The translations under genes and the position numbers were made by a program. Of a DNA stretch of 64,000 nucleotides, positions 1 to 64,000 are shown one piece after another (positions within the stretch are counted from its first letter, which is position 1; each line of letters opens with the position of its first letter). The notes under the pieces were generated by a model. It was not told the DNA's origin, ran no database searches, and saw only the letters and a list, made by a program, of their open reading frames with translations. The stretch comes from Haemophilus parainfluenzae (GTDB taxonomy: Bacteria > Pseudomonadota > Gammaproteobacteria > Enterobacterales > Pasteurellaceae): contig NZ_UGHY01000002.1 in NCBI RefSeq assembly GCF_900450995.1, positions 1,979,001 to 2,043,000 of the forward strand, in the 5' to 3' direction.

Positions 1-1
1 C

Positions 2-973
2 AAACAATTTTTAGGCATGCTTGGGATGCACGGGACTTATGAAGCCAATACCGCGATGCATGAAAGTGATTTAATTCTTGGTGTTGGGGTGCGTTTTGAT
101 GACCGTACCACTAACAACTTAGATAAATATTGTCCGAATGCAAAAGTGATTCAGATTGATATTGACCCAACCTCTATTTCTAAAAACGTACCTGCGGCTA
201 TTCCAATTGTAGGTAACGCGAAAAATGTATTGGATGAATTCTTAAGCTTATTAGGTGAAGAAATCGGTTCATGTCCACAAAATCATTTAGAAGATTGGTG
301 GAAACAAATCGATGAATGGAAAGCAAAAAAATGCTTGGATTTCGACCGCACTTCAGGCGTCATCAAACCACAGCAAGTGATGGAAGCAGTGTATCGCATT
401 ACAAAAGGCCAAGCTTATGTGGCATCGGATGTAGGGCAACACCAAATGTTTGCCGCATTGCATTATCCGTTTGATTTACCGCGTCGTTGGATCAATTCAG
501 GTGGTGCTGGTACCATGGGCTTTGGTTTACCTGCTGCATTAGGGGTAAAACTTGCACATCCAGAAGCAACCGTCGTTTGCGTAACGGGTGATGGCAGTAT
601 TCAAATGAATATCCAAGAGCTTTCAACAGCAACACAATATGGCATTCCTGTTGTGGTGATTTGTTTGAACAACCACTTCTTAGGCATGGTAAAACAATGG
701 CAAGATTTGATTTACTCTGGCCGCCATTCTCAAACTTACATGAATTCTTTACCAGATTTCGTGAAGTTAGCCGAATCTTATGGTCATGTGGGGATTCAAA
801 TTTCGACACCAGATGAATTAGAAAGCAAATTACAAGAAGCCTTCAGCATTAAAAATAAATTGGTCTTTGTTGATATTAACGTTGATGAAACCGAACACGT
901 TTACCCAATGCAAGTTCGCGGCGGGGCGATGAATGAGATGATTTTAAGCAAACCACAAGAGGAGAAAGAATAA
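2..973 (+). CDS. ilvI: Acetolactate synthase large subunit, 3' part (5' end outside window)
   Basis: Catalytic subunit of acetohydroxyacid synthase III, which condenses pyruvate with pyruvate or 2-oxobutyrate in valine, leucine and isoleucine synthesis. The frame is already open at base 2, so about 323 C-terminal residues of a roughly 570-residue protein are present; the ATG at 17 is internal. The central domain and the C-terminal thiamine-diphosphate domain are visible, with the GDGS motif near base 590 followed by NNHFLGMV about 25 residues on, the usual GDG(X)nNN cofactor signature. The stop codon overlaps the ATG of ilvH by one base (TAATG), so the two subunits are translationally coupled. 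The promoter lies outside the window. Confidence 0.96.
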
Positions 974-1464
974 TGCGTAGAATTTTATCTGTTTTATTAG
1001 AAAATGAATCCGGTGCATTATCTCGTGTGGTCGGCTTATTTTCCCAACGTGCATTTAACATTGAAAGCTTAACCGTGGCACCTACGGACGACCCAACTCT
1101 TTCTCGTATGACGATTGAAGCAGTAGGGGATGAGCAAGTGCTTGAGCAAATTGAAAAGCAGCTTCACAAATTAGTGGATGTGTTTAAAGTTATAAATTTG
1201 AGTGAGCATGACTACGTAGAGCGTGAAGTGTTATTAGTAAAAGTGCGTGCAACGGGTTCATCGCGTGATGAATTGAAACGTTTAGCCGATATCTTCCGTG
1301 GTCAGATTGTGGATGTAACAACAAAATCCTACACGATTCAATTAACGGGTACAAAAGATAAATTAGATGCTTTTGTTGAGGCTCTGAAAGAAGAAAGCAC
1401 ATTACTTGAAATTGTTCGTTCAGGGTTAATCAGTCTTTCTCGTGGTGAGAAGAATATTCTTTAA
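973..1464 (+). CDS. ilvH: Acetolactate synthase small (regulatory) subunit
   Basis: Regulatory subunit of acetohydroxyacid synthase that confers valine feedback inhibition on IlvI. The 163-residue length is normal for IlvH. The N-terminal ACT domain covers about residues 3-77 and begins RRILSVLLENESGALSRVVG, the effector-binding loop; the rest is the C-terminal ALS_ss domain. It overlaps the ilvI stop by one base, which fixes the start. A strong hairpin with a T-run about 100 bases downstream ends the operon. Call is secure by family. Confidence 0.97.
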   Translation: MRRILSVLLENESGALSRVVGLFSQRAFNIESLTVAPTDDPTLSRMTIEAVGDEQVLEQIEKQLHKLVDVFKVINLSEHDYVEREVLLVKVRATGSSRDELKRLADIFRGQIVDVTTKSYTIQLTGTKDKLDAFVEALKEESTLLEIVRSGLISLSRGEKNIL

Positions 1465-1562
1465 TGGTATGGAAAGTAATCATCACCCATTTAAACCAAA
1501 ATTGGTTCACATTGACTTCAAACGTGCGTAATTTGTATTAATACGGTTTATGTAAGTTAAAA

Positions 1563-1597
1563 AAAAGCTCGTCAAATTTGACGGGCTTTTTTGTTTT
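1563..1597 (+). terminator. Rho-independent terminator after ilvIH
   Basis: An A-run, an inverted repeat (AGCTCGTCAAA / TTTGACGGGCT, one G:U-type mismatch) and then a run of Ts. It sits about 100 bases past the ilvH stop and separates the operon from the adhesin gene. Confidence 0.85.
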
Positions 1598-1641
1598 TAT
1601 AAATAATTATTTTTCACAATATATTAGCGATATAGCATGCA

Positions 1642-1663
1642 AATGTTTACATATGTAAACATT
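1642..1663. promoter_or_regulatory. 22-bp perfect palindrome upstream of the adhesin gene
   Basis: AATGTTTACATATGTAAACATT reads the same on both strands. It lies about 130 bases before the adhesin start and about 12 bases before a TTGACT hexamer (1676-1681) that could be a -35 box. The symmetry is typical of a dimeric repressor or activator site; I cannot name the regulator. Nothing else is seen between the ilvIH terminator and the leader hairpin. Confidence 0.5.
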
Positions 1664-1722
1664 GGGTTAAATTACTTGACTTATGTTTTTTCGCTGTTAC
1701 CATGCCAGTGTATTATCATGTA

Positions 1723-1760
1723 TAGAGCGGTTTATGATAAATAAGTCGCTCTAATTTTTT
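1723..1760 (+). terminator. Terminator-like hairpin in the adhesin leader (possible attenuator)
   Basis: TAGAGCG at 1723-1729 pairs perfectly with CGCTCTA at 1747-1753 and is followed at once by ATTTTTT. It lies only 35 bases before the adhesin ATG, in the presumed 5' leader, so it could attenuate transcription of the adhesin. The loop is long (17 bases), which lowers confidence. Confidence 0.4.
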
Positions 1761-1794
1761 ATAATCTTTTAACTTTTAAATAGGAAAGAAATCT

Positions 1795-4700
1795 ATGAAT
1801 CAAATTTTCCGTGTAATCTGGAATCACGCAACACAATCTTGGGTTGCCGTTTCTGAATTAACTAAAGCGCATAAAAAACAAAGTCGTAACTCACTGAAAG
1901 CGGTATTAGGTGGGGCATTAGTGTTGTTGAGCATTAACACTGCTGAAGCAGCTGCAGTAGGTATTGAAAGTACGAATGGCGCCACTATTGTTGCGGGTGA
2001 TACAAAGACTGGTCCCGATGGGGTTTCTATCGGTGTTGGTACTGATACAAGTGCAGGGGCTAATAATGTTGCTATTGGCAAGAATGCTAAGGTAGGTAAT
2101 GATGCTAAAGGCCGTACTCAGCCTTCAGGACAATCGGTGGCTATTGGCGGTGGTAACCTACCTCATGAAGGTGCTCGTGCCCTTGGCCAGCAATCTGTTG
2201 CCATAGGTGGTAATACTATTGCAGAGGGTAACTCCTCGATTGCTATCGGTAATGATGACGTAGATGCAGCAGTAACAGTGTCCACAACATATACAAATTC
2301 TGATGGAAATACAGTAAGAGGCACTATTGGTGAAGCCTATACAAACCTTACAGGTAAAAACCTACATACCGATGGTGGACGTTATAAAGATACTAAATCT
2401 GGTGAAGCAGCTGTGGCTATTGGTGTAAAAGCGCAAGCTGGAGATATTTCTGTAGCGCTTGGTACAGGTGCGGCTGCAGAGAAAGTGAATGCGGTTGCAC
2501 TGGGTTCTGGTGCGAGCGCAACATTTGATAACTCTGTAGCACTGGGTGGCGGTTCCACGACAGATAAAGAGGGTACGAAACAAACATCTGTAACAGTTAA
2601 TGGACATACATATAATTGGAGTGGTGGTTCCACAACTAGTAAAGGTGACGTGGTATCTATTGGTAAAGCAGGTTATGAACGTCAGTTAAAGAACGTAGCC
2701 GCTGGTGAAGTATCTGAAACTTCCACTGATGGTATTAATGGTTCTCAGTTATATGGCATTTTGAATAACATGACGATAGATCCAACATTCTTATATGCCG
2801 GTGATGATGCTAATAAAGGGGAAGTAACAGGCGCGGATGCTGATGCAAAAAAAGCTGATGCAAAAACGAAAAAAATCGTTGTTAGAAGCATGAAAGATGG
2901 CCGTTTGAATCTGTTGGGCGGTGCAACCGGTGAATTGTCAGACAACAACATCGGTGTAAATTATGACAACGAAAACACCATAAAATTTAAACTGGCAAAG
3001 GCATTAACAGGCTTAACCAGCACTGATGTTGGCGGCATTGTAACCAATGCTGGCGGCATTAATATGAACAATAAATCAATCACGAATTTAGCAGCGGGAA
3101 CGAATTCAACTGATGCAGTTAATAAATCACAGTTAGATAAAGTCGCAACGAATAATATTAAACTTGGCGGTGATTCAGGAACTACTGATGCTCAGCAGCT
3201 AGATAAAACTGGTGGTTTACAATTTAATGTGAAAGGTACAAATGGCTTAACTACAACAGCCAGCGGTACGGATGTAACCGTTAAATTAGATGATGCCACG
3301 AAAGCAGCTGTAGATTCAATTGCGAATAAAATTGAAAATAACAAAATCAAACTATCCGCGACAAATGATTCAACTTCAACCGATCAACAAGATTTAAATA
3401 AATCGGGAGGAATTGAATTTAAGGTCAAAGGTGACAATGGATTAACTGCATCTGCGTCAGGTGATACCGTTACATTAAAATTGGATGATGCGACAAAAGC
3501 TAAAGTAGATTCAGTTGATAGTAAAATCGGCGACAATAACATCTCTTTAGGAAGTGATTCAGGAAGTACTGATGCACAGGCATTAACAAATACAGGTGGA
3601 ATGAAGTTTAATATCAAAGGTGAAAATGGCTTAACTACAACCGCAAGTGGTAAGGATGTAACCGTTAAATTGGATGATACTACCAAAGATAAAATTGATA
3701 ACGCAGCGGATAAAGATTTAAGCAACATCACTCCTGCTGGTAAAAAACAAATCAAAGATCAGGTAACTTGGAAAGCGAAAGCTAATAATTCTGGAATCGC
3801 CTTGACTGAAGATACGGTTGATGACAATGATACCGCTGAAACTATTGGTGCAGACGGTACATTAACGCTAGATGCAGGTAAGAACCTACGTTTACAACGT
3901 AAAGGTAAAGTATTCACTTATGGATTAGAGTCTAATTTAACGGGTATCAACAGCATCACTGGTTTAGCTAACACCTTGCCAGTAACGAAAAATGATGCTG
4001 CGGCACCAACAACAAATCAAGCAGCACCAACCAAAGTAGATGGAACAAAAGCTGCGTCTGTAAATGATATTTTAAATGCCGGTTGGAATTTAAAAGAAAA
4101 TGGTGCAGAAAAAGATTTCGTTAAAGCTTATGACACAGTGAATTTTGTGAATGGTACCGGCACAACTGCGAATGTAACAGTCACTGAAAACGGTGCTGTA
4201 AGTGCGGTTAAATTTGATGTGAAAAAAACAACGATTGCCGAGGATACAGCTAAACCAGGTACGATGAAAGCAGGTGATACAGGAGATAGCTTTGCAACAG
4301 CGAATGATGTTGCAAATGCGATTAACAACGCATACTGGACTGCAACTTCTGAGAATGATGGTGGAGTATTAGAGGGTAATAAGACAGAAGAAAAAGTTAA
4401 AGCTGGCGATAAAGTCACATTTAAAGCAGGCGAAAACATCAAGTTAAAACAAGCTGGTAAGGATTTTACTTATTCTTTAAATCCTGTGTTAAGTAACATT
4501 ACAAGCATTGGTGGTCATGGTACGACAATGACCTTTAAAGATGCTGGTGTAGATTTGGGTGGTAAAAAAATCACCAATATTGCTCCAGGCACAGATGGTA
4601 CGGATGCCGTGAATAAATCACAATTAGATACAGCAGTGCAAGAAGTGGCAGCGAAACCATTATCATTTTCTGGTGATAATAAAGAAGCTGGAAAATTTGA

Positions 4701-7700
4701 CCGCACTTTGGGTACTGAGGTTAAAATTGTTGGTGGTGAAACAGAGGCATCTAAATTATCCGATAACAACATTGGTGTGATTGGGAATAAAACTGATACT
4801 TTAACGGTTAAATTAGCGAAGTCGTTAAAAGGGTTGAGTGATGTTGAAGTAAAAGATGATGCTGGCAACACCACGAATATTACTCCAAATGGGATCACTA
4901 TTTCACAACCAGAGAAAAATGGTAAGAAACCTGACAATGTATCTTTGACAAAAGACGGTTTAAATAACGGTGGTCAAAACATCACTAATGTAGCGGGCAA
5001 CTTGCCAGGTGCGAAAAAAGATACAACTGCACCAACTACAGCTTCTGAAGGTCCGTCAGCAACAGACTTGCCGAATATTACAAATAATGCGGCAACTGTG
5101 GGAGATGTATTGAATGCCGGTTGGAATTTACAAAATAATGGTGAAGCGAAGGATTTTGTAAAACCTTATGACACCGTAAACTTTGTAGATGGCAAAGGTA
5201 CCAAAGCTGTGGTAGAAACCACACCAAATGGTACAACAAGTAAAGTGAAGTTTGACATTGATACTGTTGACATGACTTCAAACCCAAATGGTACAGTTAA
5301 GAACCCGATGGGTGATAATGTTAAACAGTTATTAGACGATTTAGCTGCAGCGAAAAAAGCAGTGGCAGACAATCCTGATGATGAAGCAGCAAAAGCAAAA
5401 CTTAAGGATGCGGAAGATGCTGTAAATAAAGCAGGTGGCAACAAAATTGCAACGGCACAAAACGTTGCTAACATGATTAACAATTCAGGCTTTACATTAA
5501 AAGCGGATAAAACAGATGGTCAAAATGAGACCTCTGATGAAACTCTTAAGAAAGATGGAGAGTTAATCAAACCAGGTTCAACCGTAACGATGAAAGCGGG
5601 TAAAAACATGACCGTTAAGCATGAAGCAAACGGCAATATTACCTATGCAACAGCATCAAATGTTACTTTTGATAGTGTTCAGTTTGGTGAGAATGGTCCT
5701 AAGATCACTAATAAAGATGGAAACATCAATGTTGGTGATAAAGATGGAAAACCTACACAAATTACAGGTGTCGCTTCATCATTGAAAACGACACCAGTAG
5801 AAACCACGCCAAATGGTAAGGACGGGGCTAAACCTGAATCTAAACCTAATCTTATTGATTTAGCAAACGCAACTACGCCAAATGCAGCTGCAACAGTAGG
5901 TGATTTGCAGAATATGGGTTGGGTTGTTGGTGCGCCTGAAAATGGTTATGTAGATACTGTGAAGAATGCAAATAAAGTAGACTTTAAAGGTGAAAACGGT
6001 ATTTCTGTAACGGGTAAAACAAATAAAGAGGGCGTTCGTGAAATCACCATCTCTGTTGCTGAAGGTAAAGTAACAAATGATGTGACTGTTACTAAAGCTG
6101 ATGGCAAAGTTATAGATGCTGTAAAAGGTCCTGATGGTAAACTTTATAAGAAAGGTCCGGATGGTAAGCCAGATACTTCTGAAGAAATTACTCTTGCTGA
6201 AGGAGATAAGGTTAACAACGAAGGTTCTAAATTTGTAAGTGGTAACGCTGTTGCTACAGCTATTCAAGAATCTGGATGGAACATTGGAAAAGCTGATGCT
6301 AAAGATGTGACTAAAGCATTTGAAAAAGAAGCCAAAGTTCATGACAAAGTAAATCCTAATGATGATGTTAAATTCGTAGATGGTCAAAATACAGTAGTAA
6401 AAATGGTCACTGTGGATGCAAAAAATGAGAATGGTTCGAAAAAAGCGACAACTTTTGTTAAGGTGGATGTAACAGGCTTACCAGTTCAATATACTGATAA
6501 GAATGGCACGCCAGTGACTAAAGTAGGTGATAAATACTTCACGGTTGATAAGGATGGTAACCCAACTACAACAGAAGTGAAACCTGCAGATTTAACCACT
6601 AACATGGTTAATCCTGCTGCTGCACCTAATAAAATTGGTGAACCAACGACATTGGGTAATGTGAAATCTAACTTGCCTGAAACTAAGAATGGTAATAACC
6701 CTACATTGAATCAGACAGCACCAACAGATGAAGACGCTGATAAAGTTAAAAATAATGCAGCAACCGTATCTGATGTGTTGAATGCAGGTTGGAACCTACA
6801 AAACAATGGTAAAGCGAAGGATTTTGTAAAACCTTATGACACCGTAAACTTTGTAGATGGTAAAGGCACTAAAGCTGTTGTAAAAACTGAAGAAGATGGC
6901 ACAACAAGCAACGTGAAGTTTGACATTGATACAGGTAGCATCACCAATAATGCCGATGGTAGCGTTCAAGGCCCAGTTACGTCTGAAATGCAGGATGCAT
7001 TAAAGGATGCAAAAGATGCATATAATAGCTTACCACCTAATGCACCAGAAGCAGTACGTAAGGCTGCTGAACAAGCAGTTGCAGACGCTGAAAATAATAT
7101 TGCAAATGCTAAAAATAAAGTGGCAACAGCACAAGATGTAGCAGATGCAATTAACAAGTCAGGCTTTACATTAACCACTTCAGCAAATGGTGGAGAGAAA
7201 ATTTCAGGTACGCCAGAAGTGATCAATCCAGGTAAAAAAGTTGAAATGGTTGCAGGTAAAAATATGACCGTGAAACAAGAGTCTAACGGTAAAGTGACTT
7301 ACGCAACTGCTTCTAATGTAACCTTTGACAGTGTTCAATTCGGTGATAATGGTCCTAAGATTACTAACAATGGTGGAAATATCCATGTTGGTACAGCGAC
7401 AGGCGCACCAACTAAGATTACAGGCGTAGCACCAGGTGAAATTTCAGCAACTTCAAAAGATGCGGTAAATGGTAGCCAGTTACATGCGATGGGCAATAAG
7501 TTACAGGGCCAAATTAATAAATTAGGCAACCGTATGAATGCGGGCATGGCGACTTCTGCAGCGATGGCAAACTTATTACAACCGCATAAACCGGGTCAAT
7601 CTGTGGCAACAGCAGGTGTTGGTCAACACAAAAACCAATCTGCGGTAGCAGTGGGTTACTCTCGTATTTCTGATAACGGTAAATACGGTATTCGTTTCTC

Positions 7701-7761
7701 AATGGGTGCTAACACTCAAGGTGAAGTGACCAGTGGTGCAGCAGTAGGATACTTCTGGTAA
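1795..7761 (+). CDS. Trimeric autotransporter adhesin (Hia/Hsf/YadA type)
   Basis: Surface adhesin of 1988 residues in the type Vc secretion family. The first about 25 residues are an extended signal-peptide region (MNQIFRVIWNHATQSWVAVS), followed by a hydrophobic core and a cleavage site near NTAEA-AAVG (residue ~52). YadA-like head repeats (SVAIGG, AVALGSGA) occupy about residues 85-260, and a neck motif (TDGINGSQLYG) lies near 315. A long stalk of repeated Trp-ring/KG-type modules follows. The last about 90 residues are the membrane anchor, starting at DAVNGSQLHAMGN and ending in an aromatic (GYFW). The frame is unbroken. Two large modules are nearly duplicated (about 5092-5260 with 6760-6928, and 5590-5730 with 7227-7372). 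A GGAAAG ribosome site lies 7-12 bases before the ATG. Expected to mediate host-cell adherence; the ligand cannot be read from sequence. Confidence 0.95.
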   Translation: MNQIFRVIWNHATQSWVAVSELTKAHKKQSRNSLKAVLGGALVLLSINTAEAAAVGIESTNGATIVAGDTKTGPDGVSIGVGTDTSAGANNVAIGKNAKVGNDAKGRTQPSGQSVAIGGGNLPHEGARALGQQSVAIGGNTIAEGNSSIAIGNDDVDAAVTVSTTYTNSDGNTVRGTIGEAYTNLTGKNLHTDGGRYKDTKSGEAAVAIGVKAQAGDISVALGTGAAAEKVNAVALGSGASATFDNSVALGGGSTTDKEGTKQTSVTVNGHTYNWSGGSTTSKGDVVSIGKAGYERQLKNVAAGEVSETSTDGINGSQLYGILNNMTIDPTFLYAGDDANKGEVTGADADAKKADAKTKKIVVRSMKDGRLNLLGGATGELSDNNIGVNYDNENTIKFKLAKALTGLTSTDVGGIVTNAGGINMNNKSITNLAAGTNSTDAVNKSQLDKVATNNIKLGGDSGTTDAQQLDKTGGLQFNVKGTNGLTTTASGTDVTVKLDDATKAAVDSIANKIENNKIKLSATNDSTSTDQQDLNKSGGIEFKVKGDNGLTASASGDTVTLKLDDATKAKVDSVDSKIGDNNISLGSDSGSTDAQALTNTGGMKFNIKGENGLTTTASGKDVTVKLDDTTKDKIDNAADKDLSNITPAGKKQIKDQVTWKAKANNSGIALTEDTVDDNDTAETIGADGTLTLDAGKNLRLQRKGKVFTYGLESNLTGINSITGLANTLPVTKNDAAAPTTNQAAPTKVDGTKAASVNDILNAGWNLKENGAEKDFVKAYDTVNFVNGTGTTANVTVTENGAVSAVKFDVKKTTIAEDTAKPGTMKAGDTGDSFATANDVANAINNAYWTATSENDGGVLEGNKTEEKVKAGDKVTFKAGENIKLKQAGKDFTYSLNPVLSNITSIGGHGTTMTFKDAGVDLGGKKITNIAPGTDGTDAVNKSQLDTAVQEVAAKPLSFSGDNKEAGKFDRTLGTEVKIVGGETEASKLSDNNIGVIGNKTDTLTVKLAKSLKGLSDVEVKDDAGNTTNITPNGITISQPEKNGKKPDNVSLTKDGLNNGGQNITNVAGNLPGAKKDTTAPTTASEGPSATDLPNITNNAATVGDVLNAGWNLQNNGEAKDFVKPYDTVNFVDGKGTKAVVETTPNGTTSKVKFDIDTVDMTSNPNGTVKNPMGDNVKQLLDDLAAAKKAVADNPDDEAAKAKLKDAEDAVNKAGGNKIATAQNVANMINNSGFTLKADKTDGQNETSDETLKKDGELIKPGSTVTMKAGKNMTVKHEANGNITYATASNVTFDSVQFGENGPKITNKDGNINVGDKDGKPTQITGVASSLKTTPVETTPNGKDGAKPESKPNLIDLANATTPNAAATVGDLQNMGWVVGAPENGYVDTVKNANKVDFKGENGISVTGKTNKEGVREITISVAEGKVTNDVTVTKADGKVIDAVKGPDGKLYKKGPDGKPDTSEEITLAEGDKVNNEGSKFVSGNAVATAIQESGWNIGKADAKDVTKAFEKEAKVHDKVNPNDDVKFVDGQNTVVKMVTVDAKNENGSKKATTFVKVDVTGLPVQYTDKNGTPVTKVGDKYFTVDKDGNPTTTEVKPADLTTNMVNPAAAPNKIGEPTTLGNVKSNLPETKNGNNPTLNQTAPTDEDADKVKNNAATVSDVLNAGWNLQNNGKAKDFVKPYDTVNFVDGKGTKAVVKTEEDGTTSNVKFDIDTGSITNNADGSVQGPVTSEMQDALKDAKDAYNSLPPNAPEAVRKAAEQAVADAENNIANAKNKVATAQDVADAINKSGFTLTTSANGGEKISGTPEVINPGKKVEMVAGKNMTVKQESNGKVTYATASNVTFDSVQFGDNGPKITNNGGNIHVGTATGAPTKITGVAPGEISATSKDAVNGSQLHAMGNKLQGQINKLGNRMNAGMATSAAMANLLQPHKPGQSVATAGVGQHKNQSAVAVGYSRISDNGKYGIRFSMGANTQGEVTSGAAVGYFW

Positions 7762-7790
7762 TCTAACCGCACTTTATAGTGGATAAATTA

Positions 7791-7826
7791 AAGGGCTAAG
7801 TTCTGTAAATAGGACTTAGCCCTTTT
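7791..7826 (+). terminator. Terminator after the adhesin gene
   Basis: AAGGGCTAAG at 7791-7800 pairs with CTTAGCCCTT at 7815-7824, followed by TT. It lies 30 bases past the adhesin stop. Confidence 0.85.
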
Positions 7827-7872
7827 AGTTTGATATAAAAATAAGATAAAAAAAGACCGCACTTTTAAAACG

Positions 7873-7905
7873 AAAAAAGGAAGTTATGATTGACTTCCTT
7901 TTTGT
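7873..7905. terminator. Second, bidirectional terminator between adhesin and YedE remnant
   Basis: AAAAAGGAAGT and ACTTCCTTTTT form an 11-bp stem with an A-run on one side and a T-run on the other. It can end transcription from the adhesin (+) and from the YedE-like remnant (-). Confidence 0.7.
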
Positions 7906-7921
7906 TTATTCTGAATGGATA

Positions 7922-8227
7922 TTAGGCTTCAGATTTATTAGTTAATGCGATATATAAGCTAATACGAGCGAGTGAGGCAGAACCACCACGAGGTTTAAAT
8001 TCCTTAGATAAGAATGCACTGGCGAGTGTACCTAAAACTAATCCTATGAGTTCTGGGCGAAGGTATTGTAATGGGGCTGCGTGATGTAATCCAAGCGATC
8101 CGGCTGTATCGCGTAAGAAACAAGCTGCACAAAATCCCATATTACCAAGATTGCCATTGTAAGTGAGAAGTGGCGCAACGATACCAAGTGCAGCACCTGC
8201 AACCACAGGCCAAGTTAAAATTTTCAT
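7922..8227 (-). pseudogene. Truncated YedE/YeeE-family (putative selenium/sulfur transport) membrane protein
   Basis: A 101-residue frame resembling the N-terminus of YedE-type membrane proteins. It shows GAALGIVAPLL, then GNMGFCAACFLRDTAG with the conserved cysteines, then YLRPELIGLVLG and EFKPRGGSA. Full-length family members are several times longer with about ten membrane segments; here the match stops shortly after PRGGSA and the frame ends in an unrelated-looking tail. No downstream continuation is present, since the adhesin terminator follows. I read this as a remnant left by a deletion. It could still be expressed as a two-segment membrane peptide. The family call rests on memory of the motif. 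Confidence 0.6.
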
Positions 8228-8373
8228 AATTAGAGCCTTGTGATATCTGAAGTTAAATTGAATTGTGTGTTTTTAATAATAAAAACAAAGGTATTGTAGA
8301 AAGAGTTGAAAAATAAAGAAAGTTTATTTTTTTGAAATTGTGAGCAAGATCAATAATTTGATATTAATAACGT

Positions 8374-9039
8374 TTAAAGCCATCTTCCCAAATGCAATTC
8401 CACAATATCGACTAAATGTCGAAGAAATGTGGTGTCTTGGTCATTGTGAAAACGGTCTGTGTCTCGAGATTTGAAGAGTAAAAGTGCGGTTGGTTTTTGC
8501 GGTGTTCCACCCAAACGGCAAATCGCCACAGAGCCGATAGGGAGTTCTTCAGGAAGGAACATGAGGGCTTTTTCTTTATTGGAGAGATCACCTAAATAGA
8601 ATTGGCGTAAGCCCATACGCTCTAGGCGAATGAGTTCAAAGGCTTTTCGGTCTAGCCAATGTTGTTCAGGAATAGTCGTATTTTTTTGCCAGCTATCTGT
8701 GAAAAGTAAGATTTTGGCACCTTCTAGCTCATAGCCTTTTGCCCAGTCATCTAACTTTTCATTGATGGCGATAAAGTCTTCTGTTTGAAATAGTTTTTTC
8801 TGCAAAGGCAAAAGAGCAAAGAAGATATCGGCTTCTTGATGAGCAAGCTGATGAAATTTTTCGAGGAGTTGAGTAAGCATTTTGATTTGTTCTCGTTGCT
8901 GCGCAAGCTGTGCTTCGACTAACGAAATCGTCCCGTCTTCATGCCTATGAGGAATAGTAAGCTGTTGGAGTAATTCAGGGCGATGGGTAAAAAAATCAGG
9001 GTGATTTTTTAGATAGTCAACAATATCTTGCTCAGTCAT
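8374..9039 (-). CDS. DUF484 family protein
   Basis: A 221-residue cytoplasmic protein of the DUF484 family, which has a GAF-like fold. The N-terminus MTEQDIVDYLKNHPDFFTHRPELL is the family hallmark, followed by a coiled segment (about residues 35-65) and the GAF-like domain with GSVAICRLGG. I start at 9039 because that ATG has a good AAGGAG site 6 bases upstream; a longer frame to 9066 lacks one. In many gammaproteobacteria DUF484 genes neighbour xerC, but here the gene stands alone downstream of purA across a paired-uptake-signal terminator. Function unknown. Confidence 0.85.
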   Translation of the reverse strand: MTEQDIVDYLKNHPDFFTHRPELLQQLTIPHRHEDGTISLVEAQLAQQREQIKMLTQLLEKFHQLAHQEADIFFALLPLQKKLFQTEDFIAINEKLDDWAKGYELEGAKILLFTDSWQKNTTIPEQHWLDRKAFELIRLERMGLRQFYLGDLSNKEKALMFLPEELPIGSVAICRLGGTPQKPTALLLFKSRDTDRFHNDQDTTFLRHLVDIVELHLGRWL

Positions 9040-9058
9040 CAAAAACTCCTTAAAAAAT

Positions 9059-9088
9059 AACCGCACTTGGTTGTGCCAAAGTGCGGTT
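9059..9088. terminator. Paired uptake signals forming the purA terminator
   Basis: AACCGCACTT and AAGTGCGGTT face each other across a 10-base centre, giving a 10-bp stem. On the minus strand a T-rich stretch follows. It lies 15 bases past the purA stop and just before the DUF484 ribosome site. Confidence 0.8.
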
Positions 9089-9103
9089 TATTTTTATGCT
9101 GTT

Positions 9104-10435
<1,332 letters not shown>

Positions 10436-10493
10436 TTAGACAAACGATTACTTTACTCTTTTTTAGCTGTAATCTCAAATCTTAAACGTAAAA

Positions 10494-10523
10494 AGTGCGG
10501 TTATTTTTAACCGCACTTTCTGT
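10494..10523. terminator. Paired uptake signals after lysC
   Basis: AAAGTGCGGTTA and TAACCGCACTTT form an inverted pair with a short T-rich loop, 8 bases beyond the lysC stop on the minus strand. Confidence 0.8.
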
Positions 10524-10530
10524 AAATTTT

Positions 10531-11883
10531 TTATTCAAATAAAGATTTGTGTAATGAACGAACAACATCATCTGCTTTGTCACTTTGCGCGAGCATACAA
10601 ATATTATTGGTGCTTGCTCCATAGCTAATCATGCGGATGTTATAGACTTCAAGGGTGTCAAAAATACGTTTTGCTACGCCAGAAGCGAGATGTAAGTCAT
10701 TGCCAATTAATGCGACAAGCGATAAGCCTGTATCGACTTTCACAGTGCAGTATTGACTTAATTCTTCTAATAATTCCGGAGAAAGTAATTCGACGCCAGA
10801 TGACGCTGAGCCAGTTTTATCTAAGGTTAATGCAATGCTTACCTCAGAGGTTGTGATCGTATCCACTGAAATTTTATATTTCGCTAAGATAGTGAATACA
10901 TTCGCCAGGAAGCCCTGTGCATGTAGCATACTGAGACTTGAAAGCGTTAGTAGGGTTTGATCGCGACGTAATGCAATTGCACGGAATGTTGGGCGAGGTT
11001 GCGGATCACGAGTAACCCAAGTACCGCCAGCTTCAGGTGCTTTACTTGAAGCTACATAAACCGGGATATTACTGCGCACAGCAGGAAGCAATGTTGCAGG
11101 GTGTAATACTTTCGCCCCAAAGGTTGCCATTTCAGCTGCTTCAGCAAAGCTCATTGTATCAATACGTTGTGCATTTGGTACGATACGTGGATCGGTCGTA
11201 TAAATTCCTGCTACATCCGTCCAAATTAAGACATCTTTTGCGTTTAATACTTCTGCTAAAAGTGCAGCAGAGTAGTCACTACCACCACGACCTAAAGTAG
11301 TCGTTTTACCGCCCGGTTCACGACCGATAAAACCTTGGGTGATGACTAATTCACCTCGGTCGATTAATGGTTTTAATAAGTTATCGCAATTTGTTTGGGT
11401 TTGAGCGTCATCTGGTGCCGCTTTACCAAAGTTATCATTAGTTGCCACTAAAGTACGCACATCGACCCAAGTTGCAGTGGTTTGTAATTCTCTTAATACC
11501 TCAATGAAAATTTGCGTTGACATCATTTCACCATGACTAATGAGTTCATCAGTTAAAGCAAGTGATGTTGCAAGGCTAGCTGCTTCAGAAAGTGCGGTAA
11601 TATTTTCTAAGTATTTTTCAATGACAGGGCGAACACGGCTGTCGTCTTTTAATTCATTTAAAATATTTTCTTGAATTTGGCGGACTTCACCAATTAATTT
11701 TGCGCGTTCTTCAGCTTCTACGCCATTGGCTAAGGCTACTAATAAGTTTGTGACACCAGCGGATGCAGAAAGTACCACAACGCGAGTATTAGGATCTGCA
11801 ATGACGATTTTGGCACAAGCTTGCATAGCTGAATAGTTGGCAACAGATGTACCGCCAAATTTTGCTACCGATAAATGAGACAT
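10531..11883 (-). CDS. lysC: Aspartate kinase III, lysine-sensitive type
   Basis: Phosphorylates aspartate, the entry step to lysine, threonine, methionine and diaminopimelate. The 450-residue, single-function form (no homoserine dehydrogenase domain) matches LysC. VAKFGGTSVA is at residues 6-15, the catalytic core runs to about 290, and two C-terminal ACT domains (about 310-450) bind the effector. The GGSDYSAAL motif near residue 200 is the aspartate/ATP site. I looked for a lysine riboswitch in the 165 bases upstream and did not see one. Confidence 0.95.
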   Translation of the reverse strand: MSHLSVAKFGGTSVANYSAMQACAKIVIADPNTRVVVLSASAGVTNLLVALANGVEAEERAKLIGEVRQIQENILNELKDDSRVRPVIEKYLENITALSEAASLATSLALTDELISHGEMMSTQIFIEVLRELQTTATWVDVRTLVATNDNFGKAAPDDAQTQTNCDNLLKPLIDRGELVITQGFIGREPGGKTTTLGRGGSDYSAALLAEVLNAKDVLIWTDVAGIYTTDPRIVPNAQRIDTMSFAEAAEMATFGAKVLHPATLLPAVRSNIPVYVASSKAPEAGGTWVTRDPQPRPTFRAIALRRDQTLLTLSSLSMLHAQGFLANVFTILAKYKISVDTITTSEVSIALTLDKTGSASSGVELLSPELLEELSQYCTVKVDTGLSLVALIGNDLHLASGVAKRIFDTLEVYNIRMISYGASTNNICMLAQSDKADDVVRSLHKSLFE

Positions 11884-12049
11884 AAGATAATCCTCTAAAA
11901 ATGAAAAGTAAGATGTTGTGTTTTATGATGGCTATTAGAAATAGCGATTTAAGTAAAAATTGTCAAATAAATATGATAAAAAATGGTATAAAAATCTTTT
12001 AAATTAGATCTTTTTTGATTAAACAGGGTAAAAATTAAAGAATCATTAA

Positions 12050-12772
12050 CTATTCAGCAGGCATAGGCAAGGGTTCTGGGGCGCCAAGAAAATAAGGTTT
12101 TACACCAATAATTAAGTCTAATACGGCTTTTACGCGAGCAAACATTTCGCGGACACGCGTTCCAAAATAAACTTTAGGCTGTTTCGCGGTGAAACAAATA
12201 GCATCAATATCGTAATGTTTCGCAATAAGCAGAGCTCGTTCACAATGGAATTTTTGACTGATGATCGTAAAGGAGGGAACTTGGAAGACTTTATTTGCTC
12301 GCACAACAGAATCTAAGGTGCGGAATCCTGCAAAATCTTTAAACATGACACTTTCAGACACACCCATTTTGCGGAGATCCAGAAACATGGTACGTGGCTC
12401 GTTATATTGAATCGTTCGGTTATCGCCACTTAGCAGTAAATAATCAACTTTATTTTGATCGATTAAGCTTTTTGATGCTTCTAAACGGTAGTCGTAATAT
12501 TTGTTGGTTTTACCTTTGGCTATATATTTTGATGTGCCCAATACTAATGCATAGTGACGATGTGGGAGCGTTTTAATGTCTTCATAAACGCGATCCTGTA
12601 CATAGAAACTCACAGCGCGATCAATGATGAAGCAACCAATCAACACAAATAACCCTAACCCCAAGGCGTAGCCAAGGAGTTTTTTCAGAGGAAGGCGTGA
12701 GGGCCATGAAAGTAAGGTCTTTTTTGACAGCATTTTAGATAGTTGCATATAGCTAACATACTGAAAAATCAA
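12050..12772 (-). CDS. sanA: SanA/YdcF-like DUF218 inner-membrane protein
   Basis: Inner-membrane protein linked in E. coli to vancomycin exclusion at high temperature and envelope barrier function. One membrane helix (LLGYALGLGLFVLIGCFII, about residues 33-52) is followed by a periplasmic DUF218 domain beginning YALVLGTSKYIAKGK and containing LLSGDNRT and FTIISQKFHCERAL. Total length is 240 residues, near the enteric SanA (239). The true start may be an internal Met (residues 9 or 14) because no clear ribosome site decides it. A second DUF218 protein, more like ElyC, lies at 48.8 kb. Confidence 0.88.
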   Translation of the reverse strand: MIFQYVSYMQLSKMLSKKTLLSWPSRLPLKKLLGYALGLGLFVLIGCFIIDRAVSFYVQDRVYEDIKTLPHRHYALVLGTSKYIAKGKTNKYYDYRLEASKSLIDQNKVDYLLLSGDNRTIQYNEPRTMFLDLRKMGVSESVMFKDFAGFRTLDSVVRANKVFQVPSFTIISQKFHCERALLIAKHYDIDAICFTAKQPKVYFGTRVREMFARVKAVLDLIIGVKPYFLGAPEPLPMPAE

Positions 12773-12819
12773 AATAATTTCAAGTGTAATTTGGTTATCA
12801 AATTAACAAGGAAATATTT

Positions 12820-12835
12820 AGACGTCTAAACGTCT
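12820..12835. promoter_or_regulatory. Two tandem MetJ boxes before metX
   Basis: AGACGTCT (12820-12827, exact consensus) is followed directly by AAACGTCT (12828-12835, one mismatch). MetJ binds tandem 8-bp boxes with S-adenosylmethionine as corepressor. A -35-like TTGACA starts at 12844 and GATAAT at 12866, 16 bases apart, so the operator abuts the promoter. Confidence 0.85.
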
Positions 12836-12843
12836 AAAATTTC

Positions 12844-12871
12844 TTGACAAAAAATATGAGCTGTTGATAAT
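12844..12871 (+). promoter_or_regulatory. Probable metX promoter
   Basis: TTGACA at 12844-12849 and GATAAT at 12866-12871 with a 16-base spacer, 35 bases before the metX ATG and just downstream of the MetJ boxes. Confidence 0.65.
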
Positions 12872-12905
12872 TGGTAAATCATTAACGTAAAAGGTTATCA
12901 TTTTA

Positions 12906-13991
12906 ATGGCTGTGCAAAATGTCGTGCTTTTTCAAGACAATCCCCTCCAATTAACATTGGGTGGACAGCTTTCGCCTATTAATGTCGCGTATCAAACTTA
13001 CGGGACTTTAAATGCAGATAAAAGTAATGTTGTATTAATTTGTCATGCTTTAACGGGAGATGCAGAACCTTATTTTGATGAACCTAATAAAAATGGTTGG
13101 TGGCAAAATTTTATGGGTGATGGCCTCGCATTTGATACATCTAAATACTTTTTTATTTGTTCAAATGTATTGGGCGGGTGTAAAGGGACGACGGGACCAA
13201 GCTCAATTAATCCCACTACGGGAAAGCCTTATGGTAGCCAGTTCCCGAATATTATTGTTCAAGATATTATCAAAGTACAAAAAGCTTTACTTGACTATCT
13301 CGGCATTAGGCATTTGAAAGCGATAGTAGGTGGTTCTTTTGGTGGTATGCAAGCGACACAATGGGCAATTGATTACCCAGATTTTATGGATAACATTGTG
13401 AATCTTTGCTCTTCGATTTTTTTCAGTGCAGAAGCCATTGGGTTTAATCATGTGATGCGTCAGGCTGTTATTAATGACCCCAATTTTAATAATGGTGATT
13501 ATTATGAAGGGGCTCCACCTAATCAAGGACTTTCTATTGCTCGTATGTTGGGAATGTTAACCTATCGGACTGATGTACAGTTAGCTAAGGCATTTGGGCG
13601 AGCGACTAAATCTGAAGGACAATTTTGGGGTGATCACTTTCAAGTGGAATCCTATTTGAGCTATCAAGGTAAAAAATTCTTAGAGCGTTTTGATGCTAAC
13701 ACCTATTTGCATTTATTGCGTGCTCTCGATCTGTATGATCCTAGTGTAGGGTATACAGATGTAAAAGAAGCCTTATCTCGAATTAAAGCTTGCTATACAT
13801 TAGTTTCGGTGACGACAGATCAACTATTTAAATCCATTGATTTACATAAAAGTAAACAGCTTTTAGAACAAGCAGGTGTGGATTTAAGATTTTATGAATT
13901 CCCATCGGATTATGGTCACGATGCCTTTTTGGTGGATTATACGGCGTTTGAAAATAAAATTAGAAGTGGATTAGAAGGCGAGTCTGAATAA
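12906..13991 (+). CDS. metX: Homoserine O-acetyltransferase
   Basis: Transfers acetyl from acetyl-CoA to homoserine, the first committed step of methionine synthesis in organisms that use the acetyl rather than succinyl route. The 361-residue alpha/beta-hydrolase fold shows CHALTGDAE near residue 48 and the nucleophile elbow GGSFGGMQ with Ser at about residue 144. The Asp lies in TTDQLFKS and the His in [10 protein letters not shown] near the C-terminus. Tandem MetJ boxes upstream agree with the assignment. A perfect hairpin terminator shared with the convergent nitroreductase follows. Succinyl specificity of a MetX-fold enzyme cannot be excluded from sequence alone. Confidence 0.95.
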
Positions 13992-14000
13992 GAACAATAG

Positions 14001-14026
14001 AAAAGGCGGAAATTTCCGCCTTTTTT
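14001..14026. terminator. Bidirectional terminator between metX and the nitroreductase
   Basis: AAAAGGCGGAAA and TTTCCGCCTTTT are perfectly complementary, with As on the left and Ts on the right, so it can serve both convergent genes. Confidence 0.88.
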
Positions 14027-14036
14027 GATTTTTTCT

Positions 14037-14591
14037 TTATAGATGGCTCACGAAACGTGATAAATCTTTTGGTTTACAGTCTCTTTCTAATTTTTCAGCC
14101 GCTGTACCAATTTGTAATAAGGCAATAATCTTATCATTTTTACCACAGTCAAATGCTTCACGTAATTCACGCCCCTCAACGAGAGGACCAGTTGCCCAAA
14201 AACTTTCAAAACCAAGTGCATTACCCGCAAGTTGAATTGCATAAGTAGCCGCACCCGCAGTAAGCATTTGTTCCCAACCCGGTACTTTTTTCACTTCATG
14301 ATTAATTTTAGCAATCACCGCAATGACCATCGGCGCACGGCGTGCAAAATTTTCTGCTTTTTTTAATCGTTCTTCACCTAAATTAAATTCAGTCACAGCT
14401 GCTTTGAGCAAGCTTTCCAATTTACTTAAACCTGTGCCTTGAATTACCACGAAATGATAAGGTTCAAGTTTACCATGATCAGGGGCATGTAAAGCTGCTT
14501 GAAACATTTGTTCTAATTGCACTTGGCTAGGTGCTGGAGCCGTTAATTTTTTATTTGATTTGCGTTGTGTTAAAAGGGTTAATGCATCCAT
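14037..14591 (-). CDS. ydjA: Nitroreductase family protein, YdjA-like
   Basis: Small FMN-dependent nitroreductase-fold protein of 184 residues, the size of E. coli YdjA. The N-terminal TQRKSNKKLTAPAPS, then QAALHAPDHGKLEPYHFVVI (FMN-binding) and the C-terminal ALLQIGTAAE are recognisable; in YdjA-type enzymes PDHG replaces the usual PS motif. Substrate unknown. The gene is monocistronic; its end shares the metX terminator. Confidence 0.85.
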   Translation of the reverse strand: MDALTLLTQRKSNKKLTAPAPSQVQLEQMFQAALHAPDHGKLEPYHFVVIQGTGLSKLESLLKAAVTEFNLGEERLKKAENFARRAPMVIAVIAKINHEVKKVPGWEQMLTAGAATYAIQLAGNALGFESFWATGPLVEGRELREAFDCGKNDKIIALLQIGTAAEKLERDCKPKDLSRFVSHL

Positions 14592-14701
14592 AGTATTTTC
14601 CTTCTTCTAGTTAAGTGCGGTTGATTATAACATAGTTTTTCATAGGACTTTATGATAGGCTACGCACAATTTTTATTTTTGTTTTAAAGGTTTAATTTCG
14701 A

Positions 14702-16564
14702 ATGAATGTCATCTTAAGCGTATTGAAATTTTGTTGTAAAGCACTCAATTTTATCCGAAATCTTGTGATGAATTTTGTGTTCTTACTGTTTGTTTTAGCG
14801 TTGATTGTGCTTGCCAGCCTTTTTAGTGATGGTAAGAAAAACCAAGTTTTATCGGGCGATCAAGGCGCATTATATTTAAATTTAACAGGCTATCTTGCAG
14901 ATAACACGGAAGATATGCTGAGTTGGCAAGAGGAATTTCAACGTTTAAATAATGAAAAAGTCTCTTATAAATATTCCACTTTTGATGTGGTGCAAAGTAT
15001 TTTATCTGCGAAAGATGATGAACGTATTCGTGGTTTAGTATTGAATTTAAATGATTTTGAAGGGGGCGATCTTCCATCATTAGAGTATGTAGGAAAAGCG
15101 ATTCAAAGTTTCAAAGAGTCAGAAAAGCCGGTTATTGCTTATGCCGACAATTACACGCAGGCACAATATTTCCTTGCGAGTTTTGCGGATGACATTTATC
15201 TCAATCTGATTGGGCAAGTCGGTATTCAAGGTTTGCGTCAGGAAAATCTTTACTTTAAATCCATGCTCGAAAAACTTGAAATTACACCGCATATTTTCCG
15301 TGTAGGGACTTATAAGTCCGCGGTAGAACCGTTCTTGCGTGATGATATGTCGCCAGAAGCAAAAGCGAATATGCAAAAATGGCTTGGTGGTATGTGGCAA
15401 AACTATATGCAAACATTAATGGTTAATCGTCATATTACTGCCAATGATGTATTACCGAATGCTCAAAAATACATTAGTGATTTAAAAGCGTTAAAAGGTG
15501 ATGAAATGGCTTACGTGAAGAAACGTCAGTTAGTGACACAGTTTGCGACTAGATTGGATTTAGATAAAAAATTGACCGCACTTTTCGGTCAAGGTGAAGA
15601 GGGTAAAGCCAAATTAGTCGATTTTGAAGATTATTTATCTGATTTAGGCGATCGTTTCTCTGTTGATCCAAATGAAAAAAATATTGTTGCGGTAGTGAAT
15701 GTCGAAGGGACAATTATTGATGGTGAAAGTGATGAAGAATCTGCAGGTGGCGATACTATTGCGAAGTTATTAAGACAGGCCTACGATAACGAGAAAGTGA
15801 AGGCTGTTGTTCTCCGTGTTAACTCACCGGGTGGCAGTGCCTTTGCCTCTGAAATTATTCGCCAGGAAACTGAAAATCTTCAAAAAGCAGGCAAACCTGT
15901 TGTAGTATCAATGGGGGGCATGGCAGCTTCTGGTGGTTATTGGATTTCTTCAACTGCCGACTATATCGTGGCTGATAAAAATACGATTACAGGCTCAATC
16001 GGGATTTTTGCACTATTCCCAACCTTTGAAAATACAATCAAAAAAATGGGAATGAGTACCGATGGCGTAGCGACAACAGATATCGCAGAAACGTCAGCGT
16101 TGAGTCCATTGAGTAAAAATACTCAGGATATTTACCAACTTAGTATTGAAAATGGTTATGATCGTTTCTTAGATGTGGTAAGCCGTGGGCGTCAATTATC
16201 AAAAGATAAAGTGGATAAAATTGCTCAAGGCCAAGTTTGGTTAGGACAAGATGCACAGAAAAACGGCTTAGTCGACGAATTAGGTGATATTGATATAGCC
16301 ATTGATAAAGTGGTCGCGCTAGTCAATCAACATCCTGATAAATACATGGATAATTTTAGTGTGCAATGGTTGGTTGATGAAGATAATAGCTTCTTAGCTA
16401 AATTAGATCGCAAGCTTAAACAAAAAGGCCAAGCGTTACTGACAAATTGGTTAGGATTGCCACAGGAAGTTCATCAAGTGAAAAAACAACTGAATGTATT
16501 GACTAAATTTAATGATCCAAAAGGGCAGTATTTATATTGTTTAAATTGTGGTTCGGTTAAGTAA
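14702..16564 (+). CDS. sppA: Signal peptide peptidase SppA, 67 kDa type
   Basis: Membrane-anchored serine protease that degrades cleaved signal peptides. The 620-residue length matches the long, tandem-domain form. One N-terminal membrane helix (about residues 19-42) is followed by two ClpP-like domains. The catalytic Lys is in RVGTYKSAVEPF (about residue 205) and the Ser in MAASGGYW (about residue 410), the arrangement known for E. coli SppA. VNSPGGSAFASE near 378 is the oxyanion region. The last residues (YLYCLNCGSVK) contain two cysteines of unknown role. It stands alone. Confidence 0.96.
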   Translation: MNVILSVLKFCCKALNFIRNLVMNFVFLLFVLALIVLASLFSDGKKNQVLSGDQGALYLNLTGYLADNTEDMLSWQEEFQRLNNEKVSYKYSTFDVVQSILSAKDDERIRGLVLNLNDFEGGDLPSLEYVGKAIQSFKESEKPVIAYADNYTQAQYFLASFADDIYLNLIGQVGIQGLRQENLYFKSMLEKLEITPHIFRVGTYKSAVEPFLRDDMSPEAKANMQKWLGGMWQNYMQTLMVNRHITANDVLPNAQKYISDLKALKGDEMAYVKKRQLVTQFATRLDLDKKLTALFGQGEEGKAKLVDFEDYLSDLGDRFSVDPNEKNIVAVVNVEGTIIDGESDEESAGGDTIAKLLRQAYDNEKVKAVVLRVNSPGGSAFASEIIRQETENLQKAGKPVVVSMGGMAASGGYWISSTADYIVADKNTITGSIGIFALFPTFENTIKKMGMSTDGVATTDIAETSALSPLSKNTQDIYQLSIENGYDRFLDVVSRGRQLSKDKVDKIAQGQVWLGQDAQKNGLVDELGDIDIAIDKVVALVNQHPDKYMDNFSVQWLVDEDNSFLAKLDRKLKQKGQALLTNWLGLPQEVHQVKKQLNVLTKFNDPKGQYLYCLNCGSVK

Positions 16565-16576
16565 AACAATAAAATG

Positions 16577-16613
16577 TAAAAAGGGCAGAATATAATTTCC
16601 GCCCTTATTTTTT
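16577..16613. terminator. Terminator between sppA and the BASS transporter
   Basis: AAGGGC(A)GAA pairs with TTC(C)GCCCTT, then TATTTTTTT. It separates two convergent genes. Confidence 0.75.
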
Positions 16614-16625
16614 TGCCCAAATCGC

Positions 16626-17558
16626 TTATTTTTCATTTTTGATATTGGAGAAAATATTTGCCAAAATTGGACCTGATACATTGTGCCAGAAACTAAATAA
16701 AGCACTTGGTACCGCTGCAATTGGGTTGAAATGTGCGGCAGCCAGTGCGGCTCCTAAACCTGAGTTTTGCATACCCACTTCAATTGCCACCGCTTTGCTA
16801 TCTGCAGTATTAAGTCTAAATAATTTCGCTGCAAAGTAACCAATTAAATAGCCTAAGCAGTTATGTAAAACCACTACGCTGAAAATTAATAGGCCTGATT
16901 CTACGATTTTATCTTTACTTACTGCTACTACCGCTGCAAGGATTAAGACGATAGAGATAACAGAGACTAATGGCATAGTTTGGCTTGCTCGCTCCACTTG
17001 TTTTTTGAAGAGCGCGCGAACAACCAAACCTAAGAAAATGGGGAACAATACCATTTTTAGTACAGACATAAACATCGCACCCGCATTAATATCTAACCAT
17101 TGACTTGCTAACACATAGAAAATAGCAGGCGTTAATAATGGTGAAAGTAATGTTGAAATTGTTGTACATGCGACAGAAAGTGCTGTGTTACCTCTCGCTA
17201 AGTAAGTCATTACGTTTGATGACGTTCCCCCCGGGCAAGCTCCCACAAGAATGACCCCGACCGCTAAATCAGCAGGCAAATCAAAGGCTTTGGCTAATCC
17301 AAATGCAATAGCAGGCATAATGATAAATTGACCCGCTACACCAATAAATACAGATTTAGGATGTTTAGCCACTTCACTGAAATCAGCAAAAGTTAAGGTA
17401 ATCCCCATACCAAACATCACTAAACCTAAAAGGTAAGGAATGTAGGGGGCAAAAATTTTAAATTGTGTAGGGAAGAGAAAGGCGAGAAGAGCAAAAACAA
17501 TCGCCCATAGTGCGAAAGTTTTGCTCACAAAGTTAGTGAGTTTTAATAACGCTTGCAT
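16626..17558 (-). CDS. Bile acid:sodium symporter (BASS) family transporter
   Basis: Inner-membrane secondary transporter of 310 residues with about nine to ten hydrophobic helices. Family features include [11 protein letters not shown] near residue 51, [20 protein letters not shown] near residues 110-130 (the conserved unwound crossover region) and [14 protein letters not shown] near 260. BASS proteins carry bile salts, pantoate or other organic anions with Na+; the substrate cannot be told here. It lies downstream of sapF on the same strand, where H. influenzae is reported to have sapZ, but a 95-bp gap suggests a separate transcript. Confidence 0.88.
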
Positions 17559-17653
17559 AGTTGCTTTCCTATTTTGTTAAAAAGAATGAAAAGAGCCGTC
17601 AATTTTAAAGACGTTTTTTTGAGATGTCTATGCCTAACTTGTTTGACAGTGAA

Positions 17654-18457
17654 TTAGGAAGTGGTGGTTTGCCAAGCATTTTCATCAAGCAATTGACCAA
17701 AATGGCTTTCTACAAGAAGGCGAGTAATATTGTTTTGAGGATTGGTGAAAATCTCTCTTGGTGTACCTGATTCGATAATTTCACCTTCATCCATAACTAG
17801 CACCTGATCCGCAATATGTTTGATAATCCCTAAATTTTGTCCAACATAAATATAGGAAATACCTAAATGTTCTTGCAAATCTAAAATTAGATTAAGCAAT
17901 TGAATACGCACAGAGGCATCTAAGGCACTCAATGCATCATCAATAATAATGATCTCAGGTTGAAGAATCAGTGCACGAGCTAAGGCGATCCGTTGTTTTT
18001 GACTGACCGAAAGATGTTTGATTTTCAGATTCGTGTAATCAGGATAAAGCCCTACCAGCGAAAGTGTTTCAAAGATCTTTTCATTACGAGCCTCCTCATC
18101 CCAATCGGTAATTAATCGCAGTGGTGCATCTAAGGCTTGTCCAATATTTAGACGCGGATTAAACGCTGAATTAGCATCTTGGAAAACCATTCTGATGTGC
18201 TGCGCACGATAGTGAAAATCTTCAAATTGTAACGGTAAATCATTAAATAAGATTTTTCCCGAAGTTGGGAGAGTAATCCCTGCAATCATTTTAACTAAGG
18301 TCGATTTACCTGAGCCATTTTTCCCGATAATTGCAAGCGTTTCTTTACGGTTAAGCGTAAAGCTGACGTCTTTTACCGAATAAAACTGCTCGGAGCCAAA
18401 AAGCTTGGCTGGTTCATCAAAGGTTTTACTGAGATTTTCCACTTTTAATAATGGCAT
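17654..18457 (-). CDS. sapF: Peptide ABC transporter ATP-binding protein SapF
   Basis: Cytoplasmic ATPase of the Sap (sensitivity to antimicrobial peptides) importer, which in Haemophilus is tied to antimicrobial-peptide resistance and haem uptake. The 267 residues carry Walker [15 protein letters not shown] (near 41), a degenerate signature [14 protein letters not shown] and Walker [13 protein letters not shown] (near 170). The start overlaps the sapD stop by one base (TAATG), so translation is coupled. Last gene of the sapABCDF operon here. Confidence 0.95.
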
Positions 18458-19511
18458 TATTCGTTTCCTTTTGATTCAGTATTAAGCGTAAGCGGTGAAG
18501 TTGCAATTTTATCTTTAAACTGCCGTTCTCGGAGATTAATCGGATGATGGCAGGAAAACTCATGCTGTTTAATGCGATATCGGCTTGGTTTTTGAATACA
18601 TTCACGCTGAGCAAAAGGACAACGTGGCCCTAAACGACAACCAATAGGCATTTGTTCTAAAATTGGCACAGTGCCTTCTAGAGTCCCTAATTTGCTTTTA
18701 AAACCTAGGGACGACTAAAATCCGGCACAGAATAAAGCAATGCTTGCGTATAAGGATGATGGGGCATTTCTAATATTTGGTCAGTCGGACCAGACTCGGT
18801 ATTTTGCCCACAATAAAGGACGGAAATGCTATCACACCATTCGCTGACACTTTTAAGATCATTACTGGCTAATAAAATTGTCATACCTTGGTTTTGATTC
18901 ATACTTGAAAGCAAGCGGAAAATTTGCAAGGCTGTGATAGATTCCAAAGAATTAGTGGGCTCATCCGCAATTAATAGGCGTGGTTGATTCGCCACTGCCA
19001 CGGCGATCATCACTTTTTGCCCTTCACCTTCAGTGAGATCATCTGGATAACTTGCCATAATATCTTTGTGGTCTTTAATCCCTACACGGTGTAGTAATTC
19101 AATTGCGCGACGTTTTTTCCAACCAAACCATTGCCACCAACGGCCTTTAAAGGTCCAGTTTGGAATACTTTGGATCAGCTGTTTACCAATTTTTCGACTT
19201 GGATCGAGGCTGCTTAATGGATTTTGGAAGATCATTGAAATTTCTTTTCCAACGATTTTTCGGCGTTGATTAGGTGTCAGTTTTAGTAATTCAACATCAT
19301 TAAAACGAAAACGGTCAGCGGTGACAATCCAGTTTTCTTTGATGGAATTACTGATCACTTTAGCGATTAAACTTTTACCGGAGCCTGATTCACCGACAAG
19401 CCCTAGAATTTCCCCTTCATTAAGCGAAAGATTGACGCTGTCCACAATTTTTATGCGGCCGTTTGTTGTTTGAATTTCAATATTAAGATTGCGAATATCT
19501 AACAGCGCCAT
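18457..19511 (-). pseudogene. sapD: Peptide ABC transporter ATP-binding protein SapD, frameshifted
   Basis: The first 268 residues (19511 down to 18705) give a full ABC domain: Walker [16 protein letters not shown], signature [13 protein letters not shown] and Walker [13 protein letters not shown]. They stop at TAG just after YSVPDFSRP. The neighbouring frame continues without a gap as [12 protein letters not shown], then the usual C-terminal oligopeptide/dipeptide-ABC cysteine region (CRLGPRCPFAQREC ... HEFSCH), ending at 18457. Restoring one C in CGTCCCTAG (18705-18713) would rejoin them to about 350 residues, the normal size. So sapD is broken by a one-base loss, or this is a sequencing error. 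A -1 slip at the site would also restore the frame. sapB, sapC and sapF around it are intact. Confidence 0.85.
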
Positions 19512-19514
19512 GGG

Positions 19515-20402
19515 TTACTCGTAATATTTATTGATTGCTTGACACAATCCGTTAGTAAAAATAATGCTTAATAAAATGGTAAAAATAATAGCAAAACCAG
19601 GTAATAAAACAGTCCAAGGCGCAAGATAAATTAACTCCAGTGAGTCTTTTATCATTGCCCCCCATTCTGGCATAGGGCGTTGCGCACCAAGAGAAATAAA
19701 ACTTAGTGCTGTGATATCTAAAATTGCGACCACAAATGCGCGAGCGATTTCTTGCGTATAGATGGCACTAATATTCGGCAAAATTGTGGTTTTTAATAGC
19801 TCCCAGTTTGAAATCCCATCTAATCTTAGTAAGAGAACATAGTCTTTCTTCAGCTCTTGTTGAATGGCTTGATAAATGGCATGCACAAAATACGGCAAAA
19901 TGGCCAGTAGGGTAGCAAACATCGCATTCATTAAGCTTGGTTCCATTAACGTGGAAATAATAATGGCAATCAGCAAAATAGGAATCGATAAAAAAGCATC
20001 AAAAAAATGGCCTAAAAAACGCGCTTTAATCCCGTCAGACATACCCGCAAGAATACCTAGTGCGCCCCCAATAATTGCCACAGCGATAACCACCAAAAGG
20101 GATGAACCAAGAGTGTATTGTGTCCCCATGATTAATCGACTGAGTACATCTCGACCAAGATCATCCGTACCAAAGAAAAAGGCGATACGACCTTTTTCTA
20201 CCCAAGATGGTGGCATTAATTCTTCTCCTACAAACTCCATGCTTTCACTATAAGGCATGATTAGCTTCGGGAAAAGAGCGACCAAAATCAGGATAAAAAA
20301 TAAGTAGAAACTAAATAATGCCACACGATTTTGGCGGAAAAGCAACCAAATTTGCAAGAGGGAGGTGCTTTCACGAAATTTATCAGGTTCTCTATCTTGC
20401 AT
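19515..20402 (-). CDS. sapC: Peptide ABC transporter permease SapC
   Basis: Second inner-membrane permease of the Sap transporter, 295 residues. An N-terminal helix (VALFSFYLFFILILVALF) is followed by FFFGTDDLGRDVLSRLIMGT, the DppC/OppC-type N-terminal motif, and then the binding-protein-dependent transport domain. Several further helices end near YLAPWTVLLPGFAIIFTILLSI. It overlaps sapB by 11 bases and lies 3 bases from sapD, so the operon is tightly packed. Confidence 0.94.
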   Translation of the reverse strand: MQDREPDKFRESTSLLQIWLLFRQNRVALFSFYLFFILILVALFPKLIMPYSESMEFVGEELMPPSWVEKGRIAFFFGTDDLGRDVLSRLIMGTQYTLGSSLLVVIAVAIIGGALGILAGMSDGIKARFLGHFFDAFLSIPILLIAIIISTLMEPSLMNAMFATLLAILPYFVHAIYQAIQQELKKDYVLLLRLDGISNWELLKTTILPNISAIYTQEIARAFVVAILDITALSFISLGAQRPMPEWGAMIKDSLELIYLAPWTVLLPGFAIIFTILLSIIFTNGLCQAINKYYE

Positions 20403-21357
20403 ACCAGCCCTTCTTATTAAATGGATCTAACATAAACATCAGCGACTTGACTAAGGTATCAATAATGATGATGCAAACACCGATCACTACGACACCAGCC
20501 GAAATACTGTTGTAATCTTGTTGGGTTACGGCATCAATCAGCCAACGCCCGATTCCTGGCCAACCTAAAACGTTTTCTACCAACATACATTGTGTTAATA
20601 CTAAGGTAAATATGCGAGTAAGCTGTGGAATCAATAATGGAAATGTATTACGAAAAACGTAACGTTTTAAAATCGTCCATTTTGACCATCCACGTGTTAC
20701 AGCCGCTTTTGCATATTCTTGTTGAAGTAAATAATCAGCTCGTTGCTGAATGATTCGGATGAATTCCATTGTCGGCAGAATACAAAGCACTAATGTCGGT
20801 AAGGCTAAATGCTGTAAAACGTTTTGTACGATTTTGGTTCGGTAAGGGACATCAACAAACCACATGTCAATGGTAGGGAAGCCTGTGATAGGTTTGATTT
20901 CATACAGCAAATTATACTGCCCGATGGCTGCAATCTCCCAGCTTTGAATCGCGGCCACATAGAGTAAAATCGGGGCAAACCAGAAAATAGGAATAGACAA
21001 ACCAACATTAGAGATACTTTGCAATGCGCGTGCACAAGGACGCTGATTATAGACAGCACTTGATACGCCGAGAGGAATACCTAAGATGCAAGCCAATAAA
21101 AGTGCGGTAAAACAGAGTTCTAATGTGGGTGGCAATACAGTAAAAATTAAATCTTTTAATGATTCTCCGCCGTTATAGGTAATCCCTAAATCGCCCTGTA
21201 ACAATGATGTAAGGTAATGATAATAAGCACTATAAATGTTACTTGTGACAAGATCTGCATTGAGCGGATCTCGCATTAAAATCACAAAACTTAATACGGA
21301 TAAAATCAATAATAAAATGCTTACCCAAATGACGTAACGAATTGCTGAAAAGAGCAT
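20392..21357 (-). CDS. sapB: Peptide ABC transporter permease SapB
   Basis: First inner-membrane permease, 321 residues with about six helices, DppB/OppB type. An N-terminal helix (VIWVSILLLILSVLSFVIL) is followed by YLTSLLQGDLGITYNGGESL, then the permease domain with the EAA-loop region EYAKAAVTRGWSKWTILKRYVFRN. The start overlaps the sapA stop by one base (TAATG). Confidence 0.94.
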   Translation of the reverse strand: MLFSAIRYVIWVSILLLILSVLSFVILMRDPLNADLVTSNIYSAYYHYLTSLLQGDLGITYNGGESLKDLIFTVLPPTLELCFTALLLACILGIPLGVSSAVYNQRPCARALQSISNVGLSIPIFWFAPILLYVAAIQSWEIAAIGQYNLLYEIKPITGFPTIDMWFVDVPYRTKIVQNVLQHLALPTLVLCILPTMEFIRIIQQRADYLLQQEYAKAAVTRGWSKWTILKRYVFRNTFPLLIPQLTRIFTLVLTQCMLVENVLGWPGIGRWLIDAVTQQDYNSISAGVVVIGVCIIIIDTLVKSLMFMLDPFNKKGWYAR

Positions 21358-23057
21358 TATTTTTTCTCCTTATTTTTCATGAAATACAAGGTAGAAAAAT
21401 TGATGCTACCAAATGGGGTCATTTCAATTCCTTTTACATTACCACGTGCGACTAAAAGTCGTTTTACGTTTGCAATTGGCACAATAGGTAATTCGTTTAA
21501 AATGAGCTCTTGTGCATTGTTATACGCTTTAGACCGTTCATATAAATGATTGGTGGATAGTGCGCGATCCATCAGCTTATCGAATTCAGGGTTACACCAA
21601 TTGGATAGATTAGTGATTTCCTTTTGTGTATCACAACTTAAAATCGGGCGCATAAAACCGTCAGGATCAAGATTTCCAGCAAGCCAACCCGTTAAGATTA
21701 AATCGTAATCTTCAGTCCCTTTGCGTAATTGTTCGATTAAAAACGTGCGTGTTACTGACCGCACTTTAACATCCACTCCCGCTTTGGCTAAATCCCATTT
21801 GATGAGCTCTGCCATTTTAATTGGTGCAGGGTTATATACTTGCTCTTCGTTTATTACCCACATTTTTAACACAAGTTTTTTATCACGTAACGTTTTTTCC
21901 GCTTCAGAGGGCTGATAATCATAAGAAAAATCAGGCGTATTAATCGCAGAAGCCCAAGAAATATCAGGAATAATATTATTCGCTACGGTTGCTGTATTGT
22001 GGTAAATATTTCTCACAATTCTAAAACGGTTTAAGCTTTGCGAAATGGCTTGACGAATAGTTTTATTCTGCATTAATGGCTTTTGGAAATTGAAAGCCAA
22101 ATAGGCCAAGTTCATTCCATCCGTAGATTGCAGATAGTAGCGATCATCTTTTTCACTTAACAAGCCGAGTTGGCTGACTTCGGGATAAGAAGCGATTTGA
22201 CATTCATTATTAAAGAATTTAATTAAACGTCCTGTGCGATCCGCAGAAAGATCCACAATAATATTTTCAATTTTGGCTTTCTTTTCCCAATAAGCTTCAT
22301 TGCGTATCAAGCGAACATATTGGTTATAAACGTAATCTTTTACTTGATAAGGGCCCGTGCCTACAGGATGTGTGTCCAATTGGGTGAGGTTATCATCGGC
22401 ACTTAATTGATATGCATATTCTTGCGAGAAAATAATAGAATATTGACTGGCAAGATGCGACAGAATTGAGGCATCGGGTTCAAACAGTTCAATTTTCACC
22501 TGATAAGGATTCGTTGCCGTGATACTTTTAATTTTTTGATTCAGCTTAATACTTTCAAAATACGGAAAGTGTACCTTTTTGGCTTGCTCGTGGAAGATTC
22601 TATATTGTGGATTTTTATAAGTTACCACATCATCTGAGAGTGTTGGCAGATAAGTATCATGTCCTAAAACACGATTAATCGAAAAGACCACATCTTCTGC
22701 ATTAAAGTCACGAGTTGGTGTAAACCACGGAGTACGATGAAATTTCACTCCTTTACGAAGATTAATAAGAATTTCTTTGCCATCAGATGAAATTGAATAG
22801 GATTGTGCTAATACTGGAACAAGTGCAGCACTATGATCTTTAATATCAAACAATTTGTTATAAATTTGCTCCGTTACTACATTCATACTGGTACCAGCAT
22901 CGGCAGTTTGCGGGTTAAAGGAAAAACCCGATGCATTCGTGCAGTATGTTAAGCCGTTTTCTGTCAGCATTTTGGGTATGCTTGGCGCGGCTTGTGCCAG
23001 ATTCATTTGGCTCAACCCACACAATAAAAAACAAAAAGTGACATTTCGACGTAACAT
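21357..23057 (-). CDS. sapA: Periplasmic peptide-binding protein SapA
   Basis: Solute-binding protein of the Sap importer, family 5 (DppA/OppA-like). In nontypeable H. influenzae SapA is reported to bind antimicrobial peptides and haem. I start at 23057, giving 566 residues, because MLRRNVTFCFLLCGLSQMNLAQA is a clean signal peptide; a frame to 23117 adds 20 residues before it. The family signature region NAEDVVFSINRVLG is near residue 120 and HPVGTGPYQVKDYV near 225. First gene of sapABCDF and divergent from ycjX, so 23058-23145 should hold both promoters. Confidence 0.94.
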   Translation of the reverse strand: MLRRNVTFCFLLCGLSQMNLAQAAPSIPKMLTENGLTYCTNASGFSFNPQTADAGTSMNVVTEQIYNKLFDIKDHSAALVPVLAQSYSISSDGKEILINLRKGVKFHRTPWFTPTRDFNAEDVVFSINRVLGHDTYLPTLSDDVVTYKNPQYRIFHEQAKKVHFPYFESIKLNQKIKSITATNPYQVKIELFEPDASILSHLASQYSIIFSQEYAYQLSADDNLTQLDTHPVGTGPYQVKDYVYNQYVRLIRNEAYWEKKAKIENIIVDLSADRTGRLIKFFNNECQIASYPEVSQLGLLSEKDDRYYLQSTDGMNLAYLAFNFQKPLMQNKTIRQAISQSLNRFRIVRNIYHNTATVANNIIPDISWASAINTPDFSYDYQPSEAEKTLRDKKLVLKMWVINEEQVYNPAPIKMAELIKWDLAKAGVDVKVRSVTRTFLIEQLRKGTEDYDLILTGWLAGNLDPDGFMRPILSCDTQKEITNLSNWCNPEFDKLMDRALSTNHLYERSKAYNNAQELILNELPIVPIANVKRLLVARGNVKGIEMTPFGSINFSTLYFMKNKEKK

Positions 23058-23145
23058 AGCTTTATTATTAAAGACCGTTTTGTGATAAATTGAGTGAATT
23101 GTAAAATATCTTGGCAAAAATGGCTAGTTATTGGATTTTTAGGAT

Positions 23146-24555
23146 ATGTTTAAATCAATAAATCGGGAAATTAATCAAATAATCAATCGTGGATTTGACC
23201 GCACTTTACGTTTAGCTGTGACAGGGCTAAGTCGAAGCGGTAAAACAGCGTTTATTACGAGCTTGATTAATCAATTATTACATATTAATCAAGAGGAAAA
23301 TGCACATCTTCCTTTATTTGAGGCTGCCCGAAATCAATCTATTTTAGCGGTAAAACGTGTGCCTCAACAGGATTTAAGTATTCCACGTTTTGATTATGAA
23401 GCGAATCTCAATGATTTAATGAATAATCCTCCACAATGGTGCCAATCTACTCGAGGCGTGAGTGAAACACGTCTCGCTATTCGTTTTGAACGCCAATCTG
23501 GCTTACTTCGCCATTTTAAAGAACGTGGCACATTATACTTGGATATTTTTGATTATCCTGGTGAATGGCTATTGGATTTACCTTTGCTGAATTTAGATTT
23601 TCAACAATGGTCACTTGAACAAGCCCAAATTACATCAGGTATTCGTCAACAGTTTGCTCAAGATTGGTTGGATGAATTGAAAAAGCTCGACCTAAGTGCG
23701 GTCGTCAATGAAGATGTTTTAGCGCAGATTGCAAAATCTTACACCGATTATTTGCTTGCCTGCAAAGCAGAAGGAATGCAATTTATTCAACCAGGACGGT
23801 TTGTCTTGCCTGGAGAATTAGAAGGTGCACCTGTTTTGCAATTTTTTCCGTTATTGCATTTGTCGGAAGAACAATGGCAAAAACTGAAAAGAGAAGCGAA
23901 ATCTAATAGCTATTTTGCCGTGTTGAATAAGCGATACGATTATTATCGTAATAAGGTGGTGAAAGGCTTTTATGAAAATTATTTTTCTACTTTTGATCGC
24001 CAAGTAATTTTAGCGGATTGCTTAACGCCACTAAATCATAGTCAACAAGCCTTTATCGATATGCAAACAGGGCTTAATCAGCTTTTCAAAAATTTCCATT
24101 ATGGCAAACGCAATTTACTCAATCGTTTGTTTTCCCCGAATATTGATAAGCTCATGTTTGTGGCAACAAAAGCCGATCATATCACGACAGATCAAATTCA
24201 AAACTTAATTAGTCTGATGCGCCAATTGGTACAAGAGGGTGGTCGTCATGTTGAATTTGAAGGGATTGATACAGAATACACGGCAATTGCTGCGATTCGA
24301 GCGACAAAACAAGTTTTAGTTAATCAAAACGGTAAACAAATCAAAGCTATTCAAGGAGTACGTTCTGTAGATAAGCAACTTATTACGCTTTATCCGGGTT
24401 CTGTTCCAAGTAAACTACCTAATGCAGAGTTCTGGTCAAAACAATCTTTTGATTTTGATTCCTTTGAACCTCAAGTTTTACAACAGGGTGAAAGCATCCC
24501 GCATTTAAGAATGGATGCAGTATTGCAGTTTTTATTGGCGGACAGATTTGATTGA
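23146..24555 (+). CDS. ycjX: YcjX family P-loop NTPase
   Basis: Cytoplasmic GTPase-like protein of the YcjX/DUF463 family, 469 residues. The P-loop GLSRSGKTAFITS is at about residues 28-40 and a DxxG-like IFDYPGEWLLDLP near 140. In enterics ycjX and ycjF are adjacent and belong to the phage-shock regulon; here a ycjF-like gene lies 4.4 kb away (29000) on the same strand. An uptake signal falls within the first 20 codons. Exact role unknown. Confidence 0.93.
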   Translation: MFKSINREINQIINRGFDRTLRLAVTGLSRSGKTAFITSLINQLLHINQEENAHLPLFEAARNQSILAVKRVPQQDLSIPRFDYEANLNDLMNNPPQWCQSTRGVSETRLAIRFERQSGLLRHFKERGTLYLDIFDYPGEWLLDLPLLNLDFQQWSLEQAQITSGIRQQFAQDWLDELKKLDLSAVVNEDVLAQIAKSYTDYLLACKAEGMQFIQPGRFVLPGELEGAPVLQFFPLLHLSEEQWQKLKREAKSNSYFAVLNKRYDYYRNKVVKGFYENYFSTFDRQVILADCLTPLNHSQQAFIDMQTGLNQLFKNFHYGKRNLLNRLFSPNIDKLMFVATKADHITTDQIQNLISLMRQLVQEGGRHVEFEGIDTEYTAIAAIRATKQVLVNQNGKQIKAIQGVRSVDKQLITLYPGSVPSKLPNAEFWSKQSFDFDSFEPQVLQQGESIPHLRMDAVLQFLLADRFD

Positions 24556-24663
24556 TAGAAAAATTAAATCAATTTAATTGTCAAATATTTAATATAAATA
24601 CTATTTTTTTATTGGTATTTAGGTAGAATTAATTTGAGTCTTTCTAAAGTAAAGGAGCTTATG

Positions 24664-25224
24664 ATGAAAATGAAAACTCTCTTAGCATTAGCTATCAGCG
24701 GAATTTGTGCTGCTGGCGTGGCAAATGCACATGACCATATGGCAAAACCAGCAGGTCCTTCAATCGAAGTAAAAGTACAACAATTAGATCCTGCAAATGG
24801 TAATAAAGATGTAGGGACTGTAACTATTACCGAATCAAATTATGGTTTAGTGTTTACACCAAATCTACAAGGTTTAGCTGAAGGTTTACATGGTTTCCAC
24901 ATCCATGAAAATCCAAGCTGTGAGCCAAAAGAAAAAGAGGGTAAATTGACAGCTGGTTTAGGCGCAGGCGGTCACTGGGATCCTAAAGGTGCAAAACAAC
25001 ACGGTTACCCATGGCAAGATGATGCACACTTAGGTGATTTACCTGCATTAACTGTATTACATGATGGTACAGCGACTAACCCTGTTTTAGCACCACGTCT
25101 CAAACATTTAGATGATGTTCGCGGTCACTCTATTATGATCCATGCTGGTGGCGATAATCACTCCGATCATCCAGCTCCACTTGGCGGTGGCGGTCCACGT
25201 ATGGCATGTGGCGTGATTAAATAA
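24664..25224 (+). CDS. sodC: Periplasmic Cu,Zn superoxide dismutase
   Basis: Converts superoxide to oxygen and hydrogen peroxide in the periplasm. I use the second of two adjacent ATGs (24664): the AAAGGAG site at 24651-24657 is 6 bases from it but only 3 from the first. That gives 186 residues with a signal peptide ending ANA-HDH. Copper/zinc ligands appear in [11 protein letters not shown] (about residues 80-90), [15 protein letters not shown] and DDAHLGDLP, with a late ligand in [15 protein letters not shown]. Its terminator is now split by an IS element 35 bases past the stop. Confidence 0.95.
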
Positions 25225-25241
25225 GTCGATTTTTTGAAACG

Positions 25242-25258
25242 AAAAGTGCGGTGAAATT
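25242..25258. terminator. Left half of a paired-uptake-signal terminator split by the IS
   Basis: AAAAGTGCGGTGAAATT here and AATTTCACCGCACTTTT at 26503-26519 are exact inverse complements. Joined with a single AATT they form one perfect 30-base palindrome, which would have been the shared terminator of sodC (+) and the lipoprotein gene (-). Confidence 0.8.
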
Positions 25259-25260
25259 TG

Positions 25261-25316
25261 ATCTGCACCCCAAAAGTTAGACTCAACAAACCAACAATTG
25301 AGGTGCAGATTTTTTT
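25261..25316 (+). terminator. Hairpin with T-run at the left end of the IS
   Basis: ATCTGCACC (25261-25269) pairs with GGTGCAGAT (25302-25310), followed by six Ts and then the orfA ATG at 25317. It would stop readthrough from sodC into the transposase and could also hide the orfA ribosome site, a known IS self-protection design. Confidence 0.6.
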
Positions 25317-25670
25317 ATGGGTAAACACTACACAATCGAATTTAAATTACAGGTTATTCAACCTATTTTGAATGAGAAAATGAGTATTAGAGAAGCCGCG
25401 CGTTTTTACAATATTCCCTCCAACACCCTAGTCGGGACATGGTTGAAACGGTTTGAAAAAAGTGGCATAAAAGGACTGATTCCCCGTAAACCATCAGGAC
25501 GACCGCCAATGAAACCCAAATATGCCAGAATGCCACCGCCACCCAAAACTGAAGAAGACCGTTTACGCCTGAGAATTTTACAGCTTGAAGCGGAGGTAGC
25601 CTACCTAAAGGAGTTGAGAAGGCTCAGACTTCAGGACGAAGCCGAGCAACGGAAATTATCCAAAGGTTAA
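25317..25670 (+). CDS. IS3-family transposase OrfA
   Basis: DNA-binding helper frame of 117 residues. The helix-turn-helix region is about residues 5-50 (IEFKLQVIQPILNEKMSIREAARFY), followed by GRPPMKPKYA and a leucine-rich coiled segment (RLRILQLEAEVAYLKELRRL). The frame is -1-linked to OrfB, as in other IS3 members. It starts immediately after the left-end hairpin and has no clear ribosome site, which suggests low basal expression. Confidence 0.88.
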   Translation: MGKHYTIEFKLQVIQPILNEKMSIREAARFYNIPSNTLVGTWLKRFEKSGIKGLIPRKPSGRPPMKPKYARMPPPPKTEEDRLRLRILQLEAEVAYLKELRRLRLQDEAEQRKLSKG

Positions 25671-26476
25671 GAACACGCTATCCGTTAAAATGGCTTTTAG
25701 GTTTTGCACAGTTAGCGCGTAGTACGTTTTTTGCTAAACTTCAGATTAAACCGGATAAGGATGAGCAGCTGAAAAAGGCCATTAAACGCATCAAAGCCAA
25801 TCATCCTGATTATGGCTACCGACGAGTTCATGCCAGCTTGCCAGGCGTGAATCATAAAAAAGTTCAACGTTTAATGCAGACACTTGGGCTTCAAGTGCAG
25901 TCAAGAAAAAGCAAGAAATTTACCACCTATCGAGGCACGATAGGGGTGATTGCACCGAATCATCTTGAACGCGATTTTAGTGCAACGGCCCCGAAACAAA
26001 AATGGGTGACCGATATCACAGAGTTTAAGGCGAAAGATGGGAGTAAAGTCTATTTATCTCCAATTTTAGACTTATTTAACAATGAGATAGTCTCATATAA
26101 TCTCAGCTATTCCCCAAACTGGGCGCAAGTAGAGGACATGTTAATGCAAGCCGTCAAAGGATTAAATAAAGCTTGTGGTGTCATTTTGCATTCAGACCAA
26201 GGCTGGCAATATCAAATGGTAGCTTATCGTCGAATCTTGGCTGAACATGGCATCATTCAAAGTATGTCGAGAAAAGGGAATTGCTTAGATAACGCCGCAA
26301 TGGAAAGTTTCTTTGGACGATTAAAAACAGAATGTTTTTATGGTCGGGAATTTAAAACAAAAGAAGAGATAGTTGATGCTGTCAGAGATTATTTGGATTA
26401 CTATAATCACCGACGGATTCAACTAAAATTAAAAGGACTGAGTCCGATACAATATCGAAAACAATCCTTTAAATAG
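25589..26476 (+). CDS. IS3-family transposase OrfB (DDE catalytic part)
   Basis: The frame opens after a TGA at 25586 and overlaps OrfA by 82 bases in the -1 phase. The rve/DDE domain shows VTDITEF, LHSDQGWQY and the Glu in NAAMESFFGRLKTE, followed by YNHRRIQLKLKGLSPIQYR. This is the complete catalytic triad. Translation is probably by -1 frameshifting from OrfA; CTAAAG at 25605-25610 offers an A-AAG slip for tRNA-Lys. A separate TTG at 25838 would lose the N-terminal part. Coordinates mark the open frame, not a proven start. Confidence 0.85.
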   Translation, partial: SGGSLPKGVEKAQTSGRSRATEIIQRLRTRYPLKWLLGFAQLARSTFFAKLQIKPDKDEQLKKAIKRIKANHPDYGYRRVHASLPGVNHKKVQRLMQTLGLQVQSRKSKKFTTYRGTIGVIAPNHLERDFSATAPKQKWVTDITEFKAKDGSKVYLSPILDLFNNEIVSYNLSYSPNWAQVEDMLMQAVKGLNKACGVILHSDQGWQYQMVAYRRILAEHGIIQSMSRKGNCLDNAAMESFFGRLKTECFYGREFKTKEEIVDAVRDYLDYYNHRRIQLKLKGLSPIQYRKQSFK

Positions 26477-26502
26477 CAGTCTAACTTTTTGGGGTCAGAT
26501 CA

Positions 26503-26520
26503 AATTTCACCGCACTTTTT
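26503..26520. terminator. Right half of the split paired-uptake-signal terminator
   Basis: AATTTCACCGCACTTTT is the inverse of the left half at 25242. It abuts the stop codon of the lipoprotein gene (26520-26522), so that gene now lacks its hairpin on this side. Confidence 0.75.
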
Positions 26521-27065
26521 TATGGTATTCTCCGACTGCCAAGGCTCTCACTGTTTCTTTCAATTTCTTTACTTTCTTGTTCATTTAAAATTTCATAAAC
26601 GTGATATGAATTAATAATCTCATAATCTTTTCCTGCATGAGCTACAAACTTACTTGAACTTACATGTTCGTAACAAGTTTTAAAAAACCATGCCTCATCA
26701 CAATATATACTTTTTGTATTTGGTAAGATTACTTCACTCTCAGCTGGTATAATAAATTCCCGATAACTTTTTTCTGCATATTTTTTGTAAAGCTTAGGTT
26801 TATTTGGCATGCCAAGAGAAATAATCTCCTTATCTGCTACATATCCATCAAGTAGAAATACTTTAAAGCCATATTCTTTATATTTTCCATTCTCTACTAC
26901 TTTGAAATTCGTATATGATTGTCGTTGCTCCCCTTTTTCTCGTTCGAGAATGACTCTAATTCTTGCATGTTTTTGTGGGTTGTATTGAGTTATAGGTGGT
27001 CTAGTTACAATTTCAGCACAGCCAATGATAAGAAAGCTTAAAAATAAAATGAGATAATTTTTCAT
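26520..27065 (-). CDS. Predicted lipoprotein of unknown function
   Basis: I start at 27065, giving 181 residues: MKNYLILFLSFLIIGCAEI is a typical lipoprotein signal with lipobox LIIG-C. A longer frame to 27131 would overlap the MerP-like gene and hide the signal. The mature part has no domain I recognise and is rich in Glu, Lys and Tyr. Two cysteines (CDEAWFFKTC) may form a disulfide. It lies 22 bases below the MerP-like gene and may be the last gene of that operon. The IS adjoins its 3' end without removing coding sequence. Confidence 0.7.
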   Translation of the reverse strand: MKNYLILFLSFLIIGCAEIVTRPPITQYNPQKHARIRVILEREKGEQRQSYTNFKVVENGKYKEYGFKVFLLDGYVADKEIISLGMPNKPKLYKKYAEKSYREFIIPAESEVILPNTKSIYCDEAWFFKTCYEHVSSSKFVAHAGKDYEIINSYHVYEILNEQESKEIERNSESLGSRRIP

Positions 27066-27087
27066 ACTTTTTAGATAAGTGTATAAT

Positions 27088-27366
27088 TTATTTAACCACT
27101 TCCGTTGTATATTCCAATTTATGAATTGCATTAATCAATTGCTCATCAGGAACTTTTGGATCTTCTACAACAGTCACAGTTCTATCTTTAATGGAGGCTT
27201 TAGTGGAAATCACGCCATCAATATTTCGTAACTCTTTATTCACTAAGTAAGCGCAAAGCTGGCAATTCATTTCTTTTACTTTTAGCACAATTTGTTTGGT
27301 TTCATTCGCATGGGCGAAAGAAATGGCAAACAGAGAAAGCAAAAGTGCGGTACATAATTTCTTCAT
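27088..27366 (-). CDS. Periplasmic MerP-like heavy-metal-binding protein
   Basis: Small HMA-domain protein of 92 residues starting at 27366. MKKLCTALLLSLFAISFAHA is a signal peptide, followed by the HMA fold with the metal site KEMNCQLCAY (CxxC). MerP delivers Hg(II) to MerT in classical operons. Here it follows a MerT-like gene, but no merR or merA is present, so the metal is uncertain. An uptake signal lies within the signal-peptide codons. Confidence 0.85.
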   Translation of the reverse strand: MKKLCTALLLSLFAISFAHANETKQIVLKVKEMNCQLCAYLVNKELRNIDGVISTKASIKDRTVTVVEDPKVPDEQLINAIHKLEYTTEVVK

Positions 27367-27374
27367 TTTTATTC

Positions 27375-27737
27375 CTAATTTGCTAATTCTAAAATCCAAG
27401 GCAAAATTGTTGGGTAGGTTAAGAAAAAAATCATCACGATAAATACAATCCAATATAAAACGATGAGTTTTTTACGGGAAATATATTTGCTACAAATGAT
27501 TTTTTTGGAAAACATCAATAGCCAAAATCCATAGGCAAAGGCGGATAATGAAATAATAAGCATAGGAATACGCAAATAATCATATTGACCCAAGCCAATC
27601 AACCAAGTGGATGACACACCAAATACTAAATAGATTAAAGGCGCAATACAACACAATGTTGAAGCCACCGCAGCACTTAGCGCGGTGGCAATCGCAACCC
27701 AAAAAGATTTATTAGAGCTTTTTAGAGACGTAGTCAT
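27375..27737 (-). CDS. MerT-like metal transport membrane protein
   Basis: Inner-membrane protein of 120 residues with three helices. The first helix has the vicinal cysteines of MerT ([11 protein letters not shown]). A Cys in the cytoplasmic loop (SKKIICSKY) stands where MerT has its second pair. I start at ATG 27737, since the longer frame to 27758 begins with TTG. The start lies 26 bases inside the transglutaminase gene, so the two are translationally coupled. Metal specificity is not provable here. Confidence 0.82.
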
Positions 27738-28818
27738 ATTTAAATTCTTTTGGATCAAATGAATTTAACGGGTCACCACCGATTTCGGCATACGGATAGC
27801 CAAAGTTATTGAGTGGGGCCAGTTCTGGTTGCGGATATAAATCGAAGTCACGAGCATGGTTAAAGCCAACCCAGTTTGCTTCCCAGTTACCGAATAAGTA
27901 TTTGGCAACGGCTTGTGTATCCTTATCGTCAACCGATTTTTTCTCCGCTAAACGCATTTTTGCCACGTCTGCAGAATCAACAGGCACCCAGCCGAATCCT
28001 GCAAGATAGAATTCTGCACGACAATGCTGACCACCACTTACGTTTGCTACGCCATGCTCATCCGCGCTACCGAATGCACCTTTGGAATATTTACCCATTT
28101 TGTCTGCGGCACCTAAACGAACACCAAAGATCTCACGAGCAGGAATACCAGATGCACGAGCTAATGCTACAAATACAGAGTTAATATCGGTACATTTACC
28201 TTTTAACACACCAGTAGTTAGAATTTTTTCTACATCACCATCACCACAGCCTAAAACAGAATTATCACGTTCCATATTGTTGACGATCCATTGGTGAATC
28301 AACTCAGCTTTTTTCAATGGATTGGTTTCAGTGCCTACAATCTTATCGGCGAACTGTTTCACAATACCATCTGTTTTAATATGTTGAGTCGGTTTTAAAT
28401 ATTCTTGTACATCAACAGAATAGTGAACGTCTTTTGGTGGCTTGTAATTCGTCAACGCACCTTTAATCATTGGTTCACGATCTTTGGTTTCAATCACCAT
28501 CGTGATTTTTAAATCGCGTTTTTGTGCATCTTTATCCCAAGTTGCAAAGAGCGTTTTCGCACCATATTTGTTGTTTTCCGTTACATAGGCATCCAAATAG
28601 TTACCTTCGAAATGGATAGATTTTACTTCTTGATACTCGCCATTAAACGGTAAAGGCACCCACAGATTCGCTTGACCTTGTGAACCTTTTGGCGCAACTA
28701 AGTCATAAGTTTGAGTGAATTCATACAGATGAGAATCGGTATTGTAGTTTGGAATGTCGGTATTGGCGTAAGCCATGGAACATGCGGAGAGCACCGCAGT
28801 GGCGATAAGTTTCTTCAT
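27712..28818 (-). CDS. Secreted transglutaminase-like protein
   Basis: A 368-residue protein with signal peptide [21 protein letters not shown]. The transglutaminase-like core (about residues 165-295) shows the Cys in [20 protein letters not shown], the His in [17 protein letters not shown] and the Asp in PVDSADVAK, so the Cys-His-Asp triad is complete. Such domains in bacteria are usually proteases or amidases rather than crosslinkers. It is the first gene of an operon with the MerT- and MerP-like genes, an arrangement I recall from H. influenzae too. Its link to metal transport is unknown. Confidence 0.82.
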
Positions 28819-28999
28819 GAAAAGATCCTTCTAGTTAGTTAACAGTTAAAACTTAACACATTAGATAAACTAATTGTGGACAATGGCTATAGTAGCTCAT
28901 TTTATTTTCTAGTCAATATTGCTTTTTTATTTCAGCCATTTAAGATTTGCTAAAGAAATTCGAAGTAAAATACCGTTTCTATTTTTATTGGACAGAATA

Positions 29000-30067
29000 A
29001 TGACAAAACAAATTTTCACACAATCCCAACAAGTCGAAGAGGAAGAAATTCTACCTAAGCAAGAATTTCATAATGTTGAAACCAGCATTGATAACGAACC
29101 TTTAGAAGGGGAGTTGTTGGACGAGCAATTTGAGCAAATTGTGAAGCCTAAATCCAGTGGTTGGAAAACGGCTTTGAAATTGACCGCACTTTTATTTTTA
29201 GGGGCGACGGTTGCGCAATCTGTTCAATGGATTTGGGATAGTTATCAAAACCAACAATGGATTTACCTTGCTTTTGCCTTGGTGAGTTTTGTCATTGTGT
29301 TGTTTGGTTTATCTGAAATCATCGCAGAATGGCGACGTTTGGTGAAACTCAAAAAGCGTTTGAATTTACAAGAACAAAGTCAGCGATTAATAGGTGAAAG
29401 TGCGGTTAAAAATCATCAAGTTTTTTCTGAACAGGATAGCGAGAAAGGAAGAGCCTTGTGTTTATCGATTGCCGATACCTTAAAATTGGATTCGCAACAT
29501 CCCGCAATAGTCCAATGGGAAAAACAGTTGAATGAAAGTTATTTAGCTCGTGAAGTTACCCATTTATTTAGTAAGACAGTGTTACAGTCTTTTGATAACA
29601 AAGCGAAAAAACTGATTACTAAAATGGCAGCAGAATCCGCAGTGATTGTGGCAATCAGTCCTTTAGCCATTATTGATATGTTTTTTATTGCGTGGCGCAA
29701 TATTCGTTTAATCAATAAAATTGCAGCGATTTATGGGATTGAGCTAGGATATTTTACTCGTCTTCGTTTGCTCAGAATGGTGTTCGTGAATCTTGCTTTT
29801 GCTGGTGCAACGGAGATTGTGCAGGATTTAGGCATGGATTGGCTTTCGCAAGATATTACCGCAAAACTTTCTGCACGCGCTGCGCAGGGGATTGGCGTGG
29901 GATTATTGACAGCTCGATTGAGTATTAAGGCTATGGAGTTTTGTCGCCCATTGGCATTTGAAAAGTCAGAAAAACCAAAACTTTCTCATGTGCAAAAAGA
30001 ATTGCTGACGGTGATGAAAGATACTGTACTAGGTAAGAATAAACTGAAAGAAAAAGAAGAAGTGTAA
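29000..30067 (+). CDS. ycjF: YcjF-like UPF0283/DUF697 inner-membrane protein
   Basis: A 355-residue membrane protein of the TIGR01620/UPF0283 family. I start at ATG 29000 (MTKQIFTQSQQVEEEE), since the frame upstream to 28919 is unlike the family. An acidic N-terminal region (about residues 1-55) precedes two helices (TALKLTALLFLGATVAQSV and IYLAFALVSFVIVLFGLSEII), and a DUF697 domain with AVIVAISPLAIIDMFFIAWRN follows. Partner of YcjX in enterics. A paired-uptake-signal terminator follows at once. Confidence 0.88.
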   Translation: MTKQIFTQSQQVEEEEILPKQEFHNVETSIDNEPLEGELLDEQFEQIVKPKSSGWKTALKLTALLFLGATVAQSVQWIWDSYQNQQWIYLAFALVSFVIVLFGLSEIIAEWRRLVKLKKRLNLQEQSQRLIGESAVKNHQVFSEQDSEKGRALCLSIADTLKLDSQHPAIVQWEKQLNESYLAREVTHLFSKTVLQSFDNKAKKLITKMAAESAVIVAISPLAIIDMFFIAWRNIRLINKIAAIYGIELGYFTRLRLLRMVFVNLAFAGATEIVQDLGMDWLSQDITAKLSARAAQGIGVGLLTARLSIKAMEFCRPLAFEKSEKPKLSHVQKELLTVMKDTVLGKNKLKEKEEV

Positions 30068-30071
30068 TAAA

Positions 30072-30099
30072 AAAGTGCGGTTAAAATTGACCGCACTTG
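30072..30099. terminator. Paired uptake signals between ycjF and prfB
   Basis: AAAGTGCGGTTAAAATTGAC region with ACCGCACTT forms an inverted pair of two uptake cores. It serves the convergent ends of ycjF and prfB. Confidence 0.8.
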
Positions 30100-30116
30100 T
30101 TGTATAAAGGATATGA

Positions 30117-31215
30117 TTAAAGTCCCGCTTTCAAGCTTGCTTCAATAAAGCGATCGAGATCGCCATCCAGTACGGCTTGTGTATTACGATTTTCAACGCC
30201 TGTGCGGAGATCCTTAATACGTGCATCATCTAACACATAAGAACGAATTTGGCTACCCCAACCGATATCAGATTTATTATCTTCCATCGCTTGTTTGTCT
30301 GCATTTTTCTTTTGTAACTCAAGCTCATACAATTTCGCTTTTAACTGCTTCATGGCTTGATCTTTATTTTTGTGTTGAGAACGATCGTTTTGACATTGCA
30401 CGACAATCCCACTTGGCATGTGAGTAATACGCACCGCACTTTCAGTTTTATTGACGTGCTGACCTCCCGCACCAGATGCACGATAAACGTCAATACGTAA
30501 ATCAGCCGGATTGATTTCAATATCAATGTCGTCATCAATTTCAGGATAAACGAAAGTCGCTGCAAATGATGTATGGCGACGGTTATTAGAGTCGAATGGA
30601 CTTTTGCGCACTAAACGATGAATACCGGTTTCCGTACGTAACCAACCGAAAGCATATTCGCCACTGACACGAATCGTCGCTGATTTTAAACCTGCGACAT
30701 CGCCATCAGAGACTTCCATTAATTCTGTTTTAAAGCCTTTGCTTTCAGCCCAACGGAGGTACATGCGAAGTAACATTTCCGTCCAGTCTTGCGCTTCTGT
30801 ACCACCGGAACCTGCTTGTAAATCGACATAACAATCACACGCATCGTGTTCACCGCTAAACATGCGGCGGAATTCTAATTTTGCGAGTTGTTGTTCAAGC
30901 TCATTTAATTCAGCAACGGCTTCATTGAAGGTCTCTTCATCTTCCGCTTCAACGGCTAATTCAAGCAACCCTTCAACATCCTCTAGACCTTGTTCTAAAT
31001 TCTTGATGGTATTAACCACTTGTTCAAGTGAAACACGTTCTTTCCCGAGTGCTTGGGCTTTTTCAGGCTCGTTCCACACATCGGGTTGTTCTAATTCGGC
31101 ATTCACTTCTTCTAAACGCTCAACTTTTGCGTCGAAGTCAAAGATACCCCCGAAGCACAGAAGTGCGCTCGGAAAGGTCGGTGATTTTGTTTTTGATTGG
31201 ATTGATTTCAAACAT
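30117..31215 (-). CDS. prfB: Peptide chain release factor 2, with programmed +1 frameshift
   Basis: Recognises UGA and UAA stops and releases the finished chain. The real start is ATG 31215 ([20 protein letters not shown]...). After 25 codons the frame meets CTT TGA C at 31138-31143 and must shift +1 to continue as [11 protein letters not shown], the classic autoregulatory site. A GGGGG Shine-Dalgarno-like stretch just upstream promotes the shift (CGGGGGTATCTTTGAC). The family SPF recognition motif (KSPFDSNN) and the catalytic GGQ ([16 protein letters not shown]) are present. Mature length is 365 residues. The uninterrupted frame begins within the shifted part and so looks like a misleading N-terminus. 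Confidence 0.96.
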
Positions 31216-31344
31216 AATAAATAAACCTCTATAAACGGCAGAAGTATAAGTCATTTTCAGTTTTTTGGGTAGTTTGGCTTGCACAAATTATCGATCCATT
31301 TATAATTCTATTCCTCGTTGTTTAGATATATTTAGGAATAAAAA

Positions 31345-32031
31345 ATGAAGAAATTATTAACCGCACTTTTAATCACCGCTTCTGCTACCGCAATGGCGAG
31401 TGATGCTGATATTAAATCGAAATTACAAGCATTAGGTGCAAAAAATATTGAAGTGAAAGATTCACCGGTAAAAGGCCTTAAAACAGCCGTGACTGATCAA
31501 GGCATTTTATACGTGAGCGAAAATGGTCAATATGTTTTGCAAGGCAAAATGTATGAATTAACAAATAAAGGCCCGGTTGACGTGGCAGGTAAGTTTTTAG
31601 CGGATAAAGTGAATGAATTAAAAAGCGAAATGATCGTTTATTCTGCAAAAAATGAAAAATATGTTGTGACTGTATTCATGGATATCACTTGTCATTATTG
31701 CCATATCCTTCATCAACAACTGAAAGAATATAATGATTTAGGTATTACTGTTCGTTATCTTGCATTCCCACGTGGTGGTATGAATGAAACCGCTCGCCAA
31801 ATGGAAGCAATTTGGACATCGAAAGATCCTGTATTTGCATTGAACGAAGCAGAAAAAGGTAACTTACCGAAAGAATTGAAAACCCCTAATATTGTAAAAA
31901 AACACTATGATTTAGGTATACAACTTGGTGTGAAAGGTACGCCAAGTATTGTGACTTCAACAGGTGAAATGCTTGGCGGGTATTTAAAACCTCAAGATTT
32001 ATTAGCTGTGTTACAAGAATCAGCACAATAA
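31345..32031 (+). CDS. dsbC: Thiol:disulfide interchange protein DsbC
   Basis: Periplasmic disulfide isomerase, 228 residues. MKKLLTALLITASATAMA-SDA is the signal peptide, followed by the dimerisation domain (about 20-75), a linker and the thioredoxin domain. The active site is CHYC within MDITCHYCHILHQQL (about residue 115) where E. coli has CGYC. The cis-Pro loop is KGTPSIVTS. Next gene recJ lies 100 bases on, as in E. coli. Confidence 0.93.
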   Translation: MKKLLTALLITASATAMASDADIKSKLQALGAKNIEVKDSPVKGLKTAVTDQGILYVSENGQYVLQGKMYELTNKGPVDVAGKFLADKVNELKSEMIVYSAKNEKYVVTVFMDITCHYCHILHQQLKEYNDLGITVRYLAFPRGGMNETARQMEAIWTSKDPVFALNEAEKGNLPKELKTPNIVKKHYDLGIQLGVKGTPSIVTSTGEMLGGYLKPQDLLAVLQESAQ

Positions 32032-32043
32032 TTATTAGTAGTG

Positions 32044-32070
32044 AGGGCGTATTGTATGCGCCCTTAAAAT
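32044..32070 (+). terminator. Weak hairpin after dsbC
   Basis: AGGGCG and CGCCCT form a 6-bp stem; the following bases (TAAAAT) are not a proper T-run, so termination is uncertain. Confidence 0.4.
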
Positions 32071-32132
32071 ATTCATGTCATCAAAGTACATATCGAATGT
32101 TCCTTTAATGTAATTTTAAATAACGAAACACC

Positions 32133-33857
32133 GTGAAAAAACTCATCAAACGTCGTGAAATTCCTGCCGGAAATCCTGTTTCAGATAATACATTACTCGA
32201 TCGTCTCTATCGTTCTCGTCATATAAAAAATAGTCAAGAATTAGACCGCACTTTGCAATCAATGCTAAATCCCAATCAATTACACGGCATTCAACAAGCC
32301 GTAGATTTATTGGTTGATGCTTATCAACAGCAACAAAAGGTTGTTATCGTCGGCGATTTTGATGCTGATGGAGCAACGAGTACGGCGCTTTCAGTGTTAG
32401 CTTTACGTATGCTTGGCTTTACTGATGTGGAATACCTAGTGCCAAATCGTTTTGAGCAAGGCTATGGTTTGAGTGTACCTGTTGCTGAGATGGCAATGGA
32501 AAAAGGCGTGCAGTTATTGATGACGGTGGATAACGGGGTATCGTCTTTTGAGGGCGTGGCGTATTTAAAAGAGCAGGGTGTGAAGGTGTTAATTACCGAT
32601 CATCACTTGCCACCAGAAATACTGCCGAATGCTGATGCCATTGTTAATCCAAATTTGCAACAATGTGATTTCCCTTCAAAATGTTTAGCTGGTGTAGGTG
32701 TGGCATTTTATTTAATGCTCGCTTTACGTGCCAAATTTCGCGAGTTAGGTATTTTTACGGCTGAAACACAACCTAATTTTACTGAATTAATGGATTTAGT
32801 CGCGCTCGGCACAATTGCGGATGTCGTTCCCCTTGATCAAAATAACCGCATTTTAGCTCATCAAGGGTTGATGCGAATTCGTGCGAAACGTTGTCGCCCT
32901 GGAATTATTGCTCTCGCAGAAGTGGCTAATCGAGAAGTCGAAAAACTTTGCTCGGCGGACTTGGGCTTTGCGATTGCCCCACGTTTAAATGCAGCGGGCC
33001 GATTAGATAATATGTCTGTCGGTGTGGAGTTATTACTTGTAGAAAGCATGCAAGAGGCAAGAGCTCAAGCCTTGGATTTAGACAGTTTAAATCAGGCTCG
33101 AAAAGAAATTGAGCAAGGCATGAAGCTCGAGGCATTAGAAATTTGCCGAAATCTGACCGCACTTTCTGATGAATTACCGATGGGGATCGCCTTATTCCAA
33201 CCAGATTGGCATCAAGGCGTATTAGGCATTGTAGCTTCTCGAATCAAAGATCAATACCATCGACCAGTCATTGCTTTTGCACAAGATCAAGAAGGCATTT
33301 TAAAAGGTTCTGCACGTTCAATTGAAGGGTTGCATATGCGCGATGTATTAGAGCGTATTCATTCCCAACATCCTGATATGATTTTAAAATTTGGTGGTCA
33401 TGCTATGGCGGCAGGATTAAGCATTAAAGAAAGCTTTTTCCCTGAGTTTCAAAAGATTTTTAATCAAACGGTGCAAGATTGGTTAAATGAAGATCAATTA
33501 CAAGGTGTGATTTGGACGGATGGCGAACTTCAAGCAAATGAATTTAGTATTGAAACTGCAGAAGTGATAAAATCTGGCGGACCTTGGGGACAAGCCTTTC
33601 CTGAGCCTGTTTTTGATGGTGAATTTAAAATTTTTGAGCAACGAGCTATCGGGCAAAATCAAAATCATTTAAAAATGCTCGTAGAGCCTAAAAATGGTGG
33701 TCCATTATTAGATGCCATTGCGTTTAATATCGATACTCGGTATTATCCCGATTTGTCGATTAAGCAGGCAAAATTTGCTTATAAGTTAGAAATTAATGAG
33801 TTTCGTGGAAATCGAAACCTCCAATTATTAGTCGATTATATTGAACCAATTGGTTAA
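32133..33857 (+). CDS. recJ: Single-stranded-DNA exonuclease RecJ
   Basis: 5'-3' exonuclease of recombination and mismatch repair, 574 residues. It begins at a GTG. The DHH phosphoesterase motifs are visible: VGDFDADGATSTAL (near residue 76), TVDNGVSS and ITDHHLPPE (near 155). The C-terminal DHHA1 domain has GGHAMAAGLS (near 420) and is followed by the OB domain. It precedes a DsbA-like gene by 3 bases, forming an operon through mtnN. Confidence 0.95.
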   Translation: MKKLIKRREIPAGNPVSDNTLLDRLYRSRHIKNSQELDRTLQSMLNPNQLHGIQQAVDLLVDAYQQQQKVVIVGDFDADGATSTALSVLALRMLGFTDVEYLVPNRFEQGYGLSVPVAEMAMEKGVQLLMTVDNGVSSFEGVAYLKEQGVKVLITDHHLPPEILPNADAIVNPNLQQCDFPSKCLAGVGVAFYLMLALRAKFRELGIFTAETQPNFTELMDLVALGTIADVVPLDQNNRILAHQGLMRIRAKRCRPGIIALAEVANREVEKLCSADLGFAIAPRLNAAGRLDNMSVGVELLLVESMQEARAQALDLDSLNQARKEIEQGMKLEALEICRNLTALSDELPMGIALFQPDWHQGVLGIVASRIKDQYHRPVIAFAQDQEGILKGSARSIEGLHMRDVLERIHSQHPDMILKFGGHAMAAGLSIKESFFPEFQKIFNQTVQDWLNEDQLQGVIWTDGELQANEFSIETAEVIKSGGPWGQAFPEPVFDGEFKIFEQRAIGQNQNHLKMLVEPKNGGPLLDAIAFNIDTRYYPDLSIKQAKFAYKLEINEFRGNRNLQLLVDYIEPIG

Positions 33858-33860
33858 TTT

Positions 33861-34580
33861 ATGAAAAAAGTTTGGCAGAGTAAATTATTAAAAGGATCCT
33901 TTGCAATGATATTGATGAGTGTGACGAATGTCGCATTTGGTGAAGTCAATGCAAAGGATTTTTCTGCCAAAAATCCACCGCACTTACCACTAGCGAACGT
34001 GGCTCAGTTTGAAGATGGTCGAGATTATTTCTCATATCAAGAACCGATTGAACAAGCCAAAAGAAGCGATCGTAAAATTCCGATCCAATTTTTCTTTGAT
34101 TATGACTGTCGAGTTTGTTCTTCAGCCCAAGACATCTTGCAGCTTTATAGCCAAATTCGCCCTAATAAAGTGGCATTAGAAGAGCATCCAGTTGCTACAA
34201 ACGAAGCTAAATTTTCAGCCACAATATTCTATACATTACAGCGTTTAAAAGTAGGCGAGTTGTCAGATACGCTGTTATTTGAAACCTCTGAAAAGGCACG
34301 CTATACCGAATTATCCACATTAGATAATATGCGTGAATGGATAATTTCGCAAGGGATCAGCAAAGCTGAATTTAATAAAGTTGTGCATTCTGCTGAAGTA
34401 AAAGAAGATGTGAATAACGCCATTTATTTGACAGAAGAATATGGTGTATTCACTTTCCCTTATGTAGTTGTGGGCGGAAAATATGTTCTCACCGCGAGTA
34501 CGCTGTATAACGATGATTATGGAGTAGCGGTATTAGATTTCTTAGTGAATAAACTCGAACAAGAAAGGAAAAAACAATGA
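33861..34580 (+). CDS. DsbA-like periplasmic thioredoxin-fold protein
   Basis: A 239-residue exported protein with signal peptide about residues 1-27 (ending NVAFG). Its thioredoxin-type core has [17 protein letters not shown] (CxxC, near residue 78) and the cis-Pro region [14 protein letters not shown] (near 208). The C-terminus is charged. A DsbA/DsbL-like role in thiol oxidation or reduction is likely but the partner is unknown; CRVC is not the classical CPHC. It sits 3 bases after recJ and its stop overlaps the mtnN start (ATGA). Confidence 0.78.
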
Positions 34581-35266
34581 AAATCGGGATTGTTGGTGCA
34601 ATGGCACAAGAAGTGGAAATTTTATCCCAATTAATGACAGATAAAAGAGAAACAAAAGTGGCAAGTGCGGTCATTTTTGAAGGTAAAATTAATGGTAAAG
34701 AAGTCGCATTATTGCAATCAGGGATTGGTAAAGTCGCGGCAGCTATTGGCACTACCGCTTTATTACAATTGGCTAAACCGAATGTGGTTTTAAATACCGG
34801 CTCAGCAGGCGGTGTCGCAAAAGGTTTAAAAGTAGGGGATATCGTTATTTCGGATGAAACCCGCTATCACGATGCTGATGTGACGGCATTTGGCTATGAA
34901 AAAGGGCAGTTACCTGCAAATCCTGCGGCTTTTCTTTCAGATAAAAAATTAGCAGATTTAGCCGATGAAATTGCACAGTCACAAGGACAAAATGTAAAAC
35001 GTGGTTTAATTTGTTCGGGAGATAGCTTTATTAATAGCGAAGAAAAAATTGCTCAAATTAAAGCGGATTTCCCTCACATAACTGCAGTAGAAATGGAAGC
35101 AACAGCGATAGCACAAGTTTGTCATGCCTTTAACGTACCTTTTGTGGTCGTTCGTGCAATTTCGGATGCAGGCGATGGCGAAGCGAGTATGTCTTTTGAA
35201 GAGTTCTTACCGTTAGCTGCAAAACAGTCTTCGGCATTAGTATTAGGGATGATCGACAGACTGTAG
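34577..35266 (+). CDS. mtnN: 5'-methylthioadenosine/S-adenosylhomocysteine nucleosidase
   Basis: Cleaves adenine from methylthioadenosine and S-adenosylhomocysteine in methionine salvage and autoinducer-2 synthesis. The 229-residue length is normal. [16 protein letters not shown] is the N-terminal motif, NTGSAGG lies near residue 75, and [15 protein letters not shown] and [14 protein letters not shown] carry substrate and catalytic residues (Glu and Asp). It overlaps the DsbA-like gene by four bases. Confidence 0.96.
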
Positions 35267-35320
35267 TAATAATCTTTTAATAAGATAATAAATTCTAAAA
35301 TTGAATTATAAACATTATTT

Positions 35321-35356
35321 AAAAAAGCATAGCTTATTAGCTATGCCTTTTTATAT
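35321..35356. terminator. Bidirectional terminator between mtnN and the TonB receptor
   Basis: AAAAAAGCATAGCT pairs with AGCTATGCCTTTTT around a TATT loop, with A- and T-runs on either side. Confidence 0.85.
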
Positions 35357-35363
35357 GAGCCAA

Positions 35364-38210
35364 TTAGAATTTATAATTTAAACTCAGAATATAAGTTCTT
35401 CCACGAGCAAAGTTATAAAGTACAGATTTATCTTTTCCTCCATCTTCACAAGTATTATTTTTACTACAAATTGAATCATTTAAGCTTGAATAATAGCGCT
35501 GTGAAGCAGCATCGTTCCCTGAGTCTAAAGGATCAACATAACGTTTATCTAGTAGGTTTTGTACTTCAGCTTTGATAATTAAATCTTTAACAGGTTCATA
35601 ACTTACATGCAAATCTAAAATAATCGGTTGTTTATTAATTTCCTCTGTTTTTTTGATTGCATAATAAGTTCGTTCATGGCTCGTATTTAATTCAAATTGA
35701 GAACCGTTAATATAATCTTCTTGAATGGTTGCTCGTTTACTTTTCCCATAGTAACGTGCTGCGATACCAAGAGTTAATTTTTGATCAAACCAGCGAGAGC
35801 CAAGTTCTAATCTTCCATAATCTTTAGGCAACATTGAAATACGAGATAAACCATAACCTTGTTTTAAGATCTCTTTTTCAGAACTATTTATAGGACGTGG
35901 GCTAGCGTCCGCATAATTGGTTGGCTGATTCGTGCGTTGATAAGCATAAGACAGATTTGCAAAGAAACGTCCCATGTCATAATTTACTTCTAATTCAACA
36001 CCGCTCTTTTTCACAATAGGCTTATAATTTTGATGAGCAATGGTGAATCTAAATCCATTCTCAGAGGCCCAGTCAGGAACAATGCCATCTCTCCACCATA
36101 CACCATATACATTATGAATATAATTTTTGATAAAACTACGATAGCCCACTAATTTTAAACCTAATACATCTTCTTTAGTGAAAACGCCTTTTTTGTAGGT
36201 ATTAAAACCAAGTTGATAAGTTTCAGCTCGCTCAGGTTTTAATGCCGTATTTACGCCAACATCAGATACTTGAGAGAAGAACATTTCTTGAATATTTGGC
36301 ATTCTATGTGTGCGCGAATAGGTGAAAAACGGCATAAAATAATCATTGATATCCGCGCTAAGTGTTGCCGAGTGATTTATCGCTGTTTTATGTCCTGATT
36401 TATGCAAAATCGGTTCATTAATTTGTGTTGGTGTATTTTCGTAATCTACATACTCACCGTTAAATGCATAATGCGTAAAATTGACACTATAGTCTAAATG
36501 GTAAATACCTTTAGAAAGTGCGGTATCAAAATAAACAGTTTTAAATTTTTGTTTACCAGAAGGTTGTAAGATTACTGAACGTTGGGGGAGTAAAGTTCTA
36601 GTGCCCTCAAATTTTCCTAAATAATTGTAACGACCAGGATCGTGCGATGCTTCTTTGGAAAATAAACTTAATTCGTCTGGAAAACGATTTTTGCTATATT
36701 CATTGGTAATATAGTTAAAACCTAACGTAGCTTTTAAATCAATTTCTTTTGGTAATAAGAATGTGTAGCTGTTATTAATATCAATGATATTTGCTACATT
36801 TTTTGTGATAAGTTTATCTGTGACTCGCCAGCCAGAAAAAAATCCTCCCTTAGGATAAATTGTTTTTCCAAGGTTATGTGCCACCATTAAGTTAAGATCG
36901 AGATAACTGTTATTATTAAAATTATAATTGACTTGGTAATTTTGATTCTCAATTTTGCGAGAACCAATTTTATTATCCAATGTACGTAGTTGCGCCCCTA
37001 GCGTATGGTGATCATCCCCATACTCAAATTTTAATAAATGGCTACGAGAACGAGATTGCAAACTGCCAGGTTCAATAGGGGCGACGCTATATTGATCTTT
37101 ATTACGTTCAAATGATTTGTCAGTTTTTTCAATTCCATCATCACCTTTTTGGAGCTCTTCAATATCCTCAGGTTTTTTTCCAGCTCCTAATTGTTGTAGA
37201 ATGTTTTTTCTAGCCTGATTTTTATAAATATTTTTTACACTGGTCTCTGTTTCTTCAGGATCGTATATATTGGATTTTTCAATATGAGTAATACAATTTG
37301 AATCGGTCCATATTGTTTCTGTTTCTCCTGTTAAATCATTAGAGCTTGTCGTTTTTTCTGTACTTCCATGAAATGTTGGAGAGGGGGCATTGCAAGACCA
37401 ATGGTTTTTGTTTAAATCAGGTGTCCATTGTCCAGCTGAATTTAAAACATAACCTGCATTGCGGAAATAGGCTTCTTTCTCTTTAGCAAGAATATCTTTC
37501 CCTAGCGAAGACAATCGTTCTCCTCCACCAATACGATAATCTTGTGAAACTTCACGTTGGCTATAACCATATGCCACGCCTACATAGCCACCATTATCAA
37601 GCCATTTTCTGCCTGCAGCCATCGTCATAAAATTGGATTTAGTTGCATTACTTCCCGTCATTCCTTTTACGATGAGCCCAAAAGGTTTGTCATCAGTAAT
37701 AACATCATTAACACCTAGTGTTCTAAAATTAGCACTACCAGACAAGGTATTTATACCATTAGAACCGGAAAAATTACTTTTATTGACATCTACACCAGCA
37801 ATAAAATTGGGCTCTATTACTGCTCCAAATTGAGAGCTACCACCAGATTGTCCTGAATCCATTGAGGTAGAATAAAAAGTTTGTGTGACGCCATCGACCA
37901 TAGTATTGACACGACCTAACCCATTTTCGCCACGAATATTAACAGAAACTACGCCAGAGCCTTTATCTTGTTGAGTAAAGGCTCCCGGAATGCTACGAAT
38001 CACTTGATCGATAGTTTGTGTATCTTTAAATATATGTTCTCTAGTGCTTTTCGCTTTTGCTTCTGTAAAAGGTTTTTTATCGTTAGCGACATTTTTTTCT
38101 ACTACATCAATTTGATCTAATGTTTCTTCAGCTTTTGCATCAACGATAGAAATACTTAGGGCATTGATTAAGCAGAGTGTGATTAAATTTAATTTAATAA
38201 CTTTCTTCAT
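35364..38210 (-). CDS. TonB-dependent receptor, haem/haemoglobin/transferrin type
   Basis: Outer-membrane receptor of 948 residues. Signal peptide ends near VDAKA. The TonB box is in ETLDQIDVVEK (about 30-40). The plug has STREHIFKDTQTIDQVIRSIPG and VSVNIRGENGLGRVNTMVDGV, the signature of the haemoglobin/transferrin/lactoferrin family. The barrel ends in GRTYILSLNYKF with terminal Phe. An insertion near residues 260-360 is rich in polar and charged residues and contains cysteines, a likely extracellular loop. A strong Fur box overlaps its promoter. The ligand (haem, haemoglobin or transferrin) cannot be decided. The frame is intact with no repeat tract that would phase-vary it. Confidence 0.9.
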   Translation of the reverse strand: MKKVIKLNLITLCLINALSISIVDAKAEETLDQIDVVEKNVANDKKPFTEAKAKSTREHIFKDTQTIDQVIRSIPGAFTQQDKGSGVVSVNIRGENGLGRVNTMVDGVTQTFYSTSMDSGQSGGSSQFGAVIEPNFIAGVDVNKSNFSGSNGINTLSGSANFRTLGVNDVITDDKPFGLIVKGMTGSNATKSNFMTMAAGRKWLDNGGYVGVAYGYSQREVSQDYRIGGGERLSSLGKDILAKEKEAYFRNAGYVLNSAGQWTPDLNKNHWSCNAPSPTFHGSTEKTTSSNDLTGETETIWTDSNCITHIEKSNIYDPEETETSVKNIYKNQARKNILQQLGAGKKPEDIEELQKGDDGIEKTDKSFERNKDQYSVAPIEPGSLQSRSRSHLLKFEYGDDHHTLGAQLRTLDNKIGSRKIENQNYQVNYNFNNNSYLDLNLMVAHNLGKTIYPKGGFFSGWRVTDKLITKNVANIIDINNSYTFLLPKEIDLKATLGFNYITNEYSKNRFPDELSLFSKEASHDPGRYNYLGKFEGTRTLLPQRSVILQPSGKQKFKTVYFDTALSKGIYHLDYSVNFTHYAFNGEYVDYENTPTQINEPILHKSGHKTAINHSATLSADINDYFMPFFTYSRTHRMPNIQEMFFSQVSDVGVNTALKPERAETYQLGFNTYKKGVFTKEDVLGLKLVGYRSFIKNYIHNVYGVWWRDGIVPDWASENGFRFTIAHQNYKPIVKKSGVELEVNYDMGRFFANLSYAYQRTNQPTNYADASPRPINSSEKEILKQGYGLSRISMLPKDYGRLELGSRWFDQKLTLGIAARYYGKSKRATIQEDYINGSQFELNTSHERTYYAIKKTEEINKQPIILDLHVSYEPVKDLIIKAEVQNLLDKRYVDPLDSGNDAASQRYYSSLNDSICSKNNTCEDGGKDKSVLYNFARGRTYILSLNYKF

Positions 38211-38232
38211 TACATATCCTTATTGTTTCTTT

Positions 38233-38251
38233 GAGAAAGATTCGCATTATC
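38233..38251 (-). promoter_or_regulatory. Fur box overlapping the receptor promoter
   Basis: On the minus strand GATAATGCGAATCTTTCTC matches the 19-bp Fur consensus at 15 of 19 positions. Its first six bases are also the -10 hexamer of the candidate promoter, so Fur would block it when iron is plentiful. Confidence 0.7.
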
Positions 38252-38274
38252 TTCTTGTATTTTGTAAAACTCAA
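38246..38274 (-). promoter_or_regulatory. Candidate promoter of the TonB receptor gene
   Basis: On the minus strand TTGAGT (38274-38269) and GATAAT (38251-38246) are 17 bases apart. The Fur box overlaps the -10. Confidence 0.6.
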
Positions 38275-38503
38275 TACTTTTTTATTAAAATTAATATAAA
38301 AAATTAAAAAAATGAAAAAAATTAATTTTAAAAGATAGGGGATAAGTGGGTTAGCTCCTTAACTAAAAAAGCTTATAGGTACGCGTTTGTTATTTTTTAC
38401 TCTTTGTTAGTGGATCTTGAGTTAAGTTTAAAAGGTGGTAATAGCGAAATAGAGTGTTTATCTCTATAATATGTAAAATTGTGATAAGTAAAGGATAAGT
38501 TAT

Positions 38504-39181
38504 ATGGGAATGATTATCACCGTTGATGGTCCAAGTGGGGCAGGAAAAGGAACACTTTGTTACGCATTGGCAGAAAAGTTAGGTTTTACCTTATTAGATA
38601 GTGGTGCGATTTATCGCGTGACAGCATTGGCTGCGCTGAAACGTCATGCAGACTTAACCGATGAAGAAGGATTAGCGGAGTTAGCCCGTCATTTAGATAT
38701 CCAGTTCATCCCGAAAAATGGTGAAGTAAATGTGCTTCTTGGCGGAATGGATGCGAGTCATTTAATCCGTACGCAAGAAGTGGCGGAAGCAGCTTCAAAA
38801 CTGGCGGTTTTTCCTAAAGTGCGGTCAGCTTTACTGCAACTTCAGCAGGATTTTGGTAAAAATGACGGTCTGATTGCTGATGGGCGAGATATGGGAACGG
38901 TGGTTTTCCCAAATGCGCAAGTGAAACTGTTTTTAGACGCAAGTGCAGAAGAACGTGCAAAAAGACGCTATAAACAGTTGCAAAATAAGGGAATTAATGG
39001 TAACTTTGCACAGATTTTAGCCGAGATACAAGAACGCGATTTTCGTGATAGAAATCGTGAGGTTGCGCCATTGAAACCGGCTGATGATGCTTTATTGTTA
39101 GATAGTACAACATTGAGTATTGATGAAGTCATTGCTCAAGCGTTAGCTTATATTCAACAAAAAGCGTCAATTTCGATTTAA
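38504..39181 (+). CDS. cmk: Cytidylate kinase
   Basis: Phosphorylates CMP and dCMP. The 225-residue length is normal. The P-loop [12 protein letters not shown] is at residues 6-17, LLDSGAIYR follows near 33, and [11 protein letters not shown] near 125 and [10 protein letters not shown] are family motifs. It sits 96 bases upstream of rpsA, as in many gammaproteobacteria, and probably shares a transcript. The A/T-rich 230 bases between the TonB receptor promoter and this gene show nothing I can identify apart from a possible cmk promoter. Confidence 0.96.
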
Positions 39182-39277
39182 CTGTTTATTCAAGGAAGAA
39201 TAGACATTTATCCTCAACCCCGCATTTTATGGATCTTAATGTGGATGTTATTAACTTAAATTAAGAAGATTATTTAT

Positions 39278-40927
39278 ATGTCAGAATCTTTTGCTCAACT
39301 CTTTGAAGAATCATTAAAAGGCCTTGAAACCCGTCAAGGTTCAATCGTTAGCGGTACTGTTGTTGCTATTCAAAAAGGCTTTGTACTTGTTGATGCAGGC
39401 TTAAAATCTGAATCTGCAATTCCTGTTGCTGAATTCCAGAACGCTCAAGGTGAACTTGAAGTTAAAGTTGGCGACACAGTAAACGTAGCTTTAGATGCAG
39501 TTGAAGATGGTTACGGCGAAACTAAACTTTCTCGTGAGAAAGCTGTTCGTCACGAATCTTGGATTGAATTAGAAAAAGCTTACGAAGAAAAAGCGACCGT
39601 TATCGGTTTAATCAACGGTAAAGTGAAAGGCGGTTTCACAGTTGAGTTAAACGGTGTTCGTGCATTCTTACCAGGTTCATTAGTTGATACACGTCCTGCA
39701 CGTGAAGCTGATCACCTACTTGGTAAAGAATTAGAATTCAAAGTAATCAAATTAGATCAAAAACGTAACAACGTTGTTGTTTCTCGTCGTGCAGTGATCG
39801 AATCTGAAAACAGCCAAGAACGTGAACAAATCCTTGAGAACCTAGCTGAAGGTTCAGAAGTTAAAGGTATCGTTAAAAACTTAACTGACTACGGTGCGTT
39901 CGTAGATTTAGGTGGCGTTGACGGTTTATTACACATCACTGATATGGCTTGGAAACGTGTTAAACACCCAAGCGAAATCGTGAATGTAGGCGACGAAGTG
40001 ACTGTTAAAGTATTAAAATTTGACAAAGATCGTACTCGCGTATCTTTAGGCTTAAAACAATTAGGTCAAGATCCTTGGGTTGCTATCGCTGAAAACCACC
40101 CAGTAAACAGCAAATTAACTGGTAAAGTAACTAACTTAACTGACTATGGTTGTTTCGTTGAAATCTTAGATGGCGTTGAAGGTTTAGTTCACGTTTCTGA
40201 AATGGATTGGACTAACAAAAACATCCACCCATCTAAAGTTGTAAGCTTAGGCGATACAGTTGAAGTGATGGTATTAGAAGTTGACGAAGAACGTCGTCGT
40301 ATTTCTTTAGGCTTAAAACAATGTAAAGCTAACCCATGGACTCAATTCGCTGAAACTCATAACAAAGGCGACAAAGTTACTGGTAAAATCAAATCAATCA
40401 CTGATTTCGGTATCTTCATCGGTCTTGAAGGTGGTATCGACGGTTTAGTTCACTTATCTGACATTTCTTGGAATGTTGCAGGTGAAGAAGCAGTTCGTAA
40501 CTACAAAAAAGGTGACGAAGTTTCTGCAGTAGTATTAGCAGTAGATGCAGTGAAAGAACGTATTTCTTTAGGTATCAAACAACTTGAAGATGATCCATTC
40601 AACAACTTCGTAGCAATCAACAAAAAAGGTGCAGTAATTTCTGCAACTGTTGTTGAAGCTGACGCTAAAGGTGCTAAAGTTGAATTAGCAGGTGGCGTTG
40701 AAGGTTATATCCGTGCAGCAGACTTAACAAACGAAGTTGCCGCAGGTGATGTGGTTGAAGCGAAATACACTGGTGTAGATCGTAAAGCACGTATCGTTCA
40801 CTTATCTGTAAAAGCGAAAGATCAAGCTGAAGAAGCCGCTGCAGTTGCAAACGTGAATACCAAACAAGAAGATGTTGCTATTCCAAACGCAATGGCTGAA
40901 GCTTTCAAAGCAGCTAAAGGTGAATAA
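39278..40927 (+). CDS. rpsA: Ribosomal protein S1
   Basis: Largest 30S protein; binds mRNA leaders and helps initiation. The 549 residues contain six S1/OB repeats (for example [53 protein letters not shown] and [18 protein letters not shown]). Codon choice is noticeably biased, as expected for a highly expressed gene. A large hairpin follows. Confidence 0.98.
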
Positions 40928-40939
40928 TTAATTCACATA

Positions 40940-40970
40940 AATAAGGCTGGGTCATGACTCAGCCTTATTA
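40940..40970 (+). terminator. Hairpin after rpsA
   Basis: AATAAGGCTG and CAGCCTTATT pair, extended by a GTCATGAC core, giving a long near-perfect stem. The downstream T-run is weak (TATTA), so partial readthrough to ihfB is possible. Confidence 0.7.
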
Positions 40971-41081
40971 TTACCAGCTATAATTAACAAGGATTTAGCG
41001 GTAATTTATTATGAACTAATACATTACCTGTAAGTCTTAATAAATAACAAGTTTAAGTACAAATTTAAAGGAGAGTTGACG

Positions 41082-41366
41082 ATGACTAAATCTGAACTAA
41101 TTGAAAATCTATCAACAAAGCACCCAACTTTATCCGCAAAAGAAGTAGAAGGTATTGTAAAGGATATTCTTGAACTCATTGCACAATCTTTAGAAGAAGG
41201 TAATCGTATTGAAGTACGTGGTTTTGGTAGCTTCTCTTTACACCATCGTCAACCGCGAGTGGGTCGTAATCCAAAAACCGGTGATTCTGTAAAATTAGAT
41301 GCTAAATCTGTACCGCACTTTAAAGCGGGTAAAGAATTAAAAGATCGCGTAAATGTTTTTGCTTAA
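41082..41366 (+). CDS. ihfB: Integration host factor beta subunit
   Basis: DNA-bending protein that pairs with IhfA; 94 residues. I start at ATG 41082, 8 bases after an AAGGAG site; a TTG six bases upstream is ignored. The HU/IHF fold is clear, with [21 protein letters not shown], the DNA-contacting arm, at about residues 46-66. It follows rpsA as in E. coli. Confidence 0.96.
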
Positions 41367-41386
41367 ACATTCAATCGATATCAATA

Positions 41387-41412
41387 AAACGACACTTAGG
41401 TGTCGTTTTTTA
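41387..41412 (+). terminator. Terminator after ihfB
   Basis: AAAACGACAC and GTGTCGTTTT pair around a short loop, then more Ts. Confidence 0.85.
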
Positions 41413-41459
41413 TTACAAATTTTGGCATAATGAACCTATTCTTAACAAAGGAGATTGTG

Positions 41460-41753
41460 ATGATTAAATATATTCTCGGACTCATTATTGTGCTGGCTAT
41501 TGTACTCGTTGCGGTAACTATAGGGGCGAATAATGATCAAGTAATCACCTTTAACTATATTGTTGCTGAAAGCCAATTCCAACTTTCAACATTAGTTGCA
41601 ATTTTATTTGGTTTTGGATTAATTTTAGGTTGGTTAATTACTGGATTCTCCTACTTAAAATTAAAATTCAAAAATATGTCGTTAGCGCGTCAAGTTAAAC
41701 GTCAAACCTTACAAATTAACGAATTAACGACTACCCGCGATAAGGCAGTATAA
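41460..41753 (+). CDS. lapA: Lipopolysaccharide assembly protein A
   Basis: Inner-membrane partner of LapB in controlling LPS synthesis. I start at ATG 41460, 6 bases after AAAGGAG, giving 97 residues. Two membrane helices (IKYILGLIIVLAIVLVAVTIGA and LVAILFGFGLILGWLITGF) are followed by a short basic cytoplasmic tail. Its stop overlaps the lapB start, so the two are coupled. Confidence 0.92.
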   Translation: MIKYILGLIIVLAIVLVAVTIGANNDQVITFNYIVAESQFQLSTLVAILFGFGLILGWLITGFSYLKLKFKNMSLARQVKRQTLQINELTTTRDKAV

Positions 41754-42931
41754 TGCTTGAATTACTCTTTCTGCTTCTGCCAATAGCCGCCGCTTATGGT
41801 TGGTATATGGGGCATCGGAGTGCCAAGAAAGATCAGGAAGATATTAATAATAAACTCTCCCGTGATTATGTCACGGGGGTCAATTTTTTGCTTTCCAATC
41901 AAACGGATAAAGCCGTTGATTTGTTTCTTGATATGTTGCAAAAACAAGAAACCGAAAATGAAATTGAAAGCAACTCTCAATTTGAAGCAGAGCTAACGCT
42001 CGGTAATCTTTTCCGTTCTCGAGGCGAAGTGGACCGTGCTTTGCGGATCCATCAAGCACTTGATCGTAGCCCCAATTATTCTTTCGAACAAAAATTATTA
42101 GCTAAACAACAACTTGCCAAAGATTTCATGACGGTCGGTTTTTATGACCGTGCTGAAGCGCTTTACATCATTATGGTGGATGAACCAGAATTTGCAGAAA
42201 ATGCACTGCAACAGCTTTTGGTGATTTATCAAAAAACAAAAGAATGGAAAAAAGCCGTTAATATCGCAGAGAAGCTTGCCAAGATCTCACCTAAAGAAAA
42301 TAATGTGGAATTAGCACAATGTTATTGTGAATATGCCTTAAGCGGTGAACTTGAAAGTGCGGTCGAAAAACGCAGTATTTTACAAAAAGTGCTGAATGTA
42401 TCTCCAACCAGTGTGAGAGCATCAATGCTGCTTGCTGATTTAGAAATGGCTAATAAAAACTATCGTCAAGCCATTCATTTTTTAGAGAATATTCTTAATC
42501 AAAAACCAATTTATATTGGTGAAGTGCTGAAAACGCTCAAATATTGTTATGATGAATTAGGAGAGAGAGATAACTTTGAGTTATTCTTGATTCGAGCTAG
42601 CCAGCAGGTTAACAATACGAAAGTCGATTTAATGTTAGCAAGCGTGATTGAAGAGAAAGATGGTAAGAGTGCTGCACAATCAAAACTTTATCAACAACTT
42701 ACCAAACATCCAAGTACATCTATTTTCCACCGCTTTATTCAATTCCAAATTGATGATGCAGAGGAAGGGCGAGGTAAAGAAAGTTTAATTTTGCTACATA
42801 AAATGGTCGGTGAGAGAATTAAGCAAGGCTTTGGTTATCGTTGCTCAAATTGCGGTTATCAAACTCATAAATTAATGTGGAATTGTCCTTCTTGCAAACA
42901 GTGGGAATCCATCAAACCAGAACATAATTAA
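41753..42931 (+). CDS. lapB: Lipopolysaccharide assembly protein B
   Basis: Inner-membrane TPR protein that controls LpxC degradation by FtsH and so tunes LPS amounts. It has 392 residues: an N-terminal helix (about 1-20), nine or so TPR-like repeats, and a C-terminal rubredoxin-like zinc site CSNCGYQTHKLMWNCPSC. Length and domain order match YciM. Followed by pyrF after 21 bases. Confidence 0.95.
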   Translation: MLELLFLLLPIAAAYGWYMGHRSAKKDQEDINNKLSRDYVTGVNFLLSNQTDKAVDLFLDMLQKQETENEIESNSQFEAELTLGNLFRSRGEVDRALRIHQALDRSPNYSFEQKLLAKQQLAKDFMTVGFYDRAEALYIIMVDEPEFAENALQQLLVIYQKTKEWKKAVNIAEKLAKISPKENNVELAQCYCEYALSGELESAVEKRSILQKVLNVSPTSVRASMLLADLEMANKNYRQAIHFLENILNQKPIYIGEVLKTLKYCYDELGERDNFELFLIRASQQVNNTKVDLMLASVIEEKDGKSAAQSKLYQQLTKHPSTSIFHRFIQFQIDDAEEGRGKESLILLHKMVGERIKQGFGYRCSNCGYQTHKLMWNCPSCKQWESIKPEHN

Positions 42932-42952
42932 TTGACACAGTGAGGTAAAATT

Positions 42953-43645
42953 ATGAATAGCAAAGTAATCGTTGCATTGGATTACGAAACGGAAGCACAA
43001 GCGCTATCCCTCGTGGATCAAATTGATCCAAGCTTATGCCGTTTAAAAGTGGGTAAAGAAATGTTTACCACACTGGGAACAAATTTCGTTAAGCAATTAC
43101 ATGAGCGTCAATTTGATGTTTTCCTCGATCTTAAATTTCATGATATTCCTAATACTGTGGCAAGAGCAGTGCGTTCTGCGGCTGATTTAGGGGTGTGGAT
43201 GGTTGATGTCCATGCTAGCGGTGGTCTGAAAATGATGGAAGAGGCGAAGAAAATTCTCGAGCCTTATGGAAAAGATGCGCCTTTATTAATCGCAGTAACC
43301 GTATTGACCAGTATGGAAGATTTGGATTTATTACAAATCGGTATTAACTCTTCACCACTTGAACATGTTTTACGTCTTGCGCATTTAACCCAGCGAGCAG
43401 GATTAGATGGAGTCGTTTGTTCACCACAGGAAGTAGAAATTTTACGTAATACTTGTGGTCCTGATTTTAAATTAGTCACACCGGGGATTCGTCCAATTGG
43501 AAGTGATTTTGGCGATCAACGTCGAGTCATGACTCCTGCTGCGGCTATTCGTTCTGGTTCTGATTATTTGGTGATTGGTCGCCCAATTACTCAAGCTGAA
43601 AATCCAGCAGAAGTGCTTCGTTCAATTAATTCATCTCTTTCGTAA
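42953..43645 (+). CDS. pyrF: Orotidine 5'-phosphate decarboxylase
   Basis: Makes UMP from orotidine phosphate. The 230 residues contain [12 protein letters not shown] (near 7), the catalytic [13 protein letters not shown] (Asp-Lys-Asp-type site near 60-70) and TPGIRP (near 178). It follows lapB and precedes yciH by one base, an order shared with E. coli. Confidence 0.97.
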
Positions 43646-43646
43646 T

Positions 43647-43967
43647 ATGACAGAGAGTACTTTAGTTTATTCTACCGAAGTTGGTCGAATTAAAGCGCAA
43701 AAGCAGCCAGTACAACGTCCTAAAGGTGATGGAGTGGTTCGCATCCAAAAACAAACTAGTGGTCGAAAAGGCGCAGGCGTTTCAGTGATTACTGGGCTAG
43801 ATTTAGCTGATGATGAATTGAAAAAGTTAGCTGCTGAACTTAAAAAGCGATGTGGTTGTGGTGGTTCAGTAAAAGACGGCAATATTGAGATTCAAGGCGA
43901 AAAACGTGATTTACTAAAACAACTTTTAGAACAAAAAGGGTTTAAAGTAAAATTAGCGGGTGGCTAA
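43647..43967 (+). CDS. yciH: YciH, SUI1/eIF1-like protein
   Basis: A 106-residue SUI1-domain protein related to eukaryotic initiation factor 1; in bacteria it is thought to affect initiation fidelity. MTESTLVYSTEVGRIKAQ is the N-terminus and RKGAGVSVITGLDL ... KKRCGCGGSVKDGNIEIQG the SUI1 core. The ATG at 43647 is one base after the pyrF stop; a longer frame from 43575 inside pyrF is not plausible. Confidence 0.93.
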   Translation: MTESTLVYSTEVGRIKAQKQPVQRPKGDGVVRIQKQTSGRKGAGVSVITGLDLADDELKKLAAELKKRCGCGGSVKDGNIEIQGEKRDLLKQLLEQKGFKVKLAGG

Positions 43968-43974
43968 GATAACA

Positions 43975-44012
43975 CAAAAAATCCATCTTCAATTGAAGAT
44001 GGATTTTTTTAT
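43975..44012. terminator. Bidirectional terminator between yciH and the SirB2-like gene
   Basis: AAAAAATCCATCTTC and GAAGATGGATTTTTT are perfect complements around AATT, with A- and T-runs. Confidence 0.92.
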
Positions 44013-44014
44013 GA

Positions 44015-44371
44015 TTAACTTTCCATGAAGTCTGGTTGGTAAGCAAAGAAAATTGCCCCCAAGAAACTTAATACAGCAAATGCCAGAAATGCATTATTTG
44101 GATTTGTAGCTTTGCGACTAAAATATTTAGCCGAGAAGAAGATATAAAGCACAAGCATGATGATTTTCATGATGAGCCAGCTTTGTAACTGATAACCGAC
44201 CAAGAAGAAAATAGTTAAGCCGCTCGCAATTAAAAGTGTATCAACTAAGTGCGGTAAAATTTTTAGCAGTTTAATTGCTCGCCAATCTTTCCCACTTAAT
44301 TGCATTCCCCCACGGATAATTAATAATCCCAAACTTAAAAATGCACAAACAATGTGCAAATAAACTAACAT
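44015..44371 (-). CDS. SirB2-family membrane protein
   Basis: A 118-residue integral membrane protein with four hydrophobic segments and the motif LVYLHIVCAFLSLGLLIIRGGMQ at the N-terminus, as in the SirB2/YchQ family. I start at ATG 44371, which has AGGAG 5 bases upstream; a GTG six bases earlier is possible. Function unknown. It lies downstream of ettA on the same strand across a paired-uptake-signal terminator. Confidence 0.85.
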   Translation of the reverse strand: MLVYLHIVCAFLSLGLLIIRGGMQLSGKDWRAIKLLKILPHLVDTLLIASGLTIFFLVGYQLQSWLIMKIIMLVLYIFFSAKYFSRKATNPNNAFLAFAVLSFLGAIFFAYQPDFMES

Positions 44372-44392
44372 AATCACTCCTGATGTAAAAGG

Positions 44393-44421
44393 AAAGTGCG
44401 GTCAAAAGTGACCGCACTTTA
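44393..44421. terminator. Paired uptake signals after ettA
   Basis: AAAGTGCGGTCA and TGACCGCACTTT face each other across AAAG, forming a 12-bp stem just past the ettA stop. Confidence 0.85.
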
Positions 44422-44426
44422 ATTTC

Positions 44427-46097
44427 TTATTTTGCAATACGCTTATATTTAATACGATGTGGTTGTGTTGCGGCTTCACCTAAGGTTTTCTTTTTCCACT
44501 CTTCGTAGTCTGAGAAGTTACCTTCGTAGAACGTCACTTTACCTTCATCACCGTAATCTAAAATATGAGTTGCAATACGGTCTAAGAACCAACGGTCATG
44601 GGAAATCACCATTGCACAACCAGGGAATTCTAAGATCGCATTTTCTAACGCACGTAAGGTTTCAACGTCTAAGTCATTGGTCGGTTCGTCCAATAACAGT
44701 ACGTTACCACCACGTTGTAGAAGTTTAGCCAAGTGTAAACGACCGCGCTCACCACCCGATAATTCGCCCACACGTTTTTGTTGATCTACGCCTTTGAAGT
44801 TGAAGCGTCCAACATACGCGCGGCTTGGAATTTCAAAGTTACCAATAGTGAGAATATCTTGTCCGTTAGACACTTCTTCCCATACGGTTTTTTTATCATC
44901 CATTGAGTCACGGAACTGATCGACAGAAGCAAGTACCACAGTTTCACCCATCGTAATTGAGCCGCTATCCGGTTGTTCTTGATCTGAAAGCATACGGAAT
45001 AGGGTAGATTTACCTGCACCATTCGCGCCGATAATACCCACGATAGCACCTTTTGGAATGCTGAATGATAAATCATCAATTAAAGTGCGATCGCCGTAAG
45101 ATTTAGTGAGATGTTCTACCTCAATCACTTTATCACCTAAACGTGGACCAGGTGGAATAAAGAGTTCGTTAGTCTCGTTACGTTTTTGATATTCTCCAGA
45201 GTTTAATTCATCAAAGCGCGCCATACGTGCTTTGCTTTTCGCTTGGCGACCTTTAGGATTTTGACGCACCCATTCCAACTCTTTCGCAATAGATTTTTGA
45301 CGCGCATTTTCAGCCGCTTGTTCTTGCTCTAAACGTTTCTCTTTTTGCTCTAACCAAGAAGAATAGTTACCTTCCCAAGGAATACCCTCACCACGGTCAA
45401 GCTCTAAGATCCAACCAGCCACGTTATCTAAGAAATAACGGTCGTGGGTAATCGCCACAACGGTACCTTCGTAGTCATGTAAGAAACGCTCTAACCATGC
45501 TACAGATTCCGCATCTAAGTGGTTGGTCGGCTCGTCTAATAGGAGCATGTCTGGTTTTTCGAGTAACAAACGACAAAGTGCGACACGACGACGTTCGCCC
45601 CCTGATAAATGCTCAATTTTGGCATCCCAATCCGGTAAACGTAATGCATCTGCGGCACGTTCTAATTGGTTATCTAAATTATGACCATCATGTGCTTGAA
45701 TAATGGCTTCAAGATTGGCTTGTTCTGCCGCTAATTTATCAAAATCCGCATCAGGATCCGCATAAAGCGCATAAACTTCATCTAAACGAGTCAGTGCATT
45801 TTTTACTTCAGAAACAGCTTCTTCTATCGCTTCGCGTACAGTTTGTTGAGGATCAAGTTTTGGTTCTTGTGGAAGGTAACCAATTTTGATACCCGGTTGT
45901 GGACGAGCTTCACCTTCGAACTCTTTATCCACGCCCGCCATAATGCGTAAGAGAGTTGATTTACCCGCACCATTTAAGCCTAGAACCCCGATTTTTGCAC
46001 CAGGGAAGAAGCTTAAAGAAATATCTTTCAAAATATGACGCTTCGGTGGCACCACTTTGCCGACACGGTGCATCGTATATACAAATTGCGTTGACAT
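44427..46097 (-). CDS. ettA: Energy-dependent translational throttle protein EttA (ABC-F)
   Basis: Soluble ABC-F ATPase that binds the ribosomal E site and gates the first peptide bond according to ATP/ADP. The 556 residues carry two ABC domains (LNGAGKSTLLRIM, LSGGERRRVALCRLLL, LLDEPTNHLD; then GANGAGKSTLFRM, LSGGERGRLHLAKLL, LLDEPTNDLD) and the linker with EWVRQNPKGRQAKSKARMARFDEL. Length and sequence match EttA closely. A terminator hairpin lies 75 bases upstream on the same strand. Confidence 0.96.
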   Translation of the reverse strand: MSTQFVYTMHRVGKVVPPKRHILKDISLSFFPGAKIGVLGLNGAGKSTLLRIMAGVDKEFEGEARPQPGIKIGYLPQEPKLDPQQTVREAIEEAVSEVKNALTRLDEVYALYADPDADFDKLAAEQANLEAIIQAHDGHNLDNQLERAADALRLPDWDAKIEHLSGGERRRVALCRLLLEKPDMLLLDEPTNHLDAESVAWLERFLHDYEGTVVAITHDRYFLDNVAGWILELDRGEGIPWEGNYSSWLEQKEKRLEQEQAAENARQKSIAKELEWVRQNPKGRQAKSKARMARFDELNSGEYQKRNETNELFIPPGPRLGDKVIEVEHLTKSYGDRTLIDDLSFSIPKGAIVGIIGANGAGKSTLFRMLSDQEQPDSGSITMGETVVLASVDQFRDSMDDKKTVWEEVSNGQDILTIGNFEIPSRAYVGRFNFKGVDQQKRVGELSGGERGRLHLAKLLQRGGNVLLLDEPTNDLDVETLRALENAILEFPGCAMVISHDRWFLDRIATHILDYGDEGKVTFYEGNFSDYEEWKKKTLGEAATQPHRIKYKRIAK

Positions 46098-46169
46098 AAT
46101 TTTCTCGATGTTATGAATAAAAGTGCGGTTATTTTACTTGATGTTTAGGGAATAAGCTATTTGAAAGGC

Positions 46170-46194
46170 AAAAAAAACCACCCATATAGGGTGG
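46170..46194 (-). terminator. Rho-independent terminator of the candidate small RNA
   Basis: Stem of six G/C-rich pairs with a five-base loop and an uninterrupted run of eight Ts on the minus strand. No known minus-strand gene ends here. Confidence 0.8.
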
Positions 46195-46284
46195 TAGGAA
46201 AGTAGTTTAGCTATATTTATGATTATTTTATTTAGGAACTTTATGAATATCAAGCAATCACTTGACGAGGCAAATAGTACATAA
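46170..46284 (-). ncRNA. Candidate FNR-activated small RNA or terminated leader, about 115 nt
   Basis: On the minus strand four signals line up. A perfect FNR box lies at 46334-46321, a TATAAC -10 at 46296-46291, an internal stem TCAAG/CTTGA at 46265-46250, and a hairpin CCACCC-TATAT-GGGTGG at 46194-46178 followed by eight Ts. The predicted RNA would start near 46284 and end near 46170. Size and control resemble the FnrS small RNA of enterics, but I do not claim sequence homology. It could instead be an attenuated leader of ettA, which begins 73 bases past the hairpin. No convincing ORF lies inside. Confidence 0.5.
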
Positions 46285-46320
46285 ATTTCAGTTATAATGG
46301 AAATGCGAATGAATAATTTT

Positions 46321-46334
46321 TTGATACAAATCAA
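46321..46334. promoter_or_regulatory. Perfect FNR binding site
   Basis: TTGATACAAATCAA fits the consensus TTGATNNNNATCAA at every fixed position. On the minus strand it is about 42-43 bases before the predicted start of the small RNA, close to the class II activator position. On the plus strand a matching -10 before the DUF1007 gene is poor. Confidence 0.7.
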
Positions 46335-46444
46335 GAAAATTACAGGATTTTTTACGTTTAGATCGATTTTTATTCGATTTTGATTAGGAACTGCTTGTGA
46401 TAAAATCTGTCTATTCAATTATTTAGCCCACTTTATTCTTATTT

Positions 46445-47077
46445 ATGTTTAAAAAATTACTCCTAGGATTATCGCTAATTTCTCCTTTTTCGGTTCTCGC
46501 ACATCCTCACGCCTTTATTGATATGCAAACCAAACCGTTAGTGAAAGATAATCAATTAATTGGTTTTTCGACCCAATGGTTACTGGATGAAGCTAGCTCT
46601 TCAGCCGTATTGTATGACATGATGCAGACGAAAGGTGATAAAGCTGCTAAACAAAAACTCATTGATGAGGTGATGGCGAATGTCGTGAATGAGCATTACT
46701 TTAGTTATGTCTTTGATAAAGAACATCACAAAATTAAATATAAAAAACAGCCTGAAAATTATGGCGCACGTGTTAAAGGAAATGAGGTGGAATATTATTT
46801 TGATTTTCTTTTGGCACAACCACAGGCTTTGCAAAATAACGAATTTACGCTGATGACTTATGACAGTACCTATTATGTGGCCATGCGTTATGCTGAAATA
46901 GGTAAAAGAGCGGTTGATTTTTCGGAACTTCCTAATAATTGCAAAGGTGAAGTGCTCGAGCCTAATGCGGATGAAAAAATTAAATCCTACGCTTCATCAT
47001 TGGATAAATCTCAAAAAAATGAAGATGATTCTCTTGGTGTGTTGTTTGCACAGAAAGTAAAAATTAAATGTGAATAA
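46445..47077 (+). CDS. DUF1007 family periplasmic protein
   Basis: A 210-residue exported protein with signal peptide MFKKLLLGLSLISPFSVLA and the family motif HPHAFIDMQTKPLV at the mature N-terminus, rich in metal-binding residues. DUF1007 proteins usually accompany NicO or other nickel/cobalt/zinc transporters, and here a NicO-family gene follows 3 bases later. The likely role is metal binding or delivery in the periplasm; the metal is unknown. Confidence 0.85.
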   Translation: MFKKLLLGLSLISPFSVLAHPHAFIDMQTKPLVKDNQLIGFSTQWLLDEASSSAVLYDMMQTKGDKAAKQKLIDEVMANVVNEHYFSYVFDKEHHKIKYKKQPENYGARVKGNEVEYYFDFLLAQPQALQNNEFTLMTYDSTYYVAMRYAEIGKRAVDFSELPNNCKGEVLEPNADEKIKSYASSLDKSQKNEDDSLGVLFAQKVKIKCE

Positions 47078-47080
47078 AAA

Positions 47081-48058
47081 ATGAAATTAAAACTGACCGC
47101 ACTCTTTATCGGCTTATTAGCGATTATTTTCGCCTTGCTACCTTGGCTTTTTGTGCAAGTAGCTGATTGGCAAAAAGCCTTTAATCAGCTGATTTCTGAA
47201 AATCTGCACCAAATTCAAGCACATTCATCTACTGCAGGATTATGGTTAATTTTTGCTGCATTTTCTTATGGTGTATTACATGCATTAGGCCCTGGGCATG
47301 GGAAATTTATTATCGCTGGTTATCTTTCTACTCACGAGAGCCAACTTAAAACCAGCGTACGCTTAAGTTTGCTTTCCTCTCTCATGCAAGGTTTTGTCGC
47401 CGTTGCAGCAACCTCTATTGTGGTGGTGATACTTAATCTTTCCTCAAAATATTTTAAACTTAGCCAGTTATGGTTGGAGCGTAGCGCACTCATTTTATTA
47501 TTGTTGTTAGGGCTTTATTGGATTGCTCAAGGTTTGAAAGGTTTAAAGAAAAAACAATCTTTTCGTATCACATCAATCCAATCATTGCCGAAACAAATTG
47601 GAACAGCTTCGCTATTTAGATATGAGCAAGGGAAAGCAAGCCAAGCGCAATGTAGTTGTGGACATCAACATCTACCCAGTGATCAACAGCTTAAACAATC
47701 GGGTGATTTAAAGTCTCAACTCTTAGTGATTTTAACCATTGGTATGCGACCGTGTAGTGGCGCCATTTTTGTGCTTTTTCTCGCTTATATGCTGGATCTT
47801 TATTGGTGGGGAATTTTAGCTACTTTTGCCATGTCTTTAGGGACAGGATTAATGCTTTCGCTTTTTGCTGCGTTAGTTCGCTATGCGAGAAATGTCGCGA
47901 CTCGCTTAGGCCATTGGTATGGTTTAGCGGGTTCTAATCAAAAAGGTGCGGCTATGATCAAATGTATTGCGGGTGCAATGATGATCTTTTTTGCACTAAG
48001 CTTGTTATGTGGCACGATGGGGGCTGTAACAGGTGGCGCAGCCTTATTTGGTGGATAA
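47081..48058 (+). CDS. NicO-family nickel/cobalt transporter
   Basis: Inner-membrane protein of 325 residues with about six helices. The NicO/RcnA-type signature is HALGPGHGKFIIAGYLSTHE (near residue 67), and GMRPCSGAIFVLFLAYML (near 222) is the second conserved region. A cytoplasmic or periplasmic loop has the potential metal ligands CSCGHQH. Direction of transport (uptake or efflux) is not decidable from sequence. It forms an operon with the DUF1007 gene. A hairpin (GGGCAGC/GCTGCCC) follows at once. Confidence 0.85.
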   Translation: MKLKLTALFIGLLAIIFALLPWLFVQVADWQKAFNQLISENLHQIQAHSSTAGLWLIFAAFSYGVLHALGPGHGKFIIAGYLSTHESQLKTSVRLSLLSSLMQGFVAVAATSIVVVILNLSSKYFKLSQLWLERSALILLLLLGLYWIAQGLKGLKKKQSFRITSIQSLPKQIGTASLFRYEQGKASQAQCSCGHQHLPSDQQLKQSGDLKSQLLVILTIGMRPCSGAIFVLFLAYMLDLYWWGILATFAMSLGTGLMLSLFAALVRYARNVATRLGHWYGLAGSNQKGAAMIKCIAGAMMIFFALSLLCGTMGAVTGGAALFGG

Positions 48059-48061
48059 AGA

Positions 48062-48086
48062 AAAGGGCAGCGTTTGCTGCCCATTT
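48062..48086. terminator. Terminator between the NicO gene and the nitroreductase
   Basis: GGGCAGC (48065-48071) pairs with GCTGCCC (48076-48082) around GTTT; As precede and a T-rich stretch follows. Confidence 0.82.
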
Positions 48087-48099
48087 ATTTGAAAATAGA

Positions 48100-48762
48100 T
48101 TATTCAACCCAAGTGACGATTTCCTCAATTGGTCTACGAGATTTTTTGGTAATGTCTCTCGCACGATAACCAAATGTTGCGGCCACAGATACGCCCCATT
48201 CATTTGGATCAAAGAGACCTTCAGCGGCTAAAACTTCATTCATTTTATTGTAGTTAAAGCCTTCAATAGGGCAAGAATCTACACCTATAGCGGCAGCACC
48301 AGTTAGCATATTCGCTAATGCAATGTAGGTTTGTTTGCTTGTCCAGTCAAATAATGCACGCTCGCTTTCTGCAGTTTTCATTTCAACTTCTTGTAAGCCT
48401 TTATATTTTTCCAAGGCTTTTTCTAATTGCTCGCCTTGTAAACCTCTCCGCACCGCAACATCACGGAAGAAAGGCGTATCATATCGAGCATTTTTCTTCG
48501 CAAGAATGATCACTAAATGACTACAATCATCTAATTGATATTGCATGCCCCAGCTAAAAGGTTTGAGCTTATCGCGTAATGCTTTATTTTGAATCACTAA
48601 GAACTTCCATGGCTCAGAACCGACTGAGCTTGGTGATAAACGAGCAAATTCTAAAATGGCCGCGAAATCTTCTTGGCTGATTTTTTTATTCGGATCGTAA
48701 TAACGTGTGGAACAGCGATTTTCGAATACTTGAAGCATTTGTTCGCGTGTAATTTGACTCAT
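48100..48762 (-). CDS. NAD(P)H-dependent nitroreductase, NfsB-like
   Basis: FMN-dependent oxidoreductase of 220 residues. The N-terminus FENRCSTRYYDPNKKISQEDFAAILEFARLSPSSVGSEPWKFLVI is the FMN-binding signature of the NfsB group, and the C-terminal GVSVAATFGYRARD and RRPIEEIVTWVE are typical. Reduces nitroaromatics or quinones; the natural substrate is unknown. Monocistronic. Confidence 0.88.
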   Translation of the reverse strand: MSQITREQMLQVFENRCSTRYYDPNKKISQEDFAAILEFARLSPSSVGSEPWKFLVIQNKALRDKLKPFSWGMQYQLDDCSHLVIILAKKNARYDTPFFRDVAVRRGLQGEQLEKALEKYKGLQEVEMKTAESERALFDWTSKQTYIALANMLTGAAAIGVDSCPIEGFNYNKMNEVLAAEGLFDPNEWGVSVAATFGYRARDITKKSRRPIEEIVTWVE

Positions 48763-48810
48763 GTTTTCTTCCTCTTAACATTATCTTATTTGTGATCTTT
48801 TGACCGCACT

Positions 48811-49554
48811 TTAGCGTTCTTTCCAATATCCAATCCACTCTTTGAGTAATTGCATATTTTTGGTAATCGCGCCACCTTGTGGAATAAAATGCATCATATT
48901 GAGTCCGTAACTGTCGGGCGTAATGCCTTCACCTACACTTGCAGATAACACATCAAAGCCTTGTTGTTGGAATAATAATTTTGCACGTTGCATATGCCAT
49001 TCATTAGTGACTAAAATAATTTTATGAATACCTTCTTTTTCTAATATTTGTTTGGTGAAAAGTGCATTTTCTTTAGTAGTAAGGGCTTTAGGTTCAATCC
49101 ATTTGGTTGGCACATTAAAGAAGTTTTGGAGTTCTTCGGCGGCGATTTTTGCTTCAATGGCGCCTGTTGGACTTGCCCCTGTAATTAATAATGGCAAATG
49201 CGTTTCTTTTTGTAAGAAAGCGGCATAACGTAATCGTTCAAGTTGGATACCTGTTGAAGCTAATGGCGCATAAAGCTCTTTGCTATCACGCAAGCCACCA
49301 CCAAGTAAAACGATCGCTTGAGCTTGTTGGTAATCTTGCAGTGTTAAATGATCTTCAGTGATGAGACTATCTTTAAGTACTTGTGCAGTGTAAGGGATAC
49401 TTAAAAGATAGAGTAGTGAGAAGCCAAGTGCGGTCGAAATTCGGCTTAATTTTTTGAAATTGAATTTAGCTAGAATAAGTGAAAGCCCCCATAAAATTAA
49501 AATATTAAATGGGGGAAGAATCATGGCCGTGATGAGCTTTTTTAATTCAAACAT
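48811..49554 (-). CDS. elyC: ElyC/YdcF-like DUF218 envelope protein
   Basis: A 247-residue inner-membrane protein with two N-terminal helices (about residues 12-28 and 36-55) and a periplasmic DUF218 domain starting AQAIVLLGGGLRDSKELY, with LLITGASPTGAIEAKIAAEEL and VTNEWHMQRAKLLFQQQGF. E. coli ElyC has the same plan and helps peptidoglycan assembly via lipid-carrier use. It overlaps the pyruvyl transferase gene by 13 bases, which links it to glycan synthesis. The gene symbol is by resemblance. Confidence 0.82.
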   Translation of the reverse strand: MFELKKLITAMILPPFNILILWGLSLILAKFNFKKLSRISTALGFSLLYLLSIPYTAQVLKDSLITEDHLTLQDYQQAQAIVLLGGGLRDSKELYAPLASTGIQLERLRYAAFLQKETHLPLLITGASPTGAIEAKIAAEELQNFFNVPTKWIEPKALTTKENALFTKQILEKEGIHKIILVTNEWHMQRAKLLFQQQGFDVLSASVGEGITPDSYGLNMMHFIPQGGAITKNMQLLKEWIGYWKER

Positions 49555-50510
49555 GATTTATCCAATTCAACGAAGTTTAAGTTTTGAGTCCATAGTTTTG
49601 CATAGCTACTATTTTTTCCATAAGAGTTATCATAAACAACATTTGGTATTTCTAACAAGCAGGAAAAAATATGACCGTGTAAACGAGTAGTAATCACTTT
49701 ATCATTATCTAAGAATACTCGGGCAACACGTTTTACAATTTTATGAGTATATGTGTACCAAAATTGATGAGAAAGATTTTTCAAACAATCTAAATTAAAT
49801 TTATTTGCAATTTTATTCATTCTCCAACTAAATGCTAAAACAATGTCGTCTGTCTTGGAGAGAATATCATCCCAATCTTTTACAGTACTGTTGATTGGAA
49901 TTTGCGTTAAAATATTTTTTTCTACATCACTCGCTTCAATATCTTTACGTAAGAAGTAAAGTTTTTTTCCTGTTTTTCCTTGCTTAGTTTCCATTGTGCC
50001 ATAAAGTTGATGTGCCATATCGGGTGATAAATAAACATGATCAGAAAATTTTGCAAATAGATTTGCTGTTCTTTCATCGCGAGCCAGTAAATGACAATCA
50101 CTGTGGTTACGGAAAAGTGCGGCTGATTTTTGTAGATTTTCTTCGTGCTTAAAATAAGCAGTTTGTGGCAACACAATAATGCGATTATTCGGGAAATGCG
50201 TCACCATTTCTTCACGGATCTTTTGATGCTGTGGATAAAGATCGCCAAAGTTACCGCCACCATGTAAAAGGATGGTGGTGTTTGGTGTGATTTTTGCTTT
50301 GACTTCTTCAAGATCTAAATCGTATTCACAGCGTTTTAAAGTCACGTTAATGTGGTGATCTTTAAAAAATTGCTCAGTTCCGTGATAAATCAGTAAATCG
50401 CCTACGTTCAAATGAAGCGGGTAGTCGAAATAAAATACATCGTTTTTATCTTTGATTAGTTCAACAATAGGATTCAGTTTGTTTTTTAAATCAATAAGGA
50501 GTTGATTCAT
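49542..50510 (-). CDS. Polysaccharide pyruvyl transferase family protein
   Basis: Soluble 322-residue enzyme of the family that adds pyruvate ketals to sugars from phosphoenolpyruvate. Diagnostic stretches are LHLNVGDLLIYHGTEQFF (near 33), LLHGGGNFGDLYPQHQKIRE (near 82) and the C-terminal KVITTRLHGHIFSCLLEIP. It overlaps the flippase gene by 20 bases and the ElyC-like gene by 13, so all three form one operon. The acceptor polysaccharide (LPS side chain or exopolysaccharide) is unknown. Confidence 0.88.
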   Translation of the reverse strand: MNQLLIDLKNKLNPIVELIKDKNDVFYFDYPLHLNVGDLLIYHGTEQFFKDHHINVTLKRCEYDLDLEEVKAKITPNTTILLHGGGNFGDLYPQHQKIREEMVTHFPNNRIIVLPQTAYFKHEENLQKSAALFRNHSDCHLLARDERTANLFAKFSDHVYLSPDMAHQLYGTMETKQGKTGKKLYFLRKDIEASDVEKNILTQIPINSTVKDWDDILSKTDDIVLAFSWRMNKIANKFNLDCLKNLSHQFWYTYTHKIVKRVARVFLDNDKVITTRLHGHIFSCLLEIPNVVYDNSYGKNSSYAKLWTQNLNFVELDKSCLN

Positions 50511-52029
50511 TTTTTACTCTTTTCTTTAAATAGCTAAACAAGAAATTTTTTTCTGCTGTGTTTAATCCGAAGATTAAAATGACACAGATTAATACCATTT
50601 CTAAGATGATGGATTGTCCAATAAATTCCAATAAAGAATAACTGCGGCTGGTATCTGATATATAGATGATACCTAATAGCAGGCCAAACACCACGCCGAC
50701 ATTCACTAAATATGAGACAAATTCTTTTTGGTTAAATTTAATTTTTTTATTAATAAAATATAATCGATAGATTTGTGAGATGACCATCGTACTAAATTTA
50801 CCCACAAAGGCAAATACTGGATTATAGCCTAGTGTGAACAAATAATAAGCCAATGGTACCGTACAAAGATCAATTAACGCCACAATGATATTGTATTGTT
50901 TTACGGTAGATGTACCAATGGCTAATGCACTCATCCAAAAGGCGCCAGCCATTGCACTGATCAATAAGCAAGCAATAATAGCTTGTACAAGTTGTTCAGT
51001 ATATTGCGGAAGATGATCGCCTAGCCAAAATGTCAGTAAGGTATGGGTGAAATACAATACAGGCGCAGAGAGAATCGCCATTAAATAAAGTGAATATTTT
51101 GAAATACCAAGAATTAATTGGCGATTGCGATCATAATCTTTTGCTGCATAAGACTGAACCAACTGCGGATTAGCTGCCATTTGGAAATTATTCACAAAGC
51201 TATAAATGGCACCTTCTACTTGTGTCGCAATGGCGACAGCGGCGTTGACTGCGACACCAAAGAATAAGTTAGATACCATATTTAAGCCTTGGGTCGAACC
51301 CACATAGGCAATTTGCCCCATGAGCATCCAACCGGAAAAACTCACCATTTCTTTAGTTTTGCTTAAATCTTTATATAAACGGAAACGTGCTGCTTCTTTG
51401 AAATAATATTTAGTGAATAACGCATAAAGAGAGAGCACAATTAAGCTGACTGAAAGCAATAAGCCGCCATAAGTAATCAACTTATCGTAATGTGTGATAT
51501 GGCTTAAGATAAAAACAGAAGTCAGTTTTAAAATGGTTTCACCTAATCCTAACCACGCATAGAATCCCATTTTTTCATGGGCAACAATCATGGCATTGAA
51601 TGGCGCCTTGATGATTTCAGCAAGGGCAATAATTAATGCCAATTGGTAAACGATATTTGCAGCTTGCAAGCGTTCAGCGGGGATCACTAATTTGTGATTT
51701 AAAAACCATAAACCTACAGTTTCAGCTAACACTAATACGATAAAAATAATGAGTAGGTGATTTAAAATACTAATATTAAAGACTTTATTGACACGTTGGA
51801 TGTCATTTGAGGCTTTTTCTACGTTAATAAAACGCTGAGTGGTGGCGGTCATTGTGCCATTAAAAAAGGAAAATAAGACCACGACACCCATCACAATGTT
51901 ATAGATACCAAAATCTTCTACACCCAAAACCTGTAATACCACACGAGAGATATACAGCATCGCTCCCATATTGAAGAGCATTCGGATGTAAAGAAATAGC
52001 ATATTTTTAGCAATGGTTTTATTTGACAT
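50491..52029 (-). CDS. Wzx-like polysaccharide flippase (MATE/MOP superfamily)
   Basis: A 512-residue membrane protein with about 12-14 helices. The N-terminus MLFLYIRMLFNMGAMLYISRVVLQVLGVEDFGIYNIVMG is the standard O-antigen/oligosaccharide flippase opening. First gene of the operon with the pyruvyl transferase and ElyC-like genes. Expected to move lipid-linked sugars to the periplasmic face. No polymerase, ligase or other glycosyltransferase is nearby, so the cassette is incomplete on its own. Confidence 0.87.
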   Translation of the reverse strand: MSNKTIAKNMLFLYIRMLFNMGAMLYISRVVLQVLGVEDFGIYNIVMGVVVLFSFFNGTMTATTQRFINVEKASNDIQRVNKVFNISILNHLLIIFIVLVLAETVGLWFLNHKLVIPAERLQAANIVYQLALIIALAEIIKAPFNAMIVAHEKMGFYAWLGLGETILKLTSVFILSHITHYDKLITYGGLLLSVSLIVLSLYALFTKYYFKEAARFRLYKDLSKTKEMVSFSGWMLMGQIAYVGSTQGLNMVSNLFFGVAVNAAVAIATQVEGAIYSFVNNFQMAANPQLVQSYAAKDYDRNRQLILGISKYSLYLMAILSAPVLYFTHTLLTFWLGDHLPQYTEQLVQAIIACLLISAMAGAFWMSALAIGTSTVKQYNIIVALIDLCTVPLAYYLFTLGYNPVFAFVGKFSTMVISQIYRLYFINKKIKFNQKEFVSYLVNVGVVFGLLLGIIYISDTSRSYSLLEFIGQSIILEMVLICVILIFGLNTAEKNFLFSYLKKRVKNESTPY

Positions 52030-52130
52030 TGTGAAAATGAAATTAGAAAAATTGGGGAATTATAGGGGGGATTGGGGTGTGTAGCAAGCATTGTGCAAGT
52101 TCTAGGTAGCCGTATAGGCCTTATAAAGAG

Positions 52131-52158
52131 AAAAGGCTAAATATAATTTAGCCTTTTG
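52131..52158. terminator. Terminator after the SbmA/YddA-like gene
   Basis: AAAAGGCTAAAT and ATTTAGCCTTTT are complementary around AT(A). It lies just beyond the stop of the ABC gene on the minus strand. Confidence 0.85.
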
Positions 52159-52162
52159 TTAT

Positions 52163-53923
52163 TTATACGATGCAGACTGCCAGATCTAATTGCTTGTTAT
52201 GGAATTGATGTAATGTACCACGATGGCCGACACTTAGAATGATCATATTCGGTAAGCGCTCTTTAATCGTTTTATAAAGGAGATATTCTGTTGGCTCATC
52301 AAGTGCTGATGTGGTTTCATCTAAAAAGACCACTTCAGGCTTCGTCAGTAAAATCCGAATAAATGCCACACGCTGTAATTCACCCGGTGACAAAATAGCT
52401 TGCCAATCGTTATCTATATCAAGACTATGAAGATATTTATCCAAACAGCAATCTGCGAGTGTTTTTTCCAATTCAGGATGATAAGGATCAATATCTGGAT
52501 AGCAAATCGCTTCACGTAACGTGCCTTGTGGCATATAAGGACGTTGTGGTAGGAACAAACTAGTCACGCAAGGGTGTTCTACTAAGCCAACTGTCTCAAA
52601 AGGATAAATTCCAGCCATTGCTTTTAATAGGGATGTTTTCCCAGTGCCAGATGGACCTTGAATTAATAAAGCATCACCATTTTTTAATTCAATATTTAAG
52701 TTATTAAGCAACAATCTACCTTGCTCATCTTTAATACCAAAGTTTGACAATGCAACACGGTTAGAACATTTCATGGGTTGATGAACCTCTGAATGATCTA
52801 ATTCATCCAACTTAGTCATAAAACCATAAAGACGATTTAAACGCGCTTGGTAGAGTGTAAATTCTTCATAGAACAAACGGAAGAAGGAAAGTGCGGTCAT
52901 TAATCGGTTAAATGCTTGCACAGTTTGGTGCATATCGCCCAGCTTGATTTGTCCAGTGAAAAAACGAGGCGCTTGCAGCATTAACGGTAAGAGTTTTGCA
53001 ACGCGCGTGACACTTCCATTAAATCCGTCTAACCCCAGCATTCTCAATACAATTGCCCAACGGTTATGAATGATTTCGGCAAATTTATTTTTCAGTAAAT
53101 GCTGTTCTTGCTGTTCACCTTGATAGAACGCGATACTTTCCGCATTATCTCGCACTCGAATTAAAGAATAACGGTAGTCACCATTGAGTTTTTCTTTATT
53201 GAAGTTTAGCTTGATTAAAGGGTGACCAATCCAAACGGACATTAATGTTGCGAGGATAATAAAGGCATAAATAAAGAAAACAACACCTTTTTCGATATTC
53301 AAGCCGAAAAGGCTCAACACCCCAGACAGTGACCAAAGAATGATGGTGAATTCAATGGTAGTCAGAATTGAATTAATCATGCCCCGCACAATTTTGACGG
53401 TGCTACTGATAAATTCACGTGCATCTTGTTCAATACGTTGATCAATATTATCGGGCAAATCTTTTTCGTATTTGAGGCGATAGTATTTTTTATTTTCTAA
53501 CCATCGTTTAACAAGGACTTTATTCAAGCTTTCCAACCAACGGATTTCAAATACTTGTTGCAAGAAATAATCAGCGATGGAGTGGATGACTTGTACCAAT
53601 ACTAAAAGGGCATTCAGTTTTGCAAAGAACCAAAACTTATCCGCATCTAATTCCTGCATTGAGCTATAAAGCCCATTATAGAAAAAAGAGTTGAGTACGC
53701 TGAAGCGCACTTCTAACAAAATCATGGTAAACAACACCAGTAGCATAACGATGATTTTGATGCTGTTACGGCGATTAATCGAAGGGGATGCAATATGCCA
53801 AAACTTCTGACCGAATGTGGTTTGTTTGAGTGCCAGTGTCGTCACGCTAAAGCACACAATTATCCAGAAAAGTGCGGTCAAAATCCAGCTTAAACTTGAG
53901 TTAAGTTCAGTTTGCCAATTCAT
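52163..53923 (-). CDS. SbmA/BacA/YddA-type ABC transporter (membrane plus ATPase domain)
   Basis: A 586-residue fused ABC protein. Residues about 1-330 form the ABC_membrane_2 (SbmA/BacA-like) domain with six helices and the motif RWLENKKYYRLKYEKDLPDNIDQRIEQD. The C-terminal ATPase has Walker A GPSGTGKTSLLKAM (near 419), signature LSPGELQRVAFIR (near 510) and Walker B VVFLDETTSALD. E. coli YddA has the same fused design, whereas SbmA lacks the ATPase. Possible substrates include peptides, cobalamin or lipids; not decidable here. Confidence 0.85.
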   Translation of the reverse strand: MNWQTELNSSLSWILTALFWIIVCFSVTTLALKQTTFGQKFWHIASPSINRRNSIKIIVMLLVLFTMILLEVRFSVLNSFFYNGLYSSMQELDADKFWFFAKLNALLVLVQVIHSIADYFLQQVFEIRWLESLNKVLVKRWLENKKYYRLKYEKDLPDNIDQRIEQDAREFISSTVKIVRGMINSILTTIEFTIILWSLSGVLSLFGLNIEKGVVFFIYAFIILATLMSVWIGHPLIKLNFNKEKLNGDYRYSLIRVRDNAESIAFYQGEQQEQHLLKNKFAEIIHNRWAIVLRMLGLDGFNGSVTRVAKLLPLMLQAPRFFTGQIKLGDMHQTVQAFNRLMTALSFFRLFYEEFTLYQARLNRLYGFMTKLDELDHSEVHQPMKCSNRVALSNFGIKDEQGRLLLNNLNIELKNGDALLIQGPSGTGKTSLLKAMAGIYPFETVGLVEHPCVTSLFLPQRPYMPQGTLREAICYPDIDPYHPELEKTLADCCLDKYLHSLDIDNDWQAILSPGELQRVAFIRILLTKPEVVFLDETTSALDEPTEYLLYKTIKERLPNMIILSVGHRGTLHQFHNKQLDLAVCIV

Positions 53924-53949
53924 TGATTATCCAATAAAGTAAAAAACGA

Positions 53950-53976
53950 AAAAAAGGGCGAAATATTCGCCCTCGT
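53950..53976 (-). terminator. Terminator after the siderophore receptor
   Basis: On the minus strand GGGCGAATATTTCGCCC forms the stem and is followed by a long T-run. Confidence 0.85.
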
Positions 53977-53989
53977 ATTGTGCGCTCAA

Positions 53990-56172
53990 TTAAAACTCAA
54001 CTTTCGTGTTAAGGATAAATTCACGTCCATAACCTAATGCAACAGGGATTAACGTGTTTGTTGCGTTACCAGAGGTAGATGGATAGTAAGTTTTATCTGT
54101 TAAGTTTTTACCATTAAGTTGGAAAGAGACTTTCTTGCCAGAGATTTTGGTATCGTAAGCAATAAAGGCATCATACACCACGGCATGAGGTAATTTGTAT
54201 GCTTTTGTATAAGTATTATTGTAGGCATACCAGGAACCTAAATAACGAGCACCACCACCAACACGGATGTTACCAAAATCAAATTCACCTACGTTATAAG
54301 CTAAGAATAGAGAAGCTTGATGTTTTGGTACACCAGAAAGTTGTTGATTTACTGCATCAGGATAAAGCTCATTTTCAAGTGATTTTACTTTGGTGTATGT
54401 ATAGTTAGCTGCTACGCTTAGACTATCCGTAATTTGACCATTAAGATCGAATTCCACACCACGAGAACGTTGTTTGCCGACGATATTCAATTGCGCATTT
54501 GAACCAGAACCAACAGCCTCAGCAACATTACGTTTGCTGATATTGAATAATGCAAGTGTCGCATTAAAGCCTGAGTTTTCGTATTTTGCACCAATTTCAA
54601 AAGATTTACCTTGTTCTGGTTTTAAATCGCCGCTAACTGGTGTTGCCACACTCATTTGTGGACGGAAAGACTCAGAGTAGTTTGCAAAGGTCGCAATATG
54701 TGGCGTAAATTTATATGCGGCACCTAATTGATACAATAATTTACCATCGTGCTGATCGGTATTTCCGGTTTTTGTTAGATTTTGACCTTTTTTACAGTTT
54801 GCCGCATTTAAGCAATGACGTCCTGCAAATTGATCAAAATACTCATAACGTAAACCGCCCGTCATAATAAAGTTATCTGTAAAGTAGGCGGTATCTTGAA
54901 TATAAACACCAACGGTTTTGAGATAGTTATATTGGTAGGCATTGCCGTTACCATTTTTATGTTCCGCAACAGGGCTGGTATAGTTTGGATTATCAATATT
55001 GATATCAGAATTCATGATGCCTTGGTTATAAATAGGACCAATATCGCGAATATTACGCATAGTATCAATCCCGCTACAAAGCGGTTAGCAATATCACCAA
55101 TACCAAATTCACCAACGATATTTAATGTACCACTATGAACACGTTGATCGCCTTGTTGCTGTTCAATTGCACGGCGGGCTGTACGTGTTTTAACGTTAAC
55201 ATTTGTAATACGAGCTTGATCGTAGAAATATTTGTAACGAGCATAGCTGTAACCTGCATTTAATTTCCAACCATCACTTAATTTGTGTTCAATTTTGAAA
55301 TCGATGTTATCGGTTTTTGCCGTGGTTTCATTATTTGGCTCATCTAAACGACGCGATACAGGAATATCCGGTAATGCATTAGTTGCCGTTAAAAGATTTG
55401 TACCACGATCAAATGGCTCAAGAATATCTTTGTGTTCATAAGAAAGAAGCACTTTAGTTTTATCATTTTCCCAAGAAAGAGAGGGTGCGTAAGTCGTATT
55501 TTTCACTTTGCCAAAATTACGCCAGTAGTCTTTTTCTTGTTTGTCATAGATAAAGCGGTAAGCAAAACCATTTCCTAAACCACCAGTAAAATCTAATTGC
55601 GTTCCCCACAGGCTATGATTACCTAAGGTTCCACCAACGACATAACGTGGTGTTTGTTGTGGTTTTTTAGTAATGATATTAACTACACCACCTGGATCTT
55701 GAATACCATAAAGTACGGATGCAGGTCCTTTTAAAACTTCAACGGTTTCAGTTGTCGCGCTAAAGTTTTTAGCTGGGCCAGCTTGTAAACCGTTACGCAT
55801 AATTGAGTTATCGCGGTTTCCACCGAAACCACGTTTTTGGATAGCATCAAACATACCACCTAACGTATTCGCTTGACTCACACCACTGACGTTATAAAGA
55901 GCATCAATGAGTGATTCAGGTTTGCGATCTTCTAGTAGTTTAGTTGAAAGAATGTTTACTGTGTTTGGCGTGTCGAATACTGGCACTTCAGCTTTTGATA
56001 CGACAGATGTCCCAGTCATTTGGTAACCATTTTGTTTAATCCCCGTATCTTGAACGTTAATTTGCTCAAGCGTTTCGGTATTTGTATCTACGGTCTGCTC
56101 AGTTTCTGCAAACGTAGAAATGGAAAAAGTGGTTAAAAGTGCGGTTGAAATAAGGCTTAATTTAAAATTCAT
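53990..56172 (-). pseudogene. TonB-dependent siderophore receptor, frameshifted
   Basis: Outer-membrane receptor of the TIGR01783 siderophore class, about 727 residues if restored. It starts at ATG 56172 with signal peptide ending STFA. The plug shows [34 protein letters not shown] and [25 protein letters not shown]. The first frame runs to about residue 365 (IANRFVAG) and then enters a nonsense tail ending at 55012. The correct barrel continues in the next frame as [16 protein letters not shown] and ends in FILNTKVEF with terminal Phe. Adding one G to GCGGGATTGAT (55069-55075) restores the frame. It may be a pseudogene, a reversible mutation or a sequencing error. A Fur-like box and promoter lie upstream. 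Confidence 0.85.
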
Positions 56173-56205
56173 AATTGCTTCCCAATAGATAATAAGAGAG
56201 CCCAA

Positions 56206-56234
56206 AGTATAGCGAAAACGTTTACGTCAATCAA
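56206..56234 (-). promoter_or_regulatory. Candidate promoter of the siderophore receptor
   Basis: On the minus strand TTGATT (56234-56229) and TATACT (56211-56206) are separated by 17 bases, about 35 bases before the ATG at 56172. Confidence 0.6.
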
Positions 56235-56249
56235 TGCAAATTATTTTCA
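56235..56249 (-). promoter_or_regulatory. Fur-like box next to the siderophore receptor promoter
   Basis: On the minus strand TGAAAATAATTTGCA matches the 7-1-7 Fur consensus TGATAATNATTATCA at 11 of 14 fixed positions and abuts the -35. Confidence 0.5.
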
Positions 56250-56300
56250 TTTATATATGGGTTATCTAGAAAAGATTCATTCAAATTAAGCAGGGGATAA

Positions 56301-56334
56301 AAAGAAAAAATCCTAAGCTAAAAAGCTTGGGATT
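56301..56334 (-). terminator. Minus-strand terminator with no gene attached
   Basis: AATCCCAAGC and GCTTAGGATT (minus strand, one mismatch) form a stem followed by TTTTTTCTTT. No minus-strand gene ends just before it. It would fit the terminator of a tRNA whose body was separated by insertion of the element to the right. Confidence 0.6.
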
Positions 56335-56340
56335 GCAATA

Positions 56341-56351
56341 TGGTGCACTAG
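56341..56351 (-). other. Possible attachment-site core (tRNA 3'-end-like)
   Basis: On the minus strand the sequence reads CTAGTGCACCA, which would suit a 7-base acceptor strand, discriminator A and CCA. It is followed within 10 bases by the orphan terminator. No tRNA body precedes it here; it would lie at the far end of the element, outside the window. This marks the probable left boundary of the mobile element. Only weak evidence. Confidence 0.3.
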
Positions 56352-56521
56352 CTGAACCCGAATTTGCTTGTATTACATTGATTTTAAATGTTTATTTTTA
56401 AAGGGCAAAAATCTTGTTACTAAGCTTGTTACTAAAAATCAAATTCACTAAAAATTTATGATAGTTTCTGATGCCATAATACCACTAATAAGCCGTGCGT
56501 TAAAAATTTTATAGAAAAACT

Positions 56522-56622
56522 GTTCACCTTGTTCACCAATCCTTAAAACTCTTTATTTATTATATAGTTATATTCTTTTCTATTGTTCACCAACTGTTCA
56601 CCATTGTTCACCTTTGTTCACC
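56522..56622 (+). repeat. Six GTTCACC iterons in two clusters around an A/T-rich core
   Basis: Exact GTTCACC copies start at 56522, 56531, 56585, 56596, 56606 and 56616. Two are on the left and four on the right, 9-11 bases apart, about one helical turn. Between them are about 47 bases of nearly pure A/T. The plan matches replication origins of phage satellites (iteron clusters flanking an A/T-rich melting region). They could also be repressor sites. The rest of 56350-56520 is A/T-rich with no gene. Confidence 0.7.
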
Positions 56623-56697
56623 AATCAAAAAAAGATATCTCGATACAGAATATTTAGTCTATAACTGTTCAAAATTTAAGCAACCAAACAATCTTAA

Positions 56698-56724
56698 CTT
56701 ACCGTATCTAATCGTAACTAAACT
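56698..56724 (+). promoter_or_regulatory. Shared 14-bp motif and -10 box before the capsid operon
   Basis: CTTACCGTATCTAA (56698-56711) is repeated exactly at 63494-63507. In both places a -10-like hexamer (TAAACT here, TAAAAT there) starts exactly 21 bases after the first base of the motif. No good -35 exists. This looks like an activator-dependent promoter used twice in the element. Confidence 0.55.
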
Positions 56725-56791
56725 ATTGAAAAATAAGATATTTATTTAATAATCAAAACGCTATATATTATATTTTGACTTAATAGAAGTC

Positions 56792-56805
56792 GTCTAAATT
56801 TAGAC
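56792..56805. promoter_or_regulatory. 14-bp perfect palindrome before the capsid gene
   Basis: GTCTAAATTTAGAC is self-complementary and lies 22 bases before the capsid ATG, in the leader of the operon. Possible operator or RNA hairpin. Confidence 0.4.
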
Positions 56806-56827
56806 TAAAAAATCTTATAAGGAATAG

Positions 56828-58024
56828 ATGAATATGTTTAAAAAATTAATTGAGTTACGCCAACAAAAGGCGGAAAAAGTCGCAGAAATGCGCTCAATGC
56901 TTGAAAAAGCAGAAAAAGAAAATCGTTCATTGAATGAATCTGAATCAGTGGATTTTGAAAAGCTGAAAGATTTAGTTAAACAGATGAGCGATGAAATCAG
57001 CAAATATGAGGCGGTGGCTGATGAAGAACGTAACCTTAACGAACAATCTCAACAGGTAGAACAACGTAACATGAAACAACTTTCAAATGATGAGTTACGC
57101 CATTATGTAAAAACTGGTGAACTTCGCAATTTAACTACGGCTAACGGTGAAGATGGTGGATATTCAGTTATCCCACAGTTAGACAAAGATGTAATGAAAC
57201 GCTTAACAGACGATAGCGTAATGCGCCAACTTTGTAACGTAGTACGCTTACCGGTTGGAGCGAAAGAATACAAAAAATTAGTATCGGCTGGCGGTGCAGC
57301 AGTAGAACACGGCACAGAAGGCACAGCACGCAACGGCACAGCAACCCCGAAACTTCATGAAGTAACAATCGCTTTAAATTCAATCTATGCTTACCCTAAG
57401 ACTACACAAGAAATCTTAGACTTCTCAAGCATTGATGTTTTAGGTTGGCTAACTGATGAAATTTCTGAGACCTTCACAGAAACAGAAGAAACTGATTTAA
57501 CTTCCGGTGATGGTAACAAGAAATCAAAAGGCTTTTTAACCTATCAACGCACAACCGAAGATGACAAAACTCGACAATTCGGCAAACTTCAAAAAATTGA
57601 AGTGGCAGGCGTAGCGAAGATTGATGCAGATACTTTAATCGATGCGTTCTATACACTTCATAGCAAATACCGCAAAAATGCAGTGTGGGTGATGTCATCA
57701 ACGATTGCGGCAGCATTACAAAAACTTAAAAACAAAAACGGCGATTATATCTGGCGCGATGGTTTAACAGCCGATGCCCCAGCAACATTATTAGGTCGTC
57801 CAGTCCACTTCTTAGAAACAATGCCGACAGGTGGAGCAAATAAAGCAGTAATTGCCTTCGGTGACTTCAAACGCGGATATTTCATTGTAGATCACGAAAC
57901 AGGCGTGCGAACCCGTCCGGACAACTTAACCGAACCAGGATTCTATAAAGTACACACCGATAAATATTTAGGCGGTGGCGTAGTAGATTCAAACGCTATC
58001 AAAGTGATTGAGACAACAGCATAA
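56828..58024 (+). CDS. HK97-type phage major capsid protein
   Basis: Main shell protein of 398 residues. The first about 100 residues are a charged coiled coil (LRQQKAEKVAEMRSMLEKAEKENRSL), the delta scaffold domain removed by the protease. The HK97-fold body begins near TTANGEDGGYSVIPQ and contains the spine-helix and P-domain stretches (YPKTTQEILDFSSIDVLGWLTDEISETF; GRPVHFLETMP; FGDFKRGYFIVDH). An alternative ATG six bases on has a better-spaced AAGGA. It is the first gene of the packaging operon, whereas in ordinary HK97-like phages capsid comes after terminase, portal and protease. Confidence 0.94.
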   Translation: MNMFKKLIELRQQKAEKVAEMRSMLEKAEKENRSLNESESVDFEKLKDLVKQMSDEISKYEAVADEERNLNEQSQQVEQRNMKQLSNDELRHYVKTGELRNLTTANGEDGGYSVIPQLDKDVMKRLTDDSVMRQLCNVVRLPVGAKEYKKLVSAGGAAVEHGTEGTARNGTATPKLHEVTIALNSIYAYPKTTQEILDFSSIDVLGWLTDEISETFTETEETDLTSGDGNKKSKGFLTYQRTTEDDKTRQFGKLQKIEVAGVAKIDADTLIDAFYTLHSKYRKNAVWVMSSTIAAALQKLKNKNGDYIWRDGLTADAPATLLGRPVHFLETMPTGGANKAVIAFGDFKRGYFIVDHETGVRTRPDNLTEPGFYKVHTDKYLGGGVVDSNAIKVIETTA

Positions 58025-58055
58025 ATCATAGAGGGGCGAAAGCCCCTTTTTTTGC
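58025..58055 (+). terminator. Small hairpin between capsid and protease genes
   Basis: GAGGGGCGAAAGCCCCTTTTTTTG: GGGGC pairs with GCCCC around GAAA, followed by seven Ts. A partial terminator here would make much more capsid mRNA than downstream mRNA. Confidence 0.75.
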
Positions 58056-58069
58056 TTAATAGGTGAAAT

Positions 58070-58636
58070 ATGAATAAAGAATTTGAAATCCGCTCCGCAA
58101 CACTTTCAGCCGATGAAGAAAATCAAAAGCTAGTAGGTTATGCGGTGAAATGGAATAGCCCTTCACAAGTGCTTTACTGTGATTTTGTGGAATCCTTTGC
58201 GCCTAAAGCTTTCAGTGACAGCCTAGCGAGTGGCGAAGATGTGCGCGCACTCTTTGAACATGACTACACCAAGTTACTAGGTCGAACAAGTGCGGGAACA
58301 TTAAAGCTAGAAGAAGATTCAATCGGCTTACGCTTTGAACTAATTCCGCCCGATACAACAATCGGAAAAGATTTATTAGTTAGCGTTTTTCGCGGTGATA
58401 TTACAGGGATGTCTTTCGGATTCAGAGCGATTAAAGAAGAATGGAATTTTGATGTAGAGCCTTATCAAAGAAACGTAATTAAAGCAGATCTCTTTGAGGT
58501 TACAGTAACAAGCGTTCCAGCCTATCCGGAAAGCAGCGTAGAAATCGCTAAGCGTTCAATGGTCGCAGCAAAAGAACAAACACAGGGTAAATCAAACACT
58601 ATCTTAAAACGCTGGCTTGATGTATCGGAGGCTTAA
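58070..58636 (+). CDS. HK97-family prohead protease
   Basis: Serine protease (U35 family) of 188 residues that removes the capsid delta domain during maturation. VGYAVKWNSPSQVL is the N-terminal motif, the catalytic His is in ALFEHDYTKLLGR (near residue 63) and the Ser in DITGMSFGFRA (near 108). It lies 45 bases after the capsid gene and directly before the portal. Confidence 0.93.
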   Translation: MNKEFEIRSATLSADEENQKLVGYAVKWNSPSQVLYCDFVESFAPKAFSDSLASGEDVRALFEHDYTKLLGRTSAGTLKLEEDSIGLRFELIPPDTTIGKDLLVSVFRGDITGMSFGFRAIKEEWNFDVEPYQRNVIKADLFEVTVTSVPAYPESSVEIAKRSMVAAKEQTQGKSNTILKRWLDVSEA

Positions 58637-58637
58637 T

Positions 58638-59864
58638 ATGTGGAATCCTTTTAGACGAAAAGAGCAACGCAGCGAACCAATAACTATTGATGAATTCCTA
58701 TCTTACATGGGCGTAAATAATACAGGTGCGGGCGAATATGTCAGCCCACAAACGGCAGAGGCTCTACCAGCGGTTATGAACGCCGTAACAGTAATCGCCG
58801 AGGCGGTGGCATCTATGCCTTGTTATCTGTACGCACTAAAAGAAGATGGCCGTGAAAGAATCTACCGTCACCCCGTTGAATATCTTTTAAACGAAATGCC
58901 AAACCGCAATCAAACGCCTTACCAGTTTAAATATACGATGATGCGCCATTGTTTGCTAACTGGTAATGCTTACGCGGTGATTGAGTGGAATAACAAGGGC
59001 GAACCTGTAAGCCTTACACCTTACCAGCCGAGCGCAGTAAATATCTTCCGTAAAGTAACAGGCGAGCATATTTACCAAGTAACGGACTTAAACGGAGTTA
59101 CTAAAAACTATCTTCAAGATGAAATCTTACACTTACGCCATAGTTCCCTTGATGGATTTATGGGGCGTTCACCTGTAACTGTTTGCCGTGAAACGATTGG
59201 ATTAGGTTTAGCACAACAACGACACGGTGCAGCAATCATGAAAAACGGATTGATGGCAAGCGGACTAATCTCAACGGCTGAATGGCTAGACGATGCGAAA
59301 GCACAGAAAGCAGTGAAAGCCTTAGAGCGTTACAAAGGCGCAAAGAACGCGGGGAAAACACCAATCCTTGAAGGCTCAATGGAATACAAACAATTAGGCA
59401 TGACAAACCAAGATGCCGAATGGTTACAAAGTCGAACCTTCACAATTTCCGATATAGCCCGAATCTACAACATAAGCCCGATTTTCCTACAAGATTATTC
59501 CAATAGTAGCTATGCGAATTTCAGTGAGGCTAGTAGAGCGTTCTTATCACAAACCTTGCGCCCATGGCTAACTAACTTTGAACAACAGCTTAAAGATGCC
59601 TTAATGATTGACTTAACGAGCAATAGCAAGAAACGGCACTTAATCGAATTTGACACAAGCGACTTACTCCGCACCAGTCAAAACGAACGTTTCAATAGTT
59701 ATGATGTGGCAATTAAAGCTGGCGTAATGTCACCTAACGAAGTGCGCAGACGTGAAGGCTTACCGCCTTATGCTGGCGGTGATGAATTCAGCCAAGCATG
59801 GAAACAAACCGTAGAAGTTAAACGCGGTGATAGCGTAAACGAAAACGAGGTGAACGATGCCTAG
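58638..59864 (+). CDS. Phage portal protein (HK97 family)
   Basis: Dodecameric vertex through which DNA enters. I start at ATG 58638 (MWNPFRRKE), one base after the protease stop and preceded by CGGAGG, giving 408 residues. Typical stretches are ALPAVMNAVTVIAEAVASMPCYLY, RHCLLTGNAYAVIEWN, HLRHSSLDGFMGRSP, and FTISDIARIYNISPIFLQDYSNSSYAN. Its stop overlaps the next gene by 8 bases. Confidence 0.94.
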   Translation: MWNPFRRKEQRSEPITIDEFLSYMGVNNTGAGEYVSPQTAEALPAVMNAVTVIAEAVASMPCYLYALKEDGRERIYRHPVEYLLNEMPNRNQTPYQFKYTMMRHCLLTGNAYAVIEWNNKGEPVSLTPYQPSAVNIFRKVTGEHIYQVTDLNGVTKNYLQDEILHLRHSSLDGFMGRSPVTVCRETIGLGLAQQRHGAAIMKNGLMASGLISTAEWLDDAKAQKAVKALERYKGAKNAGKTPILEGSMEYKQLGMTNQDAEWLQSRTFTISDIARIYNISPIFLQDYSNSSYANFSEASRAFLSQTLRPWLTNFEQQLKDALMIDLTSNSKKRHLIEFDTSDLLRTSQNERFNSYDVAIKAGVMSPNEVRRREGLPPYAGGDEFSQAWKQTVEVKRGDSVNENEVNDA

Positions 59865-60201
59865 AATGATTAGAGCCGGTAAATATAACAAGGCGATAAG
59901 TTTACAAAAACAAGTAAACGAAACTAATGATTATGGCGGATTTGTAAGTAAGTGGAAAACCGTTGCGAATATACGCGCAGCGGTTGAACCGTTACAAGGT
60001 AGAGAGTTCTTCTCCGGTGCGGTGCCATTAAATGAAAATACTGTGCGCATTCGCATACGTTACGGAACTAATGTTGATAACACTATGCGCGTGAAATATG
60101 GGAACCGTTCGCTAGAGATAATCAACATTATTGATAGTAAAGAAGCGCACAAAGAACTTCAGCTTATTTGTAAGGAGCTAACCGGCAATGGTGGAAATTA
60201 A
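59857..60201 (+). CDS. Phage head closure / head-tail adaptor protein
   Basis: A 114-residue protein of the SPP1 gp16-like head-closure family: MIRAGKYNKAISLQKQVNETNDYGGFVSKWKTVANIRAAVEPLQGREFF is diagnostic, followed by RIRIRYGTNVDNTMRVKYGNRSLEI. It would seal the portal and receive a tail. In a tail-less satellite this is the part that joins helper-phage tails. It overlaps the portal by 8 bases and the connector by 14. Confidence 0.88.
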   Translation: MPRMIRAGKYNKAISLQKQVNETNDYGGFVSKWKTVANIRAAVEPLQGREFFSGAVPLNENTVRIRIRYGTNVDNTMRVKYGNRSLEIINIIDSKEAHKELQLICKELTGNGGN

Positions 60202-60502
60202 TTTAACGATTGATGAAATCAAAGCGCACTTAAATCTCGATCACGATTTAGATAATGAGTTACTGGAAGCCTATAAGGTGGCCGCATTGGAAGTATGCCA
60301 AAAGCATATTGGCAAAACCTTTGGGGAAGAAGAAACGGAAAAGACCATACCTTTTACCTCGGCGATTAAGATTGGTTGTTTAATGTATATCGCCTATCTC
60401 TACACGAACCGCGAAGCCGTCACAGACTTAGCCAACCTTAAACCGGCACCAATGACGATTTCCGCATTGTGGGAAGTGTATAGAGAACCGTGCGCTTACT
60501 AA
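60188..60502 (+). CDS. Phage gp6-like head-tail connector
   Basis: A 104-residue helical connector of the HK97 gp6 family, showing INLTIDEIKAHLNLDHDLDNELLEAYKVAALEVCQKHIGK and then IGCLMYIAYLYTNREAV. It binds below the portal. The gene order adaptor-connector here is the reverse of many phages (connector-adaptor), matching the overall inverted order of this module. Confidence 0.88.
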   Translation: MVEINLTIDEIKAHLNLDHDLDNELLEAYKVAALEVCQKHIGKTFGEEETEKTIPFTSAIKIGCLMYIAYLYTNREAVTDLANLKPAPMTISALWEVYREPCAY

Positions 60503-60516
60503 GGATTTAGTAACCG

Positions 60517-60879
60517 ATGCCATACCAACCATTAAGACGTTGTAGCTATCCTGGATGTAGAAACAAAGTAAAGTCCGGTAGATGCGAGGAGCACAAGCCA
60601 AAGGACACACGCCCAAACAGTAGCGCACGCGGTTACGACCACAAGTGGAGCAAATACCGCGAGCAATACTTAAAGCATCATCCCCTTTGTGTGATGTGCT
60701 TAGAGCAAGGCAAATATACTCCGGCAACAGTGATAGACCATATCAAGCCGGTAGAGAACGGACAATCCGATCCATTGTTTTGGGTAGCAAGCAATCATCA
60801 GCCTTTATGTCGTGATTGTCACAGCTATAAAACACGAGTGATAGACCAACGCGGATTTGGTGCGAAGAAGATTGATTAG
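60517..60879 (+). CDS. HNH endonuclease of the packaging module
   Basis: A 120-residue HNH nuclease. It begins with a zinc-type CSYPGCRNKVKSGRCEEH, and its core is HPLCVMCLEQGKYTPATVIDHIKPVENGQSDPLFWVASNHQPLCRDCHSYKT with two CxxC pairs and the DH...N...H catalytic residues. In HK97-type cos systems such proteins help terminase cut cos. It sits directly before the G/C-rich cos-like island and TerS. Confidence 0.9.
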   Translation: MPYQPLRRCSYPGCRNKVKSGRCEEHKPKDTRPNSSARGYDHKWSKYREQYLKHHPLCVMCLEQGKYTPATVIDHIKPVENGQSDPLFWVASNHQPLCRDCHSYKTRVIDQRGFGAKKID

Positions 60880-60940
60880 ACCGGGTGGGGGCAATTTAAA
60901 AAAGAAAGTGGCAACCCTTCGGAACCGCCCCCCTATACAA
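60880..60940. other. G/C-rich island between HNH and TerS, candidate cos site
   Basis: Within an A/T-rich genome this gap contains TGGGGGC (60886-60892) and the inverse-complement-like GCCCCCC (60927-60933), plus AACCCTTCGGAACCG between them. In cos-type phages with HNH and P27-like TerS, cos usually lies next to these genes. No cleavage site can be proven from sequence. Confidence 0.45.
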
Positions 60941-60981
60941 ATTTTTACGCAAGGTAATTTTTTTGAAAATAAGGAAATACA

Positions 60982-61359
60982 ATGACAACAAAAAACAAGA
61001 AAAAAACGCATAATCCACCTAGTTTTTTAGATCCAATCGCGAAAACAGTATGGAAAGAACGAATTCCACAACTTCTTGAACGTGGTGATATTCAAGATGC
61101 GGACTTAATTCACCTTGAATTATATTGTGTTAATTACTCTCTTTTCCGTGCTGCAGTTGAGGATATTCATAAAAACGGCTTTTCAATAGTAAATAGCCAA
61201 GGCACACAATCAAGAAAGCCCGCACTGTCAGCTAAAGCTGATGCAGAAAAAGTGATGGTGAAAATGTCCTCACTGTTAGGCTTTGATCCAGTTAGCCGTA
61301 GAAAAAATCCTGTTGAAGTTGATTCAACCGATATGATTGATGAAATCCTCACAATGTAG
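60982..61359 (+). CDS. Terminase small subunit, P27 family
   Basis: DNA-recognition subunit of the packaging motor, 125 residues. PPSFLDPIAKTVWKERIPQLLERGDIQDADLIHLELYCVNYSLFRAA is the P27-family N-terminal helix region and MSSLLGFDPVSRRK the C-terminal motif. In satellites, a distinct TerS or its own cos would direct packaging of the element rather than the helper. It precedes TerL by 7 bases. Confidence 0.92.
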   Translation: MTTKNKKKTHNPPSFLDPIAKTVWKERIPQLLERGDIQDADLIHLELYCVNYSLFRAAVEDIHKNGFSIVNSQGTQSRKPALSAKADAEKVMVKMSSLLGFDPVSRRKNPVEVDSTDMIDEILTM

Positions 61360-61366
61360 GCTAAAT

Positions 61367-63034
61367 ATGGCAATCTGGCACGCATACGCAGAGAAAATTC
61401 AATCAGGTGAAATAGTGGCTTGTAAGAAGATAAAACAAGCCGTAGCGCGTTATTTTAACGATTTAAACAACCCCGATTATTTCTTTGATCAAAGTGCGGT
61501 AGAAAAATTTATCGCTTTCTCGAAACTATGCCCACACGTTAAAGGACACTTACGCGGTGAGCCAATTATTCTTTCAGATTGGCAAGTTTTCCTCTTTGCC
61601 AACATTCTGGGCTTTAAACGAAAAGATACAGGATTAAGAAAATATCGCTCTGCTTACGTTCAAGTGGCAAGAAAAAACGCTAAATCAACGGTAGCAGCCG
61701 TTTTAGCCAATTGGTTTTTGGTGATGGAAGGCGGCCAACAGGATATATACACGGCAGCCGTGAGCCGAGACCAAGCCCGAATCGTTTTTGATGATGCGCG
61801 TCAAATGTGCTTACTTTCGCCTTTACTGAAAAAACGGCTCAATATTCAACAGCACAAACTCATCAACCCTAAGAACAACAGTATCATGCGACCGCTTGCC
61901 GCCAAATCTTCAACCATTGAAGGCACAAACCCTAGTTTAGCGATTGTTGATGAATATCACCTACACACGGACAACAGCGTCTATAGCGCGTTAGAGCTAG
62001 GACAAGGCGCACGCCCAGAAGGTTTGCTCTTTGCTATTACAACTGCGGGAAGTAACGTGATTTCGGCTTGTAAACAGCACTATGATTATTGCGCTCAAAT
62101 CCTTGAAGGGAATGAGCAGAACGATAGCTTGTTCGTATTGATTTTTGAACTAGACGAAGAAAACGAAATCGACAAACAAGAGAACTGGATAAAAGCCAAT
62201 CCCAATATTGGTAAATCCATTCCTTACCTTGATTTTGAGAACACGATTAAAAAAGCGAGGGGGATTCCTTCCGAATGGGTGGAAATGCTTACCAAGCGAT
62301 TTAACGTATGGTGTCAAGGCACAACCCCGTGGCTAGGCGAAGGAAACTGGGCGCAATGCGAACGGCAGTACACCGAAAGCGATTTACTTCACCAAGATTG
62401 TTATTTAGGACTGGATTTATCCAGCACCAATGACTTAACCAGTCTTTGCTATACCTTTCCACAAGGGAATAAAGTGCGGTTAGTTACTCGGCATTATATC
62501 CCTGAATTTCAACTTAATAACGTGGCAAATAAAAACCGTGCGATGTATCGAAACTGGGTGCGTAGTGGTTGGCTGATTGCAACCGAGGGCGACTGTATCG
62601 ACTACGACAAAATCAGAGATGATATTTTGAAAGATGCACAACGTTTCAATATTAAGATGATTGGCTTTGACGTATGGAATGCAACCCATTTACGCACACA
62701 ATTACAAGCGGCTGGGCTTGAGGTTGAACCCTTCCCGCAAACCTATCAACGATTTAGCCCGGTGGCGAAAAGTGCAGAAGTATTAATAAATAGACAGATG
62801 ATAGAACATCATGGCGATCCAGTGCTTACCTGGGCGCTATCCAATGTGGTGATGGAAACCGATGCCAACGCCAACATTAAACCAAACAAGAAGAAAGCAG
62901 CAAACAAAATAGACCCCGCCGTAGCGTTCCTGATGTCTTTCGGAATTTATCAACTTGAATACGGTGATTTAATTTTCGAACTATCAGACGAACACAAACA
63001 GGCACTAGAAGAATTTAACGGATTGGATATATGA
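61367..63034 (+). CDS. Terminase large subunit (ATPase-nuclease)
   Basis: Packaging motor and cos nuclease of 555 residues, starting at ATG 61367 (MAIWHAYAEKIQSGE). The ATPase has an atypical Walker A ARKNAKSTVAAVLANW (near residue 104) and Walker B SLAIVDEYH (near 195), the form usual in HK97-like TerL. The nuclease begins GLDLSSTNDLTSL (first Asp near residue 347) with further acidic residues near FDVWNATHLR. The stop overlaps the next gene start (ATGA). Two uptake signals lie inside. Confidence 0.93.
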   Translation: MAIWHAYAEKIQSGEIVACKKIKQAVARYFNDLNNPDYFFDQSAVEKFIAFSKLCPHVKGHLRGEPIILSDWQVFLFANILGFKRKDTGLRKYRSAYVQVARKNAKSTVAAVLANWFLVMEGGQQDIYTAAVSRDQARIVFDDARQMCLLSPLLKKRLNIQQHKLINPKNNSIMRPLAAKSSTIEGTNPSLAIVDEYHLHTDNSVYSALELGQGARPEGLLFAITTAGSNVISACKQHYDYCAQILEGNEQNDSLFVLIFELDEENEIDKQENWIKANPNIGKSIPYLDFENTIKKARGIPSEWVEMLTKRFNVWCQGTTPWLGEGNWAQCERQYTESDLLHQDCYLGLDLSSTNDLTSLCYTFPQGNKVRLVTRHYIPEFQLNNVANKNRAMYRNWVRSGWLIATEGDCIDYDKIRDDILKDAQRFNIKMIGFDVWNATHLRTQLQAAGLEVEPFPQTYQRFSPVAKSAEVLINRQMIEHHGDPVLTWALSNVVMETDANANIKPNKKKAANKIDPAVAFLMSFGIYQLEYGDLIFELSDEHKQALEEFNGLDI

Positions 63035-63318
63035 TTAGATGTAAAGAGGCAAAACAGAACTTACTAATAGCAGCGGTGAAACACTATAAGAAATCTACCG
63101 CACTTTTCACTTTTATTAGCTTGTATGATGATTATGAACCATATCCACTGGACGAAGTTATCTACATTCTTCAATGTAAATGCGATGCAGCAAAACGAGA
63201 AATAAACAACAGACCAAATAGCCCCAATATGGAAGTGTTAGAAACAATTTATCATATCGCGCACAAAAATCTTGAAGATATGAAAAAGGCAGAAAGAAGA
63301 ATTGCGAAAAGAAGATAA
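63031..63318 (+). CDS. Small protein of unknown function after TerL
   Basis: A 95-residue basic protein with no domain I recognise. Mostly helical by appearance, it ends in a charged segment (LEDMKKAERRIAKRR). Its start overlaps the TerL stop by four bases and it is the last gene of the operon, so it is probably co-expressed with packaging genes. A strong terminator follows. One uptake signal lies inside. Confidence 0.65.
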   Translation: MIRCKEAKQNLLIAAVKHYKKSTALFTFISLYDDYEPYPLDEVIYILQCKCDAAKREINNRPNSPNMEVLETIYHIAHKNLEDMKKAERRIAKRR

Positions 63319-63321
63319 AAT

Positions 63322-63356
63322 AAATCCCTACGTTTCACAACGTGGGGATTTTTTAT
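63322..63356 (+). terminator. Terminator of the packaging operon
   Basis: AAATCCC(TA)CGTT pairs with AACG(TGG)GGATTT around TCAC, then a run of Ts. It closes the operon after the small ORF. Confidence 0.88.
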
Positions 63357-63435
63357 ACGTGACTACATCGCACGAACATATTATCAAATTGCTAAATTCT
63401 TAAAATTTTCCCTAAAAAATGCTTTAGGGTACGTA

Positions 63436-63449
63436 CTACAAATTTGTAG
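63436..63449. promoter_or_regulatory. 14-bp perfect palindrome upstream of the last gene
   Basis: CTACAAATTTGTAG is self-complementary. It shares the CTA...AATT...TAG pattern with the palindrome before the capsid gene, though spacing differs. A TATAAT follows at 63459. Possible operator. A further inverted pair CCCTAAA/TTTAGGG lies at 63410-63429. Confidence 0.4.
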
Positions 63450-63493
63450 CAAAGTTATTATAATCTAAGCGCAAAAATAAGAAATAAACGTAG

Positions 63494-63520
63494 CTTACCG
63501 TATCTAAACTTTGATAAAAT
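63494..63520 (+). promoter_or_regulatory. Second copy of the shared 14-bp motif and -10 box
   Basis: CTTACCGTATCTAA (63494-63507) with TAAAAT at 63515-63520, the same 21-base offset as at 56698. It lies about 40 bases before the ATG at 63558. Confidence 0.55.
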
Positions 63521-63557
63521 AGAACAAGAAATAAACAGGGAAAACAAGGAGGAAAGT

Positions 63558-63941
63558 ATGATTAAATCCGTTTTATCCGCATTTGGTTTATTTGTATTTT
63601 CTGCTTTAGATTTTTTGTTGTTTTTAGCCATATTGCTTTTTGTTGGCTTGTTGGTTTTCATCTTTTGGCCAATATTAAAATGGCCTTTACTAGCTTTTCT
63701 AATAGGTGCTATTGCCTTCTTTTGTTATCTAATATACAAGATAAAAGAGAAACCAAAACCGCTAGAACAAGACGAAATATTATCTAGCTGGGCGGAACAG
63801 GAATTACAACGCCCTATCATTCAACGGATTTTACAAAAACAAGAGGAAAATAAACCGTTCATTAGCGGAACAATAACGCATATTGGAAATGACGGAAAAG
63901 AAACTCGATTAGGCAATATCACTATCAATTTAAAGGGATAA
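63558..63941 (+). CDS. Membrane protein of unknown function in the mobile element
   Basis: A 127-residue protein with an N-terminal hydrophobic half forming two or three helices (LFVFSALDFLLFLAILLFVGLLVFIFWPIL; LLAFLIGAIAFFCYLIYKI) and a soluble C-terminal half (QELQRPIIQRILQKQEENKPFISG...). A good GGAGGAAAG ribosome site precedes it. I know no family for it. It has its own promoter that shares a motif with the packaging operon, so the same regulator may drive both. A role in lysis, superinfection exclusion or helper interference is possible but unproven. The final 59 bases of the window show no feature. Confidence 0.65.
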   Translation: MIKSVLSAFGLFVFSALDFLLFLAILLFVGLLVFIFWPILKWPLLAFLIGAIAFFCYLIYKIKEKPKPLEQDEILSSWAEQELQRPIIQRILQKQEENKPFISGTITHIGNDGKETRLGNITINLKG

Positions 63942-64000
63942 TTAATCAAATAAAGCGCATCTAGGCTGATCCCCGAAAGCAAGAAACCTTATCTTGTTGG

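What the first reader, a model, noticed from the sequence alone, without database searches (positions are those of the whole stretch)
56330..64000. Capsid-to-TerL operon that looks like a capsid-forming phage satellite rather than a prophage
Seen: one operon in the order capsid, protease, portal, head closure, connector, HNH, TerS, TerL, then a small ORF and a strong terminator, with no tail, scaffold or lysis gene before the terminator. HK97-like phages normally run TerS-TerL-portal-protease-capsid-connector-adaptor-tail. Established: cf-PICIs carry this head and packaging set and take tails from a helper phage. Inference: this is the left part of a Pasteurellaceae cf-PICI. Odd point: the packaging operon sits next to the chromosome, with integrase and replication genes presumably on the far side, unlike the usual int-rep-ori-packaging order.
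Basis: partly seen in the sequence, partly recalled or inferred. Interest (0 to 1): 0.85.

Follow-up and report, generated by a model that had tools for sequence, protein, structure and literature searches.

The report
Tail-stealing phage satellite in Haemophilus
A 15-kilobase genetic parasite in a Haemophilus relative encodes its own virus-like head but no recognised tail, so it probably borrows tails from a phage, and its relatives differ in a linked set of neck genes that may decide whose tails they can borrow.

Summary
Past the window's right edge come AlpA, an Ash-like gene, a D5-type primase and a convergent tyrosine integrase, then tRNA-Val(GAC) and chromosome. Length 15,072 bp; no tail or lysis family recognised. 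Five of seven same-genus genomes without island TerL show the empty site. The capsid is about 61% identical to the solved capsid of cf-PICI EcCI2. This is a capsid-forming PICI (cf-PICI), a kind already reported in Pasteurella.

New here: Pasteurellaceae islands come with two neck kits. Islands with head-closure allele class 1 (the window's) never carry the tail-completion protein Ne1 (0 of 15) or a tail terminator (0 of 11 with that stretch held). Class 2 islands mostly do (Ne1 44 of 56; terminator 33 of 41). The genes lie at three places, and class 1 needs at least five changes on the portal tree. I read this as two ways of taking a helper's tail; untested. Induction, particles and helper could not be tested.

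The parts
56340..56362 (.). Left att site: displaced, altered copy of the tRNA-Val 3' end (one base missing, two changed); the intact copy lies at L002 17412-17435 (window numbering 71412-71435, outside the window)
   Evidence: Left/right comparison; the left-flank match to five empty-site genomes ends at L002 2362; sequence read back
56413..56437 (+). Tandem CTTGTTACTAA repeat, also present beside the integrase at the other end: likely integrase arm-binding sites
   Evidence: Direct repeat D2, k-mer comparison; binding role is inference
56340..64000 (+). In-window half of the 15,072-bp satellite; the rest runs to window-equivalent 71411 at tRNA-Val
56828..58024 (+). Major capsid protein, about 61% identical to cf-PICI EcCI2 capsid 9gyi
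   Evidence: PF05065; PDB 9gyi E 1.2e-137; title and identity
58033..58053 (+). Strong intrinsic-terminator-like hairpin between capsid and protease
58070..58636 (+). Prohead protease
   Evidence: PF04586
58617..59864 (+). Portal protein
   Evidence: PF04860
59857..60201 (+). Head closure protein Hc1, allele class 1
   Evidence: PF05521, phrog_25, allele classes
60188..60502 (+). Head-tail adaptor Ad1
   Evidence: PF05135, phrog_40
60517..60879 (+). HNH endonuclease
   Evidence: PF01844
60883..60974 (+). Predicted cos site: conserved G-rich / C-rich / AATTTTTACGCA block between HNH and TerS
   Evidence: Aligned in 29 of 35 elements; present in E. coli PE15; a related but different block in three HK97-type prophages looked at. 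Cleavage not shown
60982..61359 (+). Terminase small subunit
   Evidence: PF05119
61337..63034 (+). Terminase large subunit
   Evidence: PF03354, PF20441
63031..63318 (+). 95-aa ORF of unknown function (o95) at the place where most class 2 relatives carry the tail-completion protein Ne1; no sign that it is a Ne1
   Evidence: No Pfam, PHROG or PADLOC match; HHalign to the Ne1 family gives probability 0.1% from a shallow alignment
63558..63941 (+). 127-aa predicted membrane protein, variable cargo region
   Evidence: Weak sub-threshold DUF4131 match; no PHROG or PADLOC match

Best explanation
[quoted passage not shown] Shown by sequence: it sits in the 3' end of tRNA-Val(GAC) and carries an integrase, an AlpA-type regulator, a D5-type primase, a complete HK97-fold head set (capsid, protease, portal, adaptor, head closure), HNH and terminase, and no recognised tail or lysis gene. 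Inferred from the family: a helper phage triggers AlpA; the island excises and replicates with its primase; its head proteins build a small capsid; its TerS/TerL/HNH cut and package the island at its own cos site between HNH and TerS; the filled head takes a tail from the helper through its head-closure protein and leaves by the helper's lysis. The island has the short neck kit (head closure class 1, no Ne1, no tail terminator), so those two tail-interface proteins would also have to come from the helper.
For: Gene content. tRNA-Val and chromosomal flanks. Empty site in five same-genus genomes: L079, L080, L081, L084, L086. Capsid about 61% identical to 9gyi, 'cf-PICI EcCI2'. Island-type TerL 78-98% identical in full-length Pasteurellaceae matches against 29-35% in full-length prophage matches; the genome-contig scan adds relatives at 68-73% outside the family. 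dN/dS 0.03-0.31 in the 45 of 50 gene comparisons that could be computed. Conserved cos-like block in 29 of 35 elements. Definition of cf-PICI seen in PMC10690885 passages; Pasteurella among hosts and mean size 14 kb in PMC10803314 passages. A Pasteurella precedent, PmCI172: small 38-39 nm heads on Mu-like tails (PMC6092414 section 15).
Against: No induction, excision or particle data for this island. The left att copy differs from the tRNA end by one missing base and two substitutions, so present-day excision could be impaired. No resident prophage with a matching neck was found: head-closure and PF04860 portal searches of the genome find only the island. The genome has a Mu-like prophage and, judged from translations, a second contractile-tail prophage, but Mu-like prophages are not enriched in island carriers (15 of 34 against 44 of 106, Fisher p 0.84). 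Two same-genus genomes without island TerL (G072, G079) do not show the empty join: L082 shares the whole right-end query and L087 nearly all of it, including bases on the island side of the tRNA, so something else may sit there.
Confidence: 0.95

Rival explanations
1. It is a decayed HK97-type prophage that lost its tail and lysis genes.
For: All head genes have phage homologues; some relatives are broken (for example the L033 head closure is split, and several G086 copies are fragmented).
Against: Different gene order from local prophages, separate set for TerL and separate clade for head closure, precise 15-kb insertion with a PICI-type regulator and primase, purifying selection, and island-type TerL in 33 of 140 family genomes, most of those fetched having the same head-gene order.
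Confidence: 0.03
2. It is a gene transfer agent-like capsid cluster.
For: After EcCI2, the closest solved capsid is that of the Rhodobacter capsulatus GTA, about 30% identical.
Against: Carries integrase, AlpA and primase, has empty sites in relatives, uses different tRNAs in relatives, and has a conserved cos-like block; no tail family recognised.
Confidence: 0.01
3. The link between head-closure class and the absence of Ne1 and tail terminator is only shared descent or block recombination, without function.
For: Elements are mosaics, so blocks can move together. Exceptions: 12 of 56 class 2 elements lack Ne1 (L043, L050, L062, L071, L167, L199 and six loci of G086), and 8 of the 41 with 500 bp held before the capsid lack the terminator, among them L047, L070, L162 and L192 that do have Ne1. 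The Fisher tests ignore kinship.
Against: The three genes lie at three places (before the capsid, after the portal, after TerL), and on the portal tree class 1 needs nine changes, at least five forced by supported branches, with never a Ne1 or terminator. In phages head closure and Ne1 are neighbouring neck genes.
Confidence: 0.4

Closest known systems
cf-PICI EcCI2 (PDB 9gyi) and the E. coli PE15 element (L092)
   Same: Capsid about 61% identical to 9gyi; PE15 has the same capsid-protease-portal-head closure-adaptor-HNH-TerS-TerL order, a helix-turn-helix regulator, an Icd-like gene, a primase and no annotated tail gene. Neither Ne1 nor this terminator type was found outside Pasteurellaceae (0 of 55 and 0 of 44 loci holding the stretch)
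   Different: PE15 runs int-regulator-primase-capsid...TerL at fis; here capsid...TerL-cargo-AlpA-primase, then convergent int at tRNA-Val: the integration module sits at another place in the circular map
Pasteurella multocida elements deposited as phages Pmp7 and Pmp8 (OR544138, OR544139)
   Same: Same order with convergent integrase; TerL 85-86% identical
   Different: Pmp8 has head closure class 2, Ne1 and a tail terminator. Pmp7 has Ne1; its record starts inside the adaptor, so the other two genes cannot be judged
PmCI172 of Pasteurella multocida (PMC6092414)
   Same: Pasteurellaceae PICI with its own capsid homologue, small heads on helper tails
   Different: Sequence not available here; whether it has the full head set, or which neck kit, could not be checked
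vB_KppS-Ant (LR881103)
   Same: 16.5-kb element, TerL 70% identical, same circular order apart from the integrase; judged an induced prophage by its authors
   Different: Carries a tape measure gene after TerL; integrase between TerL and the regulator

Membership tests
cf-PICI | Own capsid, maturation protease, portal and head-tail connectors | tested here: met
   definition from a PMC10690885 passage
cf-PICI | Own TerS, TerL and HNH | tested here: met
cf-PICI | No tail or lysis genes in the element | tested here: met
   Pfam and PHROG scans of the element's listed ORFs. Nine ORFs have no family over cut-off, so an unknown tail protein is not excluded. Many class 2 relatives do carry two tail-interface genes
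cf-PICI | Integrase and site-specific insertion | tested here: met
   PF00589, tRNA-Val att and empty sites
cf-PICI | AlpA-type regulator and own primase | tested here: met
   PF05930 26.1 bits over cut-off 21; PF08706, PF19263, PF03288 over cut-off
cf-PICI | Size near 14 kb | tested here: met
   15,072 bp; mean 14 kb in a PMC10803314 passage
cf-PICI | Head proteins in the cf-PICI group, apart from phages | tested here: met
   9gyi; TerL 68-98% in relatives against 29-35% in full-length prophage matches
cf-PICI | Induced by a helper phage | not testable with these tools
   No lysate or expression data
cf-PICI | Small island-made capsids carrying helper tails | not testable with these tools
   Small-headed particles are reported only for Pasteurella multocida
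HK97-like prophage | TerS-TerL-portal-protease-capsid order followed by tail module | tested here: not met
Gene transfer agent | No integrase or replication genes; tail genes present (recalled) | tested here: not met

The most novel reading that the evidence does not exclude
Pasteurellaceae cf-PICIs use two alternative, exchangeable ways to steal a tail. Full-kit islands (head closure class 2 plus their own Ne1 and tail terminator) would cap and re-label helper tail tubes so that they fit island heads; short-kit islands (head closure class 1, the window's type) would imitate the helper's own head end and dock onto finished helper tails. Islands switch between the two by swapping head-closure alleles inside otherwise near-identical heads, together with gain or loss of the two distant tail-interface genes. 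If so, many cf-PICIs do not take only a complete tail, as the definition says, but supply part of the tail interface.
Probability: 0.4. Interest if true: 0.75.

Novelty: new member of a known kind. Interest (0 to 1): 0.5.

Why it matters
The island itself adds a Haemophilus member to a known satellite kind. The comparison it opened matters more: which protein decides whose tail a satellite head can take is, as far as I know, open, and here nature has made near-identical heads (for example L038 and L043: capsid 100%, portal 98%, adaptor 96%, head closure 56%) that differ at the neck. The linked head-closure, Ne1 and tail-terminator pattern names three proteins to test and predicts which islands depend on the helper for the whole tail end.

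Tried and rejected
Recent capture of the window's head-closure allele from a helper phage: rejected for the phages sampled, because 30 satellite and 21 phage head-closure proteins split cleanly (100/99) and class 1 lies on the satellite side; the tree tool warns of long branches. Head closure is still among the most phage-like head genes (to prophage L072: head closure 48%, protease 41%, HNH 37%, TerL 33%, portal 28%, capsid 21%; in a few prophages a short HNH stretch scores higher). Mu-like helper enrichment: none. Defence cargo in the window's island: no PADLOC match in seven ORFs. o95 as a divergent Ne1: no sign. Capsid fold: the AlphaFold model was poor (pLDDT 54), so the 9gyi match rests on sequence. 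A paper on Pmp8 by accession: none found. The founding cf-PICI paper and the 2025 chimeric-particle paper are recalled, not read; one DOI guess was not held. No print record of the neck-kit pattern turned up in the listings; most subscription papers are not in that library. First count of tail terminators (0 of 15 and 40 of 56) included loci cut at the capsid; the recount replaces it.
Full report
Setting. The window is G000:C2:1979001-2043000 of a 2.24-Mb genome. Two same-genus genomes match named contigs by length: G077 = Haemophilus parainfluenzae C2008003258 (378,611 bp) and G080 = Haemophilus sp. HMSC068C11 (422,537 bp), so the host is taken to be of the H. parainfluenzae group (inference). 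I fetched the 20 kb that span the window's end as L002; window coordinate = L002 coordinate + 54000.

Observation. Pfam confirms the eight head and packaging genes in the stated order. A 95-aa ORF follows. The strong terminator claimed after it is not supported; terminator-like hairpins with an identical 21-nt core stand after the capsid and after the primase.

The rest of the element. To the right come a 127-aa membrane-type ORF, a 320-aa ORF, AlpA, small ORFs, an Ash-like/repressor-like ORF (PF10554, phrog_1743), a 589-aa D5-type primase and a convergent tyrosine integrase, then tRNA-Val(GAC) at L002 17413-17489, then, by my reading of the translations, pyruvate kinase, dnaB, alr and pgi. 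No Pfam or PHROG tail or lysis family was hit by the element's ORFs; nine ORFs (95, 127, 320, 103, 136, 66, 68, 199 and 147 aa) have no family over cut-off.

Boundaries. The tRNA 3' end (L002 17412 on) has an altered copy at L002 2340-2362. Eleven same-genus genomes were searched, the own one included. Of the seven without an island-type TerL, five (L079, L080, L081, L084, L086) have the left flank running straight into tRNA-Val with a 24-29-base overlap; G072 and G079 do not. Measured from one ATGGTGC to the other, the insertion is 15,072 bp. A tandem CTTGTTACTAA motif lies inside both ends.

Relatives. TerL matches in 46 of 140 family genomes. Full-length matches fall in two sets: island-type at 78-98% and phage-type at 29-35%; a few fragments lie outside these ranges. 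Island-type TerL is in 33 genomes, and a 34th, G127, has island head genes near a contig end. The named scan kept the best 80 of 115 loci; outside Pasteurellaceae these are 68-73% identical, mostly Enterobacterales with some Orbaceae and one Aeromonas (orders recalled). Of 45 loci examined for architecture, 25 have the window's arrangement, 10 Pasteurellaceae loci have int before the capsid (six of them from one genome, G086), PE15 has int-primase-capsid...TerL, and 7 are incomplete or unclear. The script also counted L073 and L076 as int-first; by annotation L073 has int between TerL and the regulator, and L076 was not settled.

Capsid identity. PDB 9gyi matches at E 1.2e-137 and is titled a cryo-EM structure of cf-PICI EcCI2, 60-61% identical. 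The next solved capsid is the R. capsulatus GTA.

Packaging site. A DNA block between HNH and TerS is conserved in 29 of 35 elements that could be aligned (22 of 35 fit a strict pattern) and in E. coli PE15; three HK97-type prophages have a related but different block at the same place. The linear record of vB_KppS-Ant ends inside the left part of this block and begins just past its right part, lacking the middle that PE15 has. That fits DNA ends there, though depositors often start records at TerS. Cleavage in the window's island is inference.

Selection. dN/dS of ten window genes against five relatives is 0.03-0.31 in 45 of 50 comparisons, five being saturated.

Neck alleles. Among 144 element pairs with portal identity of 85% or more, head closure is under 65% identical in 72, adaptor in 29, TerS in 18, and capsid, protease, HNH and TerL in none. 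Breakpoints are sharp: in L038 against L043 DNA identity falls from about 95% in portal to 45-71% across head closure and returns to 93% in the adaptor. Two allele classes result. A PHROG scan of 112 ORFs lying between capsid and integrase in 13 elements found 'tail completion or Neck1' (phrog_5) in nine (25 of 36 families shown, only one of the nine named). I took the nine by position after TerL, where the window has o95; three more of them were then checked by name. With a profile built from these nine, after removing near-copies (104 loci to 76; 71 with known class and enough sequence), Ne1 is present in 0 of 15 class 1 and 44 of 56 class 2 elements (Fisher p 1.9e-8, which ignores kinship). 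A lax search finds nothing Ne1-like in any of the 17 class 1 loci.

Tail terminator. Pmp8's annotation pointed to a tail terminator before the capsid; it is PF06141/phrog_37. Among elements with at least 500 bp held before the capsid its relatives occur in 0 of 11 class 1 and 33 of 41 class 2 (Fisher p 1.3e-6, same caveat). A whole-genome Pfam search agrees: none of the 7 genomes with a class 1 island has PF06141 anywhere, while 21 of 27 with class 2 islands have it next to the island, by my reading of positions. The window's island has only about 470 bp between left att and capsid and no ORF of 40 aa or more wholly inside it.

Independence. On a portal tree of 65 elements class 1 needs nine changes, at least five forced by supported branches. 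In 43 of 48 phage loci Ne1 is found, in each directly after head closure; the five misses include the three own-genome prophage loci. In lambda-like prophage L331 a Ne1-like gene precedes the terminator. Outside Pasteurellaceae neither gene was found: Ne1 0 of 55, terminator 0 of 44 loci that hold the stretch. These are searches with Pasteurellaceae profiles; the terminator profile also found nothing in the 48 phage loci, which must have terminators of other families, so divergent ones would be missed.

Function of the neck genes. [quoted passage not shown] Ne1, defined as the gp16.1 homologue, is usually placed Ad1-Hc1-Ne1-Tc1 in type 1 necks (PMC4362835 passages). Full-kit islands would therefore supply part of the tail end; short-kit islands would leave that to the helper. 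This step is inference.

Helper. The genome has a Mu-like prophage (Portal_Mu at C2:1568480) and, judged from translations, another contractile-tail prophage, but no other PF04860 portal and no other head-closure relative. A Mu-like helper is reported for P. multocida PmCI172, and small-headed contractile particles were seen in five P. multocida isolates (PMC8008546 passages). Mu-like prophages are not enriched in island carriers, so this is only a candidate.

Verdict. The island is a cf-PICI with high confidence, ordinary as a kind. The two-kit neck pattern is the new part, well supported as a pattern and untested as a mechanism.

Noticed in passing
L073 2036-4333 (LR881103, vB_KppS-Ant): This 16.5-kb Klebsiella element, described in print as a filamentous ssDNA phage and induced prophage, looks like a cf-PICI and carries a tape measure gene (phrog_2854, 590 bits) with no other tail gene annotated.
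   Followed up: partly
   Followed up: partly
window 53990-56205, - strand: The TonB-dependent-receptor-like gene beside the island is split between two overlapping frames, so it may be broken or switchable (by reading of the translations).
   Followed up: no
OR544138 and OR544139 (L074, L075): Pasteurella 'phages' Pmp7 and Pmp8 look like islands of this kind, not complete phages.
   Followed up: yes
cargo ORFs of 13 relatives (A4): Relatives carry anti-repressor-like and defence-like genes, including 1TM-TIR in 2 and PDC-S48 in 3 of 112 ORFs.
   Followed up: no
L140 1780-5545: CRISPR-associated-looking genes lie beside the Mu-like prophage in the own genome, judged only from the starts of their translations.
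   Followed up: no
satellite tail terminators, L346: Island tail terminators differ from each other (median 36%) about as much as from phage ones (best match median 39%); one of the 'phage' loci used, L346, may itself be an island fragment.
   Followed up: partly
G072 and G079, beside tRNA-Val (L082, L087): Two same-genus genomes without island TerL share sequence on the island side of the tRNA, so a different element may use the same site.
   Followed up: no
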